The notes beneath the pieces were generated by a model that had not been told where the DNA came from, searched no databases, and saw only the letters and a program-made list of their open reading frames with translations. 64,000 nt of DNA. It comes from Anaerolinea sp. (GTDB lineage: Bacteria > Chloroflexota > Anaerolineae > Anaerolineales > Anaerolineaceae). Below, piece after piece: positions 1-64,000 of the stretch (position 1 is its first letter; every line of letters begins with the position of its first letter). Where the stretch lies: assembly GCA_013824865.1 (NCBI GenBank), contig PNON01000003.1, positions 1 through 64,000 on the forward strand, written 5' to 3'. The position numbers and the translations under genes were made by a program.

Positions 1-1635
1 GCCAATGCTTATCAGTTCCGGTATGATGAATCCACAGGTTTCGCCAGCCCAGCCTACTTGACCAGCGAAAGCACGCCGCTGACACTCCTGACCCACAAAC
101 CCACCCCGGATATGCCACTGGGCACCTGGTACTGGCAGGTTCGCGCCCGTGATGCTGCCGGCAACTGGGGGGCATGGCCAACTACTTACCGCACCATTAC
201 CATTTTACCGCCCATCCCGGTTGCCCCGGTGCTAACTTCACCCGTCAATGGCTTCTCCACCAGTGACAACACACCGGATTTTTTATGGAACCCGGTTTCT
301 TATGGCGCAAATTATGAGATCCAGATCGACAACCTGGCTACCTTTACCGCACCCATCGATCAGAGTAGTTTTACAAGCAACACAACATATACAGCTACCA
401 CATTAAACCCCGGAATATACTACTGGCGGGTGCGAGCATTTAATAGTGCCAGCACCCCGGAAGCGGGCGCCTGGAGCACCATTCGCAGTTTCACAATTAC
501 CGCGGATTGGACATTTATGGTGTATCTGGCTGCAGATAATGACCTGGAATCCTTTGGAATATTAGACTTCCTTGAAATGGCACAGGTAGGGTCAACTTCA
601 AAAATGAATATCATAGTTCAAATGGATCGCCACGCCAGTCACGACACTAGCTATGACAACTGGACTTCAACCAAGCGATTCAAGGTAAGCTCTGGCATGA
701 CACCAATTGCAGCCAATGCATTGATGGACATCGGCGAAGCTGATATGGGATCCCAAACAACGCTGATCAACTTTATAAACTGGTCTAAAACCAATTACCC
801 TGCACAACGATATGCTCTTGTGATCTGGAATCATGGCGGTAGTTGGTACCCCATGGAAATAAATGGCGAGGTCATTTCGCAAAGCATTGCCTGGGATGAT
901 ACAGGCACCTATCTGTCAAACACAGCAGTCTATAATGCATTAAGTTCTGTTACAACAGGAGGAATAAATAAACTGGATCTTGTTGCATTGGATGCCTGCA
1001 TCATGGCGAATATCGAAATTGATTACAATATGCAGAATTTCGTTCTGGCAAGGGTGGCCTCACAGGCAAATATTCCCGGAGAAGGTTTCCCATACCATAC
1101 TATTCTTAACGATTTGAAGAACAACACGGGGATGAATCAGGAGACATTGGCGACAGCCATTGTCAACCGCTATGCTGAGTACTACAGCAGCAACAATGTT
1201 ACCATCTCAGCCTTGCGCTTCCAACCCACGACCCCGCTAGCCACGGATGTGGACTATCTCGCCAGGATAATGGCAAGAGATTTAGCTACTTATTATAGTG
1301 CAATAGACGATGCTTTTTGGGCAACCATGTATTTTTCAGATTCTGCGCCTGCGTATGACAATATCGATCTCTATGGTTTTGCTTCCAACTTAAAAGCTCG
1401 GGTACCCTCTGGCACAGATATTTATAACGCTGCAAATGCTGTAATGAGCCGTATCGACAGCATGGTTTTTGCAAACAGGTACGATACAACAGAATGGGCT
1501 GGTATTGTAAAGGGAATTACAATTTACTTCCCTTGGAACGCAAGCAATTGGAGCGCATTCAGGGCAAATTACACACTTTACCAACGGTTTGCCACTTACA
1601 CATATTGGAATGAGTTTCTGGATATTTATTACTAA
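1..1635 (+). CDS. Clostripain-family (C11) cysteine peptidase, 5' end missing
   Basis: Reading frame 1 is open from the first base of the window, so the N-terminus lies outside; the TTG start in the ORF track is only the first possible codon. The first ~170 residues hold two fibronectin-III-like or beta-sandwich repeats, each ending in a motif like YWQVRA/YWRVRA. The rest is a clostripain-like domain starting near WTFMVYLAADNDLE. The expected His and Cys of the catalytic dyad are visible in IWNHGGS and LDACIMANIE. C11 peptidases cleave after basic residues and many are secreted; a signal peptide cannot be checked here. It is probably an extracellular protease used by a peptide-fermenting cell. 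A terminator follows. The family is clear; substrate and localisation are inferred. Confidence 0.88.
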   Translation, partial: ANAYQFRYDESTGFASPAYLTSESTPLTLLTHKPTPDMPLGTWYWQVRARDAAGNWGAWPTTYRTITILPPIPVAPVLTSPVNGFSTSDNTPDFLWNPVSYGANYEIQIDNLATFTAPIDQSSFTSNTTYTATTLNPGIYYWRVRAFNSASTPEAGAWSTIRSFTITADWTFMVYLAADNDLESFGILDFLEMAQVGSTSKMNIIVQMDRHASHDTSYDNWTSTKRFKVSSGMTPIAANALMDIGEADMGSQTTLINFINWSKTNYPAQRYALVIWNHGGSWYPMEINGEVISQSIAWDDTGTYLSNTAVYNALSSVTTGGINKLDLVALDACIMANIEIDYNMQNFVLARVASQANIPGEGFPYHTILNDLKNNTGMNQETLATAIVNRYAEYYSSNNVTISALRFQPTTPLATDVDYLARIMARDLATYYSAIDDAFWATMYFSDSAPAYDNIDLYGFASNLKARVPSGTDIYNAANAVMSRIDSMVFANRYDTTEWAGIVKGITIYFPWNASNWSAFRANYTLYQRFATYTYWNEFLDIYY

Positions 1636-1665
1636 CGGGAATAAAAGTCTTTTACGTTACAAAAA

Positions 1666-1707
1666 ATACAAGGCTGAATGATAAACGGTCAGCCTTGTAT
1701 TCTTATT
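1666..1707 (+). terminator. Intrinsic terminator after the clostripain gene
   Basis: Twelve-base perfect inverted repeat ATACAAGGCTGA/TCAGCCTTGTAT around an 11-nt loop, followed by TCTTATT. It lies 30 nt past the stop codon and separates the protease gene from the glycine-cleavage promoter. Confidence 0.8.
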
Positions 1708-1872
1708 GATAATGTCGCGTTCAAAATACCAAATTATCGTCAGTCTGAGCCTCGTAGTGACAAAGACTCTCATTGATTGTCATAGGGATTCTTCCCCCTT
1801 TGAGGTTCAGGCACATTACCAGCCGTGGTTATTCCGGCGGATGTAAATGGGCAGACACCACTGCATTTTCAC

Positions 1873-1901
1873 TTGACACGTTAACCCTCTACCCGTAGAA
1901 T
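1873..1901 (+). promoter_or_regulatory. Sigma70-type promoter of the gcv operon
   Basis: A perfect TTGACA and a TAGAAT are separated by exactly 17 nt. Transcription would begin near 1908, a few bases before the first riboswitch aptamer, which is the expected geometry. The start site itself is not proven. Confidence 0.8.
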
Positions 1902-1911
1902 GAAGATGTCC

Positions 1912-2066
1912 ATGGGAAGAGATCTGGCAACAGGCACCGAAGGGGCAAGCTCATAGAGCGAATCTCTCAGGTAAAAAGGACCCCTGGACACGACTCTCTG
2001 GAAAGCGCAAGATCACCGACGGGGCAAACCCGCTTTGCGGGCGAATCTCTCAGGTTAAATACAGAG
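1912..2066 (+). promoter_or_regulatory. Tandem glycine riboswitch (two aptamers)
   Basis: Two successive copies of the glycine aptamer core are visible. Each has a CACCGA(A/C)GGGGCAA block, a variable hairpin, and GCGAATCTCTCAGGT. The first copy spans about 1912-1990 and the second about 1993-2066, joined by a short linker. The outer P1 helix of the second aptamer can form between CTCTG near 1996 and CAGAG at 2062-2066. Glycine riboswitches with this double layout usually turn on glycine cleavage genes when glycine is abundant, and gcvH begins only 57 nt downstream. The aptamer sequence signature is strong; the ON-switch direction is from family knowledge. Confidence 0.95.
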
Positions 2067-2092
2067 GCACATCTATTCGTGTGCTTTGTTTT
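2067..2092 (+). terminator. Candidate riboswitch expression platform (terminator hairpin)
   Basis: GCACA/TGTGC forms a 5-bp stem with an 8-nt loop, followed by TTTGTTTT. It starts on the base after the second aptamer's P1 strand. The stem can grow by G-U, A-U and G-U pairs into the 3' strand of P1, so the terminator and a glycine-bound P1 would compete. This is a weak hairpin on its own, and its role is inferred. Confidence 0.5.
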
Positions 2093-2122
2093 ATAATATC
2101 CATTATTAAAGGAGCGTATGAA

Positions 2123-2515
2123 ATGAATATTCCAACCGGCTATAAATATACAGATACAGATGAATGGGTGCGGGTGGAAGGCAGCCTGGCGACAATCGGT
2201 GTCTCCGATTTCGCTCAGGATCAGCTTTCAGACGTGGTTTTCGTTGAGATCGCAGTTTCAGTCAACGATACTGTAAAAAAAGGCGCATTGCTTGGCACCA
2301 TAGAATCCGTCAAAGCCGCTTCAGATATCAATCTCCCCATCAGCGGCAAGGTGGTGGAGATCAATGAAGCGCTGTCAGATTCGCCCGAACTGGTTAACTC
2401 AGATCCTTACGGCAAAGCCTGGATGATCAAGATTGAGATGAGTGCGCCGGATGAATTGAACAACCTGATGGATGATAAGGCCTACACCACTTTCTGTGCA
2501 GGTCGGGAGCACTAA
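2123..2515 (+). CDS. gcvH: Glycine cleavage system H protein
   Basis: A 130-residue lipoyl carrier that shuttles the aminomethyl group between the P, T and L proteins of the glycine cleavage complex in the cytoplasm. The lipoyl-lysine motif ESVKAAS is present, with Lys64 as the expected attachment site, in a normal-length H protein. The ORF track begins at GTG 2081, inside the riboswitch hairpin; I place the start at ATG 2123 because AAAGGAG lies 8 nt upstream and the protein then begins MNIPTGYKYT as in the family. Its stop codon overlaps the gcvPA start by one base (TAATG), pointing to translational coupling. Expression is probably set by the upstream glycine riboswitch. Confidence 0.95.
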   Translation: MNIPTGYKYTDTDEWVRVEGSLATIGVSDFAQDQLSDVVFVEIAVSVNDTVKKGALLGTIESVKAASDINLPISGKVVEINEALSDSPELVNSDPYGKAWMIKIEMSAPDELNNLMDDKAYTTFCAGREH

Positions 2516-3861
2516 TGTTCATTCCCCACACTGATCAGGAAACCAGGGAAATGCTGGAGGCGGTTGGAGTAAAGAATTTGGCGGAATTATTCACCGCCAT
2601 CCCCGAAAAATACCGCTTCCCCAAATTGCAACTTCCACCTGCCATGACCGAAATGGAAATTCTGGCAGAGATGGAGAATATCGCTGAGGCCAATGAATCC
2701 ACCAAAGATCTGGTCTGTTTTCTCGGCGCAGGCGCTTACAACCATTATAGCCCGGCAGCCGTGGATATGCTTCTGCGGCGCGGTGAGTTTTACACCGCAT
2801 ACACCCCTTACCAGCCAGAAATTTCGCAGGGTACCCTGCAGGTCATATTCGAATACCAGAGCCTGGTCACCGCGCTGACCGGCATGGAAGCCAGCAACGC
2901 CTCACATTACGATGGCGCCACTTCCGCCGCAGAAGCCGTGATATTGGCATATCAAAATTTTCGCGGCAAACGCAATAAAATCATCCTCTCCCCATCGCTG
3001 AACCCACAGTACACCGCCACCATACGAACTTATACCCAAGGGCATGGCAGTCTAATAATCCTCGGTGCCGATGCCAGACCAGATGGCAGCCCCGAAGACC
3101 TTGTCCAATATCTGGATGATGACACCGCGCTGGTGATTGTCCAGTACCCGGATTTCCTGGGTAGATTGTATGATTACAGCGCTTTGATCGCCAAAGCACA
3201 CGAGGTTGGCGCGCTGGTGGCAGTGGCAGTCAACCCGCTGGCGCTGGCGCTTTTTAAAACGCCGGGTGATATGGGCGCGGATATCGTGGTAGGCGAAGGT
3301 CAACCTTTGGGTCTGCCGCTCTCTTATGGCGGTCCGTATCTGGGCATCTTTGCCACACGCAAGGAATTCATTCGCAAGATCTCCGGCCGGCTGGTGGGTG
3401 AAACCACTGACTCGCGTGGTAATCGAGCCTATGTTCTCACCCTCACCGCACGCGAACAACATATACGCCGGGAGAAGGCTTCTTCCAATATCTGCACCAA
3501 CCAGGGGCTGCTGGCGCTGGCTGCCACCATTTACATGAGCCTGTTGGGTAAAAATGGTCTGAAAAAGGTGGCTGAACTAAACTTCCACAAGGCTCATTAT
3601 GCTGCGGAACAAATTTCGCAAATCCCCGGGTACTCAGTTGCCACTGCTGCCCCCTTCTTCAATGAATTCGTGGTTACCTGTCCGCACCCGGCAGATGAAG
3701 TTGCTGCCCACCTTTTGGAACATGGCATCCTGGGAGGGTATGAACTGGCAAATGATTACCAGGGTATGGATAACCAACTGCTGGTGGCAGTTACCGAGAT
3801 GAATTCCAAAGACGAGATCGACCTGCTATGCGAAGTGCTGGCGGAGGTGAACCATGACTGA
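2515..3861 (+). CDS. gcvPA: Glycine dehydrogenase (decarboxylating) subunit 1
   Basis: The N-terminal half of a split P protein. Together with GcvPB it decarboxylates glycine and passes the aminomethyl group to lipoyl-GcvH. At 448 residues it matches the usual length of the subunit. Motifs such as NASHYDGATSAAEA and VGEGQPLGLPLSYGGPYLG are characteristic of this fold-type I PLP family, and this half lacks the PLP lysine, as expected. The gene starts inside the gcvH stop codon and overlaps gcvPB by 8 nt, so the three products are likely made in fixed proportion. The two-subunit P protein is common in Gram-positives, Chloroflexi and archaea. Confidence 0.95.
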   Translation: MFIPHTDQETREMLEAVGVKNLAELFTAIPEKYRFPKLQLPPAMTEMEILAEMENIAEANESTKDLVCFLGAGAYNHYSPAAVDMLLRRGEFYTAYTPYQPEISQGTLQVIFEYQSLVTALTGMEASNASHYDGATSAAEAVILAYQNFRGKRNKIILSPSLNPQYTATIRTYTQGHGSLIILGADARPDGSPEDLVQYLDDDTALVIVQYPDFLGRLYDYSALIAKAHEVGALVAVAVNPLALALFKTPGDMGADIVVGEGQPLGLPLSYGGPYLGIFATRKEFIRKISGRLVGETTDSRGNRAYVLTLTAREQHIRREKASSNICTNQGLLALAATIYMSLLGKNGLKKVAELNFHKAHYAAEQISQIPGYSVATAAPFFNEFVVTCPHPADEVAAHLLEHGILGGYELANDYQGMDNQLLVAVTEMNSKDEIDLLCEVLAEVNHD

Positions 3862-5317
3862 ACCAACCCTTTTTGAATTATCGGCGGCTGGGCGCAAAGG
3901 CGTCAATTATCCCGATTCAGATGTGCCGCTGACAAACCTGCCTGCCAACCTATTACGCAAAGATCTGCCCATGCCAGAATTATCTGAGCTGGATGTTGTC
4001 CGGCATTTTACGCACCTTTCCAGGTTGAATTACTCCATCGATGGCGGATTTTACCCGCTGGGTTCCTGCACGATGAAATATAACCCGAAGATAAACGAAG
4101 TCACTTCACGCTTATCGGGGTTTGCCAACACCCACCCCTTGCAGCCCATTGAAACAGTTCAGGGCAACCTGGCGTTGATGTACCAACTTCAGGATCTCTT
4201 GAAAGAGATAAGCGGTTTTCCTGGCATTACGCTGCAGCCAGCTGCGGGAGCGCATGGTGAATTTGTGGGTGTGCTGATCATGCGTGCATACCACGCCAGC
4301 CGGAACGACGCCAAACGGGTGAAGATCCTCATCCCCGATTCTGCGCATGGCACCAACCCTGCCACTTCATCCATGGTTGGCATGGAAGTAGCGCCGATCC
4401 CTTCGGACGCACGCGGCAATGTTGACCTGGTGGCTTTGAAGGCTGCCTGCGATGACACACTGGCTGGTTTGATGCTGACCAACCCCAACACCCTGGGTTT
4501 GTTCGATGAGAACGTGCTGGAAGTCGTGCGCATCGTCCACGAAGCCGGTGGCTTGGTGTATGGCGATGGAGCCAACCTAAATGCTTTGCTGGGTATCGTC
4601 CGCCCCGGCGACCTGGGCATTGATGTGATGCACTTCAACCTGCACAAGACCTTTTCCACCCCGCACGGTGGCGGTGGTCCCGGCTCTGGCCCGGTGGGCG
4701 TGGCAGCACACCTGGTAGATTTCCTGCCAGCTCCGATCATCGAGATTATCGAGCCCGGCTCGGAAGAGATGGCGCCGTTATATGGCTTCAAAACCCCGTC
4801 TAAAACAATCGGGCGCATCAAATCCTTCCAGGGTCATTTTGGAATGCTGGTTCGCGCTTACACCTACATCCTGATGCATGGTCCAGATGGTTTGCGGAAG
4901 GTCTCTGAATATGCTGTGCTCAATGCCAATTACCTATTGTCTAAGATACGTTCCACTTATCATCTGCCCTACGACCGGGTATGCATGCATGAGTTCGTCG
5001 TGGAAGGTTTCTGGCCTGACGTCCATGATGTCCACGCCCTGGATGTAGCCAAACGCCTGATGGATTACAACTTCCACCCACCCACCAACTATTTCCCGTT
5101 GATCGTCAAGGAAGCTTTGATGATCGAACCGACAGAAACGGAATCAAAGCAGACGTTGGATGAATTCGCTGATGTAATGGTCAAGATTGCCCGTGAAGCC
5201 CGTGAAGATCCTCAGCTGCTCAAGGAAGCACCACACAATACCCCTGTCGGTCGGCTGGATGAAGTGAAAGCTGCCCGCGACCTCGTGCTTTGCTGCTGGG
5301 TGCCGGAAGGCGAATGA
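3854..5317 (+). CDS. gcvPB: Glycine dehydrogenase (decarboxylating) subunit 2
   Basis: The PLP-binding half of the split P protein, 487 residues. The PLP lysine is expected at Lys265 in HFNLHKTFSTPH, followed by the glycine-rich GGGGPGSGPVG loop. Other family motifs are GSCTMKYNPK near the N-terminus and AGAHGEF. It overlaps gcvPA by 8 nt. No gcvT (aminomethyltransferase) or lpd follows; a bidirectional terminator ends the unit, so the T and L proteins must be encoded elsewhere. Confidence 0.95.
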   Translation: MTEPTLFELSAAGRKGVNYPDSDVPLTNLPANLLRKDLPMPELSELDVVRHFTHLSRLNYSIDGGFYPLGSCTMKYNPKINEVTSRLSGFANTHPLQPIETVQGNLALMYQLQDLLKEISGFPGITLQPAAGAHGEFVGVLIMRAYHASRNDAKRVKILIPDSAHGTNPATSSMVGMEVAPIPSDARGNVDLVALKAACDDTLAGLMLTNPNTLGLFDENVLEVVRIVHEAGGLVYGDGANLNALLGIVRPGDLGIDVMHFNLHKTFSTPHGGGGPGSGPVGVAAHLVDFLPAPIIEIIEPGSEEMAPLYGFKTPSKTIGRIKSFQGHFGMLVRAYTYILMHGPDGLRKVSEYAVLNANYLLSKIRSTYHLPYDRVCMHEFVVEGFWPDVHDVHALDVAKRLMDYNFHPPTNYFPLIVKEALMIEPTETESKQTLDEFADVMVKIAREAREDPQLLKEAPHNTPVGRLDEVKAARDLVLCCWVPEGE

Positions 5318-5380
5318 GGGATCAATGCGATAGGGTAAATCGCCATTGTGATGAGTTAGGAGTAATGAGTTATTAGTAGA

Positions 5381-5410
5381 AACGGGACCGCACTCAGGTC
5401 CCGTTTTTAT
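5381..5410. terminator. Bidirectional terminator between gcvPB and xth
   Basis: AACGGGACC/GGTCCCGTT forms a 9-bp stem with a 7-nt loop, followed by TTTTTAT on the + strand. It sits between two converging genes. On the minus strand the stem is followed by TCTACTAATA, so it works best for gcvPB. Confidence 0.85.
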
Positions 5411-5411
5411 A

Positions 5412-6182
5412 TTATTTCAGAATCAATGACAGCGGACAATGGTCCGAGCCTAACACCTCATCGTGGATGACCGCGTCTTGCGCCAGCGGCACGAGCCCCG
5501 GCGTGATGAGGAAATAATCAATTCGCCAGCCAACGTTGCGTTTGCGCGCCCCGGTGACCATATCCCAATAGGTATATTGCACCTTGTCCGGGTATAACTG
5601 CCGGAATATGTCCACCAGTCCGGTCCCCAGGTAGCGATCCACCATGGCTCGCTCTTCTGGCAGGAAACCGGATGTTTTGGCATTCTCTCTGGGGCGAGCC
5701 AGGTCCATTTCGCGGTGGGCAGTGTTGTAGTCACCGGTGATGATAACCTCTTCCCCATTTACCCGTAGCTGCTGCACCAGGCCCAAAAGATGCTGGTAGA
5801 AGCTCAACTTATAATCCACCCGCTCCTGCCCCCGTTGGCCGTTGGGAAAATAAACATTGAAAAGACTGAATCCCGGGAATTTAGTGAGGAGCACCCGCCC
5901 TTCACTGTCATACTCTGGAATCCCGATGCCCGCCTGATACTGAGCAGGGTGGTTCATGCAGAAAGTGGCTACCCCGCTGTATCCTGGTTTTTGTGCCGGA
6001 TTCCAATAGGTAGCCGGGTAATCTGCATAAGTCTTCTGGTCTCCAGAGAGTTGGTGCAATTGCACCTTGATCTCCTGCAGGCAAACAATATCTGGTTTTT
6101 CATTTTCCAACCAATCCTTAAACCCCTTGTTAAGCGCTGCCCGGTAGCCATTGATGTTCCATGTGGTGATCCTGGTGGCCAT
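5412..6182 (-). CDS. xth: Exodeoxyribonuclease III (AP endonuclease)
   Basis: A 256-residue enzyme of the EEP nuclease family that cuts DNA at abasic sites and removes 3'-blocking groups in base excision repair. Visible motifs in order: the N-terminal TTWNINGYRAAL, the metal ligand Glu37 in LQEIK, GDYNTAHREMDLARP, WRIDYFLIT, and the C-terminal GSDHCPLSLIL containing the catalytic Asp-His. The length is typical. The start ATG has AAGGAA 9 nt upstream. It is a single gene converging with the gcv operon, and nothing suggests a specialised role. Confidence 0.95.
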   Translation of the reverse strand: MATRITTWNINGYRAALNKGFKDWLENEKPDIVCLQEIKVQLHQLSGDQKTYADYPATYWNPAQKPGYSGVATFCMNHPAQYQAGIGIPEYDSEGRVLLTKFPGFSLFNVYFPNGQRGQERVDYKLSFYQHLLGLVQQLRVNGEEVIITGDYNTAHREMDLARPRENAKTSGFLPEERAMVDRYLGTGLVDIFRQLYPDKVQYTYWDMVTGARKRNVGWRIDYFLITPGLVPLAQDAVIHDEVLGSDHCPLSLILK

Positions 6183-6311
6183 TCTGATTATTCCTTGTAG
6201 TTGGTTTTACAAATTTACTTAAGTTTAGCATTTTTCATTGTATAGTGGATTTCGTGTAGAAAACCTCTCATCCAGCCGGAGAAGCCAACAAAACCATATT
6301 ACAATTGAAGT

Positions 6312-6668
6312 ATGAAACTTATCAATATTACCCATCCTGGTATGGAGGTGAATCTTCACCGGTGTGATACTTTCTTCTCCAAATTTCGCGGGTTGATGCT
6401 GAAACGCCACCTTGCTGAGGATGAAGGCATTGTTCTGGTTTGCACTCCGCCTGGCATTGTCAATACTTCGATCCATATGTTCTTCATGCGCTTCGATATC
6501 GCTGTGGTCTGGCTGGATGCCAGTTTCAAGGTGGTGGATAAGACCCTGGCCAAGAAATGGCGTCCATATTATGCCTCTGCCAGGTCAGCCATGTACATAC
6601 TGGAGCTGCATCCAGCGCGGATTTCAGATTATAATTTGGACGACCAGGTACAATTGACTGATGCGTAA
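6312..6668 (+). CDS. DUF192 family protein
   Basis: A 118-residue DUF192 protein. The motifs CDTFFSKFRGLMLKR near the N-terminus and IHMFFMRFDIAVVWLD in the middle are the usual conserved blocks, followed by AKKWRPYYASARSAMYILEL. DUF192 proteins form a small beta-barrel fold of unknown biochemical function, often exported in other phyla; no signal peptide is seen in this copy. The gene overlaps the next start by 8 nt, so it is probably co-translated with the LysM/M23 peptidase. No strong ribosome binding site is visible before the ATG. Confidence 0.85.
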   Translation: MKLINITHPGMEVNLHRCDTFFSKFRGLMLKRHLAEDEGIVLVCTPPGIVNTSIHMFFMRFDIAVVWLDASFKVVDKTLAKKWRPYYASARSAMYILELHPARISDYNLDDQVQLTDA

Positions 6669-8049
6669 GCTTATTCTCTTTTTTCTGATAATCTCCATAT
6701 TCAACTTTCCAGGCAGCGTGCATGCTCAGAATGAACAGCCGGCTGGACCGATTTACATTGTCCAGAACGGGGATAACCTCACAAGCATTGCTGCACAGTT
6801 TGGCATCACCACGGATGAGCTGATCGCTGTCAATGGGATCATCGATCCCAACCTGCTGGCAGTCGGTGATGAGTTAATCATCCCTGGCCTGGAAGGGATC
6901 ACAGGATACTTGATTACCCGCAATGTCGCCTTTGGCTCAACTCTGACCTCCCTGGCGGTTCAAAATCTAGTTGACCAGGATCTGTTGGTCAAATTGAACC
7001 ACATCACCTCTCCCACAGAACTGTACACCGGTATCAGTCTGATTATTCCGGAAGACGACCAAAAACAACCGCTGCAACAAAAATACTTACTGGGAGAAGG
7101 ACAATCCCTGCTTGAATTCAGCATCCTTTCCGGGCAAAACCCCTGGCAAGTATCCTCTCTAAACCAGCTTGGTTCTCCTACCAGGGCTCCTGCTGGAACA
7201 ATCGTATACCTTAATACCGATTCTGATCTCAGTGGACGCCGATTGCAGGTGCTGCCACTTGGTGACATAACCATCTCGCCGTTGCCTATGGTGCAGGGAA
7301 AAACCATTATTTTCAAAATAACAGCTGCAGCAGAGGTGCAACTAGGTGGTAATCTGACCGGGCATCCACTGCACTTTTTCCCGGATGGCAATGGCAACTT
7401 CATCAGCCTGCAGGGAATCCATGCCATGCAGGAGCCCGGGATCTATCCGCTGCAAATCTCTATGACCATGCCGAATGGGACAGTGTACACCCAGGAGCAA
7501 ATGGTGGTTATCGAGAGCGGAAATTATGGTCAGGATCCGGTCTTACTAGTAAAGGACGAATTTATTGACCCCGCCACCACCCAGAAAGAAAATGACTGGT
7601 TAACATCCATGACTGCTCCTGCTACATCAGAAAAGTACTGGGATGGATTATGGTCCAGCCCAGCGTATTATACAGATTGCTTCACTTCTCGATATGGCAA
7701 CCGCAGGTCGTATAATGGCGGCCCTTTCGATTTTTTCCATACCGGAGTGGATATCTGCGGCGGTGATGGAACGAAGATCTATGCCCCGGCTGGCGGTAAA
7801 GTAGCATTTTCCGGTCCATTGACGGTGCGGGGAAACGCCACCATTATCGACCACGGCTGGGGTGTCTATACCGGTTATTGGCACCAGTCCGCCTCGCTTG
7901 TTAATGCCGGTGATACGGTCGTAGGGGGGCAGGTAATCGGTCTCGTCGGTGGGACTGGCCGGGTGACCGGCGCACACCTGCATTGGGAAGTGTGGGCTGG
8001 CGGCGTGCAGGTCAGCCCCCTGGATTGGTTGGAGAAAACCTATCCATAA
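6661..8049 (+). CDS. Secreted LysM-M23 peptidoglycan peptidase
   Basis: 462 residues. An N-terminal signal peptide (hydrophobic LILFFLIISIF, likely cleaved after VHAQ) is followed by a LysM domain (IYIVQNGDNLTSIAAQFG...ELIIPG) and at least one degenerate LysM-like repeat near residues 80-125. The C-terminal third is an M23/LytM zinc peptidase: His360 and Asp364 in HTGVDICGG and the H439-L-H441 motif supply the expected zinc and catalytic residues. Such proteins cut peptide cross-links in the cell wall during growth or division. All metal ligands are intact, so it should be active and not a LytM activator like EnvC. It is translationally coupled to the DUF192 gene and converges on the DUF2877 gene with only 26 nt between them. 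Confidence 0.9.
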   Translation: MRKLILFFLIISIFNFPGSVHAQNEQPAGPIYIVQNGDNLTSIAAQFGITTDELIAVNGIIDPNLLAVGDELIIPGLEGITGYLITRNVAFGSTLTSLAVQNLVDQDLLVKLNHITSPTELYTGISLIIPEDDQKQPLQQKYLLGEGQSLLEFSILSGQNPWQVSSLNQLGSPTRAPAGTIVYLNTDSDLSGRRLQVLPLGDITISPLPMVQGKTIIFKITAAAEVQLGGNLTGHPLHFFPDGNGNFISLQGIHAMQEPGIYPLQISMTMPNGTVYTQEQMVVIESGNYGQDPVLLVKDEFIDPATTQKENDWLTSMTAPATSEKYWDGLWSSPAYYTDCFTSRYGNRRSYNGGPFDFFHTGVDICGGDGTKIYAPAGGKVAFSGPLTVRGNATIIDHGWGVYTGYWHQSASLVNAGDTVVGGQVIGLVGGTGRVTGAHLHWEVWAGGVQVSPLDWLEKTYP

Positions 8050-8075
8050 ACGTTTGCAGATATTGTTATCAAGTA

Positions 8076-9020
8076 TTATTGCAGATCAGCGATATTGCTC
8101 TCTGAGTTAATTACGGATAATATCAGCAAAATTCCTGCCAGGCTGTCGAACCCTGATGATGACCCCCAGGCGGAAAGCGGTCCAATTACCCTGTCCAAAT
8201 GCATGTCATCTGACATCATCTCGTCAAACGCATCGATCAATCGCTCGTCCGCAAATCCTTGAAAAGCTGCTTGAAATAGTGCACTGGAGATCATGGTTGT
8301 TCTGGTACGAATAACCTGCTCCAATTCCCGCATCCAGGGGAGATAGAAACTCAGCCGCGGGAATAACCGGCTGTATCTATTCACTGCGAGGTTGATGCCG
8401 GTCAGCAGATCATCACCAGATGGCGTCAATCCATTGCCCAGCCCGACCAGCAAACTTGCTGACAGTAGGAAGTTGTCTTGATCCTTACTCCTGATAGCAC
8501 TCTCCAAATCTTTGAGGTAGCGCATGAACTTATTGCTCATTTCGGTATTCACATTCCCTGTTAATAGTGCTGATGTAATCGATAATAATGAGTTGGTCGG
8601 GATATTATCACCAGCCCATTGCGCTAGTCGTGTTGTATTATTCGCTATTACTTTATTAGTTACCTTTTTAATATATGGAGCAGGTATCCATGGATGAATA
8701 CCGCTTGTGGCTATGCGCAATTGTATTGAATCTATTGCAAGTGCGCATGAATCCGTCCCAATAATGACCTCGCCAGGTTGAATGTCCGCCATCAAACCAG
8801 CAGCGTCGTTGGGTAGGTTCACTGTGAACGGTCCGCAGAATCTTTCATAAGAAAGGAAAATCAACGTTTCCCCTAATCCTTCAATAAACAGTCCCTTGGA
8901 AGTATTACCTCGCACAGAATACCTATGCGTATGCGTCAATGTTTCAGCCGCTAAACTTCCGATTCCATTTGCCTGGATTATAGATATTCCTTGTTCCACG
9001 CTACCCATTATAGCGGACAA
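8076..9020 (-). CDS. DUF2877 (AllH-like) protein
   Basis: 314 residues carrying the DUF2877 hallmark LGNGLTPSGDDLLTG near the C-terminal third, with a preceding ISSALF/ATSGIHPW-type region. DUF2877 includes AllH, a subunit of the oxamate carbamoyltransferase complex in allantoin fermentation; no allF, allG or carbamate kinase is near, so that role is not assured. The gene is divergent from the molybdenum hydroxylase operon across about 200 bp, which suggests shared control. The TTG start at 9020 comes from the ORF track; ATG 9008 is the alternative and neither has a clear Shine-Dalgarno. Confidence 0.75.
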   Translation of the reverse strand: MSAIMGSVEQGISIIQANGIGSLAAETLTHTHRYSVRGNTSKGLFIEGLGETLIFLSYERFCGPFTVNLPNDAAGLMADIQPGEVIIGTDSCALAIDSIQLRIATSGIHPWIPAPYIKKVTNKVIANNTTRLAQWAGDNIPTNSLLSITSALLTGNVNTEMSNKFMRYLKDLESAIRSKDQDNFLLSASLLVGLGNGLTPSGDDLLTGINLAVNRYSRLFPRLSFYLPWMRELEQVIRTRTTMISSALFQAAFQGFADERLIDAFDEMMSDDMHLDRVIGPLSAWGSSSGFDSLAGILLILSVINSESNIADLQ

Positions 9021-9058
9021 AATATGACTATTATCTGAATTATGTCTGACAATTAATA

Positions 9059-9087
9059 TTGGTTGTTTTTAGCAATTAAGGGATAAT
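9059..9087 (+). promoter_or_regulatory. Candidate promoter of the molybdenum hydroxylase operon
   Basis: TTGGTT and GATAAT separated by 17 nt, leaving a leader of about 130 nt before the first gene. The region 9021-9225 is AT-rich, lies between divergent genes and holds no other recognised element. It is a sequence match only. Confidence 0.4.
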
Positions 9088-9225
9088 ATATCTATATTTG
9101 TATTATTCTTCATCTCATCCGTGAAAGGCAGGTTCGTTAAAGAAACAACTATACGAAATCCCAGCTACCCAATCAATAACAAATCTTACTAATTTATCTT
9201 TCTAAATGGAAAGGATTTGAAAAAT

Positions 9226-10119
9226 ATGACCTCAGCGCATCCAGGACTACCTGAATTCGACTATGTCAAACCCAGCGATCTTTCTGAAGCCAGCCAGTTT
9301 CTAGCCTTGCATGTTTCTGATGCCCGCCCATTTTCTGGCGGGACGGATACTTTTGTCCGCATGAGGGATGGCTTTTTTAATCCCAAATACCTGGTGGATG
9401 TGAAAAATCTCGAAGGGACCAGGATTCTCAAATTTGACGCCAGCGAGGGTTTAACCATTGGCTCTGCTATTCCAATGAATCAAGTTGTAGCCTTCTCTGA
9501 AGCAGCCGCCTACTATCCCCTGCTGGTGGATGCAGCGAAATCCGTGGCCAGCTACCAACTTCGCTCACGCGCCACCATTATCGGTAACATCTGCAATGCC
9601 TCACCGGCTGGCGATACGATTGGCGCATGCCTGGCTTATGACGGTGTATTAAATGTTCATGGGTTGGATGGGCATAAGAAACTGCCTTTAAAAGACTTTT
9701 TTACCGGTCCTGGGAAGAACCTGTTGAAACCAGGTGATATCGTCCTATCCATCACACTTCCCGTGCCGCCAAAAGGTCACGCAGGGCAGTATTTCAAACT
9801 TGGCCGGAACCGTTTGAGTGACCTTTCCATCGTGGGTGTATCCGCGCTTGGATATAAAGACCCTTCCACCAAATCTGGCTTTACATTCCGCCTGGCCATC
9901 GCATCTGTCGCGCCAGTACCATTTATTCCAACCTTGGCTGAAGAAATCTTGTCCACTGAACCTCTTAACCCGGACACAATTAACAGGGCAGCCCAGGCAG
10001 CTATGGATGCTGTCACTCCGATTGATGATGTACGCGGCAGCGCCCAATACCGCAAGTATATGGTCCGCAACCTGGTTAAACGAGCAGTCAATGAATTACA
10101 GCACAAGCTCACAGCTTGA
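9226..10119 (+). CDS. Molybdenum hydroxylase FAD-binding subunit
   Basis: 297 residues. The medium (FAD) subunit of a xanthine dehydrogenase-family enzyme, which passes electrons from the iron-sulfur subunit to an acceptor. The FAD-binding motifs are present: FSGGTDTFVRMRDG near the N-terminus and RATIIGNICNASPAGDT in the middle. Length and domain order fit the CoxM/XdhB family. I prefer ATG 9226 to the TTG at 9217 because AAAGGA lies 10 nt before the ATG but almost touches the TTG. It is the first gene of a three-gene set (medium-small-large), the order seen in CoxMSL-type operons. Confidence 0.9.
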   Translation: MTSAHPGLPEFDYVKPSDLSEASQFLALHVSDARPFSGGTDTFVRMRDGFFNPKYLVDVKNLEGTRILKFDASEGLTIGSAIPMNQVVAFSEAAAYYPLLVDAAKSVASYQLRSRATIIGNICNASPAGDTIGACLAYDGVLNVHGLDGHKKLPLKDFFTGPGKNLLKPGDIVLSITLPVPPKGHAGQYFKLGRNRLSDLSIVGVSALGYKDPSTKSGFTFRLAIASVAPVPFIPTLAEEILSTEPLNPDTINRAAQAAMDAVTPIDDVRGSAQYRKYMVRNLVKRAVNELQHKLTA

Positions 10120-10155
10120 TCTGCGAGCTTATTGAGACAATACTGGAGGTAAATA

Positions 10156-10623
10156 ATGGGATTTCACCAAATTTCTGTAAGAGTTAATGGTAATGATGAA
10201 ATTATCACAGTCGCATCCAATTTGACCTTGCTCCGGATGTTACGGGAAACCCTCTCCTTGACCGGCACCAAGAATGGCTGTGCGGCAGGCGAATGTGGCG
10301 CCTGTACTGTGTTGCTCAATGGCGAACCTGTGAATAGCTGTATGGTGCTGGCCGTGGAAGTTGACGGACAGGAAGTAATCACAATCGAGGGGCTCGCCAA
10401 AGACGGTCAACTCGATATTGTCCAGAAGACAATCATTGAAAAAGGCGCTGTGCAGTGTGGTTTCTGCACTCCAGGCATGCTCATCTCTGCCCGTGCACTG
10501 CTGAACCGCAATCCGCATCCCACAGAAGAGCAAGTTGTGGAAGCCTTGGTTGGCAATCTATGCCGCTGCACCGGATATTCCCGTATCATTGAATCTGTCC
10601 AAGCAGCCGCTGAACGCTCATAG
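10156..10623 (+). CDS. Molybdenum hydroxylase 2Fe-2S subunit
   Basis: 155 residues with two [2Fe-2S] centres. The plant-ferredoxin-like N-terminal cluster is bound by CAAGECGAC (first Cys about residue 42) plus a later Cys, and the second cluster by CGFCTPGM and NLCRCTGY. It carries electrons from the Mo site to the FAD subunit. It has a normal length for the small subunit and all eight expected cysteines are visible. It sits between the FAD and Mo subunit genes with short gaps of 36 and 32 nt. Confidence 0.94.
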   Translation: MGFHQISVRVNGNDEIITVASNLTLLRMLRETLSLTGTKNGCAAGECGACTVLLNGEPVNSCMVLAVEVDGQEVITIEGLAKDGQLDIVQKTIIEKGAVQCGFCTPGMLISARALLNRNPHPTEEQVVEALVGNLCRCTGYSRIIESVQAAAERS

Positions 10624-10655
10624 CTAAACAACCGGATAAGAATAGGAGATTGTAG

Positions 10656-13013
10656 ATGACTACAGCTGATCATAAAACAGAAACCATGCATCCAGTTGGT
10701 AAGAGCGTGCAACGCTTGGATGTCCTTGAGAAAGTAACCGGTGCCGCACAATACACCGATGATGTCCCCTTCGGAAATTCACTGCTTTATGGACGGGTGA
10801 AACGCAGCCCGGTAGCCCATGGCATAATCAAGCGCATTGATTATTCCAAAGCCAAGGCTCTTCCTGGCGTTAAAGTCATCGTCACTGGTGATGATTTTCC
10901 AAATTTAGTCGGCCTATATTTAAAAGATAAACTCATTTTTGCACGCGATCGCGTGCGCTTTGTTGGTGAAGCGATTGCCGCAGTGGCTGCAACTTCAGAA
11001 GAGATTGCAGAAAAAGCAATCGATTTAATTGAAGTGGATATAGACCCGCTGCCAGCGGTCTTCGATGCGGAATTTGGCGCTACGAAAGATGCCCCTTTGA
11101 TCCATCCTGACCTGGCAAATTATGAATGCCCCAATTTCATTTTCCCCGTACCTGGAACGAACATTGCGAATCATTTCAAGATCCGCAAGGGGAACGCTGA
11201 AGAAGCTTTCAAAAAGTGCACTTCGATCGTGGAGAAGAAATTTCGTATTCCTCATGTTCAACACGTACCTATCGAACCGCATATTGCTGTAGCGCAGGTG
11301 GAGCCTGATGGCGACGTGACCGTATGGGCTGCCTCTCAATCCCCCTTCTCACAGCGCTCCTCGTTTGCCAAGGCACTGGGAGTCTCTGAAAGCAAGATCC
11401 GCGTGATTGCTGGATATGTGGGGGGTGGTTTTGGATGTAAAGCTGGCGTGACCATGGAAAATGTGGCTGTTGCGCTGGCCTCAAAGGCTGGCGGACGCCC
11501 GGTCAAGGTACGATTGACTCGTGAAGAAGAATTCTTTACCAATTTCGTTCGCCAGGGATTGATCATAAACCTCAAGATTGGGTGTGATGCAGAAGGCAAT
11601 TTGCTCGCCATGGAAAATACCCAGTACTGGGATGGCGGCGCTTCCACGGAGTATGGAGTAAACATCACTCGCGCAGGCGGTTACAACTCATCCGGTCCAT
11701 TTGACATCCCAAATATCACTACGAATGCCTTGTGCGTCTATACCAACCACCCCATTGGTGGCGCTTATCGAGGATTTGGCATGTCCGAACTCCACGCTGG
11801 CATCATCCAGTGCATGGATATCCTGGCAGAAAAAATTGGCATGGATAAAGTTGCCTTCCTCAAACGCAATGCTATCCAGGGTGGTGATTTTAATGTCACT
11901 GGCATGAAGATGCACCCGGTTGGCCTCCAGGAATGCATTGATACAGTCGCGAAAGAATTGAACTTTGGCAAGAAAGAACCTACCAGTGCCCCCAATAAGA
12001 AGCGCGGAAAAGGCATCGGCATTGTCTGGAAGGCTCCATCCATGCCACCGAACGCGGGTTCAAGCGCTGAAGTCCGCCTGAATGAAGATGGTTCGGTAAC
12101 TGTTTCTGTGGGCGGTCAGGAGATTGGGCAGGGTACCTTCACTGTCATGGCGCAGATCGCAGCCGAAGCATTGGGTGTGGCTTATGAAATGGTCAAGATC
12201 GAAGGGCCAGTGGATACGCGCTACAGCCCGTATGAATGGCAGACAGTGGCTAGCCGCCTCACTTGGAGCATGGGAAATGCCGTCCGCCGGGCTGCCGAAG
12301 ATGCCCGCAAAAATATCCTTGAAATGGTGGGGGAAGCTTGGGGAGAGAACCCATCCAACCTGGATATCAAGGGTGGCTACGTGGTCTCCCTTAAATCCGA
12401 GGAATCTATTTCTCTCAAGAACATTGTTGTCTATGGTATCCCCCGTCCCGGTGACCAGGGATGGATTGGCGGACCAGTTCTTGGTCGCGGAACTTTCATG
12501 CCTTCTTACGTAACCAACCTGGATAAAGAGACCGGTCAGGGTGCCCGCGCCGTAGTCCACTACACTACTGGCTGCCAGGGAATCGATCTTGAAATAGATA
12601 CTGAAACCGGTAAGATCGAGGTTATAAAAGCTGTCAGCGTATTTGACGTTGGGAAAGCCATCAACCCCGACCTGGTAAAGGCTCAGATCGAAGGCGGTTT
12701 CATTCAGGGAATGAGCTCTGCAATATTCGAAGAGATGAAACTGGTGGATGGCGTGATGAAGAATCCCAGCTTTGTAGATTACCGCATAGCCACCACAGCC
12801 GACCTTCCCAAAGAAAACATTGCCCTCTTTGTGGAAACCGCTCAGGACGATGGCCCGTGGGGAGCGCGTGGTATTGGCGAACATCCGATGACCCCCACAA
12901 TCGGCGTATTAGCCAATGCCATCTATGATGCGATAGGAGTCCGGGTCTCAAATCCGCCTCTAAGCGCAGAAAAGATCTATCTCGCCATGTTGGAAGCCGG
13001 TAAGATTTCTTGA
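10656..13013 (+). CDS. Molybdenum hydroxylase large (Mo-cofactor) subunit
   Basis: 785 residues. The catalytic subunit of a xanthine dehydrogenase/aldehyde oxidase-family enzyme that inserts oxygen from water into a C-H bond, often of an N-heterocycle, aldehyde or aryl-CoA. Motifs: GGGFG near residue 256, GGAYRGFGM near 368-376, and GARGIGEHP with Glu742 as the expected catalytic base. The active-site loop AYRGFG differs from the AYxCSFR of true (form I) aerobic CO dehydrogenase, so CO oxidation is unlikely. The arginine of AYRGFG is also seen in purine-, nicotinate- and hydroxybenzoyl-CoA-type enzymes, so the substrate is open. The genes downstream suggest the product feeds a decarboxylase pathway. 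Confidence 0.9.
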   Translation: MTTADHKTETMHPVGKSVQRLDVLEKVTGAAQYTDDVPFGNSLLYGRVKRSPVAHGIIKRIDYSKAKALPGVKVIVTGDDFPNLVGLYLKDKLIFARDRVRFVGEAIAAVAATSEEIAEKAIDLIEVDIDPLPAVFDAEFGATKDAPLIHPDLANYECPNFIFPVPGTNIANHFKIRKGNAEEAFKKCTSIVEKKFRIPHVQHVPIEPHIAVAQVEPDGDVTVWAASQSPFSQRSSFAKALGVSESKIRVIAGYVGGGFGCKAGVTMENVAVALASKAGGRPVKVRLTREEEFFTNFVRQGLIINLKIGCDAEGNLLAMENTQYWDGGASTEYGVNITRAGGYNSSGPFDIPNITTNALCVYTNHPIGGAYRGFGMSELHAGIIQCMDILAEKIGMDKVAFLKRNAIQGGDFNVTGMKMHPVGLQECIDTVAKELNFGKKEPTSAPNKKRGKGIGIVWKAPSMPPNAGSSAEVRLNEDGSVTVSVGGQEIGQGTFTVMAQIAAEALGVAYEMVKIEGPVDTRYSPYEWQTVASRLTWSMGNAVRRAAEDARKNILEMVGEAWGENPSNLDIKGGYVVSLKSEESISLKNIVVYGIPRPGDQGWIGGPVLGRGTFMPSYVTNLDKETGQGARAVVHYTTGCQGIDLEIDTETGKIEVIKAVSVFDVGKAINPDLVKAQIEGGFIQGMSSAIFEEMKLVDGVMKNPSFVDYRIATTADLPKENIALFVETAQDDGPWGARGIGEHPMTPTIGVLANAIYDAIGVRVSNPPLSAEKIYLAMLEAGKIS

Positions 13014-13161
13014 TCAAATCACTAGAATGTGTCGATGCAAGGTCGGCACATTCTTCATATTTTAATGACAGTTTTGGTTTCCTTTTGGAAAGTTATCACT
13101 TGTCTTGTTTTAGGAGCACGAATAAACTTAGAATATCACCATTTATCAGGAGGATCATTGT

Positions 13162-14718
13162 ATGGAGTCTAATGTTGACGATTTTATCAATCAACTAAAA
13201 GAAAAGCGCAAAACCGCCACAGAGGGCGGAGGCGCCAAGCGTGTCGAAGCCCAGCACGCCAAAGGTAAAATGACAGCACATGAGCGGATCGTCAAACTTG
13301 TGGATGATGGCTCTTTTATCGAGTTGGAAGGTTTCATGCTCCACCGCCACACCGATTTCGACCTGGACAAAGATCGTTATCCTGGCGATGGTGTTGTTGC
13401 GGGCTTTGCCAAGATCGAAGGCCGCCGGGTTTGTGTATATGCTCAGGATTTCACAATCATCGGTGGTTCTTTTGGCGAGGTGGCAGGCAAGAAAATTGCT
13501 AAAGTCATGGACCTGGCTGTCCAATCTGGTGTGCCTGTCATCGGTATCAACGATGGTGGTGGCGCCCGCATCCAGGAAGGCATTTGGAGCTTGGAAGCTT
13601 ACGGTGAAGTCTTTTATCGGAATGTTCAAGCTTCCGGCGTGATTCCCCAGATCAGCGTGATCATGGGCCCGTGCGCTGGCGGCGCGGTGTATTCACCCGC
13701 CATTCAAGACTTCATCGTAATGGTGAAGAATATGGGCAATATGTACATCACCGGCCCGCAGGTTATCAAAGCAGTCACGGGCGAGGAAGTCAACGAGGAA
13801 GTATTGGGCGGCGCGGATACCCATAGTTCAGTGAGTGGAGTAGCCCACTTTGCCGCTGAAAACGAAGAAGATGCCTTCTCAACTATTCGGAAGATCCTCT
13901 CCTACATTCCCTCCAATAATACTGAACCTGGTCCGGCGACCACTCCATCTGATGACCCCTGGCGGATGGATAAATCACTGGATACCATCGTTCCTGCTGA
14001 CCCCTCTTCCTCCTATGATATGCGTGATGTTGTCACCCGCATATTTGACCTGGAAAGTTTCTTTGAGGTTTCCCATTCCTTCGCGCAGAATGCAATCACC
14101 GGTTTCGCCCGCCTGCATGGACAGCCGGTCGGCGTTGTCGGTCAGAACCCGGCTGTGATGGCAGGCTCCATTGATATTGATGCCTCAGATAAGATCGCCC
14201 GCTTTGTCCGCTTCTGCGATGCGTTCAACCTGCCCATCATCACCTTCTCTGATTCACCTGGCTTCCTGCCCGGCGTTTCCCAGGAACATGGCGGCATCAT
14301 CCGTCACGGTGCCAAGATCCTCTACGCTTATGCTGAAGCAACTACGCCAAAGATCACCATTATCACCCGCAAAGGTTACGGCGGTGCTATGATCGTCATG
14401 GGCAGCAAATACCTGCGCGCAGACCTGGTTTTCGCCTGGCCGTCCGCAGAGATAGCTGTCATGGGCGCGGAAGGTGCCGTCAATATCCTTTATCGCAAAC
14501 AGTTGAAAGACACACCCAACGCAGCCGAAGAGCGCGCCCGCCTCATCCAGGAATACAAAGATAAATTCTCTAATCCTTATGCTGCCGCTGCTGCTGGGCA
14601 CATCGATGATATCCTCATCCCCTCTGAAACCCGACCCCGGTTGATTGCTGCGCTTGAACTGCTCAAGGATAAACAGACTTCCCTCCCCGCCAAAAAACAT
14701 GGCAACATCCCGCTATAA
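13162..14718 (+). CDS. Biotin-dependent carboxyltransferase subunit (methylmalonyl-CoA decarboxylase alpha-like)
   Basis: 518 residues of the PccB/MmdA carboxyltransferase family, which moves CO2 between an acyl-CoA and biotin. The N-terminal crotonase-like half carries AKGKMTAHERIVKLVDDGSF and GINDGGGARIQEG; the C-terminal half carries GSIDIDASDKIARFVRFCD and GKGYGGAMIVMGSK-like motifs. Together with the three downstream genes it makes a Na+-pumping acyl-CoA decarboxylase (methylmalonyl-CoA or glutaconyl-CoA type, not the OadA type). AGGAGG lies 8 nt before the ATG. No methylmalonyl-CoA mutase or epimerase is nearby, so the acyl-CoA substrate is not fixed by context. Confidence 0.9.
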   Translation: MESNVDDFINQLKEKRKTATEGGGAKRVEAQHAKGKMTAHERIVKLVDDGSFIELEGFMLHRHTDFDLDKDRYPGDGVVAGFAKIEGRRVCVYAQDFTIIGGSFGEVAGKKIAKVMDLAVQSGVPVIGINDGGGARIQEGIWSLEAYGEVFYRNVQASGVIPQISVIMGPCAGGAVYSPAIQDFIVMVKNMGNMYITGPQVIKAVTGEEVNEEVLGGADTHSSVSGVAHFAAENEEDAFSTIRKILSYIPSNNTEPGPATTPSDDPWRMDKSLDTIVPADPSSSYDMRDVVTRIFDLESFFEVSHSFAQNAITGFARLHGQPVGVVGQNPAVMAGSIDIDASDKIARFVRFCDAFNLPIITFSDSPGFLPGVSQEHGGIIRHGAKILYAYAEATTPKITIITRKGYGGAMIVMGSKYLRADLVFAWPSAEIAVMGAEGAVNILYRKQLKDTPNAAEERARLIQEYKDKFSNPYAAAAAGHIDDILIPSETRPRLIAALELLKDKQTSLPAKKHGNIPL

Positions 14719-14756
14719 TTGGCAAATAAATTACTGGACTATTTGGAGGTGAAAAT

Positions 14757-15128
14757 TTGAATCCGCTCATACAAGGTTTAGAAATATCAATTACAGGGTT
14801 AGCTGTTACTTTCACTGCCCTAGGCATTTTCATCTTGGTGATGATGGCTTTGCAGCGTATCTTTCGCGAAAAAACGCCGGTAGATGATGAAACCAGCTCA
14901 TCAGATGAAAGTACTATTGAAACTTCACCAGTAGTAGTTGCTCAAACCAGTGATGAAGAAACGGACCTCATCGCTGTCATCGCAGTTGCAATCAGTTATT
15001 TCAGGTTGAAAACATTATCATCCCTGGGCACTTCCCTGGAAACTGGAAAAGGTACCTGGTGGGTCTCCAACCGCTTGAATGCAAAGCAAGGAACAGGAAT
15101 CACCATTAAGAGGAGTGGTAAAGCATGA
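14757..15128 (+). CDS. OadG-like decarboxylase gamma/delta subunit
   Basis: 123 residues with one N-terminal transmembrane helix (TGLAVTFTALGIFILVMMAL), then a charged linker and a short C-terminal segment. This is the layout of OadG/MmdD, the small subunit that ties the carboxyltransferase and biotin carrier to the membrane pump. The TTG start is supported by GGAGGTG 5 nt upstream. The stop overlaps the start of the biotin carrier by 4 nt (ATGA). Confidence 0.8.
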   Translation: MNPLIQGLEISITGLAVTFTALGIFILVMMALQRIFREKTPVDDETSSSDESTIETSPVVVAQTSDEETDLIAVIAVAISYFRLKTLSSLGTSLETGKGTWWVSNRLNAKQGTGITIKRSGKA

Positions 15129-15559
15129 AAGAAGTCAAGATCACCGTCAACGGTAAAAACTACGATGTAAAAGTGGGTGATGTTACATCATCACCTGTGA
15201 TAGTGGAAGTAAATGGCAAGACTTACCAGGTGGAACTGGAATTGCCCACAGTCCATGAAACTCCTGCCATCCAATCGGGTGTTACCACTCCCGTGGTGAA
15301 GCCTGTGGCTGCACCTGTCTCCAAACCTCAGCCAGTCATCGCCAATGGAAATGCTGTGCGAGCCCCAATGCCTGGTACGGTTGTCCAGGTAGTAACCAAT
15401 GCCGGCACCCATGTAAAACGTGGCGACACCCTCTTAAGCTTGGAAGCCATGAAGATGAAAAATGCAATTCGTTCGCCTTTTGATGGCGTTATCAAAGAGA
15501 TCCACGTTTCTGACGGTCAAAAAGTAGCTTACAACGATGTTTTAGTATCTTTCGAGTGA
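15125..15559 (+). CDS. Biotin carboxyl carrier protein of Na+-pumping decarboxylase
   Basis: 144 residues. The C-terminal biotinyl domain has the exact EAMKMKN motif, with Lys110 as the biotin site. A Pro/Val/Ala-rich linker (about residues 50-78) connects it to an N-terminal region that looks like a duplicated small beta domain. It carries carboxyl groups from the carboxyltransferase to the membrane OadB-like subunit, matching MmdC-type proteins. Its place between the OadG-like and OadB-like genes supports this role over acetyl-CoA carboxylase. Confidence 0.92.
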   Translation: MKEVKITVNGKNYDVKVGDVTSSPVIVEVNGKTYQVELELPTVHETPAIQSGVTTPVVKPVAAPVSKPQPVIANGNAVRAPMPGTVVQVVTNAGTHVKRGDTLLSLEAMKMKNAIRSPFDGVIKEIHVSDGQKVAYNDVLVSFE

Positions 15560-15568
15560 GGTTATGCA

Positions 15569-16717
15569 ATGGATTTTGAAAACCTGCGAGTAATCATCCA
15601 GGCACCATTAGAATTAAGTTGGCAGAACATCGTCATGATGTTGATCGGTGGCACATTGATCTACCTGGCAATAGCCAAAGACTATGAACCTGTATTGCTC
15701 TTGCCTATTGGTTTTGGCGCAATTCTTACCAACCTACCCCTAACAGGAATTACCGGTGAAGATGGTATGCTCGGTATTCTTTACAAAGCCGGCATTGCCA
15801 CTGAGTTATTCCCGTTGTTTGTTTTCATCGCTATAGGCGCCATGACAGATTTCGGGCCGCTGCTTGAAAATCCAAAAATGGCATTATTAGGCGCTGCCGG
15901 ACAGCTTGGCATTTTTGGGACGCTGCTTCTGTGCCTGGGTCTCAGCCAGTTGTTCCCAACCATCTTGCCCTTCACCCTAAAGGAAGCTGCATCCATTGGC
16001 ATCATTGGCGCCATTGATGGGCCTACCGCCATTTACGTCTCTTCCAAACTAGCCCCACATCTTCTTGGGCCGATTACGGTGGTGGCCTATAGCTACATGT
16101 CGCTGGTGCCCATCATACAGCCACCGGTGATGCGCGCAATGACGTCCATGAAGGAACGTACAGTGCGGATGCCATATACACAGAAACCAATCCCACGCAT
16201 CGTTCGCATCCTGTTCCCAATTGTGATTACCATCGTGGTTTCACTGATTGCCCCGAAGGCTTCCCCTTTGATTGCCGCGCTGATGTTCGGTAACCTCATC
16301 CGTGAAGCCGGGGTGGTTGAACGGCTGAGTGATGCTGCGCAGAACGAGCTTTCCAACTTGGTAACTCTGTTCCTTGGGCTCACCATCGGCAGCACTATGA
16401 ATGGCGATACCTTCCTGCAGCCTTATACTTTGGCTATTCTGGTGCTCGGTCTATTGGCCTTCGTCATCGATACTGCTGGTGGTCTGGCTATGGGTAAGTT
16501 GATGTATGTGTTGTCAGGGCATAAATTCAATCCGCTCATTGGCGCAGCTGGTATCTCTGCCTTTCCCATGTCTGCCCGCATCGTTCAGCGCTTTGCTGCT
16601 GAATATGACTTTGAAAACTTCCTCCTGATGCATGCCATGGGTTCCAATGCAGCTGGACAGTTGGCTAGCGTCGTGGCTGGCGGGGTTGTACTGGCCCTGC
16701 TTTCAGGTACAATTTAA
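15569..16717 (+). CDS. Na+-translocating decarboxylase beta subunit (OadB/MmdB-like)
   Basis: 382 residues and very hydrophobic, with about ten membrane segments. This is the carboxybiotin decarboxylase that couples CO2 release to Na+ export. Family motifs include GFGAILTNLP, GAIDGPTAIYVSSKLAP (containing the conserved Asp region needed for Na+ coupling in OadB) and GAAGISAFPMSARIVQ near the C-terminus. It starts 9 nt after the biotin carrier stop. The complete alpha/delta/gamma/beta set suggests a working sodium pump, giving the cell an ion gradient from a decarboxylation step. Confidence 0.93.
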   Translation: MDFENLRVIIQAPLELSWQNIVMMLIGGTLIYLAIAKDYEPVLLLPIGFGAILTNLPLTGITGEDGMLGILYKAGIATELFPLFVFIAIGAMTDFGPLLENPKMALLGAAGQLGIFGTLLLCLGLSQLFPTILPFTLKEAASIGIIGAIDGPTAIYVSSKLAPHLLGPITVVAYSYMSLVPIIQPPVMRAMTSMKERTVRMPYTQKPIPRIVRILFPIVITIVVSLIAPKASPLIAALMFGNLIREAGVVERLSDAAQNELSNLVTLFLGLTIGSTMNGDTFLQPYTLAILVLGLLAFVIDTAGGLAMGKLMYVLSGHKFNPLIGAAGISAFPMSARIVQRFAAEYDFENFLLMHAMGSNAAGQLASVVAGGVVLALLSGTI

Positions 16718-16807
16718 GTTAAAATAAATGGGAGTTTCTCATTTCAACTCTCAGAATTGTCCAATCTTTACATTCTTGGTATTCAAACCATAAAAAAGGA
16801 GATCCAC

Positions 16808-17680
16808 ATGAAACTGATAGATCTAACAATACCTTTAGGCATTGCAACACCCGCCTGGCCAACGTATGAGCCACTCCAGATTAAATATTTTAAACGTCTG
16901 GCCCCAAATGGCGCCAATGGCCAATTGCTGACCCATTCCAATCACCTTGGTACGCATCTGGATGGTGAGATTCACTTCTATACTGCCGGCAAAGACATCG
17001 CTGACCTGGATATGGATTATCTTGTTCATGATGCTGCAGTCGTTGACCTGACTGACGCCACTGGCGACTACCAGGTTTATACCAGCAAAATGATTGAAGA
17101 CCGTGTTGAAGTCAAAGAAGGCGATATCCTCGTCATCCACACTGGTTATCATCACTTTGGGTGGGACCACCCCACCGCTGACGAAGTTCGGTACATGGTA
17201 AAACATCCAGGTCCAAGCCAGGAATTTGCTGATTGGGCCAAAAAGAAGAAACTGCGTTGGATCGCGGTGGATTGTGGTTCTGCTGACCACCCGATGAATA
17301 CCATCATCCGCACTTGGATGCCCCGCCAGGCAGCTGAAGCTGATAAAGTTTTCCAGAAACTCTACAAGCAATCTTTGGCTGAATTCTACGATGACAGCAA
17401 GTATCAATTGATGCACATTGATCTCTTTCCGAAGTCAATTATCCATGCCGAATGCTTTGGCGGACAAATAGATCTGCTGCTGAATCGACGTGTCAAAGTT
17501 GGTTTCTTCCCCTGGCGCTTTGTGGATGGCGAATCCTCCATCGGCCGTGCTGTTGCGTTTGTTGAAGATGACGAATATGAAGAGCTGATGGAAAAAGCCG
17601 CCACCATGCCCAAGACAAAATTTGGTGATGCCTACGATCCCACTCATGTGGATCGGCTGAACAAAATGTCCAATATTTAA
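16808..17680 (+). CDS. Cyclase-family metal-dependent hydrolase
   Basis: 290 residues of the cyclase/kynurenine formamidase-like superfamily. The metal-binding signature is clear: H46-L-G-T-H50-L-D52 followed by H56, and a second block VDCGSADHP near the middle. Members hydrolyse amides or lactam rings (kynurenine formamidase, isatin hydrolase) using Mn or Zn. The ORF track starts at TTG 16757, but AAAGGAG lies 6 nt before ATG 16808 and the family N-terminus (MKLIDLTIPLG) begins there. It sits in the same operon as the Mo hydroxylase and Na+ decarboxylase, so it could open a hydroxylated ring or hydrolyse a conjugate. The substrate is unknown. Confidence 0.87.
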   Translation: MKLIDLTIPLGIATPAWPTYEPLQIKYFKRLAPNGANGQLLTHSNHLGTHLDGEIHFYTAGKDIADLDMDYLVHDAAVVDLTDATGDYQVYTSKMIEDRVEVKEGDILVIHTGYHHFGWDHPTADEVRYMVKHPGPSQEFADWAKKKKLRWIAVDCGSADHPMNTIIRTWMPRQAAEADKVFQKLYKQSLAEFYDDSKYQLMHIDLFPKSIIHAECFGGQIDLLLNRRVKVGFFPWRFVDGESSIGRAVAFVEDDEYEELMEKAATMPKTKFGDAYDPTHVDRLNKMSNI

Positions 17681-17714
17681 TTATTGGATAATTATCAATT
17701 TAAAGGAGATTAAA

Positions 17715-18440
17715 GTGAAACTAGAAACACCAGAAAATGTATCTGAGCAGCAACTGACCATCGATGTCCGCGAGATTGAACCCCTGCTTCAGGCACCCCC
17801 AATGGATATGAAACCCTGGCCAGGTGCCATGGTAAAGTTGAAAGATGGCCGCACCCTCTATATTCGCGAAGCCAAAATAGACGAAGCCCCCTTAATGATG
17901 GAACACATCAAGAAATACATGGATGTGGACCACGACTTCTATGATATTGTTGGCGCACGTGTTTACTCCGAAATTCTGGGTTGGTACCGCAAACGCCTGA
18001 AAGACCCCTATCACCTGGTAGGCCTTATTGATGGGCTATGGGTGGGTCTGGCCAATGGCCGTCTCATGAACGAAGATGTCAACATCTCCCTGCACACCAT
18101 GGCTCTTGCCCGTGGCGGTAGGATTGGCGCCATCATGTACTATGCCAAGGCATATTACGGGTTCGAAATCCTGGGCAACAAGGAATGGTGGGCAACCTAT
18201 GAAAGCTACAATGGCTGGATGCGCTGGGGTCTTGGCATGGCTCAGCCTTCTTACCCGTGGCCAGAATACCAGCACGAACTGGGTGGCGCACGTGTGTACT
18301 ATGTCACCAAGAAGTACTGGGACACCGCAGTCAAGAAATATATCCAGCAGATGGTCGGCGCTGATCTGGACTTCAATGTGCCCGATAGCGTTATAAAAGC
18401 AAACGCTGTCATGCGCGCCCCAGACGAAGTCACCGTATAA
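17715..18440 (+). CDS. GNAT-like protein of unknown function
   Basis: 241 residues; I cannot assign a function. After a 45-residue N-terminal extension, the stretch LKDGRTLYIREAKIDEA resembles the first strand and helix of a GNAT acyltransferase fold, and later strands (HLVGLIDGLWVGLANG) fit the same pattern. The usual acetyl-CoA pyrophosphate loop (Q/RxxGxG/A) is not convincing; the nearest is ARGGRIGA. The C-terminal half is rich in Trp and Tyr. It has its own good ribosome site (AAGGAG) 34 nt after the cyclase gene and is the last gene before a strong terminator, so it belongs to the Mo hydroxylase/decarboxylase operon. Confidence 0.55.
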   Translation: MKLETPENVSEQQLTIDVREIEPLLQAPPMDMKPWPGAMVKLKDGRTLYIREAKIDEAPLMMEHIKKYMDVDHDFYDIVGARVYSEILGWYRKRLKDPYHLVGLIDGLWVGLANGRLMNEDVNISLHTMALARGGRIGAIMYYAKAYYGFEILGNKEWWATYESYNGWMRWGLGMAQPSYPWPEYQHELGGARVYYVTKKYWDTAVKKYIQQMVGADLDFNVPDSVIKANAVMRAPDEVTV

Positions 18441-18460
18441 TCACTTCGTTTCTAAGACAT

Positions 18461-18491
18461 ACGGGTGTGGGTATCCACACCCGTTTTCATT
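18461..18491 (+). terminator. Terminator of the Mo hydroxylase/Na+ decarboxylase operon
   Basis: ACGGGTGTGG/CCACACCCGT, a perfect 10-bp GC-rich stem with a 4-nt loop, followed by TTTCATTT. It is 20 nt after the last gene and marks the 3' end of the 9.2-18.4 kb block. Confidence 0.92.
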
Positions 18492-18496
18492 TAAAC

Positions 18497-18525
18497 TTGC
18501 CCTTGAATACCCTCTAAGGTATAAT
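18497..18525 (+). promoter_or_regulatory. Promoter for the unknown gene pair
   Basis: TTGCCC and a perfect TATAAT are separated by 17 nt, directly after the terminator of the previous operon and 44 nt before the next ATG. Confidence 0.65.
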
Positions 18526-18569
18526 TACGTCGATGTTTATGAATTTTCAGATAAGGATTATGATCGGCA

Positions 18570-20156
18570 ATGCCTTCTGCCCCAATTAATAATGAAAATA
18601 ACTACTGGTTATCTTTCCAAGTCAATAATGAGGATTTGGATTTCATTAAGAACCATTTATTTGAGTTAGAAACCCCCCAAAAAATCGAAGATCTCTTACA
18701 GGCACTCGTGCTGAATCGAATTAAGATAGAAAAAGCATCACTGGCAAATCAGCAGAGTGAGAAAGGCCGGCTGTATCTTCCCAAAGATAATTACCAGATG
18801 AAGGAAAGGATCGTTTTCAGCTGTCTGAATTGGGAAACGGGTGTCGTGCTTTCTGTCCGCCCTGCATTCAACCCGGAACAACCTCCTTTTAATGTGATAG
18901 AGGTTGGGTTTAAGAACAAGCAAAAACGCAACTTTGCCTCAGGCTTTGAAAACCACCCATTAAATAACCCCCAAGAAAGTATGCCAGGGATGGAATACCT
19001 TGATCCAGACCATGTGATGAAGACCCATGGAGCGGATCTGGCAACGAAATTGAAAAATGCGATAAGGGAAGATAATGATCTGGTTTCCAGCGCTGACCTG
19101 TGGTTCCACCGCTCGCTATTGTTGGATATTAACCCCGGCCAATTGAATCTTGCAGAAGCTGTTCTAGACATGGCCGGTGGCGGTCCGCTAACAACTAACG
19201 CCCTTGCCTCCCAGCTTGATTTATCCAGTGAAGGCAATCCTGCCCTGTTGGAATTCTCCCTAAACCGCGCATTAATGGAAGACCCACGATTTGATGAGGT
19301 GGGACCGACCGGTGAAATTGTCTGGTTCCTCGAAAAGCTGGAACCAGACGATGTGCGTTCAATGCCTCTTTGTCTGCAATACAAAACCGAAGATATCGAT
19401 CATTCCCTTTTTAGCCAACAAATGCTTAAGGCAACATCCCAACTAGATGATGAGTTCGCTACTCCTCGCACAGCCGATGTTAATCCAGGCGAATTGCAGC
19501 TTGTCTTAACATATCCGCACTGGCGTGCTGGCACACTGCCAATTTCCAACCGTACCGATCATCTCTTCCCGACCGCTTTTGAGTCCCCGCGAATTAAATT
19601 CCAATTTGTGGATGCAGATTCAAAGACACCATTCTCGGGCTGGGTCGTACGTACAAATCGCTACGCAGCAGGATTAAGGCAGTGGTACCTGGATAATGGC
19701 GTCGTACCAGGAAGTATTGTCACGGTTAAGAAGGCTGACCATTCTGGTAATGTCATCATCTCAGCTAACAAACGCCGACCAACCAAGGAATGGGTTCGCA
19801 CAGCAATCGTGGGAGCGGATGGCGGAATAGTCCTTGCATTACTGAAGCAGCAGGTAACCACAGCCTGCGACGAACAAATGACCACAATTATCCCGGATAC
19901 CGAAGCCCTGGACCGTGTCTGGAATCAAATAGGTAAAGCCAGGTTGACTAATGAACAAGCAATTTTGCGGATTGCACGGGAACTCACCAAACTAAATCCA
20001 CAAGGGCATATACACGCAATTGAGTTGTACTCAACAGTAAATGTTGTGAAACGCATCCCGGTGGATGCGGTGTTTGACCAACTCATCCGGAATCCCGCGT
20101 TCAGCCATGTCGGCGATCTCTATTATCGTCTCGATAACGAAGTGCCAGTGGTGTAA
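18570..20156 (+). CDS. Conserved-looking protein of unknown function with winged-helix-like segments
   Basis: 528 residues, mostly soluble, no signal peptide, no enzyme motif recognised. Two parts look like winged-helix domains: about residues 205-260 (GPLTTNALASQLDLS ... DPRFDEVGPTGEIVWFL) and the C-terminal ~65 residues (ending FDQLIRNPAFSHVGDLYYRLDN). Both share the pattern 'hydrophobic-NPAF/DPRF-x-x-V/EVG', so one may be a copy of the other. A DNA-binding or adaptor role is possible, but this is only pattern reading. The next gene starts 2 nt after its stop, so the two are very likely a functional pair. Confidence 0.6.
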   Translation: MPSAPINNENNYWLSFQVNNEDLDFIKNHLFELETPQKIEDLLQALVLNRIKIEKASLANQQSEKGRLYLPKDNYQMKERIVFSCLNWETGVVLSVRPAFNPEQPPFNVIEVGFKNKQKRNFASGFENHPLNNPQESMPGMEYLDPDHVMKTHGADLATKLKNAIREDNDLVSSADLWFHRSLLLDINPGQLNLAEAVLDMAGGGPLTTNALASQLDLSSEGNPALLEFSLNRALMEDPRFDEVGPTGEIVWFLEKLEPDDVRSMPLCLQYKTEDIDHSLFSQQMLKATSQLDDEFATPRTADVNPGELQLVLTYPHWRAGTLPISNRTDHLFPTAFESPRIKFQFVDADSKTPFSGWVVRTNRYAAGLRQWYLDNGVVPGSIVTVKKADHSGNVIISANKRRPTKEWVRTAIVGADGGIVLALLKQQVTTACDEQMTTIIPDTEALDRVWNQIGKARLTNEQAILRIARELTKLNPQGHIHAIELYSTVNVVKRIPVDAVFDQLIRNPAFSHVGDLYYRLDNEVPVV

Positions 20157-20158
20157 AA

Positions 20159-20593
20159 ATGACAGACTCAAAATCCTTCAGCATAGTGAGACCCACAACG
20201 TCCACCTCTTTCCATATCGATTTTACTTGGTGGAAAGAACATGACAATAACTGGCGCGTCTTTTTGCATGATTATTTATGCCCTGAACATCAGGCGCTGT
20301 TCTCCATGCATGACGAAGGTACATTGATCGACTTTGTGGATCCAGTCACCGCTGAAATCCACCAAGTGGATGGCTTGCAGCAAAACTTGATGGCACATTG
20401 CTCAAAGCAGGCAGGTTTCTTGGAATCCACTCACAGCGTGGTGGACAATGTGTTCAGGATCTTCCTTTCCAATGGAAACACCCCCCTCACTCCAAACGAA
20501 TTGGCTGCACTAACCGGAAAAACAGGCGATACGCTTCTGCGCCTCCTCTCAGGCGTACGGGTGTTCATGGGAATTCGTCCCTGTCATCTGTGA
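20159..20593 (+). CDS. Small partner protein of unknown function
   Basis: 144 residues; no family recognised. It begins 2 nt after the stop of the 528-residue protein, implying translational coupling. The first ~90 residues are rich in His, Trp and Asp (FTWWKEHDNNWRVFLHDYLC). The C-terminal part (LTPNELAALTGKTGDTLLRLLSG) has the look of a helix-turn-helix. Its 3' end lies just before the tRNA-Arg promoter. The coding call rests on the long open frame and tight coupling. Confidence 0.55.
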   Translation: MTDSKSFSIVRPTTSTSFHIDFTWWKEHDNNWRVFLHDYLCPEHQALFSMHDEGTLIDFVDPVTAEIHQVDGLQQNLMAHCSKQAGFLESTHSVVDNVFRIFLSNGNTPLTPNELAALTGKTGDTLLRLLSGVRVFMGIRPCHL

Positions 20594-20607
20594 TACAATT
20601 TTTCAAC

Positions 20608-20680
20608 GCCCTAGTAGCTCAATGGACAGAGCACCGGCCTTCTAAGCCGTTGGTTGAGAGTTCGAATCTCTCCTGGGGCG
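20608..20680 (+). tRNA. tRNA-Arg (anticodon UCU)
   Basis: A 73-nt cloverleaf. Acceptor GCCCTAG/CTGGGGC has one G-U pair; D arm GCTC...GAGC; anticodon loop CTTCTAA with TCT at 20641-20643; T arm GAGAG-TTCGAAT-CTCTC; discriminator G. The first pair of the anticodon stem is a C-U mismatch. The 3' CCA is not encoded, so a CCA-adding enzyme is needed. A TACAAT box 8 nt upstream could be its -10 element. It decodes AGA codons. Confidence 0.95.
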
Positions 20681-20778
20681 CTCTTTTGGGGGGTAGGTTT
20701 CATAAAACAAACAATTATCAAAATAACCTTATATATGATAGGATTAATTGCAATCCAAGGTAAACTTTCTTAGGATAG

Positions 20779-21216
20779 ATGATGATGATGGACACGATTA
20801 GACCTATTAATCTCTTATCTTCCAGCCCGGATGAAGCTGAAAAAGACCATACTGAGACTATTAATCGCCCCACCCCCCAGAAGCATACATCCCGGCCGCA
20901 CACCTGGCACCCACCCACTGACCTTTTTGAGACAGATGCTGATTTCCTGGTGCGGGTTGAGGTTGCTGGAATGAATTCCGAAGAATTTTTCGTTAACCTG
21001 GAGGATAATCGCCTGGAAATCAGTGGTTCTAGGCCGGATATGCCTGTAAATCGTGCTTATCACCAAATGGAAATCCCATATGGTAACTTTCGGACTGTGA
21101 TTACTATTCCATCCCCAGTGTCATCTGACGCTGTGGAAGCAGAGTATCATGATGGGTTTCTATTGATCACGCTACCCAAATTGGTACCATCTATCATTGA
21201 TATCAAAGAAGAGTGA
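20779..21216 (+). CDS. Small heat-shock protein (Hsp20 family)
   Basis: 145 residues with an alpha-crystallin domain from about residue 38 to the end: PPTDLFETDADFLVRVEVAGM, NRLEISGSRP, and YGNFRTVITIP...GFLLITLPK, which match the core strands. Such proteins hold unfolding proteins in solution. The ORF begins with four in-frame ATGs; AGGA at 20772-20775 best fits ATG 20785, so the true start may be two codons in. The gene overlaps lon by 4 nt, coupling a holdase to a protease that could degrade the same clients. No CIRCE element is seen upstream. Confidence 0.9.
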   Translation: MMMMDTIRPINLLSSSPDEAEKDHTETINRPTPQKHTSRPHTWHPPTDLFETDADFLVRVEVAGMNSEEFFVNLEDNRLEISGSRPDMPVNRAYHQMEIPYGNFRTVITIPSPVSSDAVEAEYHDGFLLITLPKLVPSIIDIKEE

Positions 21217-23801
21217 AAATGCCCGCATTGAAATGGTTTGATTTTGAAGAAGATATAGACTGGATAAGGGACGAAGAGCGCGTCATGAACGACTTCCTGA
21301 CGAAACCGATTATGACGAAAGTTAACGCTAAAAAGTCGGAAGAAGAGGAAGAAATAGATCCTGAGGAGGAACTATTAGCCAACCTTCCTCAAGATATGCC
21401 AATTCTTCCATTGCGAGGCGTGGTGGTCTATCCAGATACCACTGTTCCCCTAACCATAGGCCAACCGCGCTCCATCCGCCTCATCGATGATGTTGTATCC
21501 AAAGATAGGATCATTGGCCTGGTTGCCTCTCGCGATTCTGACTTGGAAAATCCCGGTCCAGATGACCTATATTCTGTCGGCACAGTTGCAGTTGTCAATC
21601 GTCTTTTCCGCGCCCCGGATGGCACCATTCGCCTCCTTATTCAAGGCATCGCGCGGTTCAGGCTGCAAGAATTCACTCAACTGGACCCTTTCTTAAAAGC
21701 CCGCATCCAGTTGTCTCCGGAAAAACAGGAATCAGGTCTTGAAATTGAAGCCCTGGCTAGAAACGCCAGGAATCAATTTGAGCATATTTCAGAGCTTGTT
21801 CCATCCATTCCACGTGAATTGGTTGCATCCATCTCGGCTTTGGAGGACCCATTACAAACTGCTTATGTGGTTGCCAATTTCCAGCGGATGGATGTGGAAG
21901 AATCGCAAGATATTTTGGAACTTGATTCTGTTACTGATAAACTGCATAAGCTTGTCGCAATTCTCACTCGGGAAGGTGAGGTCCTTGAGCTCGGACAGAA
22001 GATACAAAATCAAGCCCGGTCAGAGATCGATAAAGTTCAGCGCGAATATTTCCTTCGCGAACAACTCAAGGCCATACAGCGCGAATTGGGAGAAGGTGAC
22101 GAACAATCCGCTGATGTGGAAGAATTCCGCCGCAAGGTGGAAGCAGCAAAAATGCCCGAGGAAGCCGCCAAACAGGCACGGCGTGAATTGGAACGGCTTT
22201 CACGGCTGCCTTCCGCCGCCGCAGAGTATGGAGTCATCCGCACCTACCTGGACTGGCTTGTCACTTTGCCCTGGACTACCAGCACCGAAGATAACCTGGA
22301 TATTGTCCATGCTCGTCAAGTTTTGGATGAAGACCATTATGGACTTAAAGATGTCAAAGAGCGCATCCTAGAGTACCTGGCGGTTCGCAAACTTCGCAAA
22401 GAACGCCGTGTGGAAGTTGAGAAGATTAAGACCCTTGATTACATCCGCAAGATGCGTGAAGGTGTGATCCTGTGCTTTGTGGGTCCTCCTGGTGTAGGTA
22501 AAACCTCCCTTGGACAATCCATTGCCCGCGCTCTTGGCCGAAAATTCATACGCATTTCGCTGGGAGGAGTTCGTGATGAAGCGGAGATCCGTGGCCATCG
22601 GCGTACATATATCGGAGCCATGCCCGGCCGAATTCTGCAAGCAATCCGCCGCTCGGAATCACGTAATCCTGTATTCATGCTGGATGAAATTGACAAACTA
22701 ACCTTCGACTTTCATGGCGATCCTGGCTCAGCACTCTTGGAAGTATTGGATCCGGAGCAAAATGCTGATTTTCGTGATCATTACCTTGAGGTAGCTTACG
22801 ACCTTTCCCAGGTTATGTTTATCACCACCGCAAACCAACTGGAAACCATCCCTGGCCCATTGTTGGATCGTATGGAAATCATTTATATCTCCGGCTACAC
22901 TGAAAACGAGAAACTGGCTATTGCCAAGAGCTATCTTATCCCGCGGCAGTTACGTGAAAATGGCCTTCGCGAAAAGGAAATCAGCTTCAAGGATGAAGGG
23001 ATAAAATCCATCATTCGTCATTACACCCGAGAAGCCGGTGTGCGCAACCTGGAACGGGAGATTGGCGCAATTTGCAGAAAATTCGTCACCCGCATGAGCG
23101 AAACCAAGGTCCGGCACCTCACTGTAAACCCGAAAAATGTCCACGATCTATTGGGAAAGCCAACACACTATGGAAATGATGAAATTGCTATTCGCACATC
23201 CGTTCCTGGTGTAGCCACCGGGCTGGCATGGACACCTGTCGGTGGAGATATTCTTTTTATCGAAGCAACCAAAATGCCCGGGGGCAAAGGATTCCAGGTG
23301 ACAGGTTCCATAGGAAATGTCATGCAGGAATCTGCCCATGCAGCCTTATCTTATGTCAGATCCAAGGCTGACCAGCTAAGAATTGCACCAAACTTTTTTG
23401 ATACGCACGATCTGCATCTGCACATCCCAGCTGGCGCTCAACCCAAAGACGGTCCTTCGGCTGGAGTCACGATGGCCACCGCCCTGGTATCACTGATCAC
23501 CGGCCGGCAGGTGGATCCACTAATGGCTATGACGGGTGAGATTACCCTGCGTGGTTTGGTGATGCCGGTAGGCGGAATCAAGGAAAAAGTGCTTGCAGCT
23601 CACCGTGCTGGCTTGCATAGGGTAATCCTCCCCCGGCGAAATGAGATCGACCTTGATGAGCTCCCAGCAGATGTTCGTGGAGAGTTAAAGTTCGTCTTTG
23701 CTGATACAGTGGATGATGTGCTACGTGCAGCGTTGCTCAAATCTATGCCAATCAAACCGCTGAAAAAGAAAACCACTAAGCCAGGGTTAAGCAAACCATA
23801 A
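21213..23801 (+). CDS. lon: Lon protease (endopeptidase La)
   Basis: 862 residues, ATP-dependent serine protease that removes damaged and regulatory proteins. Domain order: an acidic N-terminal extension of about 60 residues, LonN substrate-binding domain (from [18 protein letters not shown]), AAA+ domain with Walker A GPPGVGKT (424-431) and Walker B FMLDEIDK, then the protease domain with catalytic Ser749 in DGPSAG and Lys790 in GGIKEK. All active-site parts are intact. Starts at GTG 21213 or ATG 21219 are equally possible. The 4-nt overlap with hsp20 indicates one operon. The acidic, EEEEE-bearing extension is longer than in typical bacterial Lon. Confidence 0.96.
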
Positions 23802-23855
23802 TTTGCTGTTAACCTGCTGTAGATTTATATATATATATATTTGCTTGAATGGATG

Positions 23856-23883
23856 TTGTTAGATTATGATTATGAAGTATGAT
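23856..23883 (+). promoter_or_regulatory. Candidate promoter upstream of the PHP-AlbA gene
   Basis: TTGTTA and TATGAT separated by 16 nt, 39 nt before the GTG start. A run of alternating TA (about 23826-23841) lies just upstream. Weak to moderate sequence match. Confidence 0.35.
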
Positions 23884-23922
23884 GAATACTAAAGTGACAA
23901 ATTCAGGTAAAAAGGAACTGAA

Positions 23923-25671
23923 GTGAAAAAACAAACCAATAAAACATCCATGCGTTGGTACAATGCTGAAATTCATATTCACACCCAGGCTTCGATAGAT
24001 TTTCAGCAACCTGAAATCACATTCCTGGAAATTCTCCAACGCGCAGAGATAAAAGATATACAGATACTGGCTTTCATGGATCACAACACAGTGTCAGGAT
24101 ATCGCAAACTTCAAGAAGAAATCGACCAACTGGTATTGCTCGAAAAACTGAGCCGTTTGCTTCCAGCAGAGAAAGTAAAGTTAGAGGAATATCGCCGTCT
24201 GCTTAATAAAATATACTTGTTACCCGGGTTTGAATTCACTGCTACTTTTGGTTTTCACATCATTTCGCTCTTCTCTCCGGAAAAACCTGTACGTGAAATC
24301 GAGCATCTGCTACTTAATTTGAACATTCCTCCCGATCTTTTGGATGAAGGATCCGCCACTGTTGGTGCCACCACAGATGTCATCACTGCTTATCGGCTGA
24401 TCAAACAGGCGGGCGGTTTAACTATCGCGGCACATGCCAATTCGTCTAATGGGGTTGCCATGCGTGGCTTTAATTTTGGCGGTCAAACTAAAATTGCTTA
24501 TACGCAGGATGCAAACCTGGATGCCTTGGAAGTAACCGACCTGGATATCAAAGGTCCGCGCGCCACCGCCTGGTTCTTCAATGGCACAAAACCAGAATAT
24601 CCACGCCGGATGCACTGCATACAGGGCTCCGACTCTCATCGTTTGGTAGTAGATGCCCAGAAAAAAAAGAACCTCGGAATTGGCGACCGTACCACGGATT
24701 TCTTGCTTCCAGAATTGAGCTTCGCTGCAATTAGTGATCTTTTTAAAAGCAATGACTTTTCACGTACCCGACCGCATCGACAACAAGAAGAACCAGCTTT
24801 CGATTTTATTCAGACAGCCCTCGATGACGGACCGAATATCATCCAGGATTTCCATGAATCCATGTCTCCCAAAGGAGGCAAGCTATACGCAGTTGTCTCT
24901 GATATCTGTGCTTTTGCCAACACCAATGGCGGAACCCTCTACCTGGGTGTCAGCCACGATCAACACAAGTCACCGGCAGGCATCCCAGATATTGAAAATG
25001 CAGCTTCTACCCTGGAAAAGGAAATTAATAACAAGATATCCCCGCCACTTCACTGCACTATAGACATTAATGATTATAAAGGCAGTAAGCTATTGCGAGT
25101 TCTCATCCCTCGCGGGGATGATCCGCCTTATGCCGTGGATGATAATAAGATCTACATCCGCGATGAAGCAGAAACCGGGCTGGCTGTTCGTGATGAGATC
25201 GTTAGTCTTGTGCTGCGCCGCGGGAATCCGTTCTTGCAAGAATCCACCAAGCCAATCTCATCCCTGGACGACCATCAACAGATTCAGCCTCGAGTCCAAG
25301 AAGTCGAAAACCACCAGGATGCAGCGCCACGGACTGGCGTTGAAGTTCTTCCTTTGGATATCCGTAATGGAGTGAAGTATTATTCTATGCGTGATCTTCG
25401 CAACGGGAACATCGTCAAGAATGTCACCCGTTCTTCTGCACGCCGTTTATGGCATTATGCCATTGATAAATATGAAGAGTTGAACGCCAAGCCGGATGCA
25501 CATCCCATAGAGTGGAGTGGTGATTTTGGTATAATCACCCGTTCTGACCAGAAAAAGGTCTCCTTTTACGACCTGGTTATGAGAGAAGGCAAGGATTATC
25601 GCTACTTCTTTGGCGTGACCCCCAATGGCATTCACAGTGAATGGAAAAAGCTGACGGGTATGGAAGATTAG
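23923..25671 (+). CDS. PHP-domain metal hydrolase fused to an AlbA_2/Schlafen-like DNA-binding domain
   Basis: 582 residues. Residues ~10-265 are a PHP domain: H18-I-H20, MDHNT, AAHANSS and GSDSH supply the metal-binding His and Asp residues typical of PHP phosphoesterases. Residues ~310-430 match the AlbA_2 (divergent AAA_4) domain: FHESMSPKG...[18 protein letters not shown], then [14 protein letters not shown] final ~110-residue domain ends in [14 protein letters not shown] and is not recognised. AGGAA precedes the GTG start by 9 nt. The fusion suggests a nucleic-acid-directed phosphoesterase, perhaps in repair or defence, but no assay or known homologue supports that here. It is followed 2 nt later by a GNAT gene. 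Confidence 0.8.
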
Positions 25672-25673
25672 TA

Positions 25674-26102
25674 ATGAGTGAAGTCAGTATCCGTGAATTC
25701 ATCTTCCCAGATGATTATTTAGTATGTGCAAGCTTATGGAAAAATTCCGCACCCGGTGTGGTTTTTGCCCAATCAGATGCGCCAGAGGAAATCCAGAAGA
25801 AACTGAATTATGCACCGGAGCTATTCCTTGTAGCCGAATTTCAAGATCAGGTGGTGGGAACTGTGATCGGCGGGTATGATGGTCGGCGGGGTATGCTATA
25901 TCACCTGGCAGTCACAAAAGAGATGCAAGGAAAAGGAATCGGGCGCAGCCTATTGGCAGAAGTTGAAAAACGTCTGCGTGCGCGGGGGTGCCGAAAATGC
26001 TATTTGATGCTCACTCCAGATAATCTTTCAAAGCTGGATTTTTATCGTAAAAGTGGCTGGGACCTCATGGACGTCACCGTCCTCGGAAATGAATTCAAAT
26101 GA
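25674..26102 (+). CDS. GNAT-family N-acetyltransferase
   Basis: 142 residues. The acetyl-CoA binding motif is clear: LYHLAVTKEMQGKGIGRSLL, followed by EKRLRARGCRKCYLMLTPDN and a C-terminal FYRKSGW. This resembles small single-domain acetyltransferases of the YpeA/RimI type; the substrate is unknown. The ORF track starts at 25641 inside the previous gene; ATG 25674, just after its stop, is the natural start with GGAAG 8 nt upstream. Its stop overlaps the following mogA/moaB-like gene by 4 nt. Confidence 0.85.
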   Translation: MSEVSIREFIFPDDYLVCASLWKNSAPGVVFAQSDAPEEIQKKLNYAPELFLVAEFQDQVVGTVIGGYDGRRGMLYHLAVTKEMQGKGIGRSLLAEVEKRLRARGCRKCYLMLTPDNLSKLDFYRKSGWDLMDVTVLGNEFK

Positions 26103-26605
26103 AAGATATAACCTTTGCAATCATTACAATTTCCGACAGATCCTCTCAGGGTGAACGACCTGACCTATCCGGTCCTGCATTAGTAGAATATATCCATTCC
26201 CAACAAGGACTTGTGAAATTCACCAGCATCATCCCGGATGAGATAGGCAGAATTAAGTCCGAATTGAGCTTTCTTTCAGCTAATCCAGAAATCCAGATTA
26301 TCCTGACTTCTGGAGGAACGGGACTATCTCCCAGGGATGTGACACCCCAGGCCACGCTTGAAGTCGCGGACGTAATCGTGCCCGGGATCAGCGAATACAT
26401 CCGCTACAGGAGCATCGAATTCACTTTGCACGCCATGTTATCCAGGGGTGTGTGCGTGGTAAAGAACCAGAGTCTCATCATCAATCTGCCTGGCAGCCCA
26501 AAAGGAGCCTTGGAAAGCCTGCAAATGGTGGAAGCCATACTGCCTCATGCAATTGCGCAGCTTCGCAACCTTCCCAACGCGCAAGATCACACGTTGAAAC
26601 ACTAA
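26099..26605 (+). CDS. Molybdenum cofactor biosynthesis protein (MogA/MoaB family)
   Basis: 168 residues of the MoCF_BD fold. MogA adenylylates molybdopterin before molybdenum insertion; the related MoaB has a similar role in some lineages. Motifs: ITISDRSSQGERPDLSGP at the N-terminus, LTSGGTGLSPRDVTPQA in the middle and INLPGSPKGALESLQ near the end, which form the MPT-binding site. It would serve the molybdenum hydroxylase encoded 13 kb upstream, although the two are in separate operons. It overlaps the GNAT gene by 4 nt. Confidence 0.88.
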   Translation: MKDITFAIITISDRSSQGERPDLSGPALVEYIHSQQGLVKFTSIIPDEIGRIKSELSFLSANPEIQIILTSGGTGLSPRDVTPQATLEVADVIVPGISEYIRYRSIEFTLHAMLSRGVCVVKNQSLIINLPGSPKGALESLQMVEAILPHAIAQLRNLPNAQDHTLKH

Positions 26606-26641
26606 TAATTTTTCCAATTCACCTGTCAGGGCTGCACCTGT

Positions 26642-26680
26642 CCAGACTACCTGACCAGACTACCTGTCAAGACTACACCT
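26642..26680 (+). repeat. Short 13-bp tandem repeat upstream of efp
   Basis: CCAGACTACCTG occurs at 26642-26653 and again at 26655-26666, followed by a diverged copy (CAAGACTACACCT) at 26668-26680. Related ACCTGTC(A/C) pieces appear just upstream. The array ends at the -35 box of the efp promoter. It is too short and spacer-less for a CRISPR. Confidence 0.6.
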
Positions 26681-26708
26681 TGCCGTCAGGTTAGTGCTGT
26701 CGTATAAT
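26680..26708 (+). promoter_or_regulatory. Promoter of efp
   Basis: TTGCCG and a perfect TATAAT separated by 17 nt, 39 nt before the start codon. Confidence 0.7.
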
Positions 26709-26747
26709 TCATTTTTACCATATATACTTTAGTTCAAGGATTAAATG

Positions 26748-27305
26748 ATGATAGATGTAAATGATTTAAGAAAAGGGGTAACATTCGTTCTGGATGGTTC
26801 CCTGTTTAAAGTGCTGGATTACTCCCACAATAAAACTGGCCGGGGAAATGCCTCGATCAAAGTGAAGGCTCGTAATATCCGCACCGGAACAAACCTGGAA
26901 AAAACCTTTCAATCTGGCGATCGCATCCAGGACGTGCGGCTTGATTTCCATAATGTGCAGTTCTTGTACACGGATGGAGAAACCTACCATTTTATGGATC
27001 AGGAAACCTTCGACCAGCCGGCTATTAATGCGAAGGTTATTGGCGACTCTGCCGGGTATCTCAAGGAAGGCCTGGAAGTAAAATTAACTTTCTTTGAAAA
27101 CGAGCCAATTGATATTGACCTGCCAACTTCTGTAGACCTGAAAGTAGTGTGGGCGGAAAACGCAGTTAAAGGTGATACCGCCACCGGTGTGACCAAAAAG
27201 GTGAAGACCGATACCGGGCTTGAAGTGAGCTGCCCTTATTTTGTAACCGAAGGTGACACCATCCGGGTGGATACCCGCACAGGCAGTTACGTCACCCGGG
27301 TGTAA
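26748..27305 (+). CDS. efp: Elongation factor P
   Basis: 185 residues, the standard length. EF-P binds between the P and E sites of the ribosome and speeds peptide-bond formation at polyproline stretches. Three beta-barrel domains are expected, and the C-terminal signature (YFVTEGDTIRVDTRTGSY) is present. The tip of domain I, which normally carries a modified Lys, reads NKTGRGNAS, with Arg at position 32. I choose ATG 26748 over 26745 because AAGGA is then 7 nt away and the protein begins MIDVNDLRKG. No modification enzyme gene is in the window. Confidence 0.95.
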   Translation: MIDVNDLRKGVTFVLDGSLFKVLDYSHNKTGRGNASIKVKARNIRTGTNLEKTFQSGDRIQDVRLDFHNVQFLYTDGETYHFMDQETFDQPAINAKVIGDSAGYLKEGLEVKLTFFENEPIDIDLPTSVDLKVVWAENAVKGDTATGVTKKVKTDTGLEVSCPYFVTEGDTIRVDTRTGSYVTRV

Positions 27306-27356
27306 CCCTTCTTTATTTGAAAATATTACTAAAAGAAGTAATTAATTAACTAAGAC

Positions 27357-27530
27357 ATGCTCAATGCCAGACCAGAGGAATGTGTGGTGGTTGGCATTGA
27401 TATGGCGATGGATATTCCCGCCTCATTCATAGGCATCCAATGTTTCCAGATCGAAGCTGGCGACAGCAGGCTTACAGCAAACATAAGCCATGCAATCGCA
27501 GACATGTACAGGTTTTGCCCTGGATATTGA
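27357..27530 (+). pseudogene. Possible remnant of a HAD-family hydrolase
   Basis: A 57-codon frame, below the ORF-track limit, in the 343-bp gap between efp and ftsH. It encodes LNARPEECVVVGIDMAMDI, which resembles the C-terminal motif region of HAD phosphatases (xRPEECVxVGDxxxxDI), followed by a plausible helix to the end. An in-frame stop lies directly before the ATG and the rest of a HAD domain is absent, so it is most likely a decayed gene end. No ribosome binding site is visible. The rest of 27306-27648 shows only the ftsH promoter region. Confidence 0.35.
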
Positions 27531-27611
27531 GAATAAACGAAATCATATAAGAAATGTATAAGAATCAACCCTAATATTCAATAATACCCAGTTCTTTCTA
27601 TCCGGATTTAG

Positions 27612-27617
27612 TATAAT
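27612..27617 (+). promoter_or_regulatory. Candidate -10 box for ftsH
   Basis: Perfect TATAAT 31 nt before the GTG start. No good -35 at 16-18 nt spacing was found, so this is only a partial promoter match. Confidence 0.4.
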
Positions 27618-27648
27618 CATTGCTACAACTATAGTTTTGGAGGTATGA

Positions 27649-29496
27649 GTGAAATCTCGTAACCAATCGTACATTGTCTATTTTATGCTGCTGGTGGCCA
27701 TTGGCGTCATGTTGTTTTACAGCGCTAGGCAAACAACCGCATCAACTGAAGGATTGACGATCAATCAGCTTGCCATGGATATTCAAGCCAACAAAGTTAC
27801 CCGGATTGTCGTGGATGAGAATAAACTTCGCGTCATCTATGCAGATGGAGAGAAAACCACAAACAAAGAAGATGGGGCAACACTCGTAGAACAATTGCTC
27901 AACCTTGGGGTCCCATCTGAACAATTAAGGAATAACACTATCATTGAAGTCAAAGCTCCTGGCGCCTGGATTGGTTTCATGAGTACTTTGGGTGTTATTC
28001 TGCCGATTATCATTCTGGCTGGTTTTGTCTGGTTTATTTTCCGCCAGGCACAGGGGAGCAATAGTGCCGCCATGTCATTTGGGAAATCGCGTGCACGGAT
28101 GTTCAGCGGTGATCAACCAACAGTAACTTTTTTGGATGTAGCCGGAGTGGAAGAGGCTAAAGAAGAATTAAAAGAAGTGGTCGAATTCCTAAAAGAACCA
28201 CAAAAATTTATCTCCCTCGGCGCTCGAATCCCCAAAGGAGTACTGCTAGTCGGCCCTCCCGGCACAGGTAAAACGTTGCTTGCCAAAGCAGTTTCAGGCG
28301 AAGCAGGCGTGCCGTTCTTTTCCATCAGTGGTTCTGAATTCGTCGAAATGTTTGTGGGTGTCGGCGCCAGCCGCGTAAGGGATCTGTTTGAACAGGCAAA
28401 ACGCCACTCTCCCTGCATCGTTTTCGTGGATGAAATTGATGCTGTAGGTCGTCACCGCGGATCAGGAATGGGTGGCAGCCACGATGAGCGTGAACAGACG
28501 CTTAACCAGATGCTGGTTGAAATGGATGGCTTCGATACAGATACCAATGTCATCATCATGGCGGCCACAAACCGACCTGATATTCTTGACCCAGCTCTTT
28601 TACGTCCTGGTCGTTTTGACCGCCGCGTGGTACTGGATCGCCCGGATGTGCGTGGTCGGGAAGCTATTTTACGAGTCCATGTGAAGGGTAAACCCCTCGC
28701 CCCGGATATCGACCTGACTATACTTGCAAAATCTACACCCGGTTTCGTCGGTGCTGATATCGAAAACATGGTCAACGAGGGAGCCATTCTTGCTGCTCGC
28801 AGAAATAAAAAGGTAGTTGGCCAGCAGGAATTGGAAGAGGCGATAGAACGGGTGATCGCCGGACCAGAGCGTAAGAGCCGCTTAATCACTGCAGATGAAA
28901 AACGGGTTGTTGCCTACCACGAAGCTGGACACGCGATCCTGATGAATGCATTACCAGAAGCCAATCCTGTTCAAAAAATAACCATCGTTCCACGCGGAAT
29001 GTATGGCGGGTTTACACGCGGCATACCTCAAGAAGACCTTACGCTTGTTTCGCGCAAGAAGCTCATTGCTGAAATGGTCGGCTTGTTGGGTGGACGTGTA
29101 GCTGAAGAACTTGTCTTTGATGACATCACATCTGGCGCTTCGAATGATATTGAACGTGTGACTCAACTTGCGCGTAATATGGTTACCCGCCTGGGTATGA
29201 GTGACAAACTCGGACCAATGGTCTTTGGTCAGAAAGAAGAGATGATCTTCCTTGGACGCGAGATATCAGAACAGCGCGATTACTCAGAAGCCAGCGCTGA
29301 GAAGATCGACCAAGAAGTTCGTGCTTTGGTAAACAACGCGTATAAAACCGCACAGGAACTCATGTCCACATATCGCAAGGAACTGGACGCTACTGCCAGC
29401 CGATTATTGGAAGTTGAAACCTTGAACAGGGATGAATTTGAGAAGATTTTCCCACCACCCAATCAGAAGAAAAGTGGGACCCCAACTGTAACTTAA
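27649..29496 (+). CDS. ftsH: ATP-dependent zinc metalloprotease FtsH
   Basis: 615 residues, membrane-anchored AAA+ protease for damaged membrane proteins and short-lived regulators. Two transmembrane segments ([34 protein letters not shown]) flank a small extracytoplasmic domain. The AAA+ module has Walker A GPPGTGKT (202-209) and Walker B VFVDEIDA; the pore loop region reads [17 protein letters not shown]. The zinc motif HEAGH is at 424-428. The GTG start has GGAGG 5 nt upstream. It is a single gene ending in a shared terminator. Confidence 0.97.
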
Positions 29497-29514
29497 TAAC
29501 ACTTCAAATTAATT

Positions 29515-29550
29515 AGATAGGGATTGACTTTGTCAATCCTTATCTTTTAT
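29515..29550. terminator. Bidirectional terminator between ftsH and the acyl-CoA ligase
   Basis: AGATAGGGATTGAC/GTCAATCCTTATCT, a 14-bp stem with a single G-U pair and a 3-nt loop, followed by TTTTAT on the + strand. The stop codon of the minus-strand ligase gene lies inside the stem. Confidence 0.85.
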
Positions 29551-31209
29551 AACAGAACTTACCAGCTCCCGGCGAAGAACCTTTCCCACCGTACTGCGCG
29601 GCAGCGCTTCTACGAACCTTACCTCTGCCGGTACTTTGTGCCTCGCAATTTTATCCCTGCAAAAACGGATCACATCCGCTGATATTAACTGAACCTCCGG
29701 AGACTTTACCACCCAGGCATAAACTACCTCCCCTAGATAGCCATCCGGAACACCCGCGGCGCTCACTTCGAGTACCCCCGGCATCTGCGCGATCACTTCT
29801 TCCACTTCCTGCGGCCACACTTGTAAACCGCCTACTTTAATCAATTCTTTCTTTCGTCCCCTAATGAAATAATATCCGTCCGTATCTTTCCAGGCAATAT
29901 CGCCCGTATGCAGCCAGCCATTCCGCAAGGCATTTTCAGTCTCTTCAGGTTGGTTATAATATTCTTTCATCACCTGAGGTCCTCTTATTAGCAACTCACC
30001 CTGATGACCTTCCAATACATTATGGATGCCATCCTCGATCGAGACCAATCTACATTCCACATCAGGCAATGCCAGCCCAATCGAACCCGTTTTGTTTACA
30101 CCAACCAATGGATTGCAGTGCGTCGCAGTAGGTGATTCCGATAAACCATAGCCCTCCACGAGGGGTCCGCTAATCAATTGTTCAAAACTCGCTTTTACAG
30201 ATGGATTTAACGGCGCTGAGCCAGAGATACAGACTTTTAGACACTTAAGGTCATCCCGGTAGTTTTCCAGGAAAGGGTGATGCAGTAGCGCGTAATACAA
30301 GCTGGGAGCACCCGGGAACACTGCTGGCTTATGGTCACGGATTGCCTGAAATATTTCTCGAATATTGCCAGGGGATTTAATCAGCACCATCGGGCTGCCA
30401 GTCTGGATAGCCAACACCATTCCCAATACCATCCCGTACACGTGAAATAATGGAATCGCCACAAGAATTGCTTCGTTTCCTGTTTTAGCTGGTCCAAGCC
30501 ACGCCTGGAATTGATAGACATTAGCCACAACATTCCGGTGTAATCCAACTGCTGCTTTAGGAAGCCCTGTAGTTCCACCACTAAATTGGAAAATTGCTGG
30601 ATCATCCGGACTTATGCTTAAGGCATAATCTTCTTTGCTGCTCTCTTCAACACCCAACAGGTAATTAAATTTGGTGATATGGTTTATGCCATTTTGAGTC
30701 TCCCCAACCCCACCATCTAGTTTCTTCCCCGAAGGCATGCATTTTTCGCCAGCAGTTGTCACAATGAATTCCTTAACACTTGTTGCGCTGCCAATCTCCG
30801 ATGTAAGTTCCAAATGTTGATCAAGGATAAAGCATGCGGATACTTCCGCACTGTTAAGCATGCGGATAATTTCACGTTGTGTATAGGTAGGATTTATTGC
30901 GACAACAATCCCACCCAGTTTCAGAATGCCAAAATATGCAAAGACGAATTGGGGAATATTTGGTAAAAGAATGCCGATTTTATCCCCTTGTTTATAACCC
31001 TTTTTTAGTAGACCTGCACACACTAGTTCGGCTAAATGATTGGTTTGTGGAAAGGTATATGACTGCTCTTTATAAATAATAGCGGGCTGGGTTGCATACA
31101 GCCTGGCTGAACGCGTTAATAAGTCCCCCAAAGTTAAGTTTGGGTATTCGAGATGCGTGGGAACCAGGGTGTTGCCATTCATAAGATGATTAGCTTCAAC
31201 CAGTGACAT
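29533..31209 (-). CDS. AMP-forming acyl-CoA synthetase (long-chain fatty acid-CoA ligase-like)
   Basis: 558 residues of the ANL superfamily. It activates a carboxylic acid with ATP and joins it to CoA. The AMP-binding loop FSGGTTGLPKAA, the VEGYGLSESPT motif, the hinge GWLHTGDIAWKD and the C-terminal catalytic Lys region STVGKVLRREL are present. Sequence style is that of FadD-type medium or long-chain enzymes, though substrate length cannot be read from motifs. It overlaps miaA by 14 nt and has AGGAG 9 nt before its ATG. Pairing with miaA and yraN is probably operon convenience. Confidence 0.88.
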   Translation of the reverse strand: MSLVEANHLMNGNTLVPTHLEYPNLTLGDLLTRSARLYATQPAIIYKEQSYTFPQTNHLAELVCAGLLKKGYKQGDKIGILLPNIPQFVFAYFGILKLGGIVVAINPTYTQREIIRMLNSAEVSACFILDQHLELTSEIGSATSVKEFIVTTAGEKCMPSGKKLDGGVGETQNGINHITKFNYLLGVEESSKEDYALSISPDDPAIFQFSGGTTGLPKAAVGLHRNVVANVYQFQAWLGPAKTGNEAILVAIPLFHVYGMVLGMVLAIQTGSPMVLIKSPGNIREIFQAIRDHKPAVFPGAPSLYYALLHHPFLENYRDDLKCLKVCISGSAPLNPSVKASFEQLISGPLVEGYGLSESPTATHCNPLVGVNKTGSIGLALPDVECRLVSIEDGIHNVLEGHQGELLIRGPQVMKEYYNQPEETENALRNGWLHTGDIAWKDTDGYYFIRGRKKELIKVGGLQVWPQEVEEVIAQMPGVLEVSAAGVPDGYLGEVVYAWVVKSPEVQLISADVIRFCRDKIARHKVPAEVRFVEALPRSTVGKVLRRELVSSVIKDKD

Positions 31210-32137
31210 TTATCATTCTCCTAATAAGACTGACCATCCTACCTACCATTTCTGGGCAAGGATCGAACCAATGAATATCAGGATCATCCGGTTTAAACCA
31301 GTTTGCCTGCCGGCGAATAAACTGGCGTGTTTTCCGTTTAATCAACAAGATTGATTCTTCAAGGATACACCGATCATTCAAATAATCCGCTATTTCATTA
31401 TAACCAATCGCACTCATACCAGGTAAATCAGCTGTATATCCTTTAGCTAACAGGCTTCTCACCTCATCAACCAACCCATCTTTGATCATCTGCTCAATTC
31501 GCATATCAATACGCTGGTATAGATCCTGGCGGTTCCATCGAATCCCAAGCTGAATCACCCGGTAAGGCGTTAGACCTTTCGCCTTCTGATCAGAAAACTT
31601 TTTTCCTGTAAGGAATATTACTTCCAGCGCTCTAACTACTCGCCGGATGTTTCTACTGTCAATACTGTCTGCAGCTTGCGGATCAAGATATTGGAGGTAC
31701 CGAAATAGTTCAACTGCACCGTTCTCCTTCGCTAGTTGCTCAAGCCCCTTCCGCAATGGTGGTTCGGCAGCTTGTTCGGGAATTTTCCAATCCTCTGTTA
31801 TCGCTCGTATATATTGCCCTGTTCCACCCACCAGGATGGGTATTTTCTGCTGCTTATGAAGGTCCACAATAATTCTTGTGCATAATCCCTGGAATACCGC
31901 GAGACTTAACGGCTCATCTGGGTCAGCAATAGACACCAAATGGTGTCGCACCTCGGATAGTTGCGCTGCTGTAGGCTTGGCAGTGCCTATATCCATTCCC
32001 CTGTAGAATAATCGGGAATCACTTGAGATGATCTCACCACCTATCTCTTTCGCAACCGCAATCGCAGCATCCGTTTTTCCAGATGCAGTGGGGCCTAGCA
32101 TGATGACCACCGGTTGAATTTCAGAGGTAGATGGCAT
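31196..32137 (-). CDS. miaA: tRNA dimethylallyltransferase
   Basis: 313 residues. It adds a dimethylallyl group to A37 of tRNAs reading UNN codons. The P-loop MLGPTASGKT lies near the N-terminus, followed by SSDSRLFYRGMDIGTAKP and LVGGTGQYIRA, all standard MiaA blocks; the C-terminal region ending in RQFIRRQANWF is also typical. The ORF track starts 26 codons earlier, inside yraN; I start at ATG 32137 because CAGGTG is 8 nt upstream and the length becomes normal. It overlaps yraN by 17 nt and the ligase by 14 nt. Confidence 0.95.
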   Translation of the reverse strand: MPSTSEIQPVVIMLGPTASGKTDAAIAVAKEIGGEIISSDSRLFYRGMDIGTAKPTAAQLSEVRHHLVSIADPDEPLSLAVFQGLCTRIIVDLHKQQKIPILVGGTGQYIRAITEDWKIPEQAAEPPLRKGLEQLAKENGAVELFRYLQYLDPQAADSIDSRNIRRVVRALEVIFLTGKKFSDQKAKGLTPYRVIQLGIRWNRQDLYQRIDMRIEQMIKDGLVDEVRSLLAKGYTADLPGMSAIGYNEIADYLNDRCILEESILLIKRKTRQFIRRQANWFKPDDPDIHWFDPCPEMVGRMVSLIRRMINVTG

Positions 32138-32489
32138 TCGGAAACACCTGAATATCCAGTGCGCCCTTTCCGGGCTTGCCTGTGATAGCCACCACATCCA
32201 CCCGCCAGTCTTCATCTGGAGTATCTATTGTGGATATGTAATGCAGGGCAGAATTTATGATGTGTTGCTGTTTTGATGACGTTATAGATCCTTCTGGATT
32301 CCCCAATGCAGTTGTTGTCCTCGTTTTCACCTCTACAAAGACAAGCATGCCATCTTCACGGGCGATGATATCCAGCTCACCGAAGGGTGTTCTGTGGTTT
32401 ACCTCGACAATGGTGTACCCTAGCGTTTGAAGGTGACTGGCAGCCACTTTCTCACCCCATTTTCCTACCCGTTGGTTATGACCGGTCAT
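32121..32489 (-). CDS. YraN (UPF0102) family endonuclease-like protein
   Basis: 122 residues. The family has an Endonuclease-like fold, and the motifs GELDIIAREDGMLVFVEVKTR and GNPEGSITSSKQQHI are visible. YraN proteins are linked to DNA processing, but their biochemical role is unclear. The ORF track extends the N-terminus by 34 residues; ATG 32489 with GGAGA 6 nt before it gives the usual family start (GKWGEKVAASHLQ). It is the first gene of the yraN-miaA-ligase operon. Confidence 0.9.
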   Translation of the reverse strand: MTGHNQRVGKWGEKVAASHLQTLGYTIVEVNHRTPFGELDIIAREDGMLVFVEVKTRTTTALGNPEGSITSSKQQHIINSALHYISTIDTPDEDWRVDVVAITGKPGKGALDIQVFPNAIYL

Positions 32490-32572
32490 ATTTTTCTCCA
32501 GGTTGATTTTACCCACCACTGGCTTATTATGGAAGTGAAAATGTGTCACCAAGTTAACCCTTCTGCGATAAT

Positions 32573-32600
32573 TTGAAAAATGCTCTAACAATGATAAAAT
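32573..32600 (+). promoter_or_regulatory. Candidate promoter of the cinA-glg operon
   Basis: TTGAAA and TAAAAT separated by 16 nt, 19 nt before the cinA ATG. The leader would be very short. Confidence 0.5.
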
Positions 32601-32619
32601 CGATTATCAGGGAATTGAA

Positions 32620-33789
32620 ATGCCATCTGCTGAAATTATCACCATTGGCACAGAAATCTTGCTTGGAGAAATACAGGATACCAATACAGCTTTCATTGCC
32701 CGGCGGCTGAAAGATATCGGTATTGACCTGTTCCGTACTCATACAATTGGAGATAACGTCTTACGTATTAGTCAAACAATAAGAGAATCGCTCCAGAGGG
32801 CGGATATTATCATCACCACTGGCGGGTTGGGTCCTACTGTTGATGACCTCACCCGGGAAGCCATAGCTCAAGCAATAAATAAACCGCTAGAATTCCACCC
32901 AGAGCTTTGGGTAGAGATCTGTGGCTATTTTGAAAAGATCGGCCGGACAGCATCGGATAATAATCTCAGTCAGTCGTATTTCCCCTCAACTGCTGTGCCT
33001 ATCCACAATCCGGTAGGAACCGCACCCGGATTTTATGTGATAAGTGGTGAATCGATTATTTTTTGCCTGCCTGGTGTTCCTCGCGAGATGGAATACCTTC
33101 TCACCCTTAATGTCATTCCGTTCATCAAACAACATTATCATCATCACCAGGTGCTCATTACCCGCTTACTCCATGTAGCAGGAATGGGGGAATCGCAAGT
33201 GGACAGCTTAATTGGCGAGTTTGAACGGTTTTCCAACCCCACTGTAGGTCTTATGGCAAGACCCGGGCAAATTGACATTCGGATTGCAGCCAAAGCTGGG
33301 TCAACAAAAATAGCTGAAATAATGATTGCCGCGGTTGAACGAAAGATTCGAAAACTGCTAAAGGAATCCATCTATGGCGTGGATGGTGAGAGTATTCTCT
33401 TGGCAATAAAATACTTATGGCATTACAGCGCACCTATCGGCCTGGTGGAAGCCGGATTGGATGAAGGATTATCTCATCTACTAAACACTGAAGGAATATC
33501 CACCACGGAGTATCACCAAGAGGTGCCGCTAGGTCCTCAAGAACTAAAGGCTCAGATTCTGGAGAAACAGAAGGAATGGCAGCTTGATTTTATGGTGGGC
33601 TATTCCTTCAGTCAGTCTGAAGGGATCAGCAGCCTGGATTTTGTAATTTATGATCATGACCTGTATAATCTTCATAATAGAAAATTTGCGGGTCCATCGG
33701 AAAATGCCCCCCTTTGGGCAATAAACATGACACTTGACTTACTAAGAAGACACCTGCTTATTTCACAAAAAAAGAGGATAAATGATTAA
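32620..33789 (+). CDS. cinA: CinA-family protein with degenerate C-terminal amidase domain
   Basis: 389 residues. The N-terminal ~170 residues are the MoaB-like CinA domain (ITIGTEILLGEIQDTN; TTGGLGPTVDDLTREA), followed by a KH-like middle segment. In this family the N-terminal domain hydrolyses ADP-ribose and the C-terminal PncC domain deamidates NMN. Here the C-terminal ~125 residues still end like PncC (ALxLLRRHLL-type helix), but the catalytic AESCTGG motif is replaced by VEAGLDEG and the AVTGIAGP motif by GYSFSQSEG. Amidase activity therefore seems lost. It overlaps the next gene by 8 nt, placing it in NAD/nucleoside salvage company. Confidence 0.85.
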   Translation: MPSAEIITIGTEILLGEIQDTNTAFIARRLKDIGIDLFRTHTIGDNVLRISQTIRESLQRADIIITTGGLGPTVDDLTREAIAQAINKPLEFHPELWVEICGYFEKIGRTASDNNLSQSYFPSTAVPIHNPVGTAPGFYVISGESIIFCLPGVPREMEYLLTLNVIPFIKQHYHHHQVLITRLLHVAGMGESQVDSLIGEFERFSNPTVGLMARPGQIDIRIAAKAGSTKIAEIMIAAVERKIRKLLKESIYGVDGESILLAIKYLWHYSAPIGLVEAGLDEGLSHLLNTEGISTTEYHQEVPLGPQELKAQILEKQKEWQLDFMVGYSFSQSEGISSLDFVIYDHDLYNLHNRKFAGPSENAPLWAINMTLDLLRRHLLISQKKRIND

Positions 33790-35752
33790 TATTGATACCC
33801 TATTTATTAACGCCATCGTGCTCACCATGAATGAGGATTTTCAGCTCTTTAAGGATGGGGCAGTGGCGGTGCAGGAAGACCATATCGTCGCGGTGGGTGA
33901 CTCTGCTGACCTTCAGAAAGATTATCAGGCCCTGACCATAATCGATTGTGGTGGCAAGGTTTTAATGCCAGGGTTGGTTAACGCACATACACATGTCCCA
34001 ATGACTCTGTTGCGTGGCTTGGCTGACGATCTGCGGTTGGATGTATGGCTGATGGGTTACATGATGCCGGTGGAACGTGAATTCGTATCTCCCGACTTCG
34101 TACGCTTGGGTACATCCCTGGCCTGCGCTGAAATGATTCGCAGCGGAATTACCAGCTTTGCGGATATGTATTATTTTGAGGAAGACGTAGCAAAGGCAAC
34201 AGCGGCAGCAGGAATGCGGGCAATTTGCTCTCAGTCTGTTCTTAAGTTTCCCACCCCGGATGCGCATTCTTTCGAAGAATCATTGGATTACGCGCGTGAT
34301 TTCATAAGACGTTGGAAAGGACACCCATTGATCGTCCCGTCAGTTGCTCCGCATGCGCCTTATACCTGCACCACTGAAATATTAAAGGCAACTACCCAGC
34401 TTGCTGTTGAATTTGATGTACCATTGCATACACATCTGGCAGAAACCGCCATAGAAGTAGAAAACATGCGCAATGAGCATGGCATGCCGGTCATTCCTTA
34501 TGTAAAGAAGCAGGGGTTGTTCGAGGCGAAAGTTCTCGCTGCCCATTGTGTTCATATTGACAAAGGCGAAATGCGCACTATGCTGCATGCTGGCGCGGGA
34601 ATCGCTCATAATCCTACATCAAATCTTAAACTAGCTTCGGGTGTGGCTCCTGTTAAGCTGATGCTGGAAACCGGCTTGAATGTTGGCATTGGCACTGATG
34701 GGCCAGCTTCTAATAATGACCTGGATATGTTCGAAGAGATCCGGCTGGCGGCTTTACTTGCCAAAGGATTTAGCAATGATCCCACAGCTCTACCAGCTAA
34801 AACGATACTATCCATGGCTACGCGCATCGGCGCCAAAGCTTTGCATATAGGAGATCTTACTGGCTCTCTGGAACCCGGCAAGAAAGCGGATTTAATCCTG
34901 CTAGATCTATCCCCTGTTCACAATTCACCTAAATTCGATCGCGATCCCAATGGTGTTTATGCTCAGATCATCTATGCTTCAAAGGCGAACGATGTCACTG
35001 ATGTGATGATCAATGGCAAATTTGTGATGCGCGATAAACTATTGCTCACTCTGGATGAAAAATCTTTGCTCGACGGTGCGCAAGAGTATGCACGCAAGAT
35101 CGATAAATTCCTCTTCGTTCGTGAAAAGTCCGTTCTTTCAAAATTGATTGCCATCGGCGGAGCACTTGAAGAAGAGAGCTTCGAGGTCCAGCTCAAGATA
35201 AAAATCGCCAATCCAGAGGAGGTCTTAGCTTCTATCGAAAATCCACATATTGAGGTAATCCGCAAGCGCCATTACCATGAGTATGACACCTACTTTGTTT
35301 TTAAGGATGCTGAAGAGAATCGCTTGAGATACCGTGAAGATGATTTCATTAATGACCTTGGCGAAGTGGATTCTGTCCGCTATCGTTTGACGCTGATCGG
35401 ACCTTCCCGTGAACACAAGGTCACTTCCGATTCTTTGCTCTCGCGTAGCCGATACTTCGCTCCTGCTGGTCAGAGCCTCCGTTTCTATAAAGAGTACTTT
35501 ATGCCGGACTCGGAATTCGAGATTGAAAAAGATCGACTTAGATTCCTGGTGAAATTCCAGAATACTGAATTCTTTATTAATATCGATACCATATTAAAAC
35601 CTAAGCTCGGCACTTTCCTTGAGATAAAAAGCCGGACCTGGGGCCGCCAGGATGCACAGCAGAAATCTAGAAAAATTTCCCAGCTACTAGAATTACTGGT
35701 TCAACACCCTGGTGAAATTCTGGCGAAAGACTACCTGGACATGGTCGATTGA
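33782..35752 (+). CDS. MTA/SAH deaminase-like amidohydrolase fused to a CYTH domain
   Basis: 656 residues. Residues 1-440 form an amidohydrolase of the 5'-methylthioadenosine/S-adenosylhomocysteine deaminase type: NAHTHVPMTLLRG, HTHLAET, AHCVHID and GIGTDGPASNNDLDMFEE hold the metal ligands and catalytic residues. Residues ~460-656 look like a CYTH (adenylate cyclase IV/thiamine triphosphatase) domain: E468-V-Q470-L-K472 in place of ExExK, alternating Arg/Lys/Glu strands (KRHYHEYDTYF, LRYRED, FLEIKSR). CYTH enzymes act on triphosphates. The two parts are in one unbroken frame with no stop or frameshift seen. The substrate and whether the CYTH part is active are unknown. Confidence 0.82.
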   Translation: MINIDTLFINAIVLTMNEDFQLFKDGAVAVQEDHIVAVGDSADLQKDYQALTIIDCGGKVLMPGLVNAHTHVPMTLLRGLADDLRLDVWLMGYMMPVEREFVSPDFVRLGTSLACAEMIRSGITSFADMYYFEEDVAKATAAAGMRAICSQSVLKFPTPDAHSFEESLDYARDFIRRWKGHPLIVPSVAPHAPYTCTTEILKATTQLAVEFDVPLHTHLAETAIEVENMRNEHGMPVIPYVKKQGLFEAKVLAAHCVHIDKGEMRTMLHAGAGIAHNPTSNLKLASGVAPVKLMLETGLNVGIGTDGPASNNDLDMFEEIRLAALLAKGFSNDPTALPAKTILSMATRIGAKALHIGDLTGSLEPGKKADLILLDLSPVHNSPKFDRDPNGVYAQIIYASKANDVTDVMINGKFVMRDKLLLTLDEKSLLDGAQEYARKIDKFLFVREKSVLSKLIAIGGALEEESFEVQLKIKIANPEEVLASIENPHIEVIRKRHYHEYDTYFVFKDAEENRLRYREDDFINDLGEVDSVRYRLTLIGPSREHKVTSDSLLSRSRYFAPAGQSLRFYKEYFMPDSEFEIEKDRLRFLVKFQNTEFFINIDTILKPKLGTFLEIKSRTWGRQDAQQKSRKISQLLELLVQHPGEILAKDYLDMVD

Positions 35753-35774
35753 GTGACCATTCGAGGAGATACGA

Positions 35775-37208
35775 TTGAATGTCCTTTTCCTTGCTGCTGA
35801 AGCAGATCCGCTAATAAAAATTGGCGGTTTGGGGGATGTCGCTGGTACATTACCAATCGCAATCAATGCCGCTGCTTCAAGTTTGAAAGCGGATCTTGAA
35901 GTCCGGGTTGTCATTCCATATCACCAGGTAATCAAGGATAAAAGCCTGAATACCACTCTTCTGGGCAGATATGCTATCAACTCCATCAGAGGTCAAGATG
36001 AAGTCATTGTCTACGAATATCAAGTAAGAGGTACCATCTTCTATCTCCTGGATGGTGCCCCCATTCAAAAGACATCCGGACCATACTCACCAGATACGCT
36101 CCTGGATGGAGAAAAGTATGTATTCTTCTCCCTTGCTGCTTTGCGTTTGCCCGCCTTTCTGAATTGGTCAATTAACATTCTGCATGCCAATGACTGGCAC
36201 ACAGCCCTGTCAGTATTTGTGTTGAAGGTAATTGAGCAAAACAAGTCAATAAAAACGATTTTGTCTGTCCATAACCTGCCTTATATGGGAAATGGAGTCG
36301 AAGAAGTCATCAAATCCTATGGTATTCCACCCTGTGACCATCCCAATTTGCCTGATTGGGCGAGGTTATTACCTCTTCCGATGGGGTTGGCAGCTGCCGA
36401 TGCGATCATAACTGTCTCCCCTGGTTACGCTGAAGAAATCCTTACGCCAGAATATGGCTGCGGATTGGAAGCCATGCTGCAACAAAAAAAACAGGTGGTT
36501 TCAGGAATTGTAAATGGTATTGATCTTGATATCTGGGATCCAGCCAAGGACCCGCTGATTAAGAATCATTTCAGCCAATCAGAGATGGCTGGTAAGGATT
36601 TTAATAAAACCACCCTTCAATCGAAACTCGCACTGCCACTAAATTCGAAAGATCCCCTAATTGCTTCCATAAGCAGGCTGGATTATCAAAAAGGGGTGGA
36701 TTTGCTGATAGATGCCCTCTATAAACTCTCCCCACATGATAGCTGGCAATGTATCATACTGGGTACGGGAGATCCTTATCTTGAAATGCGCTCCAGGAAT
36801 CTGCAAGCTGACCGACCGGACCATGTGCGCGCTGTTATGGAATTCGACCAAATCCTCGCCCACCAGATTTATGCCGGCGCGGATATCTTAATCATGCCTT
36901 CCCGCTACGAGCCGTGTGGTATTTCGCAGATGATCTCTCAACGCTATGGAACGATCCCACTAGCCCGTGCCACAGGAGGTTTAGTTGACACAATCATTAA
37001 TTCAACCAGTAAGTTGGCTGGAACTGGTTACCTGTTTGAGGAACTCAACCCGACTGTCCTCGCTTCTAAAATGACCAGGGCTATCTCTGATTATCATAAC
37101 AAAGCATATTGGTCTGAAATGCAACAAAATGCCATGGCTCAGGATTTTTCATGGGCTATATCTGCAGGAAAATACATCCGGGTTTATGAAGATCTGGTTT
37201 CGCAATAA
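35775..37208 (+). CDS. glgA: Glycogen synthase
   Basis: 477 residues, GT5 family. It transfers glucose from ADP-glucose to a growing alpha-1,4-glucan. The N-terminal K-x-G-G motif ([15 protein letters not shown]), HANDWHTAL, and the C-terminal catalytic region [14 protein letters not shown] are present, and the length is standard. The TTG start is supported by GAGGAGA 5-6 nt upstream and gives the usual [12 protein letters not shown]. It lies 22 nt after the deaminase-CYTH gene and 21 nt before glgC, so storage-polymer synthesis is one operon. Confidence 0.94.
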
Positions 37209-37229
37209 CCTGAGAGAAGGGTAGAAGAT

Positions 37230-38492
37230 ATGAAAGTACGCGCGGTCATATTAGCGGGCGGGGAAGGTTCCAGACTGGGTGTCCTCACCAGTAAACGCAC
37301 AAAACCAGCTGTCCCTTTTGCTGGCAAGTATCGCATTATCGATTTTACACTTTCAAATTGTGTGAATTCCGAAATATATGATGTGATGTTAGTCGCGCAA
37401 TACCGCCCACATTCGTTGATCGAGCATATTGGCGCTGGCGGTCCCTGGGATTTGAACCGTGATTTCTCCGGTGGTGTGCGGATCTATACACCTTATAAAT
37501 CCCGTCGCAATTCGGATTGGTTCCTGGGAACTGCGGATGCCATACAGCAGAATTTTCCATTCATCAAAAAATCCAACCCAGACCTGATTCTTATTCTCTC
37601 AGGTGACCATATCTACACAATGGACTACGATCCACTTATAACATTTCACCTTGACCATCAGGCGGATATGACGATGGCAACGATCAGAGTCCCAGAAAAT
37701 GAAGCCTCGCGGTTTGGGATACTGGAAACAGCATCTGATTACCGTGTGTTGAAATTCATTGAAAAACCAGAAATACCTCCCTCCAACCTGGCGAATATGG
37801 GTGTCTACCTGTTCAATATGGCTACCCTTGATAAAGTACTGATGGAGGATCAGCTCGCTAAGGACTCTACACATGATTTTGGGAAAGATGTCATCCCAAA
37901 AATGATGAAGGAGAATTATCGCATTTTCGGTTATCCATACTCTGGCTACTGGGTGGATGTAGGTACTAGTGCCTCCTACTGGCAGGCGCATATGGATCTA
38001 CTCAAATCCCCGCCACCTATTAACTTAAATAATCGGGAATGGATCATCCACACCAGGACCGAAGAAAGGCCTCCAGTCTTCCTTTATCAAGATCAAAAGA
38101 TTATTTGTAGTATGCTTTCGGATGGTTGTCGGATCGAAGCTGGAGCTGAAGTGATAAATAGCGTTCTATCTCCCGGTGTAACCATCGGAGCTGGAGCCAG
38201 GGTGGTCAATTCCATCATTTTTACAGATTGTCTCATAGGAAGCAATGCCCTGGTTTATAATTCAGTGGTAGACAAACGGGTGAATGTTGGCGAAGGTGCA
38301 ATTGTAGGCGCTCTTTCAGAAAAAGAATTACCAGATATTACCCTGATTGGCAAAAATAGTATTGTACCGGATCGTTATGAGATAGAGGCGGGAGCATCTA
38401 TAGATACAGATGTGTCATTAGAAGATTATCCTTCATCTCGGATAAAAAAAGGTGAAACAATTAAAGCAAGGAAAACGACCCATGACCTTTAA
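37230..38492 (+). CDS. glgC: Glucose-1-phosphate adenylyltransferase
   Basis: 420 residues. It makes ADP-glucose from glucose-1-phosphate and ATP, the committed step of glycogen synthesis. Motifs: [23 protein letters not shown] (nucleotide binding), [22 protein letters not shown], and a C-terminal left-handed beta-helix with hexapeptide repeats ([20 protein letters not shown]). Arginine and lysine residues at the allosteric end suggest the usual effector control. It overlaps malQ by 11 nt. Confidence 0.96.
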
Positions 38493-39990
38493 ACGTTCTT
38501 CTGGAATATTACTTCACCCTACAAGCCTGCCCGGACGTGATGGCATTGGTGACCTTGGTCCGGAAGCCTATCGTTGGGTTGATTTTGTGGCTGAATCTGG
38601 TTGCACTTATTGGCAGATACTACCATTAAATCCAACTGGATATGGCGATTCCCCTTACCAGTGTTTTTCCGCATTTGCTGGTAATCCCTATCTGGTTTCA
38701 CCTGCTTTATTACTGGATGAAGGGTTACTTGATTTTTCGGATATTGCTGATCGCCCTGAATTTCCATCACACAAAGTAGATTTCGGGCCAGTAATTGAGT
38801 GGAAAAAGAAAGTGTTGCACCGCTCCTATTTACATTTCAAAAAACTCACCAAATCAAGCATCCTTGCGGATTATCTAAATTTCCAAAAAGAGAACGAATT
38901 CTGGCAAAAAGATTATGCCCTGTTCAGCGCATTAAAAGATATGAACGGTGGCCGCTCATGGGTGGATTGGCCGGAACCTTTGCGTACACGCCAACCAGAA
39001 GCGATCGCAGAATTCACGCAAGAGCACGCTGACTTGATCAACGAATTGACTTACTGGCAGTTCCTCTTCTTTCGCCAGTGGAAGAAATTAAAAGCGTATG
39101 CCACCAGTCTCAATTTACTGATCATCGGCGATATCCCTTTATTTATTGCCCATGACAGCGCGGATGCCTGGGTTGCCCCCCATTTATTCACCTTGAAACC
39201 GGACGGTTCCCCATCCTTCATTTCCGGCGTTCCACCGGATTCCTTCTCCCCCACCGGCCAACTTTGGGGAAACCCTCATTACCAATGGGCTGTCCACAAA
39301 CAATCCGGTTATGCGTGGTGGATCAGCCGGCTTTCCGCATGCCTGGAAATGGTGGATATTGTCCGGTTGGATCATTTTATTGGTTTCACCAGGTTCTTTG
39401 AGATTCCGGGAGGTATGCCCACGGCTGAGATTGGCAAGTGGAAGCCCGGCCCTGGAGCTGACCTTTTCAACGCTGTAAAAGAAAAATTAGGAAGCCTGCC
39501 GATAATTGCTGAAGACTTGGGAGTTTTAATTCCTGAAGTGATTGCATTGAGGGATAAGTTTGATTTGCCTGGAATGCGTATCTTCCAATTCGCGTTCTAT
39601 GATGATGACAAACATGACTTTCTGCCCCACAATTACATCAGAAACACAGTTGCGTACACCGGGGTGCATGATAATAACACGTCGGTCGGTTGGTTCAACA
39701 GTTCTCCAGACCATGTGAAGCGGTTCTGCCTGGACTATATAGGTTCTAATGCGCAGGATATCTCCTGGGATATGATCCGCGCTGTTTGGAGGTCAATTGC
39801 AAATATGACCCTGGCTCCAATGCAGGATTTTCTAAGATTAGACAGTGAAGCCAGGATGAATTTTCCTGGAGTCGAGACAGGAAACTGGACTTGGAGGATG
39901 GATGTTCATTATCAGGAAGGTAATCTGGCAAAAAAGATACATCGCCTGAACGAAATATTCAGCCGATTAAATGCTTATAACGAGGAATGA
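38482..39990 (+). CDS. malQ: 4-alpha-glucanotransferase
   Basis: 502 residues, GH77 amylomaltase. It shuffles glucan segments between maltodextrins or glycogen branches. Motifs: SGILLHPTSLPG at the start, GDSPYQCFSAFAGNPYL, the nucleophile Asp region VRLDHFIGF, general acid IIAEDLGVL, and AYTGVHDNNT. The ORF track begins 10 codons earlier; ATG 38482, overlapping the end of glgC, gives the family start. It closes the operon and meets the EamA gene tail-to-tail with only 2 nt between them. Confidence 0.95.
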   Translation: MTFKRSSGILLHPTSLPGRDGIGDLGPEAYRWVDFVAESGCTYWQILPLNPTGYGDSPYQCFSAFAGNPYLVSPALLLDEGLLDFSDIADRPEFPSHKVDFGPVIEWKKKVLHRSYLHFKKLTKSSILADYLNFQKENEFWQKDYALFSALKDMNGGRSWVDWPEPLRTRQPEAIAEFTQEHADLINELTYWQFLFFRQWKKLKAYATSLNLLIIGDIPLFIAHDSADAWVAPHLFTLKPDGSPSFISGVPPDSFSPTGQLWGNPHYQWAVHKQSGYAWWISRLSACLEMVDIVRLDHFIGFTRFFEIPGGMPTAEIGKWKPGPGADLFNAVKEKLGSLPIIAEDLGVLIPEVIALRDKFDLPGMRIFQFAFYDDDKHDFLPHNYIRNTVAYTGVHDNNTSVGWFNSSPDHVKRFCLDYIGSNAQDISWDMIRAVWRSIANMTLAPMQDFLRLDSEARMNFPGVETGNWTWRMDVHYQEGNLAKKIHRLNEIFSRLNAYNEE

Positions 39991-39992
39991 TT

Positions 39993-40928
39993 TCATCTCT
40001 GCTGATACGCCTTAACTGTGGCTGTGAAGATACCAATTAGGATTAACATGGATCCCAATATCTTTAGCGGTGTTGGGATTTCATTAAATAGCAAAATTGC
40101 CAGCATCGTTGAACCAACAGGTTCTCCCATCTGAGCGATGGCGACATAGGTTGTTGGCAGATATTTCAAAGCCCAATTGAGTGTTGAATGCCCCACTAGC
40201 TGTGGGAAGATTGCCAGAAAGAGAATATAGAAGTAAGTCGTTGGCTGATAAACCGGGACTTGTACTTGGTAAATGAGAAGCATCAGTATTAAGACAATAG
40301 CTGCAGTTCCGTAAACAATTAAGGCATACGGTGCCAGTTCCATCTGTCTCCTTACTGCTTTTCCAATGATGAGATATCCAGCTGCGAATAATGCTCCCAT
40401 CAAAGCAAGAAAATTCCCATAAATTGCAGTTCCTGTTTGATTGATCTGATCATATAAGCAGATAAATCCCTTCATTGAGAGTGCACAGTTATCGCTCAGC
40501 CCAACCAGGATTCCACCAACCATTGCGAATAAAATACCAAATATGACAACTTTGTTTATCTTTTCATGGTATACAATCCACCCAAAAAGTGTCACCCAAA
40601 TGGGAGTAGTGCATACAATCACGACGGAGCTGGCAACGGTTGTATATTCTAGAGACGTGATCCATGAGGCAAAATGAAAAGCAAGTATCACCCCGGAAAG
40701 CAACGATAAAATAATATTCTCACGAGAGATTGTAATGCGGGATGATCGATGCTGCAACAAAACGATGGGGATGAGTGGTATAACCGAGAGAATCATCCGG
40801 CCGGTCGCGATAACCAGGGAACTAGCATCTCTTTGTGCCAATCGGATAAAAATAGCAGCCGTGGATATGCACGCCACCCCGAAAAAGAGAATAACAAACC
40901 GTGAATACTTTGCATTTTCCTGTTTCAA
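39993..40928 (-). CDS. EamA (DMT superfamily) transporter
   Basis: 311 residues with about ten hydrophobic helices in two EamA repeats (roughly residues 10-140 and 165-305), e.g. GVACISTAAIFIRLAQ and LVGHSTLNWALKYLPTTYVAIAQMGEPVGST. Members export or import amino acids and other small metabolites; the substrate cannot be told from sequence. It converges on malQ with a 2-nt gap, so transcription of the two may interfere. Confidence 0.87.
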   Translation of the reverse strand: MKQENAKYSRFVILFFGVACISTAAIFIRLAQRDASSLVIATGRMILSVIPLIPIVLLQHRSSRITISRENIILSLLSGVILAFHFASWITSLEYTTVASSVVIVCTTPIWVTLFGWIVYHEKINKVVIFGILFAMVGGILVGLSDNCALSMKGFICLYDQINQTGTAIYGNFLALMGALFAAGYLIIGKAVRRQMELAPYALIVYGTAAIVLILMLLIYQVQVPVYQPTTYFYILFLAIFPQLVGHSTLNWALKYLPTTYVAIAQMGEPVGSTMLAILLFNEIPTPLKILGSMLILIGIFTATVKAYQQR

Positions 40929-40970
40929 TAAGACTCCTCCACTTTCAAGTGAAATTGGATAATTTTCTCC

Positions 40971-40999
40971 TTGACTCTAATTTACTTGAAAGATAAAAT
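40971..40999 (+). promoter_or_regulatory. Promoter of the superoxide dismutase-ferredoxin operon
   Basis: TTGACT and TAAAAT separated by 17 nt, 33 nt before the ATG. Confidence 0.75.
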
Positions 41000-41032
41000 G
41001 ATTATAGACAATTTCAAAATATTGGAGGGTTT

Positions 41033-41638
41033 ATGGTCTTTGAACTCACGAAACTACCGTACGCGTTTGATGGATTGGAACCATATATAGATGCCAGGAC
41101 CGTAGAAATCCATTATACCAAGCATCATGCTACCTATCTGGCCAATTGCAATAAAGCACTGGAAGCACACCCACATTTTTTCGACAAATCAATGGAATGG
41201 ATCTTATCCAACTTGGACCAGATACCAGAAGGCATCCGCACAGTGGTCAAGAACAACGGAGGAGGGTATTTCAACCACAACCTGTACTGGGAAAATATGG
41301 ATTTGAATGGAGCCAAGGAGCCCGCAGGCTCCCTCCTTTCAAAGATCGATTCAGCTTTTGGAAACCTGGCAAACCTAAAAGCTGAAATCGAAAAGACAGG
41401 ACTTGGTCGCCTGGGGTCCGGTTACGCCTGGCTAAGTCAGAAAAACGATGGGACGCTGATTGTTCACGCCACATTGAACCAGGATTGCCCACTCTCTGAT
41501 GGATTAAAACCATTGTTGGTTGTGGATGTATGGGAGCATGCGTACTATCTAAAATACCAAAACCGGCGCGCTGAATACCTGTCTAACTGGTGGAATATCG
41601 TCAATTGGGATGTAGTACAAAACCGCTTCAATAAATAA
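41033..41638 (+). CDS. sodA: Superoxide dismutase (Fe/Mn type)
   Basis: 201 residues. It converts superoxide to peroxide and oxygen. The metal ligands are visible: His27 in EIHYTKHH, a second His in GGYFNHNLYWENM, and Asp/His in VVDVWEHAYY. GGSGWAWL-type sequence appears as LGSGYAWLS. Fe versus Mn use cannot be decided from these motifs. It is followed 17 nt later by a ferredoxin gene and both are under one promoter, an oxygen-stress pairing for an anaerobe. Confidence 0.96.
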   Translation: MVFELTKLPYAFDGLEPYIDARTVEIHYTKHHATYLANCNKALEAHPHFFDKSMEWILSNLDQIPEGIRTVVKNNGGGYFNHNLYWENMDLNGAKEPAGSLLSKIDSAFGNLANLKAEIEKTGLGRLGSGYAWLSQKNDGTLIVHATLNQDCPLSDGLKPLLVVDVWEHAYYLKYQNRRAEYLSNWWNIVNWDVVQNRFNK

Positions 41639-41655
41639 CCAACTGGAGGAAGATT

Positions 41656-42063
41656 ATGACCCATGTAATTACCAAGCTCTGCCTGCGGGATTCTGGCTGC
41701 CAAACTGTCTGTCCAGTCGATTGCATCGTCCCTGGAAAACCAGAATCCGAATGGCCGCTTTATTATATCGACCCGGATACTTGCATTGATTGTGGTGCAT
41801 GCGTTCCAGAATGTCCGTTTTCTGCCATTTTCCCGGAAGATGAAGTTCCTTCTGCCTACAAAGCAAAGGGTGGCGAACAAATCGCCGCTTCCGAAGGAAC
41901 TTCAGGATTCGCTGAAGTATACGATGGTAAAAATCATCATGGCGATGCTGTTCACCTTAACGCAACCCGTACCTTAAAAGCCGGAGAAATAGTTGACCTC
42001 ACTCCGGATATCCAGGCCAATGCTGATTATTTCAAGAGTGGCCCTGGATATAAATCCATGTAG
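41656..42063 (+). CDS. Ferredoxin with two Fe-S clusters
   Basis: 135 residues. The N-terminal half has two cysteine sets: CLRDSGCQTVCPVDC, with spacing like the 7Fe [3Fe-4S][4Fe-4S] ferredoxins, and CIDCGACVPECPF, a classic [4Fe-4S] site. A 60-residue C-terminal tail without cysteines follows, including a KSGPGYKS end. It is a small electron carrier, possibly the reductant of an oxygen-stress or central pathway enzyme. GGAGGAAG precedes the ATG. Its terminator ends the sod operon. Confidence 0.9.
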   Translation: MTHVITKLCLRDSGCQTVCPVDCIVPGKPESEWPLYYIDPDTCIDCGACVPECPFSAIFPEDEVPSAYKAKGGEQIAASEGTSGFAEVYDGKNHHGDAVHLNATRTLKAGEIVDLTPDIQANADYFKSGPGYKSM

Positions 42064-42086
42064 CTTGATTCTCTTATTAAATAAAA

Positions 42087-42118
42087 ATCGGGAAGATTTC
42101 TCTTCCCGATTAATGTTT
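42087..42118. terminator. Bidirectional terminator, ferredoxin/ppgK
   Basis: ATCGGGAAGA/TCTTCCCGAT, a perfect 10-bp stem with a 4-nt loop. On the minus strand it is followed by TTTTATTT, on the + strand by TAATGTTTATT. It serves both convergent transcripts, best on the minus strand. Confidence 0.88.
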
Positions 42119-42130
42119 ATTAATACAAAC

Positions 42131-42868
42131 TTACTCTAAAGCGGCCAATGCGGCGCCAATAATGCCAGCGTTATTCATTAATTCGGCTGGAACAATCCTG
42201 GTCCTAATATTGATAAATTGCTGATATTTCGCATAGCGGCTGCTAACGCCCCCACCTAAAATGATCAGATCTGGATAGATAAGATTCTCGACCATCTTCA
42301 GATAATCATTCACCCGCTTTCCCCATTCTTTCCAGGTTAGTTTCTTGGTCTCCTTGACATTGGCTGATGCTTGCTTCTCAGCATCTTTTCCACCCATTTC
42401 CAAATGACCCAATTCCAAGTTTGGTAATAGTTGTCCGTTCACAAAAATAGCTGACCCTATCCCCGTTCCAAGCGTTAAGACGAGAACCACTCCATTGTCG
42501 ATGCCTTTTCCAGCGCCAAATTTCATCTCCGCCATACCAGCGGCATCAGCATCATTCAAAGCTTTGACCAAACATCCGGTGGCGGTCCCGAACACCCCCT
42601 CGATATTGGCTCCGATCCACGATTTATGAATATTTGCCGCGGTATAACATATTCCATTCTTGACAACAGTCGGAAAACCAACACCGATCTTTCCATGCCA
42701 GTCAAAATGGGTGGCCAGTTCTTTAACAACCAGCGCCATGGCTTCCGGTTTTGATGGGCGTGGGGTATCCAGTTTCTTTCTATCTTTGATAAATTCCCCG
42801 GTATCTGTATCCACAATAGCAGCTTTGATACCGGACCCACCCACATCGACACCCATAATTTCAGCCAT
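42131..42868 (-). CDS. ppgK: Polyphosphate glucokinase (ROK family)
   Basis: 245 residues. It phosphorylates glucose using polyphosphate (and often ATP). Motifs: MGVDVGGSGIKAAIVDTDTG at the N-terminus, the PPGK-typical TPRPSKPEA, and VLTLGTGIGSA plus LELGHLEMGGK, the ROK substrate region. I start at ATG 42868 because AAGGAGGT lies 5 nt upstream, dropping a 15-residue N-terminal extension in the ORF track. It is the last gene of the tkt-rpiB-tal/pgi-ruvX-mltG-ppgK operon and feeds glucose-6-phosphate into the fused isomerase upstream. Confidence 0.9.
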   Translation of the reverse strand: MAEIMGVDVGGSGIKAAIVDTDTGEFIKDRKKLDTPRPSKPEAMALVVKELATHFDWHGKIGVGFPTVVKNGICYTAANIHKSWIGANIEGVFGTATGCLVKALNDADAAGMAEMKFGAGKGIDNGVVLVLTLGTGIGSAIFVNGQLLPNLELGHLEMGGKDAEKQASANVKETKKLTWKEWGKRVNDYLKMVENLIYPDLIILGGGVSSRYAKYQQFINIRTRIVPAELMNNAGIIGAALAALE

Positions 42869-42881
42869 ATGACCTCCTTTA

Positions 42882-44024
42882 TTAATCACAACTTTTATTT
42901 CGGTGCTCCTCAAAGGTTACTGAAAAATCGTGACGCCCCGAACCATCACAGGCAGCCCTGAAAAAATAATAGTCAGTAATTGAAGGATTCGCAACTGCCT
43001 TGAGTGCAGCCAGACCAGGATTGCATATCGGTGATGGTGGAAGGCCGTTCACATGGTATGTATTATAAACCGAATTAATGATTAGATCGTCTCTGGTTAA
43101 GGGATTTTTCCACCATGTTTTTTGGTCTATCTCATAACCGATAGCATATTGGACGGTTGGGTCACTTTCCAATTTCATCCCTGCTGACAGCCTATTGTAA
43201 AAAACAGACGCTATCGTGGGTGCTTCTTCGGATAGCATGGCTTCTTTTTCAATGATCGAAGCCAATACTATCGCCTGATAGAGTGTTAACCCATTTTTTT
43301 CATATTTTCTACGCATCGCCGGGGAAATCGAATCCTCGAATCTCGCCATGGCCATATTCAAGAATATATCTAGGGAGAGACCTTGATCCACTTTGTATTC
43401 ACCCGGTGAGAGCATCCCTTCAAGAGAAGGATAGCTTCTATAACTTCCCGTTATTTCAGGGAAATTGCCAGGATGTAGTACCACATCCTGGAATTCTTCC
43501 GGTGTAAAGCCAAATTGATAAAACTCCGTTGCCGCAGCCACTTCCTCCATTCTCCATCCAGGTAGAATTGTGAAAGTGGTGATATTCCCAGCGAATATTC
43601 TAAGCCTTTCAGCAATTTGAATTGGATTCATCTCGGGTGTAAAACTAAATTCGCCACTATGGATTGCTCTGTCGTACCCTTTATAGATCAGGTAATTAAT
43701 AAAACTCGTCGAATTCCAAATCCACCCTGACTCCTCCAATCTCAAAGCAATCATTTGCACAGATTCAGAAGGAGAAATAATGAAATACTCTTGGGTTTCT
43801 ATTTTGCCAGTCGGTGTCAACAATTCATCCTGAACATTAATTAACTTGTATCCCAATTCAAGACGCTTCAATGCTCCCAATGAAGGATCTGGAGAACCGT
43901 AATAGGAATCTGTATTCTGAATTAATCCCCAGGAAATTAAAATGATTATCGTCAGACAGCCAAATACGACCATTAAGAAAAATAAAACCACCAGCAGTTG
44001 CTTTTTATTCTTCTTATGGCTCAT
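42882..44024 (-). CDS. mltG: Endolytic murein transglycosylase MltG
   Basis: 380 residues. It cuts nascent peptidoglycan strands inside the membrane zone. An N-terminal transmembrane helix (LLVVLFFLMVVFGCLTIIILISW) is followed by a LysM-like region and the YceG domain, with the catalytic Glu in LASIIEKEAML and the motif TYHVNGLPPSPICNPG. The start ATG 44024 is inside the end of ruvX (11-nt overlap), removing a 21-residue extension of the ORF track. MltG next to ruvX is a common arrangement. Confidence 0.93.
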   Translation of the reverse strand: MSHKKNKKQLLVVLFFLMVVFGCLTIIILISWGLIQNTDSYYGSPDPSLGALKRLELGYKLINVQDELLTPTGKIETQEYFIISPSESVQMIALRLEESGWIWNSTSFINYLIYKGYDRAIHSGEFSFTPEMNPIQIAERLRIFAGNITTFTILPGWRMEEVAAATEFYQFGFTPEEFQDVVLHPGNFPEITGSYRSYPSLEGMLSPGEYKVDQGLSLDIFLNMAMARFEDSISPAMRRKYEKNGLTLYQAIVLASIIEKEAMLSEEAPTIASVFYNRLSAGMKLESDPTVQYAIGYEIDQKTWWKNPLTRDDLIINSVYNTYHVNGLPPSPICNPGLAALKAVANPSITDYYFFRAACDGSGRHDFSVTFEEHRNKSCD

Positions 44025-44448
44025 GCTCTGTGGGGTTGTCCATTTCCATCTCGATATACCTTTGCAGCAATATGGCTGCGGCAACACTATCCAGGTGTCC
44101 TCTTCTATCTTTTCTTCTTTTGCCAGCTGAAAATGCAGACGTTATCGCTTCATTCGTCGTTCCATATTCATCTAGATAACGAACATCCAAGCTGAATCTG
44201 TTCTTCAATCCTTCTCCGAGCTTGCGCGCCCTACGACTGGATGAAGTTTCCTCACCTTCTGGGTCAAGCGCTACTCCTACCACCACTCTCTGAACCTGGT
44301 ACTGGTTGATCAGCTGATGTATGGTGAGTATGTTTTCGTCAAATGACTTGTGCTGGATAATTACCAATGGTGAGGCAATCGTTCCAGTAGGATCGCTGAG
44401 CGCGATCCCAATCCTTTTTTCACCAGGATCAATTGCTAGAATCCGCAT
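44014..44448 (-). CDS. ruvX: Putative pre-16S rRNA nuclease / Holliday junction resolvase RuvX (YqgF)
   Basis: 144 residues of the RNase H-like YqgF family. The first strand LAIDPGEKRIGIALSDPTG holds the first catalytic Asp, with later YLDEYGTT and RRKDRRGHLDSVAAAILLQ supplying the other acidic residues. In E. coli this protein matures 16S rRNA ends. Standard length. It overlaps mltG by 11 nt. Confidence 0.94.
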   Translation of the reverse strand: MRILAIDPGEKRIGIALSDPTGTIASPLVIIQHKSFDENILTIHQLINQYQVQRVVVGVALDPEGEETSSSRRARKLGEGLKNRFSLDVRYLDEYGTTNEAITSAFSAGKRRKDRRGHLDSVAAAILLQRYIEMEMDNPTEHEP

Positions 44449-44532
44449 GATCTTTCACCAACCAATGCCTCTTCAATCTTAACATCTTCCTTCATGTCAA
44501 AATCACCTCGATAAAATACAACCACCAAATGA

Positions 44533-47292
44533 TTAGAAAAGTTCTTTAACAAGTGTGGTCAAAGATCCTTTTTTCATGTGGATGCGTATGATCCTGCGTT
44601 TCCTGGCAACCAGTGATTCATAATCACCCAGAGCTTGCGCGCGCTCTAGTGTTCCAAAACTTAGGTCGCCGTAGTCCAAATCATGCAAGGGTTCCCTTGT
44701 GATCTGAATAAAGATCCCAGTATTTGGGCCTCCTTTGTGTAATTGACCGGTGGAATGCAGAAATCGCGGCCCAAAACCACGAGTTGCTGCCATTCCCGTC
44801 TTTTTCTGGATATTGCGGCGCATTTTATCCATAGCTTTAATAATGCTCTTATCATACGGAAGGTAAGCATTTATGGCTGTATAGTCGCCTGCTTTGCCCA
44901 TAGCGAGAACATGGTTAACAATTTCCTTCAGTTTCATGTTCTGTCGAATGCCCAAATACTCTGGTGCATAAATATTAACCTTATCGTTCTTCCATAGGAT
45001 CGGCGGCTCATCCAGAACGCCCTTTTGCTGGTATTCCTTGATTTTATTCGCAGTCCTAATTTTATTATCTTGCACATCTGGTTGATCGAAGACGTTCACT
45101 TTAAGAATCGAGCAGGCGACTGTTGTTGCGAATTCCCAGCGGTAGAATTCCTGAAATATAACCTCCCGATTACGAAAATTAATGACAACCACCGGCTGTT
45201 TTGCCTTTTCAAGTTTCCGGATATGCGTGTCAAATGCTCCGTTTAATCTGAGATAGATTGTCAGTCTGTCTGAGCAATAATCCCTGGCAGGAAGCGTATA
45301 TTCCTCCACAACAGGTACAATACCAAATCCTTTCTTTCCGCTGCTCTCAGCTACCAACTGCTCGATCCAGTTTCCAAAAGGTCTGATTTCTGGGTCAGCC
45401 AACAGGCTAAGTTTATTCTTCGCTCCTAGTGCAGCCTGCCCGATGACCGCTCCAAGCACCAATCCCGGATTCCTCCCCGCAGGTTCCGTCGAAAAACATT
45501 GACGAGCCATGCTGCCTGCTTTTTTCAGAATCTTAGATGGGTCAATGCCCAGTAATGCTGCGGGAACCAGCCCAAAAGCTGTAAGCGCTGAGAAGCGTCC
45601 GCCAACACTCGAGTGTGCGTAGAATACTTTTCGAAATCCGCGCTCTATTGCCAATTTATCCAGGGATGTTCCCTGATCCGTGATAGCAACAAAATGCATG
45701 CCAGTATCCTCCTTGAAGTTTTTATAACACTTCGCCCAGAAGAAATCCAAAAAGGCATTCACCTCGCTTGTTCCACCTGATTTTGAGGAAACAATGAACA
45801 AGCTTTTTTCTAAATCTTTGCCGCGATATAATGATCGGATCTGGTCAGGATCGGTGGAATCTACCACGACGAGGTCCAAGCCTGATGTACTCCCTAAAAC
45901 CAGTTTGAATACTTCAGGAGCGAGCGAAGATCCTCCCATGCCGAGAATAAAAATGTGTTTATATCCACACTGTATGACATCATCTTTGAACGATTTGATC
46001 TCATCCACAATTGCCATGGATGTGGATGGCAGATCAAGCCAACCCAAGCGGTTTTTTATTTCCCCCGCTTCACCAGGATCATCCGTCCACACTTTGGGAT
46101 CATGAGCGTATATTCGTTCAATCATCCTCGCGTTATCCAATTTCTGGATTTGTTGGGTAACATCCTTCCCCAGACTGCCAAGCCGCTTGTTCATCCCTCG
46201 GCGTTTTATCTCAATGGAACGAATCAGGCTCCGATATGCGTCCGCGAAGATTTGTATCCCTTCTTTTTCCAATAGGACACCAACATCTTCCAGGGATATT
46301 CCCAGTTCTTGCAGGCTCTGAATAGTGCACCGAGCGCCTTCCAGGTTGGTTGTTATCGTTTTCACTGTTTTGCCATGGTCTAAAAACCTTGTTAAAGTAG
46401 CAGGAGGAACAGTATTAACGGTGTCAGGTCCAATCAATTCATCCACATAGACCACATCACTATATTCAGGGTTCTTGGTTCCAGTACTCGCCCAGAGTGG
46501 CCGCTGAACCTGTGCACCTTTTTGTGTCAGTGCTTTAAATCGGCTGGAACTAAACTCCTTTTGAAATACCTCATAAACCAATCGGGTATTCGCTATGGCA
46601 GCCTTCCCATACAAATCCTTGATTTTTGCTGATTGTGAAGGCATATCTACCAACATCTTATCAATCTTGGTATCCACACGGGAGACAAAGAAAGAAGCAA
46701 CAGAAGCAATGTTCTCGATTGAATTACCATCAGTTAATCGTTTCTCCAGACCAGATAAAAATGCTTCGACCACCTTGCGGTAACGGGAAAGAGTAAAGAT
46801 CAATGTTACATTCACATTGATTCCTTCCCTGATAAGCTTCTCGGTGGTAACCAATCCAGCCAATGTGGCCGGCACCTTGATCATGATATTCGGCCGCTGG
46901 TATTTCCGCCAAATTTCACGCGCTTCAGAGAGCATCTTCTTGGAATTGCCTGCATGCATAGGATTGACCTCTATGCTGACATACCCATCTTTTCGATTGG
47001 ATGCCTGATAGAGGGGCATGAATGAATCAGCTGCGCTTAGAATATCCTCTCTAGCCAGTTGATTGTAAATCTCTTCTGATGAAAAACCCGCGATAGCCAT
47101 TGAAAGGATTGCGTCATCATAATCCTCTGTTTTACTGATGGCTGTATTGAAGATGCTTGGATTTGAGGTAACACCATAAATCAGCCCATCTTTGATCATT
47201 CTGTCTAGAGAACCATCGGCCAAGATGGAGCGTTGAATACTGTCAAACCAAACGGATTGTCCGATATTATTTAACTTTTTACAATTATTCAT
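44533..47292 (-). CDS. Bifunctional transaldolase / phosphoglucose isomerase
   Basis: 919 residues in one frame. Residues ~1-360 are transaldolase (TalB/Tal type): IGQSVWFDSIQRS, GVTSNPSIF, and the Schiff-base Lys in IMIKVPAT. Residues ~400-919 are phosphoglucose isomerase: LGMGGSSLAPEV, VSSKSGGTSEV, VGGRFSALTAFGLVP and the C-terminal FLHSTGQLHKGGP. The fusion links glycolysis and the pentose phosphate shunt in one polypeptide and is known from some cyanobacteria and Chloroflexi. I start at ATG 47292, 8 codons inside the ORF-track start, overlapping rpiB by 8 nt. Both active-site sets look intact. Confidence 0.93.
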   Translation of the reverse strand: MNNCKKLNNIGQSVWFDSIQRSILADGSLDRMIKDGLIYGVTSNPSIFNTAISKTEDYDDAILSMAIAGFSSEEIYNQLAREDILSAADSFMPLYQASNRKDGYVSIEVNPMHAGNSKKMLSEAREIWRKYQRPNIMIKVPATLAGLVTTEKLIREGINVNVTLIFTLSRYRKVVEAFLSGLEKRLTDGNSIENIASVASFFVSRVDTKIDKMLVDMPSQSAKIKDLYGKAAIANTRLVYEVFQKEFSSSRFKALTQKGAQVQRPLWASTGTKNPEYSDVVYVDELIGPDTVNTVPPATLTRFLDHGKTVKTITTNLEGARCTIQSLQELGISLEDVGVLLEKEGIQIFADAYRSLIRSIEIKRRGMNKRLGSLGKDVTQQIQKLDNARMIERIYAHDPKVWTDDPGEAGEIKNRLGWLDLPSTSMAIVDEIKSFKDDVIQCGYKHIFILGMGGSSLAPEVFKLVLGSTSGLDLVVVDSTDPDQIRSLYRGKDLEKSLFIVSSKSGGTSEVNAFLDFFWAKCYKNFKEDTGMHFVAITDQGTSLDKLAIERGFRKVFYAHSSVGGRFSALTAFGLVPAALLGIDPSKILKKAGSMARQCFSTEPAGRNPGLVLGAVIGQAALGAKNKLSLLADPEIRPFGNWIEQLVAESSGKKGFGIVPVVEEYTLPARDYCSDRLTIYLRLNGAFDTHIRKLEKAKQPVVVINFRNREVIFQEFYRWEFATTVACSILKVNVFDQPDVQDNKIRTANKIKEYQQKGVLDEPPILWKNDKVNIYAPEYLGIRQNMKLKEIVNHVLAMGKAGDYTAINAYLPYDKSIIKAMDKMRRNIQKKTGMAATRGFGPRFLHSTGQLHKGGPNTGIFIQITREPLHDLDYGDLSFGTLERAQALGDYESLVARKRRIIRIHMKKGSLTTLVKELF

Positions 47293-47746
47293 GCGAGCTG
47301 CTTCTCTTTGCCTCAATCGCCTTTATTTTGTTGAACCTGCGGATAAATCTTTCATCCTCAATAAATTCTGCATTCAGGAAAGCAACAACGATTTCCATGG
47401 CTGGCTCGGGACCGATTACCCTGCCTCCCAGGCAAAGCACATTCATGCCATCATGCTCGACGCCCTGATGGGCGGAATAGGTATCATGGCAAATGGCAGC
47501 GTATACACCAGTCATCTTATTGGCAGTAATGCACACCCCCACCCCGGAACCACATATCAGTATGCCCCGTTCAGCAGATTTTGAACTGATTGCTGCGCCT
47601 ACTTTTTCCGCGTAATCGGGATAATCTACTTTCTCATCCCCATAAACACCAACATCCAAAATCTCATGTCCGAGTGATTGGACAGCGTCAACAACATATT
47701 TTTTCAAGATTAAACCCGCATGATCTGTACCTATGGCTACGCGCAT
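47285..47746 (-). CDS. rpiB: Ribose-5-phosphate isomerase B
   Basis: 153 residues, LacAB/RpiB family. It interconverts ribose-5-phosphate and ribulose-5-phosphate. Motifs: GTDHAGLILK, LICGSGVGVCITANK (anion hole and active-site Cys-type region) and GMNVLCLGGRVIG. It overlaps the transaldolase/isomerase gene by 8 nt and follows tkt by 12 nt. Confidence 0.95.
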   Translation of the reverse strand: MRVAIGTDHAGLILKKYVVDAVQSLGHEILDVGVYGDEKVDYPDYAEKVGAAISSKSAERGILICGSGVGVCITANKMTGVYAAICHDTYSAHQGVEHDGMNVLCLGGRVIGPEPAMEIVVAFLNAEFIEDERFIRRFNKIKAIEAKRSSSHE

Positions 47747-47758
47747 ATTATCACCCTA

Positions 47759-49768
47759 TTATTTATTCAACAATTGTTTAGCTCGAAAGAGTACATTTTC
47801 CACCGTGAAGCCATAATGTAAAAACAAATCTTTCGCCGGGGCAGAAGCGCCAAAGCAGTCAATCCCAATCACTTCACCCAAAGTACCTGTCCATTCCAGC
47901 CACCCCTGCGTACTCCCTGCCTCGACTGCCAAACGTTTACTGACATTCCGTGGTAATACTGCTTCTCGATATTCCTTTGGTTGCAGACGAAAGATTTCCC
48001 AGCTTGGGAAAGATACCAGGCGAACGTTGAAACCATCCAAAGCTAATTTATCACCCGCAGCAGCGATCAATGCCACTTCTGATCCACTCGCCATCAGAAT
48101 GATATCCGGTTGGCCTTTACCCAGGTCTGCAAGGATATATGCACCTTTTTGTAACCCTGAGGCTGATGCGTAAATCTGCCGGTCTAGCGTAGGAACCGCC
48201 TGCCTTGAAAATAACAGCGCATTTGGGCATTTCCGGTTGCCTAGTGTATATTTCCAAGCTTCCACCACTTCATTTGCGTCTGCAGGCCGTATGACAGTCA
48301 GGTTTGGAATTAGCCTAAGCGATGCAAGCTGTTCGACTGGCTGATGCGTGGGGCCGTCTTCTCCCAACCCGATGCTGTCATGGGTGAAAATCCAAATGCT
48401 CGGCAAGTGTGATAGCCCAGAAATTCTTACCGCAGGACGCATATAATCCGAGAAAACCAGGAATGTGGCGCCATAAGGAATTACGCCACCATGGTAGGCC
48501 ATGCCATTCACAATTGCACCCATGCCATGCTCGCGCACACCAAAATGAAAGTTCCTGCCACCGGGATTGATAGCCTGATATGCAGCAGAATCCTTAATCC
48601 ATGTGTTCGTGGAGGGGGTCAGGTCAGCAGATCCGCCTACCAATTCGGGAATGTTTTTCGCCAGTGCATTAATCACCTGTCCAGAGGATGCGCGCGTAGC
48701 CATCCCCTTGGGATCAGGTATAAAGACGGGTAAACCTGTCTGCCAGTTCTCTGGTAATTCCCCATCAATTTGCCTTTTAAGCTGCTGTCCTAAATCCGGA
48801 TAGGCTTTTGAGTACTCATTAAATACATTTTCCCACTGGGCTTCTGCAGCTTGCCCTGAAGTAATGGCTTTTCTAAAAAAACCAAGCACATCCGCAGGGA
48901 TATGAAACCTTGGCTCAGTCGGCCAGCCAGAATTCAACTTGGCTGCATCGAGTTCTGCATCTCCTGGCGGTTCCCCGTGTGCTTTGGCTGTATCCTGCCG
49001 GGTGGGTAAACCATACCCGATATGCGTACGGCAGATGATCAAGCTGGGACGGGGATCTTGTTTTGCTTCGTGGATGGCTCTATCAATATCATCGACATCA
49101 TTCCCATCTGCGACATGTAATACCTGCCACCCATAAGCTGCAAATCGAGCGCCACGATCCTCTGTAAATGCAATTTCTGTGGATCCGTCAATGCTGATAC
49201 GGTTGTCATCATATAGATAGATCAATTTTCCCAACTTCAAATGCCCGGCAAGCGAAGCCGCCTCTGAAGAAACGCCTTCCATCAAATCGCCATCCGTCAC
49301 GATGGCATACACATAATGATCGATCAGGTTGAAATCTGCCCGGTTAAACTGGGCAGCCAGAAAAGATTCCGCAATCGCCATTCCCACCCCATTAGACAGC
49401 CCTTGTCCAAGCGGACCAGTCGTAGTTTCCACGCCTGGCGTCAGTCCATATTCTGGGTGACCGGGGGTTAGGGATCCGAGCTGTCTAAACCTTTTTAGCT
49501 CATCCAAAGTAAGATCGTACCCTGTAATGTGTAAGAGGGCGTACAGGAGCATCGAGCCATGTCCGCCTGAGAGGATAAAACGGTCACGGTCGAACCATTT
49601 GGGGTTGGTCGGATTGTGCCTCAAATGCCTGGTCCAGATGGTATATGCCATAGCGGCTGTGCCCATCGGCAAGCCGGGGTGGCCTGAATTTGCTTTTTGC
49701 ACTCCATCCACAGCTAAAAATCGGAGCGCGAGAATAGCTTGATTTTGTAATTCTTGATCGATTGTCAT
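47759..49768 (-). CDS. tkt: Transketolase
   Basis: 669 residues, thiamine-diphosphate enzyme moving two-carbon units between sugar phosphates. Motifs: [10 protein letters not shown] (TPP-proximal), [14 protein letters not shown], the TPP motif [15 protein letters not shown]...DDN, and the C-terminal domain with [15 protein letters not shown]. First gene of the pentose phosphate operon; GGAG 4 nt upstream of the ATG. Length is normal for the bacterial type. Confidence 0.97.
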
Positions 49769-49806
49769 GATGCTCCAGATAGCGTTGTGTAACTAATTTT
49801 CACTAA

Positions 49807-49812
49807 ATTATA
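49807..49812 (-). promoter_or_regulatory. Candidate -10 box for the tkt operon
   Basis: TATAAT on the minus strand, 38 nt before the tkt ATG, just downstream of the terminator of the HMA gene. No good -35 was found. Confidence 0.35.
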
Positions 49813-49820
49813 GCCCAAAT

Positions 49821-49845
49821 AATAAAAATGAGCCTTTTGGCTCAT
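49821..49845 (-). terminator. Terminator of the HMA metal-chaperone gene
   Basis: Minus strand reads ATGAGCC-AAAA-GGCTCAT followed by TTTTATTATT. It lies between the HMA gene and tkt and separates their transcripts. Confidence 0.82.
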
Positions 49846-49897
49846 CTGTGAATGGATTATTGAGTTGGCGGGTAATTGATATCTGCTAACACACTTT

Positions 49898-50062
49898 TTA
49901 TTTTTCTGCGCTCGCAGGTGTTTGAAATGTAACCGTTATTTCCTTCGTATCCTTGTCACCATCAACGGATGTTACTCCTTCGAGTTCGCTAAGATCGGTT
50001 TTGATGGTATGAACACAATGGTTACAGGATATATTGGCTATGTGATATGTGGCTTTTTCCAT
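49898..50062 (-). CDS. Small HMA-domain metal-binding protein (CopZ-like)
   Basis: 54 residues, too short for the ORF track. It starts MEKATYHIANISCNHCVH, with the heavy-metal motif C13-N-H-C16 and the HMA fold pattern (IKTDLSELEGVTSVDG...ITVTF). Such proteins carry Cu+ or other soft metals to a P-type ATPase or regulator. AAAGGA lies 7 nt before the ATG. It ends short of a usual CopZ by ~12 residues. The upstream region carries a perfect 13-bp inverted repeat that may be its operator. No metal ATPase is in the window. Confidence 0.85.
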   Translation of the reverse strand: MEKATYHIANISCNHCVHTIKTDLSELEGVTSVDGDKDTKEITVTFQTPASAEK

Positions 50063-50075
50063 AGGATTTCCTTTC

Positions 50076-50119
50076 TTTTACAATAATTCTAACAAATATG
50101 CACGAAAATTATTGTAAAA
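50076..50119. repeat. Perfect 13-bp inverted repeat, possible operator
   Basis: TTTTACAATAATT at 50076-50088 is mirrored by AATTATTGTAAAA at 50107-50119, with an 18-nt spacer. It lies between the divergent HMA chaperone and the SDR-fol genes, 14 nt before the HMA start codon. Its position suits a repressor or metal sensor site; an RNA hairpin is the alternative. Confidence 0.65.
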
Positions 50120-50197
50120 TGATTATACGCGTTCCTTCATCCATTCTTGACCTCTACCACCAAGCAATCTAAACTATCCAATGGATTATGAATCAGT

Positions 50198-50947
50198 ATG
50201 CAAAATCAGACCATAACAAATAAACCTCTTAGTGGCAAGAATATTCTGATCACGGGTGCAGCGCGACGGGTGGGAAAGATCCTTGCCCTTGCTGCCGCCA
50301 GATCAGGCGCGAACCTTATCATCCACCACAATAATTCACCAAGGTTTGCAATAGATACACGAGAGGAAATATTAGCTCTGGGATGCAAGGTCAATATTGT
50401 TAAAGCAGATCTTTCAGACCCCAATCAAGCTATGGAATTATTGGATAAAGCGAGTATCTTTGGCAGGATAGACACCCTGGTGAATAATGCGGCTATTTTC
50501 GAGCCAGTGAATATATTTACCACCACGCCTGAAGACTGGCAACGGCACTTAAATATTAATCTAACCGCTCCATTTCTTCTTTCACAATCGCTGGCAAGAC
50601 AAACACCTTCCGATGGCATGGCAAGGATAATAAATATTTTAGATTGGAGGGCCCTCAGACCGGGAGTGGATCATTTTCCATACACAATTTCAAAAGCTGC
50701 CCTGGCAGCCATGACACAATCACTCGCTTTATCTCTTGCCCCAAATATCATCGTTAATGCTTTAGCACTTGGCGCCATACTTCCCCCATCAGATCAGCCT
50801 GGTCAACCAGATATTATCCGCAACGTGCCAGCCAGGCGCTGGTCAACCCCAGAGGAATTAAGCGCTGCTTTCCTCTTTCTTCTTACCGGCCCTGAATATA
50901 TCACTGGTGAGATCATCCATTTGGATGGTGGCCGACACCTTGTCTAA
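50198..50947 (+). CDS. Short-chain dehydrogenase, pteridine reductase-like
   Basis: 249 residues, SDR fold. The cofactor motif TGAARRVGK has the Arg seen in pteridine reductases (TGxxxRxG) and the active site reads Y-T-I-S-K. NNAAIFEP and DWRALRPG are also of the PTR1/FolM style. Directly followed by folB (11-nt gap) and folK, which points to dihydropteridine or dihydromonapterin reduction and not to fatty acid or sugar chemistry. PTR1/FolM can supply reduced folate or pterin where classic dihydrofolate reductase is missing. No DHFR is in the window, but that is not proof of absence. Confidence 0.72.
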   Translation: MQNQTITNKPLSGKNILITGAARRVGKILALAAARSGANLIIHHNNSPRFAIDTREEILALGCKVNIVKADLSDPNQAMELLDKASIFGRIDTLVNNAAIFEPVNIFTTTPEDWQRHLNINLTAPFLLSQSLARQTPSDGMARIINILDWRALRPGVDHFPYTISKAALAAMTQSLALSLAPNIIVNALALGAILPPSDQPGQPDIIRNVPARRWSTPEELSAAFLFLLTGPEYITGEIIHLDGGRHLV

Positions 50948-50958
50948 TAGGAGCATAC

Positions 50959-51312
50959 ATGGATCAGATCATCATTAAAGATATCCTGGCACGTGGAATC
51001 ATCGGGATAAACGACACGGAACGGGTCAATCCGCAAGATATTTTGATCAATCTTATCATCTCTACTGATATTACCAAAGCTGGTGAAACGGATGATATTG
51101 AGTGCTGCGTCAATTACAAAACTGTTATCAAGAAGGTGCTTGACCTGGCAGAAACTGCGAATAGATTGACAGTTGAAGCCCTGGCAAGCGATATTGCTTC
51201 CCTTGTTTTGGCAATTCCCCTAGTGAAAGGAGTGCGGGTGCGGGTGGAAAAACCGGGTGCTGTGCGCTTTGCTGGCTCTGTTGGAGTGGAAATCGAGCGG
51301 TGGAAAACTTAA
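50959..51312 (+). CDS. folB: Dihydroneopterin aldolase
   Basis: 117 residues. It splits dihydroneopterin to hydroxymethyl-dihydropterin in folate synthesis. Motifs: KDILARGIIGINDTER at the N-terminus, CVNYKTVIKKV, and VRVRVEKPGAVRFAGSVGVEI at the end. Standard length for FolB; overlaps folK by 13 nt. Confidence 0.92.
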   Translation: MDQIIIKDILARGIIGINDTERVNPQDILINLIISTDITKAGETDDIECCVNYKTVIKKVLDLAETANRLTVEALASDIASLVLAIPLVKGVRVRVEKPGAVRFAGSVGVEIERWKT

Positions 51313-51776
51313 AACAACATACTGTTATCCTGCTCATCGGATCCAATATTGATCCGTATTACCATCTGCCTCGAATCCTTGCAGATATCAGCCAGCAATT
51401 CACGATCACCGCTCAGTCGGTCATCTATGAAACGCTACCAGTAGGTGAAACGGGATCAAATTTCTTGAATATTGCCATCTCCATTATTACAACCCTTGAT
51501 ATTCACTCGCTTAAAAACAATGCGTTACAAAATATTGAAATACGCCATGGTCGTAAACGTTCGGCTGATAAATATGCACCCCGCACCGCGGATATTGACA
51601 TCATTGCTTTTGATGATAAGGTGCTCGAAAGCAACCTGTGGCAAATAGCATTCATAGCGGTTCCAGTTTCTGATATTGCACCAGAATTGCTCAATGCAAA
51701 TACTGGTGAGCTCTTGAAGGAGCGAGCAGAGCAATTAAAAGAAACAAGCTGGATAGTTGCCCATCCAGCTCTTTGA
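51300..51776 (+). CDS. folK: Hydroxymethyl-dihydropterin pyrophosphokinase
   Basis: 158 residues. It moves pyrophosphate from ATP to the pterin alcohol. Motifs: LLIGSNIDP, VIYETLPVG, FLNIAISI, RHGRKRSADKYAPRTADIDIIAFDD (with the catalytic Arg/Asp residues) and VPVSDIAPEL. The GTG start overlaps folB. It converges on folE across 13 nt. Confidence 0.92.
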   Translation: MENLKQHTVILLIGSNIDPYYHLPRILADISQQFTITAQSVIYETLPVGETGSNFLNIAISIITTLDIHSLKNNALQNIEIRHGRKRSADKYAPRTADIDIIAFDDKVLESNLWQIAFIAVPVSDIAPELLNANTGELLKERAEQLKETSWIVAHPAL

Positions 51777-51789
51777 AAATATCACTCAC

Positions 51790-52425
51790 TTAGATATGCA
51801 GAGGTTCCGCTGCCCTGGAGATATTATCCAGGAACTCCATACGGGTTGCCATATTATTTCTAAAATACCCATGTACCGCGGAAGTAGTCATCCGTGCATC
51901 CGTCTTTTTTACTCCTCGCATCATTGAGCAAAGGTGCAACGCTTCGATAACCACCGCTACCCCTTTGGGATGTAATAGCTCATTTAAGAAATCTGCCACC
52001 TGACTTGTCATACGCTCTTGAACTTGCAGCCGCTTCGCAAACATATCCACAACCCGCGGAATCTTGGATAAACCGATGACTTTACCATCCGGCACATATG
52101 CCACATGCGCACGTCCGATAAATGGCAGCATATGATGCTCGCACATGCTGTAGAACTCTATATCCCGTACAATCACCATCTGATCATATTGAACATCAAA
52201 TATGGCATCATTGACCATGGCTACTGGGTCCACCCGATAACCAGCCAATAGCTCTTCGTACATCCGCGATACTCTCTCCGGAGTCTTTTTCAAACCATCA
52301 CGCACAGGGTCTTCACCGACAGCTTCTATAATGGATGTTATTGCTGCCTGCAATGCCTCAAAGTTCATCTCTTTGCCTGAGATGAGTTGAGCTGCCCGAT
52401 ATACACTTTCATTATCTCCAAACAT
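51790..52425 (-). CDS. folE: GTP cyclohydrolase I
   Basis: 211 residues. First step of folate and pterin synthesis: GTP to dihydroneopterin triphosphate. Zinc ligands and catalytic sites: MCEHHMLPF (Cys, His), HLCSMMRGV (Cys); [10 protein letters not shown] and the [17 protein letters not shown] motif are typical. The ORF track starts at a TTG inside a hairpin loop. I pick ATG 52425 because GAGG lies 5 nt upstream; ATG 52440 is possible but has no Shine-Dalgarno. It is convergent with folK and follows hpf after a hairpin. Confidence 0.93.
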
Positions 52426-52445
52426 GCATTCCTCATTCATTAAGT

Positions 52446-52472
52446 CGGGGCGGAAAAACAATATCCGCCCCG
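52446..52472 (-). promoter_or_regulatory. GC-rich hairpin between hpf and folE
   Basis: CGGGGCGGA/TCCGCCCCG, a perfect 9-bp stem with a 9-nt loop. On the minus strand there is no U-run after it, so it is not a simple terminator. It ends 21 nt before the folE ATG at 52425 and could act as an mRNA stabiliser or translational control site. Confidence 0.5.
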
Positions 52473-52505
52473 GTTATTTACTCATGATGTATATCCTGAA
52501 ATCAA

Positions 52506-53069
52506 TTATCCTATATCTGGCATTATTAAGCCATAAGAGCCATCCCGGCGATGATAAAGAACATTCAGACTATTCGTGGCGACATTATAAAATACAAAGA
52601 AGTCCTCGTGCCCGAGCAAGTTCATCTGTTCAATGGCCTCCAGTTCGTCCATAGGCACCATTTTGAATATCTTTCTGCGCATGATTATACTATTCGCAAC
52701 TGGTTCCTGGGCTTCAGCAGGTATTTCAGTTACTTCCGCTACACTGCGACCGTCTCCACGGCCTTTATAGTGCTTCCCCTTGTATCTTTCGATCTGGCGC
52801 TGCATTTTTTCAATAGCGGCATCGTAAGCTGCAAATATATCATCTGATCTTTCTTCAGTGCGTAGGATGTACCCTTTCCCACGGATTGTGATCTGCGCCA
52901 CTTGCCGGTCTGACACACTGCGGGCAGATTTAACGTATGCCAAGTCCACCTTAACATCATCCATATTGGTCAACATCCGGTCAAATTTTACTGCTTTCTT
53001 GCTGACATACTCCCTGATACGATCTGAGATTTCCATGTTTTTGCCGAATATTTCTAGTTTTGTAGTCAT
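52506..53069 (-). CDS. hpf: Ribosome hibernation promoting factor, long form
   Basis: 187 residues. It pairs ribosomes into inactive 100S dimers in slow growth. The N-terminal HPF/RaiA domain (KLEIFGKNMEISDRIREYVSKKA; VDLAYVKSARSV) is followed by a linker and a C-terminal dimerisation domain with EAIEQMNLLGHEDFFVFYN and YHRRDGSYGLIMP. I start at ATG 53069 (GGAGG 5 nt upstream). It is the last gene of the Tad/comF strand run; being a long-form HPF it needs no RMF. Confidence 0.93.
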   Translation of the reverse strand: MTTKLEIFGKNMEISDRIREYVSKKAVKFDRMLTNMDDVKVDLAYVKSARSVSDRQVAQITIRGKGYILRTEERSDDIFAAYDAAIEKMQRQIERYKGKHYKGRGDGRSVAEVTEIPAEAQEPVANSIIMRRKIFKMVPMDELEAIEQMNLLGHEDFFVFYNVATNSLNVLYHRRDGSYGLIMPDIG

Positions 53070-53124
53070 CGTGTCCTCCATTTGTCGTTACTTTATTATA
53101 TTAAATACTCTTACGGGGATTAAA

Positions 53125-53859
53125 TCAAGTATATCTATGTACAAGCATCGCCCGCGCTACAGACAATCCATAGATACTTGTGGCGCCGGCAGCTTTCAAA
53201 GCTCTTGCACTTTCTTCCATCGTTGCTCCGGTGGTGATGATATCATCCACAACAAGCACGGATCTCCCCTCAACCATATTAGTATCAGCGTGGAATGCGT
53301 CCTTGACATTAACCTTTCTATTTTCAGCACTGAGGTCAACCTGCGAAATAGTTTCTCGGCTACGTTTCAATATCCGGGAATGATAGGGTATCCTGGATTT
53401 TAGTGCGATCGGGTACGCTATCATTGCTGCCTGATTATATCCGCGCTCTTTCAGGCGAGCCCTCCCAAGTGGAACCGGGACGATGAGGTCAATCTTCCAT
53501 CCCAGCTTTTGAAGAAAGTTGGTACTCTTACTCGCAAGAATCTCTCCAATTCCCAGGTCATTCTTGTACTTTAAGGCATGCAGAGCTTCCCTTATTTCCC
53601 CCTCATAGCTATACTGCGATCGAATACTGCTGAAACTGGGTGGATTATTACTACACTCATCACACTGCTCATTCCCCTCAGCTGGAATTCCGCAACAATC
53701 GCAAACTAAATCAGGTAATAGGTTAAGTTTGCTTTCGCAATGGTTACACCATCTAACCCCTGGAACACCACAGCCGCTGCAAGTCGGTGGAAATAGCCAA
53801 TCCAGCGCTTCCCAAAATAATTGATAACCAGAATAGGCGTATTGTTCCCGCTGGATCAT
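53125..53859 (-). CDS. ComF-family phosphoribosyltransferase-like protein
   Basis: 244 residues. An N-terminal zinc-ribbon-like region (two Cys pairs, CSGCGVPGVRWCNHC, then CDCCG) is followed by a PRTase domain with the nucleotide loop VLVVDDIITTGAT. In competent bacteria ComFC-type proteins are needed for DNA uptake. It starts 18 nt after the tadC stop, so it is likely read from the Tad operon. Zinc ligands are mostly intact. Confidence 0.87.
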   Translation of the reverse strand: MIQREQYAYSGYQLFWEALDWLFPPTCSGCGVPGVRWCNHCESKLNLLPDLVCDCCGIPAEGNEQCDECSNNPPSFSSIRSQYSYEGEIREALHALKYKNDLGIGEILASKSTNFLQKLGWKIDLIVPVPLGRARLKERGYNQAAMIAYPIALKSRIPYHSRILKRSRETISQVDLSAENRKVNVKDAFHADTNMVEGRSVLVVDDIITTGATMEESARALKAAGATSIYGLSVARAMLVHRYT

Positions 53860-53877
53860 CTTTCGTGGATTGTTGAC

Positions 53878-54822
53878 TTACTTAAACATGGTGGAAACTG
53901 CTGAATTCATCAGTTTAAAAATGGCGGGTGCCATAATGATGATGAAGACGGAAGGAAAGATCAAAAGCGCCATTGGAATAAGCATCTTAATTGGCGTTTT
54001 ATGGGCTTCCTCTTCTGCATGCTGACGCCGCCGCATTCTCATCTGATCCGACTGGATGCGCAAAATCTTCGCCATGCTAACACCCAGTTGTTCACTCTGG
54101 ATGACTGCTGCGATGAAACTGGTCATTTCAGGGATATCAACTCTGTCAGCCATTCCACGAAGAGCCTCTTTCCTGGCTTTTCCATATTGAATTTCCGTAA
54201 TCACACGTCCGAATGCCTGTGACAATTCATTATCCCATTTTTCAGAAACCTTCGCCACAGCTGCATCAAAACCCAATCCGGCTTCCACGCATATTGTGAG
54301 TAAATCCAGTGCATCCGGCATACTCAATTTTATGCTTTTTTGTCGTTTTTTGGATAGATTCGTCAACCAAAGACGAGGATAGATAAAGCCAAAAACACAG
54401 AATCCACCAATAACAATTAAGTTGGTTAGCGATGCCCACTTATCAGATGTAAAGAAGAATATTGCCCAGAAACTTCCGCCAAAGAGCAATGCTCCACCTC
54501 CTTGCATCAGGATGATTGTTCCAGGTTCAAACTTTCCTGTCAATCCTGCCATATCAATTTTCTTTTGGATAATATTTAATGGATCTTTTGGGAATAGTTT
54601 ATTAACTGACTCGCCCAATCTATGAAGGAACGGTGAAATTACTCGGTCCATGAAAGGCTGCGCCATTTCTATTTCTTCCAACGTACCTGTGTCAGCCAGG
54701 TTTGTTGCATTTTGTAAGCGTTGCTCGATAATCTCGTCGCGTTTTGGTATTTGAGATATGATAGCCAACACTAGAAAAACGACTACAACAACAATTATTA
54801 GTAGAAGCACTGTTAGATTCAT
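53878..54822 (-). CDS. tadC: Tad pilus inner-membrane protein TadC (type II secretion F-like)
   Basis: 314 residues with N- and C-terminal hydrophobic helices (LLLIIVVVVVFLVLAII; MALLIFPSVFIIIMAPAIF) and a cytoplasmic T2SSF domain (DALDLLTICVEAGLGFDAAVAKV; SEQLGVSMAKILR). Along with TadB it forms the membrane platform for Flp pilus assembly. It follows tadB by 18 nt. Confidence 0.9.
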   Translation of the reverse strand: MNLTVLLLIIVVVVVFLVLAIISQIPKRDEIIEQRLQNATNLADTGTLEEIEMAQPFMDRVISPFLHRLGESVNKLFPKDPLNIIQKKIDMAGLTGKFEPGTIILMQGGGALLFGGSFWAIFFFTSDKWASLTNLIVIGGFCVFGFIYPRLWLTNLSKKRQKSIKLSMPDALDLLTICVEAGLGFDAAVAKVSEKWDNELSQAFGRVITEIQYGKARKEALRGMADRVDIPEMTSFIAAVIQSEQLGVSMAKILRIQSDQMRMRRRQHAEEEAHKTPIKMLIPMALLIFPSVFIIIMAPAIFKLMNSAVSTMFK

Positions 54823-54840
54823 AGAGATCCTAAATGCATA

Positions 54841-55818
54841 TTAAACTTCAACTATAGCCAACTTTCGCATGATCAAATAGCCAATAGTGATCATTATTAC
54901 TACAGTCCCCAGTGCGATATACCCACAGGGAACATTCTGGGGGGCAAAGAATTCCATGATGTAACTTCTATCAGCTAAAAATAGGAGGAGCATCAAGGCA
55001 ACCGGCATTATCGATAAGAATCTGCCCGAGTACATCGCCTGGGTTGTGAGCACTCTGATCTCACCCTTGATTCTTACCCTATCCCGAATGGTATGCGAAA
55101 TTGTTTCAAGAATTTCCGAGAGATTACCACCCACTTCCCTTTGGACGTTCATCGCCGTCACGATCAAATCCAGATCCTCACTGGGAATTCGTTTGCAGAG
55201 ATTGGCAAGAGCTCTTTCTACACTCACTCCAAGCTGAACTTCCTGTACAACTCGCCGGAATTCATCCGAAATTGGTGCTGGCAATTCCCGGCTTATAGAT
55301 TCCATCGCTTGCAAGTTTGAATATCCAGCTCGTAAACCATTTACCATCAGGTTGAGCATATCTGGCAGCTGGTTATCAAACTTGGTCAGACGGCGCGTTT
55401 GTTCTGATTTGAGGTACATGCCGGGAATGAATCCCCCAACGACACCACCCAGTAGGATAATATACCATTCAAATCCACCCAGAAATGCGGCCAATAATGC
55501 CAATCCAGCAATTGCAACTATTTGCATCCCTAGATACTCGAGAGGTTTAAGGCGAATATCCGCACGGCTCAGATTTCGTGCAATTTTATTTCCCCACGAC
55601 GACTGCAATATCATTTTATGAATACCATCACTCAATCCAGCAGGTTTTTTCTCAAAATCATATATGGCCTCAGCGTCACCCTGGATTTCTTCAACGAAAG
55701 CGGGGGTATCACCTTTCAACTCTGGTTCGCTGTCTTTCCGCGATAAAAATAATCCACCAAATAGTAGCAAAATTGCGATTACCAGAGAGATCAGAATGAT
55801 GATCGTCATTAATGACAT
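54841..55818 (-). CDS. tadB: Tad pilus inner-membrane protein TadB
   Basis: 325 residues. N-terminal helix IIILISLVIAILLLFGGLFL, then a T2SSF domain (LPDMLNLMVNGLRAGYSNLQAMESISRELP; LVTAMNVQREVGGNLSEILE) and C-terminal helices. The ORF-track start adds 39 residues that overlap cpaF; ATG 55818 gives the usual TadB length, with AGGT 8 nt upstream. Confidence 0.9.
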   Translation of the reverse strand: MSLMTIIILISLVIAILLLFGGLFLSRKDSEPELKGDTPAFVEEIQGDAEAIYDFEKKPAGLSDGIHKMILQSSWGNKIARNLSRADIRLKPLEYLGMQIVAIAGLALLAAFLGGFEWYIILLGGVVGGFIPGMYLKSEQTRRLTKFDNQLPDMLNLMVNGLRAGYSNLQAMESISRELPAPISDEFRRVVQEVQLGVSVERALANLCKRIPSEDLDLIVTAMNVQREVGGNLSEILETISHTIRDRVRIKGEIRVLTTQAMYSGRFLSIMPVALMLLLFLADRSYIMEFFAPQNVPCGYIALGTVVIMITIGYLIMRKLAIVEV

Positions 55819-55841
55819 TTCATCTACCTGTTGAATCCTTC

Positions 55842-57245
55842 TTATGAATTTCCTGGTATCAGGACGCCAGTTGATAGCATTTTCACGGGGAATGATATCC
55901 CCGCTGCCTCTATCTTTTCCAACAGGACCGGGCAATATCCAGTCGGTTTGAGTTGACCATGAAGTTTGCCATTATGGTAACCTTGATTTTCAAACTTGAA
56001 AATATCGGCTATATTGATATTTCCATCTACGATGCCTAGGACTTCAGAGATGGAGGTAATTTTTCTTGTGCCATCCCGCATTCGCTCAATGTGAATGACC
56101 AGATTAATTGCACTGCAGATTTGCTCGCGGATGGCACGGGCTGGAAGATCCATTCCAGCCATTAAAACCATGGTTTCCAAACGTGCCATGGTATCTTTCG
56201 GACTATTCGAGTGCAGCGTCGACATGGAGCCATCGTGACCAGTATTCATTGCTTGCAACATATCCAGAGCAGCTCCATCTCGAATCTCACCCACGATGAT
56301 CCGATCCGGTCGCATTCGCAGGGAATTGGTCACGAGTTCGCGAATGGTGACTTCGCCCTTCCCCTCAATGTTAATGGGGCGCGACTCAAGCGTTACGATA
56401 TGCTCCTGGCGTAACTGCAGTTCTGCTGCGTTTTCAATCGTTATAATGCGTTCATCATCCGGAATAAAACTTGACAGGACATTGAGCAAAGTAGTCTTAC
56501 CAGAACCGGTACCCCCAGAAACCAAGATGTTGATTTTGGCTTCCACGCAGGCTTTAATGAAAAAAGCTGCATCAGGTGAGAGAGTTCGTAGTTGGATAAG
56601 TTTTTCGATGGTAATCGGATTTTTGGCGAATTTCCGAATAGTAAGCACTGGACCGATCAGGGAGATGGGTGGAATGACTGCATTGACACGCGACCCATCC
56701 GGCAATCTGGCATCGACATAAGGGCTGGTTTCATCAATTCGACGGCCTAGTGGGGCGACTATTTTTTCTATGATTCGCATCAGATGTTCATTGCTTTCAA
56801 ACAAGTTCGGTAAACGAACCAGCTTTCCATCCCTCTCAATAAATAATTCGGTTGCTCCATTGACCATAATCTCGGTGATGGTTTCATCTTGTAGTAATGG
56901 TTCCAACGGGCCATAACCCATAATCTCGGCAATGATCTGTTCGAACAGCTTACCCTTTTCAAATTTTGATAAGGGTATTTTTTCTTCATCCAGTATCTGT
57001 TGGAATAGTACCTGGATCCTTTTTTTTACCTCTTCTGTCTTTACTATGTCTTTCTCAATGTCCAATTCCGCTAATAGTTTGGTCTGGATCCTGTCCTTGA
57101 GTTCGAACATAGTCCCACTCGCGTCTGTCTTGGTAACAGGTGTGGAACTGACTTTATCGACCACTGGAGTTATTTCCGGTTTATCCAGCGGTCCGGTAGT
57201 TGGGGTCTGAGGCCCGGTGCTTAGTCTATCAAGAATCGAGGGCAT
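55842..57245 (-). CDS. cpaF: Tad/Flp pilus ATPase (CpaF/TadA)
   Basis: 467 residues, secretion ATPase of the GspE/VirB11 family that powers pilus polymerisation. Walker A SGGTGSGKT at about 243-251; Asp box EERIITIEN-like (DERIITIENAAEL), Walker B/His-box region IIVGEIRDGAALDMLQAMNTGHDGSMSTLHSNS. The N-terminal ~60 residues are a Pro/Thr-rich tail. One ATPase for both pilus growth and retraction is usual in Tad systems. Confidence 0.94.
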   Translation of the reverse strand: MPSILDRLSTGPQTPTTGPLDKPEITPVVDKVSSTPVTKTDASGTMFELKDRIQTKLLAELDIEKDIVKTEEVKKRIQVLFQQILDEEKIPLSKFEKGKLFEQIIAEIMGYGPLEPLLQDETITEIMVNGATELFIERDGKLVRLPNLFESNEHLMRIIEKIVAPLGRRIDETSPYVDARLPDGSRVNAVIPPISLIGPVLTIRKFAKNPITIEKLIQLRTLSPDAAFFIKACVEAKINILVSGGTGSGKTTLLNVLSSFIPDDERIITIENAAELQLRQEHIVTLESRPINIEGKGEVTIRELVTNSLRMRPDRIIVGEIRDGAALDMLQAMNTGHDGSMSTLHSNSPKDTMARLETMVLMAGMDLPARAIREQICSAINLVIHIERMRDGTRKITSISEVLGIVDGNINIADIFKFENQGYHNGKLHGQLKPTGYCPVLLEKIEAAGISFPVKMLSTGVLIPGNS

Positions 57246-57288
57246 ATTCTATCTCATCCATTAATTAAAGATACGGTTTATCATCTGA

Positions 57289-58377
57289 TTAATACGGTGT
57301 CGGTGAAGGGTCAACATTTGGCAGGCTAAGAATGGTGATAGCAGGTTCTATACTATAAGGTAATTTTACAGGAAGCTTGATTTGATAAGTATCCATTGCA
57401 TATTGCAAACTCACCGAGTCGGTTTGTACCATTTGGTCATCACCGGCACTGCGCAACACCATATTCATTTGAACTCCGCTATAAACCAGGTAATTCAAGG
57501 CAACCGCATCCTGAGGAGTTACGATAATCGTAATAATCTTTGGTCTGATAATCGTTTTTGTCACAGGTTGTTCTTGTGTTGTTGGTGTGGGCGTGGGTTG
57601 TATCTCCATTTCAGCTTCTATTTCCTCATCAATGGTTTCGCCAACTTGTAGGACAACCACATTCTGGAGAATCGTCTGGCTGACGATGCGGGGACGCTGG
57701 AGTTCAGATGGTAACAAATACAATGGCTGTGCTAAAGAGACGTCTTGCTCCGCTCTGCCTTTGGGAGAAGGTACCGCCAGTGATTGTACAAATGCCACCA
57801 TGGATGGTAAATCGGTCGTTCCAGCCCCTGGAATGACCATTGCAGATAAATTTGGCAAACGTGATTGGAATTCCGCATCTACATCCACAAACATCATGGT
57901 ACCAATCACATTGATGTGATCGCCAGGTTTGATGGTATAACCCACGCTCGAAAGCGGATTGGGTACTGGAATCGATATCGCCACCATACCTTCGGGTATC
58001 ATATAAGATTCTATCGACCCAGTTGGGCTTTCTGTGATAAGCGAACTGGTAATGGGTATTTTTGCAGCCAGGTCCATGGTCACTTTTTTACCTACTACTT
58101 CATTTATATCCGTAAAGAATACACCTGGAATAAGCAGCCGCTTGGGATAGGGAATGACCGTCACCATGTCTGGAGTTACGACATTGCCAAACTTTATCGG
58201 TTGAATACTGATGACAATGCTGGACATCTCTTCGCCTGGAGTCGGTACTACCTCAGCAGCTTGGTTCGCAGAAGTTTGTGGACTGACATACAGAACCCAT
58301 ACGAGAATAACACCAAAGATTAGCAGAAGTGCGAGATAAATCAGTACCTTTCCGCTGCGTTTTGATTTCTGAGCCAT
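57289..58377 (-). CDS. cpaB: Flp pilus assembly protein CpaB (RcpC-like)
   Basis: 362 residues. An N-terminal transmembrane helix (VLIYLALLLIFGVILVWVLY) is followed by a SAF domain (ITSSLITESPTGSIESYMIPEGMVAISIPV) and the RcpC domain (KPGDHINVIGTM). In diderms CpaB helps assemble the secretin; in this secretin-less set it may anchor or guide the pilus across the wall. The C-terminal ~60 residues include a Thr/Pro-rich stretch. It lies 162 nt after the pilin gene with a large hairpin in between. Confidence 0.85.
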   Translation of the reverse strand: MAQKSKRSGKVLIYLALLLIFGVILVWVLYVSPQTSANQAAEVVPTPGEEMSSIVISIQPIKFGNVVTPDMVTVIPYPKRLLIPGVFFTDINEVVGKKVTMDLAAKIPITSSLITESPTGSIESYMIPEGMVAISIPVPNPLSSVGYTIKPGDHINVIGTMMFVDVDAEFQSRLPNLSAMVIPGAGTTDLPSMVAFVQSLAVPSPKGRAEQDVSLAQPLYLLPSELQRPRIVSQTILQNVVVLQVGETIDEEIEAEMEIQPTPTPTTQEQPVTKTIIRPKIITIIVTPQDAVALNYLVYSGVQMNMVLRSAGDDQMVQTDSVSLQYAMDTYQIKLPVKLPYSIEPAITILSLPNVDPSPTPY

Positions 58378-58471
58378 GGTGACCTCCTGCTACCCTGAAT
58401 TATATAATGTGAAGATACAAGTTCAGTTTTTATTATATATCAAGTTAGAATATAGTATATAGTCAGAATCA

Positions 58472-58513
58472 AATAAACAAGAAACCCCACAGGTGGGGCT
58501 ACTTGTTTATTAT
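58472..58513 (-). terminator. Large hairpin / attenuator after the Flp pilin gene
   Basis: An inner CCCCAC/GTGGGG stem lies inside an outer AATAAACAAG/CTTGTTTATT repeat. On the minus strand the inner stem is followed by TTTCTTGTTT. It lies 25 nt after the pilin stop and may let abundant pilin mRNA end here while some transcription reads into cpaB. Confidence 0.75.
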
Positions 58514-58538
58514 TTTATGCAGGTTTGATTTAACTGGC

Positions 58539-58688
58539 TTACAGCGCGTCGACAATTTCCTGGAACAGGTTGGCAATAGCAGGACCGAGAAGCCGCAACA
58601 CAACCACCACCACGATGGCAATCAGGGCGATGATCAGCGCGTATTCGATCAGGGTTTGTCCTTTTTCATTTCGTTTGAGTAGGTTCAT
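58539..58688 (-). CDS. flp: Flp/Fap-type pilin (major Tad pilin)
   Basis: 49 residues, too short for the ORF track. It begins with charged MNLLKRNEKG and continues with the hydrophobic QTLIEYALIIALIAIVVVV, the class IVb/Flp pilin signature; a prepilin peptidase would cut between Gly10 and Gln11, with Glu14 at the +5-like position. It would be the pilus subunit. AAGGAG is 6 nt upstream of the ATG. It is the first gene of the Tad set on this strand. No prepilin peptidase gene was found in the window. Confidence 0.92.
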   Translation of the reverse strand: MNLLKRNEKGQTLIEYALIIALIAIVVVVVLRLLGPAIANLFQEIVDAL

Positions 58689-58857
58689 TTTCTTCTCCTT
58701 AAAATAGTTAATATTATTTTGATCTGTCTATATTTTATACTATTCCGGTCAATTATTATATTAAGAATTCCTTACAATTTACTAACTTTTAATCTTTCGT
58801 TAATAAAGCAACCGTTACCATCATGAAACCAGGATAGTTAACCGTACGTATACATTA

Positions 58858-58886
58858 TTGTGATAAGACACAATAATCACTATAAT
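58858..58886 (+). promoter_or_regulatory. Promoter of the 58.9 kb gene pair
   Basis: TTGTGA and a perfect TATAAT separated by 17 nt, 36 nt before the ATG, in the AT-rich region shared with the divergent pilin gene. Confidence 0.75.
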
Positions 58887-58922
58887 AAGTATAGGCAAAA
58901 TTATATTCCTTGAGGAGGATAA

Positions 58923-59447
58923 ATGAGCGACATATTTAATAAGGTTGTATCGCAGCAAGATGCCATCCGCAAGTTGCTGGGTAAAATCCCAGGCTTCAGT
59001 GGATATTTTGAGCGCGAGAACCGCAGGTCTTCAGATAAGGTGCTGCGGGATATGGTTGCCAAGCAATTTGAGGAAGTGTGGAGCCGCATCTCAGGTCTCC
59101 AACGGGACCTCATATCGCAGGGAGCCATTTATGCTATTGACGATCTTGAGGCAGCGGCAGTCAAGATACGCCAGGTAATCGATAGGGTGCAAAAAGCATC
59201 TTACGGTTATAGTGGATTCTTTGACGCAGTTAAGATCAATGAAAAAGAATTAGAGCTACTATATAATTATGATCTTGCCATGCTGGATAACGTGGATGCA
59301 GTCAGTAAAGCTGTGGATAATGTGGAAACTTCAATTGGGTCCGATGGGCTCCCTGCCGCTATTCGGAACCTCACCATGGTTGCGGAACAATGCGTCTCTA
59401 TGTTCAACAAACGTGCTGAAGTGATTACTGCATCTATTCCTCAGTAA
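58923..59447 (+). CDS. Unknown helical protein paired with the SPFH-HTH gene
   Basis: 174 residues. No family recognised. No signal peptide or transmembrane helix; the sequence is rich in heptad-like Leu/Ile/Val and Lys/Glu residues, suggesting a helical bundle or coiled coil (RDMVAKQFEEVWSRISGLQ; DAVSKAVDNVETSIG). GAGGAGG lies just before the ATG. It is 28 nt upstream of the SPFH-HTH gene, so the two probably work together, for example as a membrane-associated scaffold and partner. Confidence 0.6.
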   Translation: MSDIFNKVVSQQDAIRKLLGKIPGFSGYFERENRRSSDKVLRDMVAKQFEEVWSRISGLQRDLISQGAIYAIDDLEAAAVKIRQVIDRVQKASYGYSGFFDAVKINEKELELLYNYDLAMLDNVDAVSKAVDNVETSIGSDGLPAAIRNLTMVAEQCVSMFNKRAEVITASIPQ

Positions 59448-59475
59448 AACCAACAAATAAAAACGGAGAATTAAT

Positions 59476-60534
59476 ATGGCTAGGATTTTTGACGTAGTTG
59501 AATACCCGAGCGAGATGACGGATGAAATCGTCCATCGATTCCCCGAGGTGGGAGTTGCAGATCTGCGCATTGGCTCCCAGGTGATTGTACGTGAATCTCA
59601 AAACGTGGTCTTCTTTCGGGATGGAAAAGCATTGGACACTTTTGGCCCTGGACGTCATACCATCATTACCGCCAATATTCCGAAGGTGATCGATTTTATA
59701 GGCAAAGCCTTCAATGACCGCACGCCTTTCACCGCAGAAGTATATTATGTGTCCATGCGTGAATTTGCAGACCGCAAATGGGGAACCCCCCAGCCTATCA
59801 TCGTCCGCAACCCTGGCATGGGCCTTGGAGTCGCTCTATTACAGGGTTTTGGCACCTACAGTGTACAAATCAGCGACCCACAGCAATTCGTCGTCCAGAT
59901 CTGTGGTGCCCAGGGTATCTATCGCATGTCGGATATTGAAAACCGGCTGCGTACCATGCTGCTCTCCAAACTTCAGGATCTGCTCGGGGAGACTGCTGGC
60001 AAGAATTCAGTAGTGGAATTAATAGCCCTAACTGATGAGATCGGCGCTGGTGTCCGTGCCAAAACACAGGATGATTTCAAAGCAATCGGAATGACCCTGA
60101 AATCCTTCTATATCGGGAATCTCAAACCCTCAGATAAATCCGCTGAAGAACTGCGGGCGATGGGTATGCTCGATATGCAAACCTATACCCAGCTCCAGGC
60201 CGCTGACGCTATGAGGGATGCCGCCCAGAATCCTTCTGGTGGCGCTGGGTTAACAGCCGGGATTGGCGCTGGAATGGGTATTGGCAATGTCCTAAGCCAG
60301 TCACTCCAAGGCATGACTGGCGCTGGAGCATCAGGGGCTGCTCAACGGAACGCTGCCAATGGTAATGCAGCTGGCATTCCAGATGTGATGACACCCGCTG
60401 AAGCAGCTGCCATTCTCAAAGTATCAGAAGAGGATGTGCTTGCTGCTATCACCGCCGGCGATCTTAAAGCACGCAAGATCGGTTCAGCATTTCGCATCAG
60501 CAAGGAGGCTGTCGAATCCTTCTTGAAAGGTTAA
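59476..60534 (+). CDS. SPFH-domain protein with C-terminal helix-turn-helix
   Basis: 352 residues. Residues ~20-235 look like the YdjI-type SPFH/'virion core protein' domain (IGSQVIVRESQNVVFFRDGKALDTFGPGRHTIIT; TLKSFYIGNL). A Gly/Ala-rich linker (~240-300) is followed by a ~50-residue C-terminal domain MTPAEAAAILKVSEEDVLAAITAGDLKARKIG, the excisionase/MerR-like helix-turn-helix that normally binds DNA. SPFH proteins form membrane scaffolds, so a DNA-binding end is odd. A terminator follows. No signal peptide is seen. Confidence 0.8.
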   Translation: MARIFDVVEYPSEMTDEIVHRFPEVGVADLRIGSQVIVRESQNVVFFRDGKALDTFGPGRHTIITANIPKVIDFIGKAFNDRTPFTAEVYYVSMREFADRKWGTPQPIIVRNPGMGLGVALLQGFGTYSVQISDPQQFVVQICGAQGIYRMSDIENRLRTMLLSKLQDLLGETAGKNSVVELIALTDEIGAGVRAKTQDDFKAIGMTLKSFYIGNLKPSDKSAEELRAMGMLDMQTYTQLQAADAMRDAAQNPSGGAGLTAGIGAGMGIGNVLSQSLQGMTGAGASGAAQRNAANGNAAGIPDVMTPAEAAAILKVSEEDVLAAITAGDLKARKIGSAFRISKEAVESFLKG

Positions 60535-60553
60535 CACTTTTTCTATCCATTAT

Positions 60554-60582
60554 CAGGGCAGGAGCATATCCTGCCCTGTTTA
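60554..60582 (+). terminator. Terminator after the SPFH-HTH gene
   Basis: CAGGGCAGGA/TCCTGCCCTG, a perfect 10-bp stem with a 5-nt loop, followed by TTTAATTT. Confidence 0.88.
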
Positions 60583-60654
60583 ATTTCATGATGTTTTTTA
60601 TACATGATAAAATATAGGCAGGTCAATCCCAAATCCTAAAAACCAGGAGCCTGG

Positions 60655-61797
60655 ATGAAACTGCACGAATACCAATCCAAACAGATCCTCTCTCGTTACG
60701 GTATTCAAATCCCCAGAGGCAGAGTTGCACTTACAGCAAATGAAGCAAAACAAATATCAGAAGAACTAGGCACAGATGTCATAATTAAATCCCAGGTATT
60801 AATTGGCGGTCGTGGAAAAGCAGGTGGTATCCGGCTGGCAAAAAATCCGCGAGAAGCAGAAGACCTGGCTACATCGATACTGAGTATGGATATTAAAGGT
60901 CTTCCGGTACGTAAGGTACTGGTGGATGAAGCCATTAATTTCAGCCGGGAAATCTACCTTGCAATTGCAAATAACCGTATTACAGCCACCCCCAGCATTA
61001 TTGCTTCCGCCTCCGGAGGGATGAATATTGAGGAAGTTGCACAATCATCACCCGAGAAGATCATCGCTGAAGATATCCATCCATTACTTGGCTTGCGAGA
61101 TTATCAGATCCGCGACCTCGCTAGTTCCATCGACCTACCCCATTCCTTCTGGAAACAGTTCATGCAAATTTCGAGAGCGCTCTGGCAGTTATTTCGTGAC
61201 CAGGATGCCTCCCTAGCGGAGATCAATCCATTGGTCATTTCCAGCGATAATGAGCTTTTGGCCTTGGATGCCAAGATCACGATAGATGATAACGCGCTCT
61301 TCCGTCACCCTGAACTGAATGAACTTCGCGACCCGGACGCTGAAGATCCTACTGAAACCGAAGCTCGTAAATATGGTCTCTCATATATAAAACTGGATGG
61401 TAAGATTGGCTGCCTGGTTAATGGTGCTGGCCTTGCTATGGCAATCATGGATATGATCGAATACTATGGCGGTCAACCGGCTAACTTTCTCGATATTGGC
61501 GGAGGCGCTTCATCAGAAAAGGTGGCGGCAGCTATGCGCATCATTTTAAATGATCCCTCGGTAAATTGCATACTTATTAATATATTCGGTGGAATCACCA
61601 GGTGCGATGAAGTTGCCAGGGGAGTGACGCAGGTTCTGGCAGAGATGGACCACCCCGTCTCGATAATTGCCCGGTTGGTCGGAACCAATGCCCAGGCAGG
61701 CAAGGATACCCTCCAGCACGAAGATATTCATTCTGTGGAAACCCTCACTGAAGCCGCAAAAAAAGCTGTCGAAATTTCCGCCGGGAGAACAGCATGA
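60655..61797 (+). CDS. sucC: Succinyl-CoA ligase beta subunit (or related malate/citryl-CoA ligase)
   Basis: 380 residues. ATP-grasp domain ([36 protein letters not shown]) and the CoA-ligase domain ([38 protein letters not shown]). It makes ATP or GTP from succinyl-CoA in the citric acid cycle or its reductive branch. Its stop overlaps the sucD start by 4 nt. The sequence cannot exclude malate-CoA ligase, but the size and motif pattern fit SucC best. Confidence 0.9.
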
Positions 61798-62657
61798 GCA
61801 TCCTCCTTAATAAAAACTCCAGAATCATTGTTCAAGGAATCACCGGTGAAGAGGGACTTTTCCACACCACGAACATGATTAAATACGGTTCAGTCATTAT
61901 TGGCGGCACATCGCCTGGCAAAGGCGGCGAATGGGTTATGAATGGCAAATTACCGGTTTTTGATAGCCTTAAGCTCGCTGTGGAAGCCTCGGGGGCGAAT
62001 ACTTCGGTCATCTTCGTTCCAGCTAGACATGCCGCAGATGCCATGCTAGAAGCTGTGGATGCGGGCATCCCCCTCGTTGTATGCATCACCGAGGGTATTC
62101 CCATCCACGATATGATGAAAGTCAAAGTCTATGCAGACCAAAAAGGGACACGTATCATCGGTCCAAATTGCCCAGGAATAATTACCCCAGGGGAAAGCAA
62201 AGCTGGCATCATCCCGGGTAATATTACTTTGCCAGGCAGCATTGGCGTGGTTTCCCGTTCTGGCACATTGACATATGAAATGCTCTTTGCATTAAAACAG
62301 CAAGGCCTGGGCACGAGCACTTGCGTGGGAATTGGCGGAGATCCAATCATAGGCACTGATTTCGTTCAGATATTATCCCTCTTTGAAGCAGACCCACACA
62401 CTGAAAAAATAGTAATGATAGGCGAGATCGGTGGTCAGGATGAAGAGCGTGCCGCAGAATTTATCTCCAGTTCGATGACGAAACCCGTCTTTGCCTTTAT
62501 CGCGGGAATTTCCTCACCTCCAGGTAAACGGATGGGGCATGCAGGTGCGATTATCGAAGGATCTCATGGAAATGCGGCTTCCAAGATCGCTAACCTGGAA
62601 AATGCAGGGGTCAAAATTGGTCACAATCCAGAAGAACTCGCTGCCAGCTTAAAGTAA
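61794..62657 (+). CDS. sucD: Succinyl-CoA ligase alpha subunit
   Basis: 287 residues. CoA-binding N-terminus ([22 protein letters not shown]) and the catalytic His249 in GHAGAIIEG, which carries the phospho group. [14 protein letters not shown] and [15 protein letters not shown] are also typical. The start overlaps sucC by 4 nt. Usual length. Confidence 0.93.
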
Positions 62658-62680
62658 AAAGAGCGCACAATGTGCGCTCT
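62652..62680 (-). terminator. Terminator of acpP
   Basis: AGAGCGCAC/GTGCGCTCT, a perfect 9-bp stem with a 3-nt loop. On the minus strand it is followed by TTTTTACTTT, so it stops acpP transcription; on the + strand there is no U-run for sucD. Confidence 0.85.
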
Positions 62681-62698
62681 CATGGAAAACCAATTATA

Positions 62699-62935
62699 TT
62701 ACTTCAAATTTGCATCAATATGGCGAACAGCATCGCCAACAGTCTTTATGCTGCGAGCGTCTTCATCTCCGATATTGATATTGAATTTTTCACAAAAGCC
62801 ATCGACGAGAAAAAATTGATCCATGGAATCAGCCTTAAGATCCTCAATGAACCGGGTGTCCAACGTGATATCTTTTGCATCAATTTTCATCACCTCAGCG
62901 ACGACTTCTTTTACGCCTTCAACAGAACTTGCCAT
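62699..62935 (-). CDS. acpP: Acyl carrier protein with atypical helix II
   Basis: 78 residues. It carries acyl chains on a phosphopantetheine arm attached to Ser37 in ADSMD. Ordinary ACPs continue with DSLDxVELVMxLEExF; here helix II reads DSMDQFFLVDGFCEKFNI, which loses the V-E-L-V recognition residues and adds a Cys. It may serve a partner other than, or besides, standard FabD/H/F enzymes. AGGAGG lies 7 nt before the ATG. Located between sucD and fni, with its own promoter and terminator. Confidence 0.85.
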   Translation of the reverse strand: MASSVEGVKEVVAEVMKIDAKDITLDTRFIEDLKADSMDQFFLVDGFCEKFNINIGDEDARSIKTVGDAVRHIDANLK

Positions 62936-62973
62936 TATCGACCTCCTGTTTATCGATTATTATCAATAAATGA

Positions 62974-63001
62974 ATTGTATCTTTCATTAATATTCTGTCA
63001 A
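62974..63001 (-). promoter_or_regulatory. Promoter of acpP
   Basis: Minus strand TTGACA and TACAAT separated by 16 nt, 38 nt before the ATG. Confidence 0.78.
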
Positions 63002-63019
63002 GGCAGCCGTGGGTTATAT

Positions 63020-63048
63020 TTGACATAGACAGACGGAAAGGTTAAGAT
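63020..63048 (+). promoter_or_regulatory. Promoter of fni
   Basis: A perfect TTGACA and TAAGAT separated by 17 nt. The predicted start is within about 3 nt of ATG 63058, so the transcript may be leaderless, or translation starts at ATG 63070. Confidence 0.75.
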
Positions 63049-63057
63049 ATTCACAGA

Positions 63058-64000
63058 ATGGAACACCCGATGGTGAAAAAAGATGCCCCAATCATAGGCC
63101 GAAAAGACGATCATTTACAGATAAACCTGAAAAATGACGTTGAGTCTGGCATTTCTACCGGATTAGAGAAACTGCAATTCGAACATTCAGCCCTGCCTGA
63201 AATTAACCTCTCGGATGTCGATCCATCTCTCACCTTCCTGGGGAAAAATCTCAAACTCCCCCTGCTCATATCTTCCATGACTGGGGGAACACCGGAGGGG
63301 TTGAGGATTAACCATATTCTTGCTAAAGCCGCAGATTATTACGGTCTAGCCATGGGGGTTGGCTCGCAGCGAGTAGCAATTGACTACCCGGAAACATTGC
63401 CAAGTTTCAATCTTCGCCAGGTGGTCCCTAATATCTTGCTCCTTGCCAACCTGGGTGCTGCCCAGTTAAACTACGGTTATGGTGTGGATGAATGCAAATT
63501 GGCAGTTGATTCCATTCAGGCGGATGGCTTAATCCTGCATCTCAACCCATTACAGGAAGCCCTTCAAACCGGGGGAGATACGGATTTTGCAGGATTGCTG
63601 GGAAAGATTGAGCTGGTTTGTCGGCATCTGGGAAAGCCCGTGATCGTGAAAGAAGTTGGCTGGGGTATCTCAACCCATGTCGCCAGGCAGCTTATGAATG
63701 CAGGGGTCTCCGCGATAGATGTCGCTGGCGCAGGTGGCACATCCTGGTCACAGGTCGAGATGAATAGAGCGGAAGATGATCACCTCCGTGAAGCTGCTCT
63801 CAAATTCCGTTCTTGGGGCATCCCAACAGCTCAAGCCATCCATCAGGCACAGCTTGGCGCACCAGGACTGCCCATTATCGCCTCTGGCGGTCTCCAATCC
63901 GGAGTGGATATCGCCAAGTGCATTGCGCTTGGTGCCAGTTTAACCGGTATGGCAGGTCCATTGCTGCGAGCTGCGGCAGAATCAGAAGAATCCCTTGATC
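63058..64000 (+). CDS. fni: Isopentenyl-diphosphate isomerase type 2, 3' end missing
   Basis: At least 314 residues; the frame runs off the window and is absent from the ORF track. FMN/NAD(P)H-dependent isomerase that interconverts isopentenyl and dimethylallyl diphosphate for isoprenoids. Motifs: RKDDHLQINL, PLLISSMTGGTPEG, MGVGSQRVAI, LLANLGAAQLN, IVKEVGWGIS, DVAGAGGTSW and the FMN phosphate site IIASGGLQSGVDIAK. I start at ATG 63058; ATG 63070 is the other choice (weak TGGA 8 nt before it). Neither has a strong ribosome site. Confidence 0.93.
   Translation, partial: MEHPMVKKDAPIIGRKDDHLQINLKNDVESGISTGLEKLQFEHSALPEINLSDVDPSLTFLGKNLKLPLLISSMTGGTPEGLRINHILAKAADYYGLAMGVGSQRVAIDYPETLPSFNLRQVVPNILLLANLGAAQLNYGYGVDECKLAVDSIQADGLILHLNPLQEALQTGGDTDFAGLLGKIELVCRHLGKPVIVKEVGWGISTHVARQLMNAGVSAIDVAGAGGTSWSQVEMNRAEDDHLREAALKFRSWGIPTAQAIHQAQLGAPGLPIIASGGLQSGVDIAKCIALGASLTGMAGPLLRAAAESEESLD

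Follow-up and report, generated by a model that had tools for sequence, protein, structure and literature searches.

A conserved fusion of an MTA/SAH-type nucleoside deaminase with a CYTH/triphosphate-tunnel domain of altered metal motifs in Anaerolineaceae and other Chloroflexota

The window analysed here is a stretch of 64,000 nucleotides from Anaerolinea sp. (assembly GCA_013824865.1, contig PNON01000003.1, positions 1 to 64,000). All the features described below are on its forward strand. An uninterrupted ORF at 33782..35752, with an ATG at 33782 and a stop codon at 35750-35752, codes for a 656-residue protein that joins an MTA/SAH-type nucleoside deaminase to a CYTH/triphosphate-tunnel (TTM) domain. 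A cinA-like gene (32620..33789; Pfam MoCF_biosynth and CinA_KH) overlaps the start of the fusion gene by 8 bp, and glgA follows it. No match to the CinA C-terminal deamidase domain was found by Pfam in the cinA-like product, though about 135 C-terminal residues remain.

The initial annotation had described a single 656-residue frame and had envisaged that a missed stop or a sequencing error might have merged two genes. The full-length frame is shared by 156 non-redundant copies in our alignment, and the fused frame is kept in hundreds of genomes; a missed stop or merged genes are therefore excluded. Only one genome (G058; L069, 7192-9400) has the deaminase and CYTH halves in different frames. 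The split coincides with an A-homopolymer, its most likely cause being a recent frameshift or an indel error, and the remaining short or split cases correspond to contig ends.

Residues 1-440 (33782..35101) make up an amidohydrolase of the MTA/SAH deaminase group, as originally proposed, according to both sequence and fold. They match Pfam Amidohydro_1 (PF01979) with an E value of 1.3e-73, and their nearest solved proteins are MTA/SAH deaminases, namely 4f0r (E 7e-97, residues 13-436) and 4dyk/4gbd (E about 3e-86), the latter two entries representing PA3170 of Pseudomonas aeruginosa. The predicted structure of the domain aligns with those of MTA deaminases with TM-scores of 0.95-0.97. The metal and catalytic set HxH, H, E, H, D is present across the 156 copies. 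The HxH motif (H69 and H71, 33986..33994) belongs to the positions conserved in at least 97% of them and aligns with the solved deaminases. H218 and E221 (34433..34444), H255 (34544..34546) and D306 (34697..34699) are conserved as well; from the amidohydrolase family, we take H218 to be a metal ligand, E221 and H255 to be catalytic and D306 to be a metal or catalytic residue. The best NCBIfam deaminase models score below their equivalog cut-offs (464 for PRK09045, with a curated cut-off of 540), and the family that they represent takes in SAH and 5'-deoxyadenosine deaminases. Mean pairwise identity across copies is 61% for the N-terminal half and 50% for the C-terminal half.

The two domains are joined by a helical connection spanning residues 426-459 (35057..35158), with AF2 helices at 426-449 and 451-459 and nearly invariant F443, R447, E448 and K454. 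Together with the full-length model (pLDDT 90, pTM 0.82), this connector suggests that the predicted domains have a defined arrangement.

Residues 464-656 (35171..35749) form the second domain, which had been called CYTH-like with the reservation that a profile search might reject that assignment. The window copy alone has no significant CYTH match in Pfam and only a weak NCBIfam cyaB match (E 2e-4, below cut-off), but 11 of 16 diverse homologues match Pfam CYTH PF01928 (best E 2e-7) and 10 of the 16 match cyaB (best E 2.7e-7). Furthermore, a profile-profile alignment (hhalign) to the canonical CYTHs that related bacteria encode gave an E value of 1.3e-6 and a probability of 91%. The AF2 model of the C-terminal half (pLDDT 86, pTM 0.83) was compared with the PDB using Foldseek; SaTTM came first (E 9e-8), and a Pyrococcus CYTH, CyaB of Yersinia, TTM1 and TTM3 of Arabidopsis and ThTPase were among the best matches. 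A direct sequence search of the PDB with the C-half profile returned no match, those matches coming from the fold search alone. Tunnel fold and profile homology thus place the domain in the CYTH/TTM superfamily (PF01928), as first suggested. AAA_21 was rejected for this half: its weak match (E 0.017) does not reach the gathering score, and the other members lack it. No real stand-alone gene for this type of C-domain was seen among the genomes examined. We regard the probability of an artefact, either through a sequencing error that merged two genes or through wrong assignment of the CYTH domain, as vanishingly small. The poor Pfam score of the window copy by itself and the out-of-frame halves of G058 would favour it; they are set against the 156 full-length copies and the hundreds of genomes with the fused frame, the homopolymer at the G058 split and the agreement of several methods on the CYTH domain.

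Most CYTH/TTM domains with a known role are triphosphatases or cyclases that depend on metals. They are classed by the ExExK, ExE, RxR and DxY motifs (PMC8233210). In SaTTM, E7 and E135 hold metal 1, while E5, E7 and E137 hold a calcium pair that includes metal 2; the triphosphate is bound by R56, R58, K69, K110 and R112, and D38-x-Y40 positions a water molecule (PMC8233210). We mapped the motifs of the fusion onto canonical CYTHs by sequence and profile alignment. The DxY correspondence was set by eye from alignments with SaTTM and CyaB, the automatic alignment being off by two columns.

Motif 1 of the fusion, E468-V-Q470-L-K472 (35183..35197), reads ExQxK in place of the hallmark ExExK in 156 of 156 copies; the change to E-V-Q-L-K noted initially was thus read correctly. 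Similarly, motif 3 on the last strand, E614-I-K616 (35621..35629), is ExK instead of the metal-binding ExE that provides M1 and M2 ligands in triphosphatases and ThTPases (PMC8233210), again in every copy. The other motifs are equally invariant in the 156 copies: D502-T-Y504 (35285..35293), corresponding to the water-positioning DxY; R516-Y-R518 (35327..35335), the phosphate-binding RxR; K583-D-R585-L-R587 (35528..35542), the canonical KxR with one extra Arg; and D602 (35585..35587), the canonical CYTH Asp that precedes the last strand. Invariance thus extends over E468, Q470, K472, D502, Y504, R516, R518, R567, E571, K583, R585, R587, D602, E614, K616 and D624, and 24 positions of the C-domain, mostly charged, are at least 99% conserved.

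In SaTTM numbering, the fusion keeps K9, DxY, RxR, KxR and E135, K69 is lost, and all 156 copies have E7 replaced by Gln and E137 by Lys. As judged from these alignments, both metal sites have had a carboxylate replaced, by Q470 and K616, identically in all copies. The signature of class IV adenylyl cyclases (CyaB), HFxxxxExExK with Ala at the second ExE position, is absent too: that position is Lys, motif 1 is ExQxK, and there is no conserved HF before it. With one carboxylate per metal site lost, the CYTH half would not count as a triphosphatase, ThTPase or class IV cyclase by published criteria (PMC8233210).

In the family, 89 of 101 genomes have the fused frame; the figures are 150 of 249 for the class and 62 of 301 for the phylum, where some carriers belong to families outside the class. 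A scan of named genomes yielded at least 538 confirmed relatives. Among the relatives listed, carriers include Anaerolinea thermolimosa, Leptolinea tardivitalis, Longilinea arvoryzae and Pelolinea submarina. The fusion of the window belongs with the Anaerolineaceae copies. In a phylogeny of the N-domain, three copies from Riflebacteria or unclassified metagenome-assembled genomes (L155, L164 and L169) form a 100/100 clade within the Anaerolineales copies, which looks like horizontal transfer, and we consider inter-phylum transfer probable. These three fusions are 81-89% identical to one another and about 65% identical to those of Anaerolineaceae. The fused copies cluster in the same tree; because the unfused, long-branch L191 falls at the edge of the cluster, a single origin of the fusion is not fully resolved by this phylogeny. 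In one genus of the same family (g18, e.g. G017, G049 and G064), the seven genomes searched all lack the fusion and keep several unfused amidohydrolase paralogues, which suggests a lineage-specific loss.

The coupling to cinA and the neighbouring glycogen genes had been taken initially as a hint of adenylate metabolism, and this link is not supported. The gene order cinA-fusion-glgA-glgC-malQ is seen only in Anaerolineaceae; part of the Anaerolineales still has cinA, by itself, near the fusion, and in more distant families the fusion is present without cinA or glycogen neighbours. A better context is provided by methylthioadenosine phosphorylase (MTAP) genes, which lie tail-to-tail with the fusion gene, at 2.5 kb or less, in 13 of 128 fused genomes representing eight families other than Anaerolineaceae (f3, f15, f16, f18, f20, f22, f28 and f31), usually with a gap of 14-260 bp. 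Position alone would give about 0.2 such adjacencies, taking 5 kb in 4 Mb per genome. This association points to MTA/adenosine salvage; nevertheless, the eight families may have kept one ancestral arrangement within one lineage, and the evidence is thus supportive rather than decisive. The neighbouring MTAPs carry the adenine-type Asp motif (VTDYD) and so probably use MTA directly, as judged from this motif. We rejected the idea that the fusion replaces MTAP or AhcY, both being present in nearly all genomes searched.

Elsewhere in the same genome (G000:C8, about 49-56 kb; L225, 1293-7975), genes for ECF/CbiQ-type transporters, an IF-2B/MtnA-like isomerase, an MTIP/MTAP-like phosphorylase and an unfused MTA/SAH-type deaminase are found together, likely a cluster for nucleoside uptake and methylthio-nucleoside salvage. 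The unfused deaminase is 38% identical to the fused one.

Taking the observed architecture, conservation, fold, residue substitutions and genomic association with MTAP as a starting point, we propose that the protein is an MTA-type deaminase tuned by a CYTH domain that binds a phosphate ligand independently of metals, a reading to which we give even chances as a whole. The zinc amidohydrolase would deaminate a 5'-modified adenosine to its inosine form, the substrate being most likely 5'-methylthioadenosine and possibly adenosine or 5'-deoxyadenosine. The CYTH tunnel would keep its phosphate-binding side and bind an anionic phosphate ligand, such as an NTP, PPPi/PPi or polyphosphate, the place of Mg2+ being taken by Lys616 and Gln470. 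It would not act as a two-metal triphosphatase, hydrolysis presumably having been lost, and its ligand state may tune the deaminase allosterically through the helical connector. The initial annotation had offered both coupled triphosphate hydrolysis and a role of the CYTH domain as a nucleotide sensor. A nucleotide or phosphate sensor fits better; hydrolysis is disfavoured, as each metal site is one carboxylate short throughout the 156 copies. A bolder version, which we find conceivable though somewhat short of probable, is that the fixed Lys and Gln replace two catalytic metals and define a new type of tunnel protein, either a phosphate receptor that gates the deaminase allosterically or a phosphotransfer enzyme that needs no metal and works in sequence with the deaminase.

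The main rival to the sensor reading is a bifunctional enzyme, in which the CYTH domain would still be a phosphohydrolase of altered specificity or metal use, e.g. a pyrophosphatase or one-metal enzyme, acting beside the MTA deaminase on a compound formed in SAM metabolism, as a product or a by-product, such as PPPi or PPi. The strict conservation of the 24 mostly charged C-domain positions resembles that of an active site and would fit a specific catalytic site just as well, and the M1 glutamate E614, E468 and most of the major basic residues remain. Moreover, Arabidopsis TTM1/2, which do without similar motifs, are reported to hydrolyse PPi (PMC8233210). However, an M1 ligand has become Gln and an M2 ligand Lys in every copy, and in SaTTM a mutant of the M1 glutamate E135 was used as the inactive control (PMC8233210). 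In addition, this genome (G000:C19) and most relatives encode a separate canonical CYTH, with ExExK in those aligned, so triphosphatase capacity lies elsewhere. On balance, we deem the bifunctional enzyme rather unlikely.

A structural or assembly role of the CYTH domain, in oligomerization or partner docking and with no small-molecule ligand, appears improbable. There is a parallel in the Mediator subunits Med18 and Med20, which share the CYTH fold; Foldseek also returned Mediator subunits, and other MTA deaminases function without any such domain. Yet the invariant positions are mainly charged residues of the tunnel type (E, K, R, D and Q) rather than hydrophobic patches. We attach equally little credence to the idea that the deaminase acts on SAH and the CYTH domain senses the status of the SAM cycle. 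In Methanocaldococcus, deamination of SAH feeds an inosylhomocysteine hydrolase route, and such an activity would agree with the SAH deaminases included in the family and with the AdoHcyase-family protein encoded in these genomes, AdoHcyase being nearly universal in the class. The nucleobase motif of AdoHcyase speaks against it: HVTAE in this genome, HxTxE in six others and HMTIQ in G137, with no inosylhomocysteine (SIH)-preferring HxExK among them. Since HxTxE characterizes the SAH-preferring type (PMC10978960), a route from SAH to SIH is not indicated.

Returning to the sensor reading, a fixed bacterial fusion whose metal site has undergone one and the same replacement in every copy offers a testable system for the change from a tunnel enzyme to a sensor, and a test case for the regulation of MTA/adenosine salvage by phosphate compounds. 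If the Lys/Gln-for-metal reading is true, it would directly link phosphate or energy status to methylthioadenosine salvage across Chloroflexota. In practice, cyaB-like or CYTH matches in this phylum should not be automatically annotated as adenylate cyclases or triphosphatases.

A text search of the literature, of incomplete coverage, returned no paper on an amidohydrolase-CYTH fusion and none combining Anaerolineae with CYTH. The surveyed fusion partners of CYTH domains are HD, exopolyphosphatase, nucleotidyl kinase, CHAD and phosphoribulokinase domains, with no amidohydrolase (PMC8233210). We are dealing with an ancient and apparently undescribed fusion of two known families, whose CYTH site is remodelled. 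Solved MTA/SAH deaminases (PRK09045-like; 4f0r/4f0s of Chromobacterium violaceum and 4gbd/4dyk of P. aeruginosa) match the N-domain over its full length at 38-40% identity and share all metal and catalytic residues, but they are single-domain proteins of about 450 residues that lack the appended 200-residue CYTH domain. With canonical CYTH/TTM proteins (PF01928; SaTTM 7ns9, YpCyaB and ThTPase), the fusion shares the eight-stranded tunnel fold, DxY, RxR, KxR, the Asp before the last strand, the first Glu of ExE and the motif-1 Lys. It differs from them by ExQxK and ExK in every copy, by the C-terminal position of the CYTH domain and by the absence of both the cyclase HF motif and the ThTPase W/YxRxR aromatic residue. 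The YgiF-type CYTH-CHAD proteins likewise have a CYTH domain in a bacterial two-domain protein, but there it is N-terminal, belongs to a known triphosphatase cluster and is combined with the polyphosphate-binding CHAD domain (PMC8233210). The closest precedent is found in plant TTM1 and TTM2 (SSN cluster 7; PDB 7z67), which match the fold and whose TTM domain has lost ExExK and ExE, keeps RxR and DxY and is fused to a nucleoside-kinase domain (PMC8233210), a partner from nucleoside metabolism as in the fusion. Nevertheless, that partner is a P-loop kinase (PRK) domain rather than an amidohydrolase, the substitutions are different, and these proteins occur only in plants and Amoebozoa.
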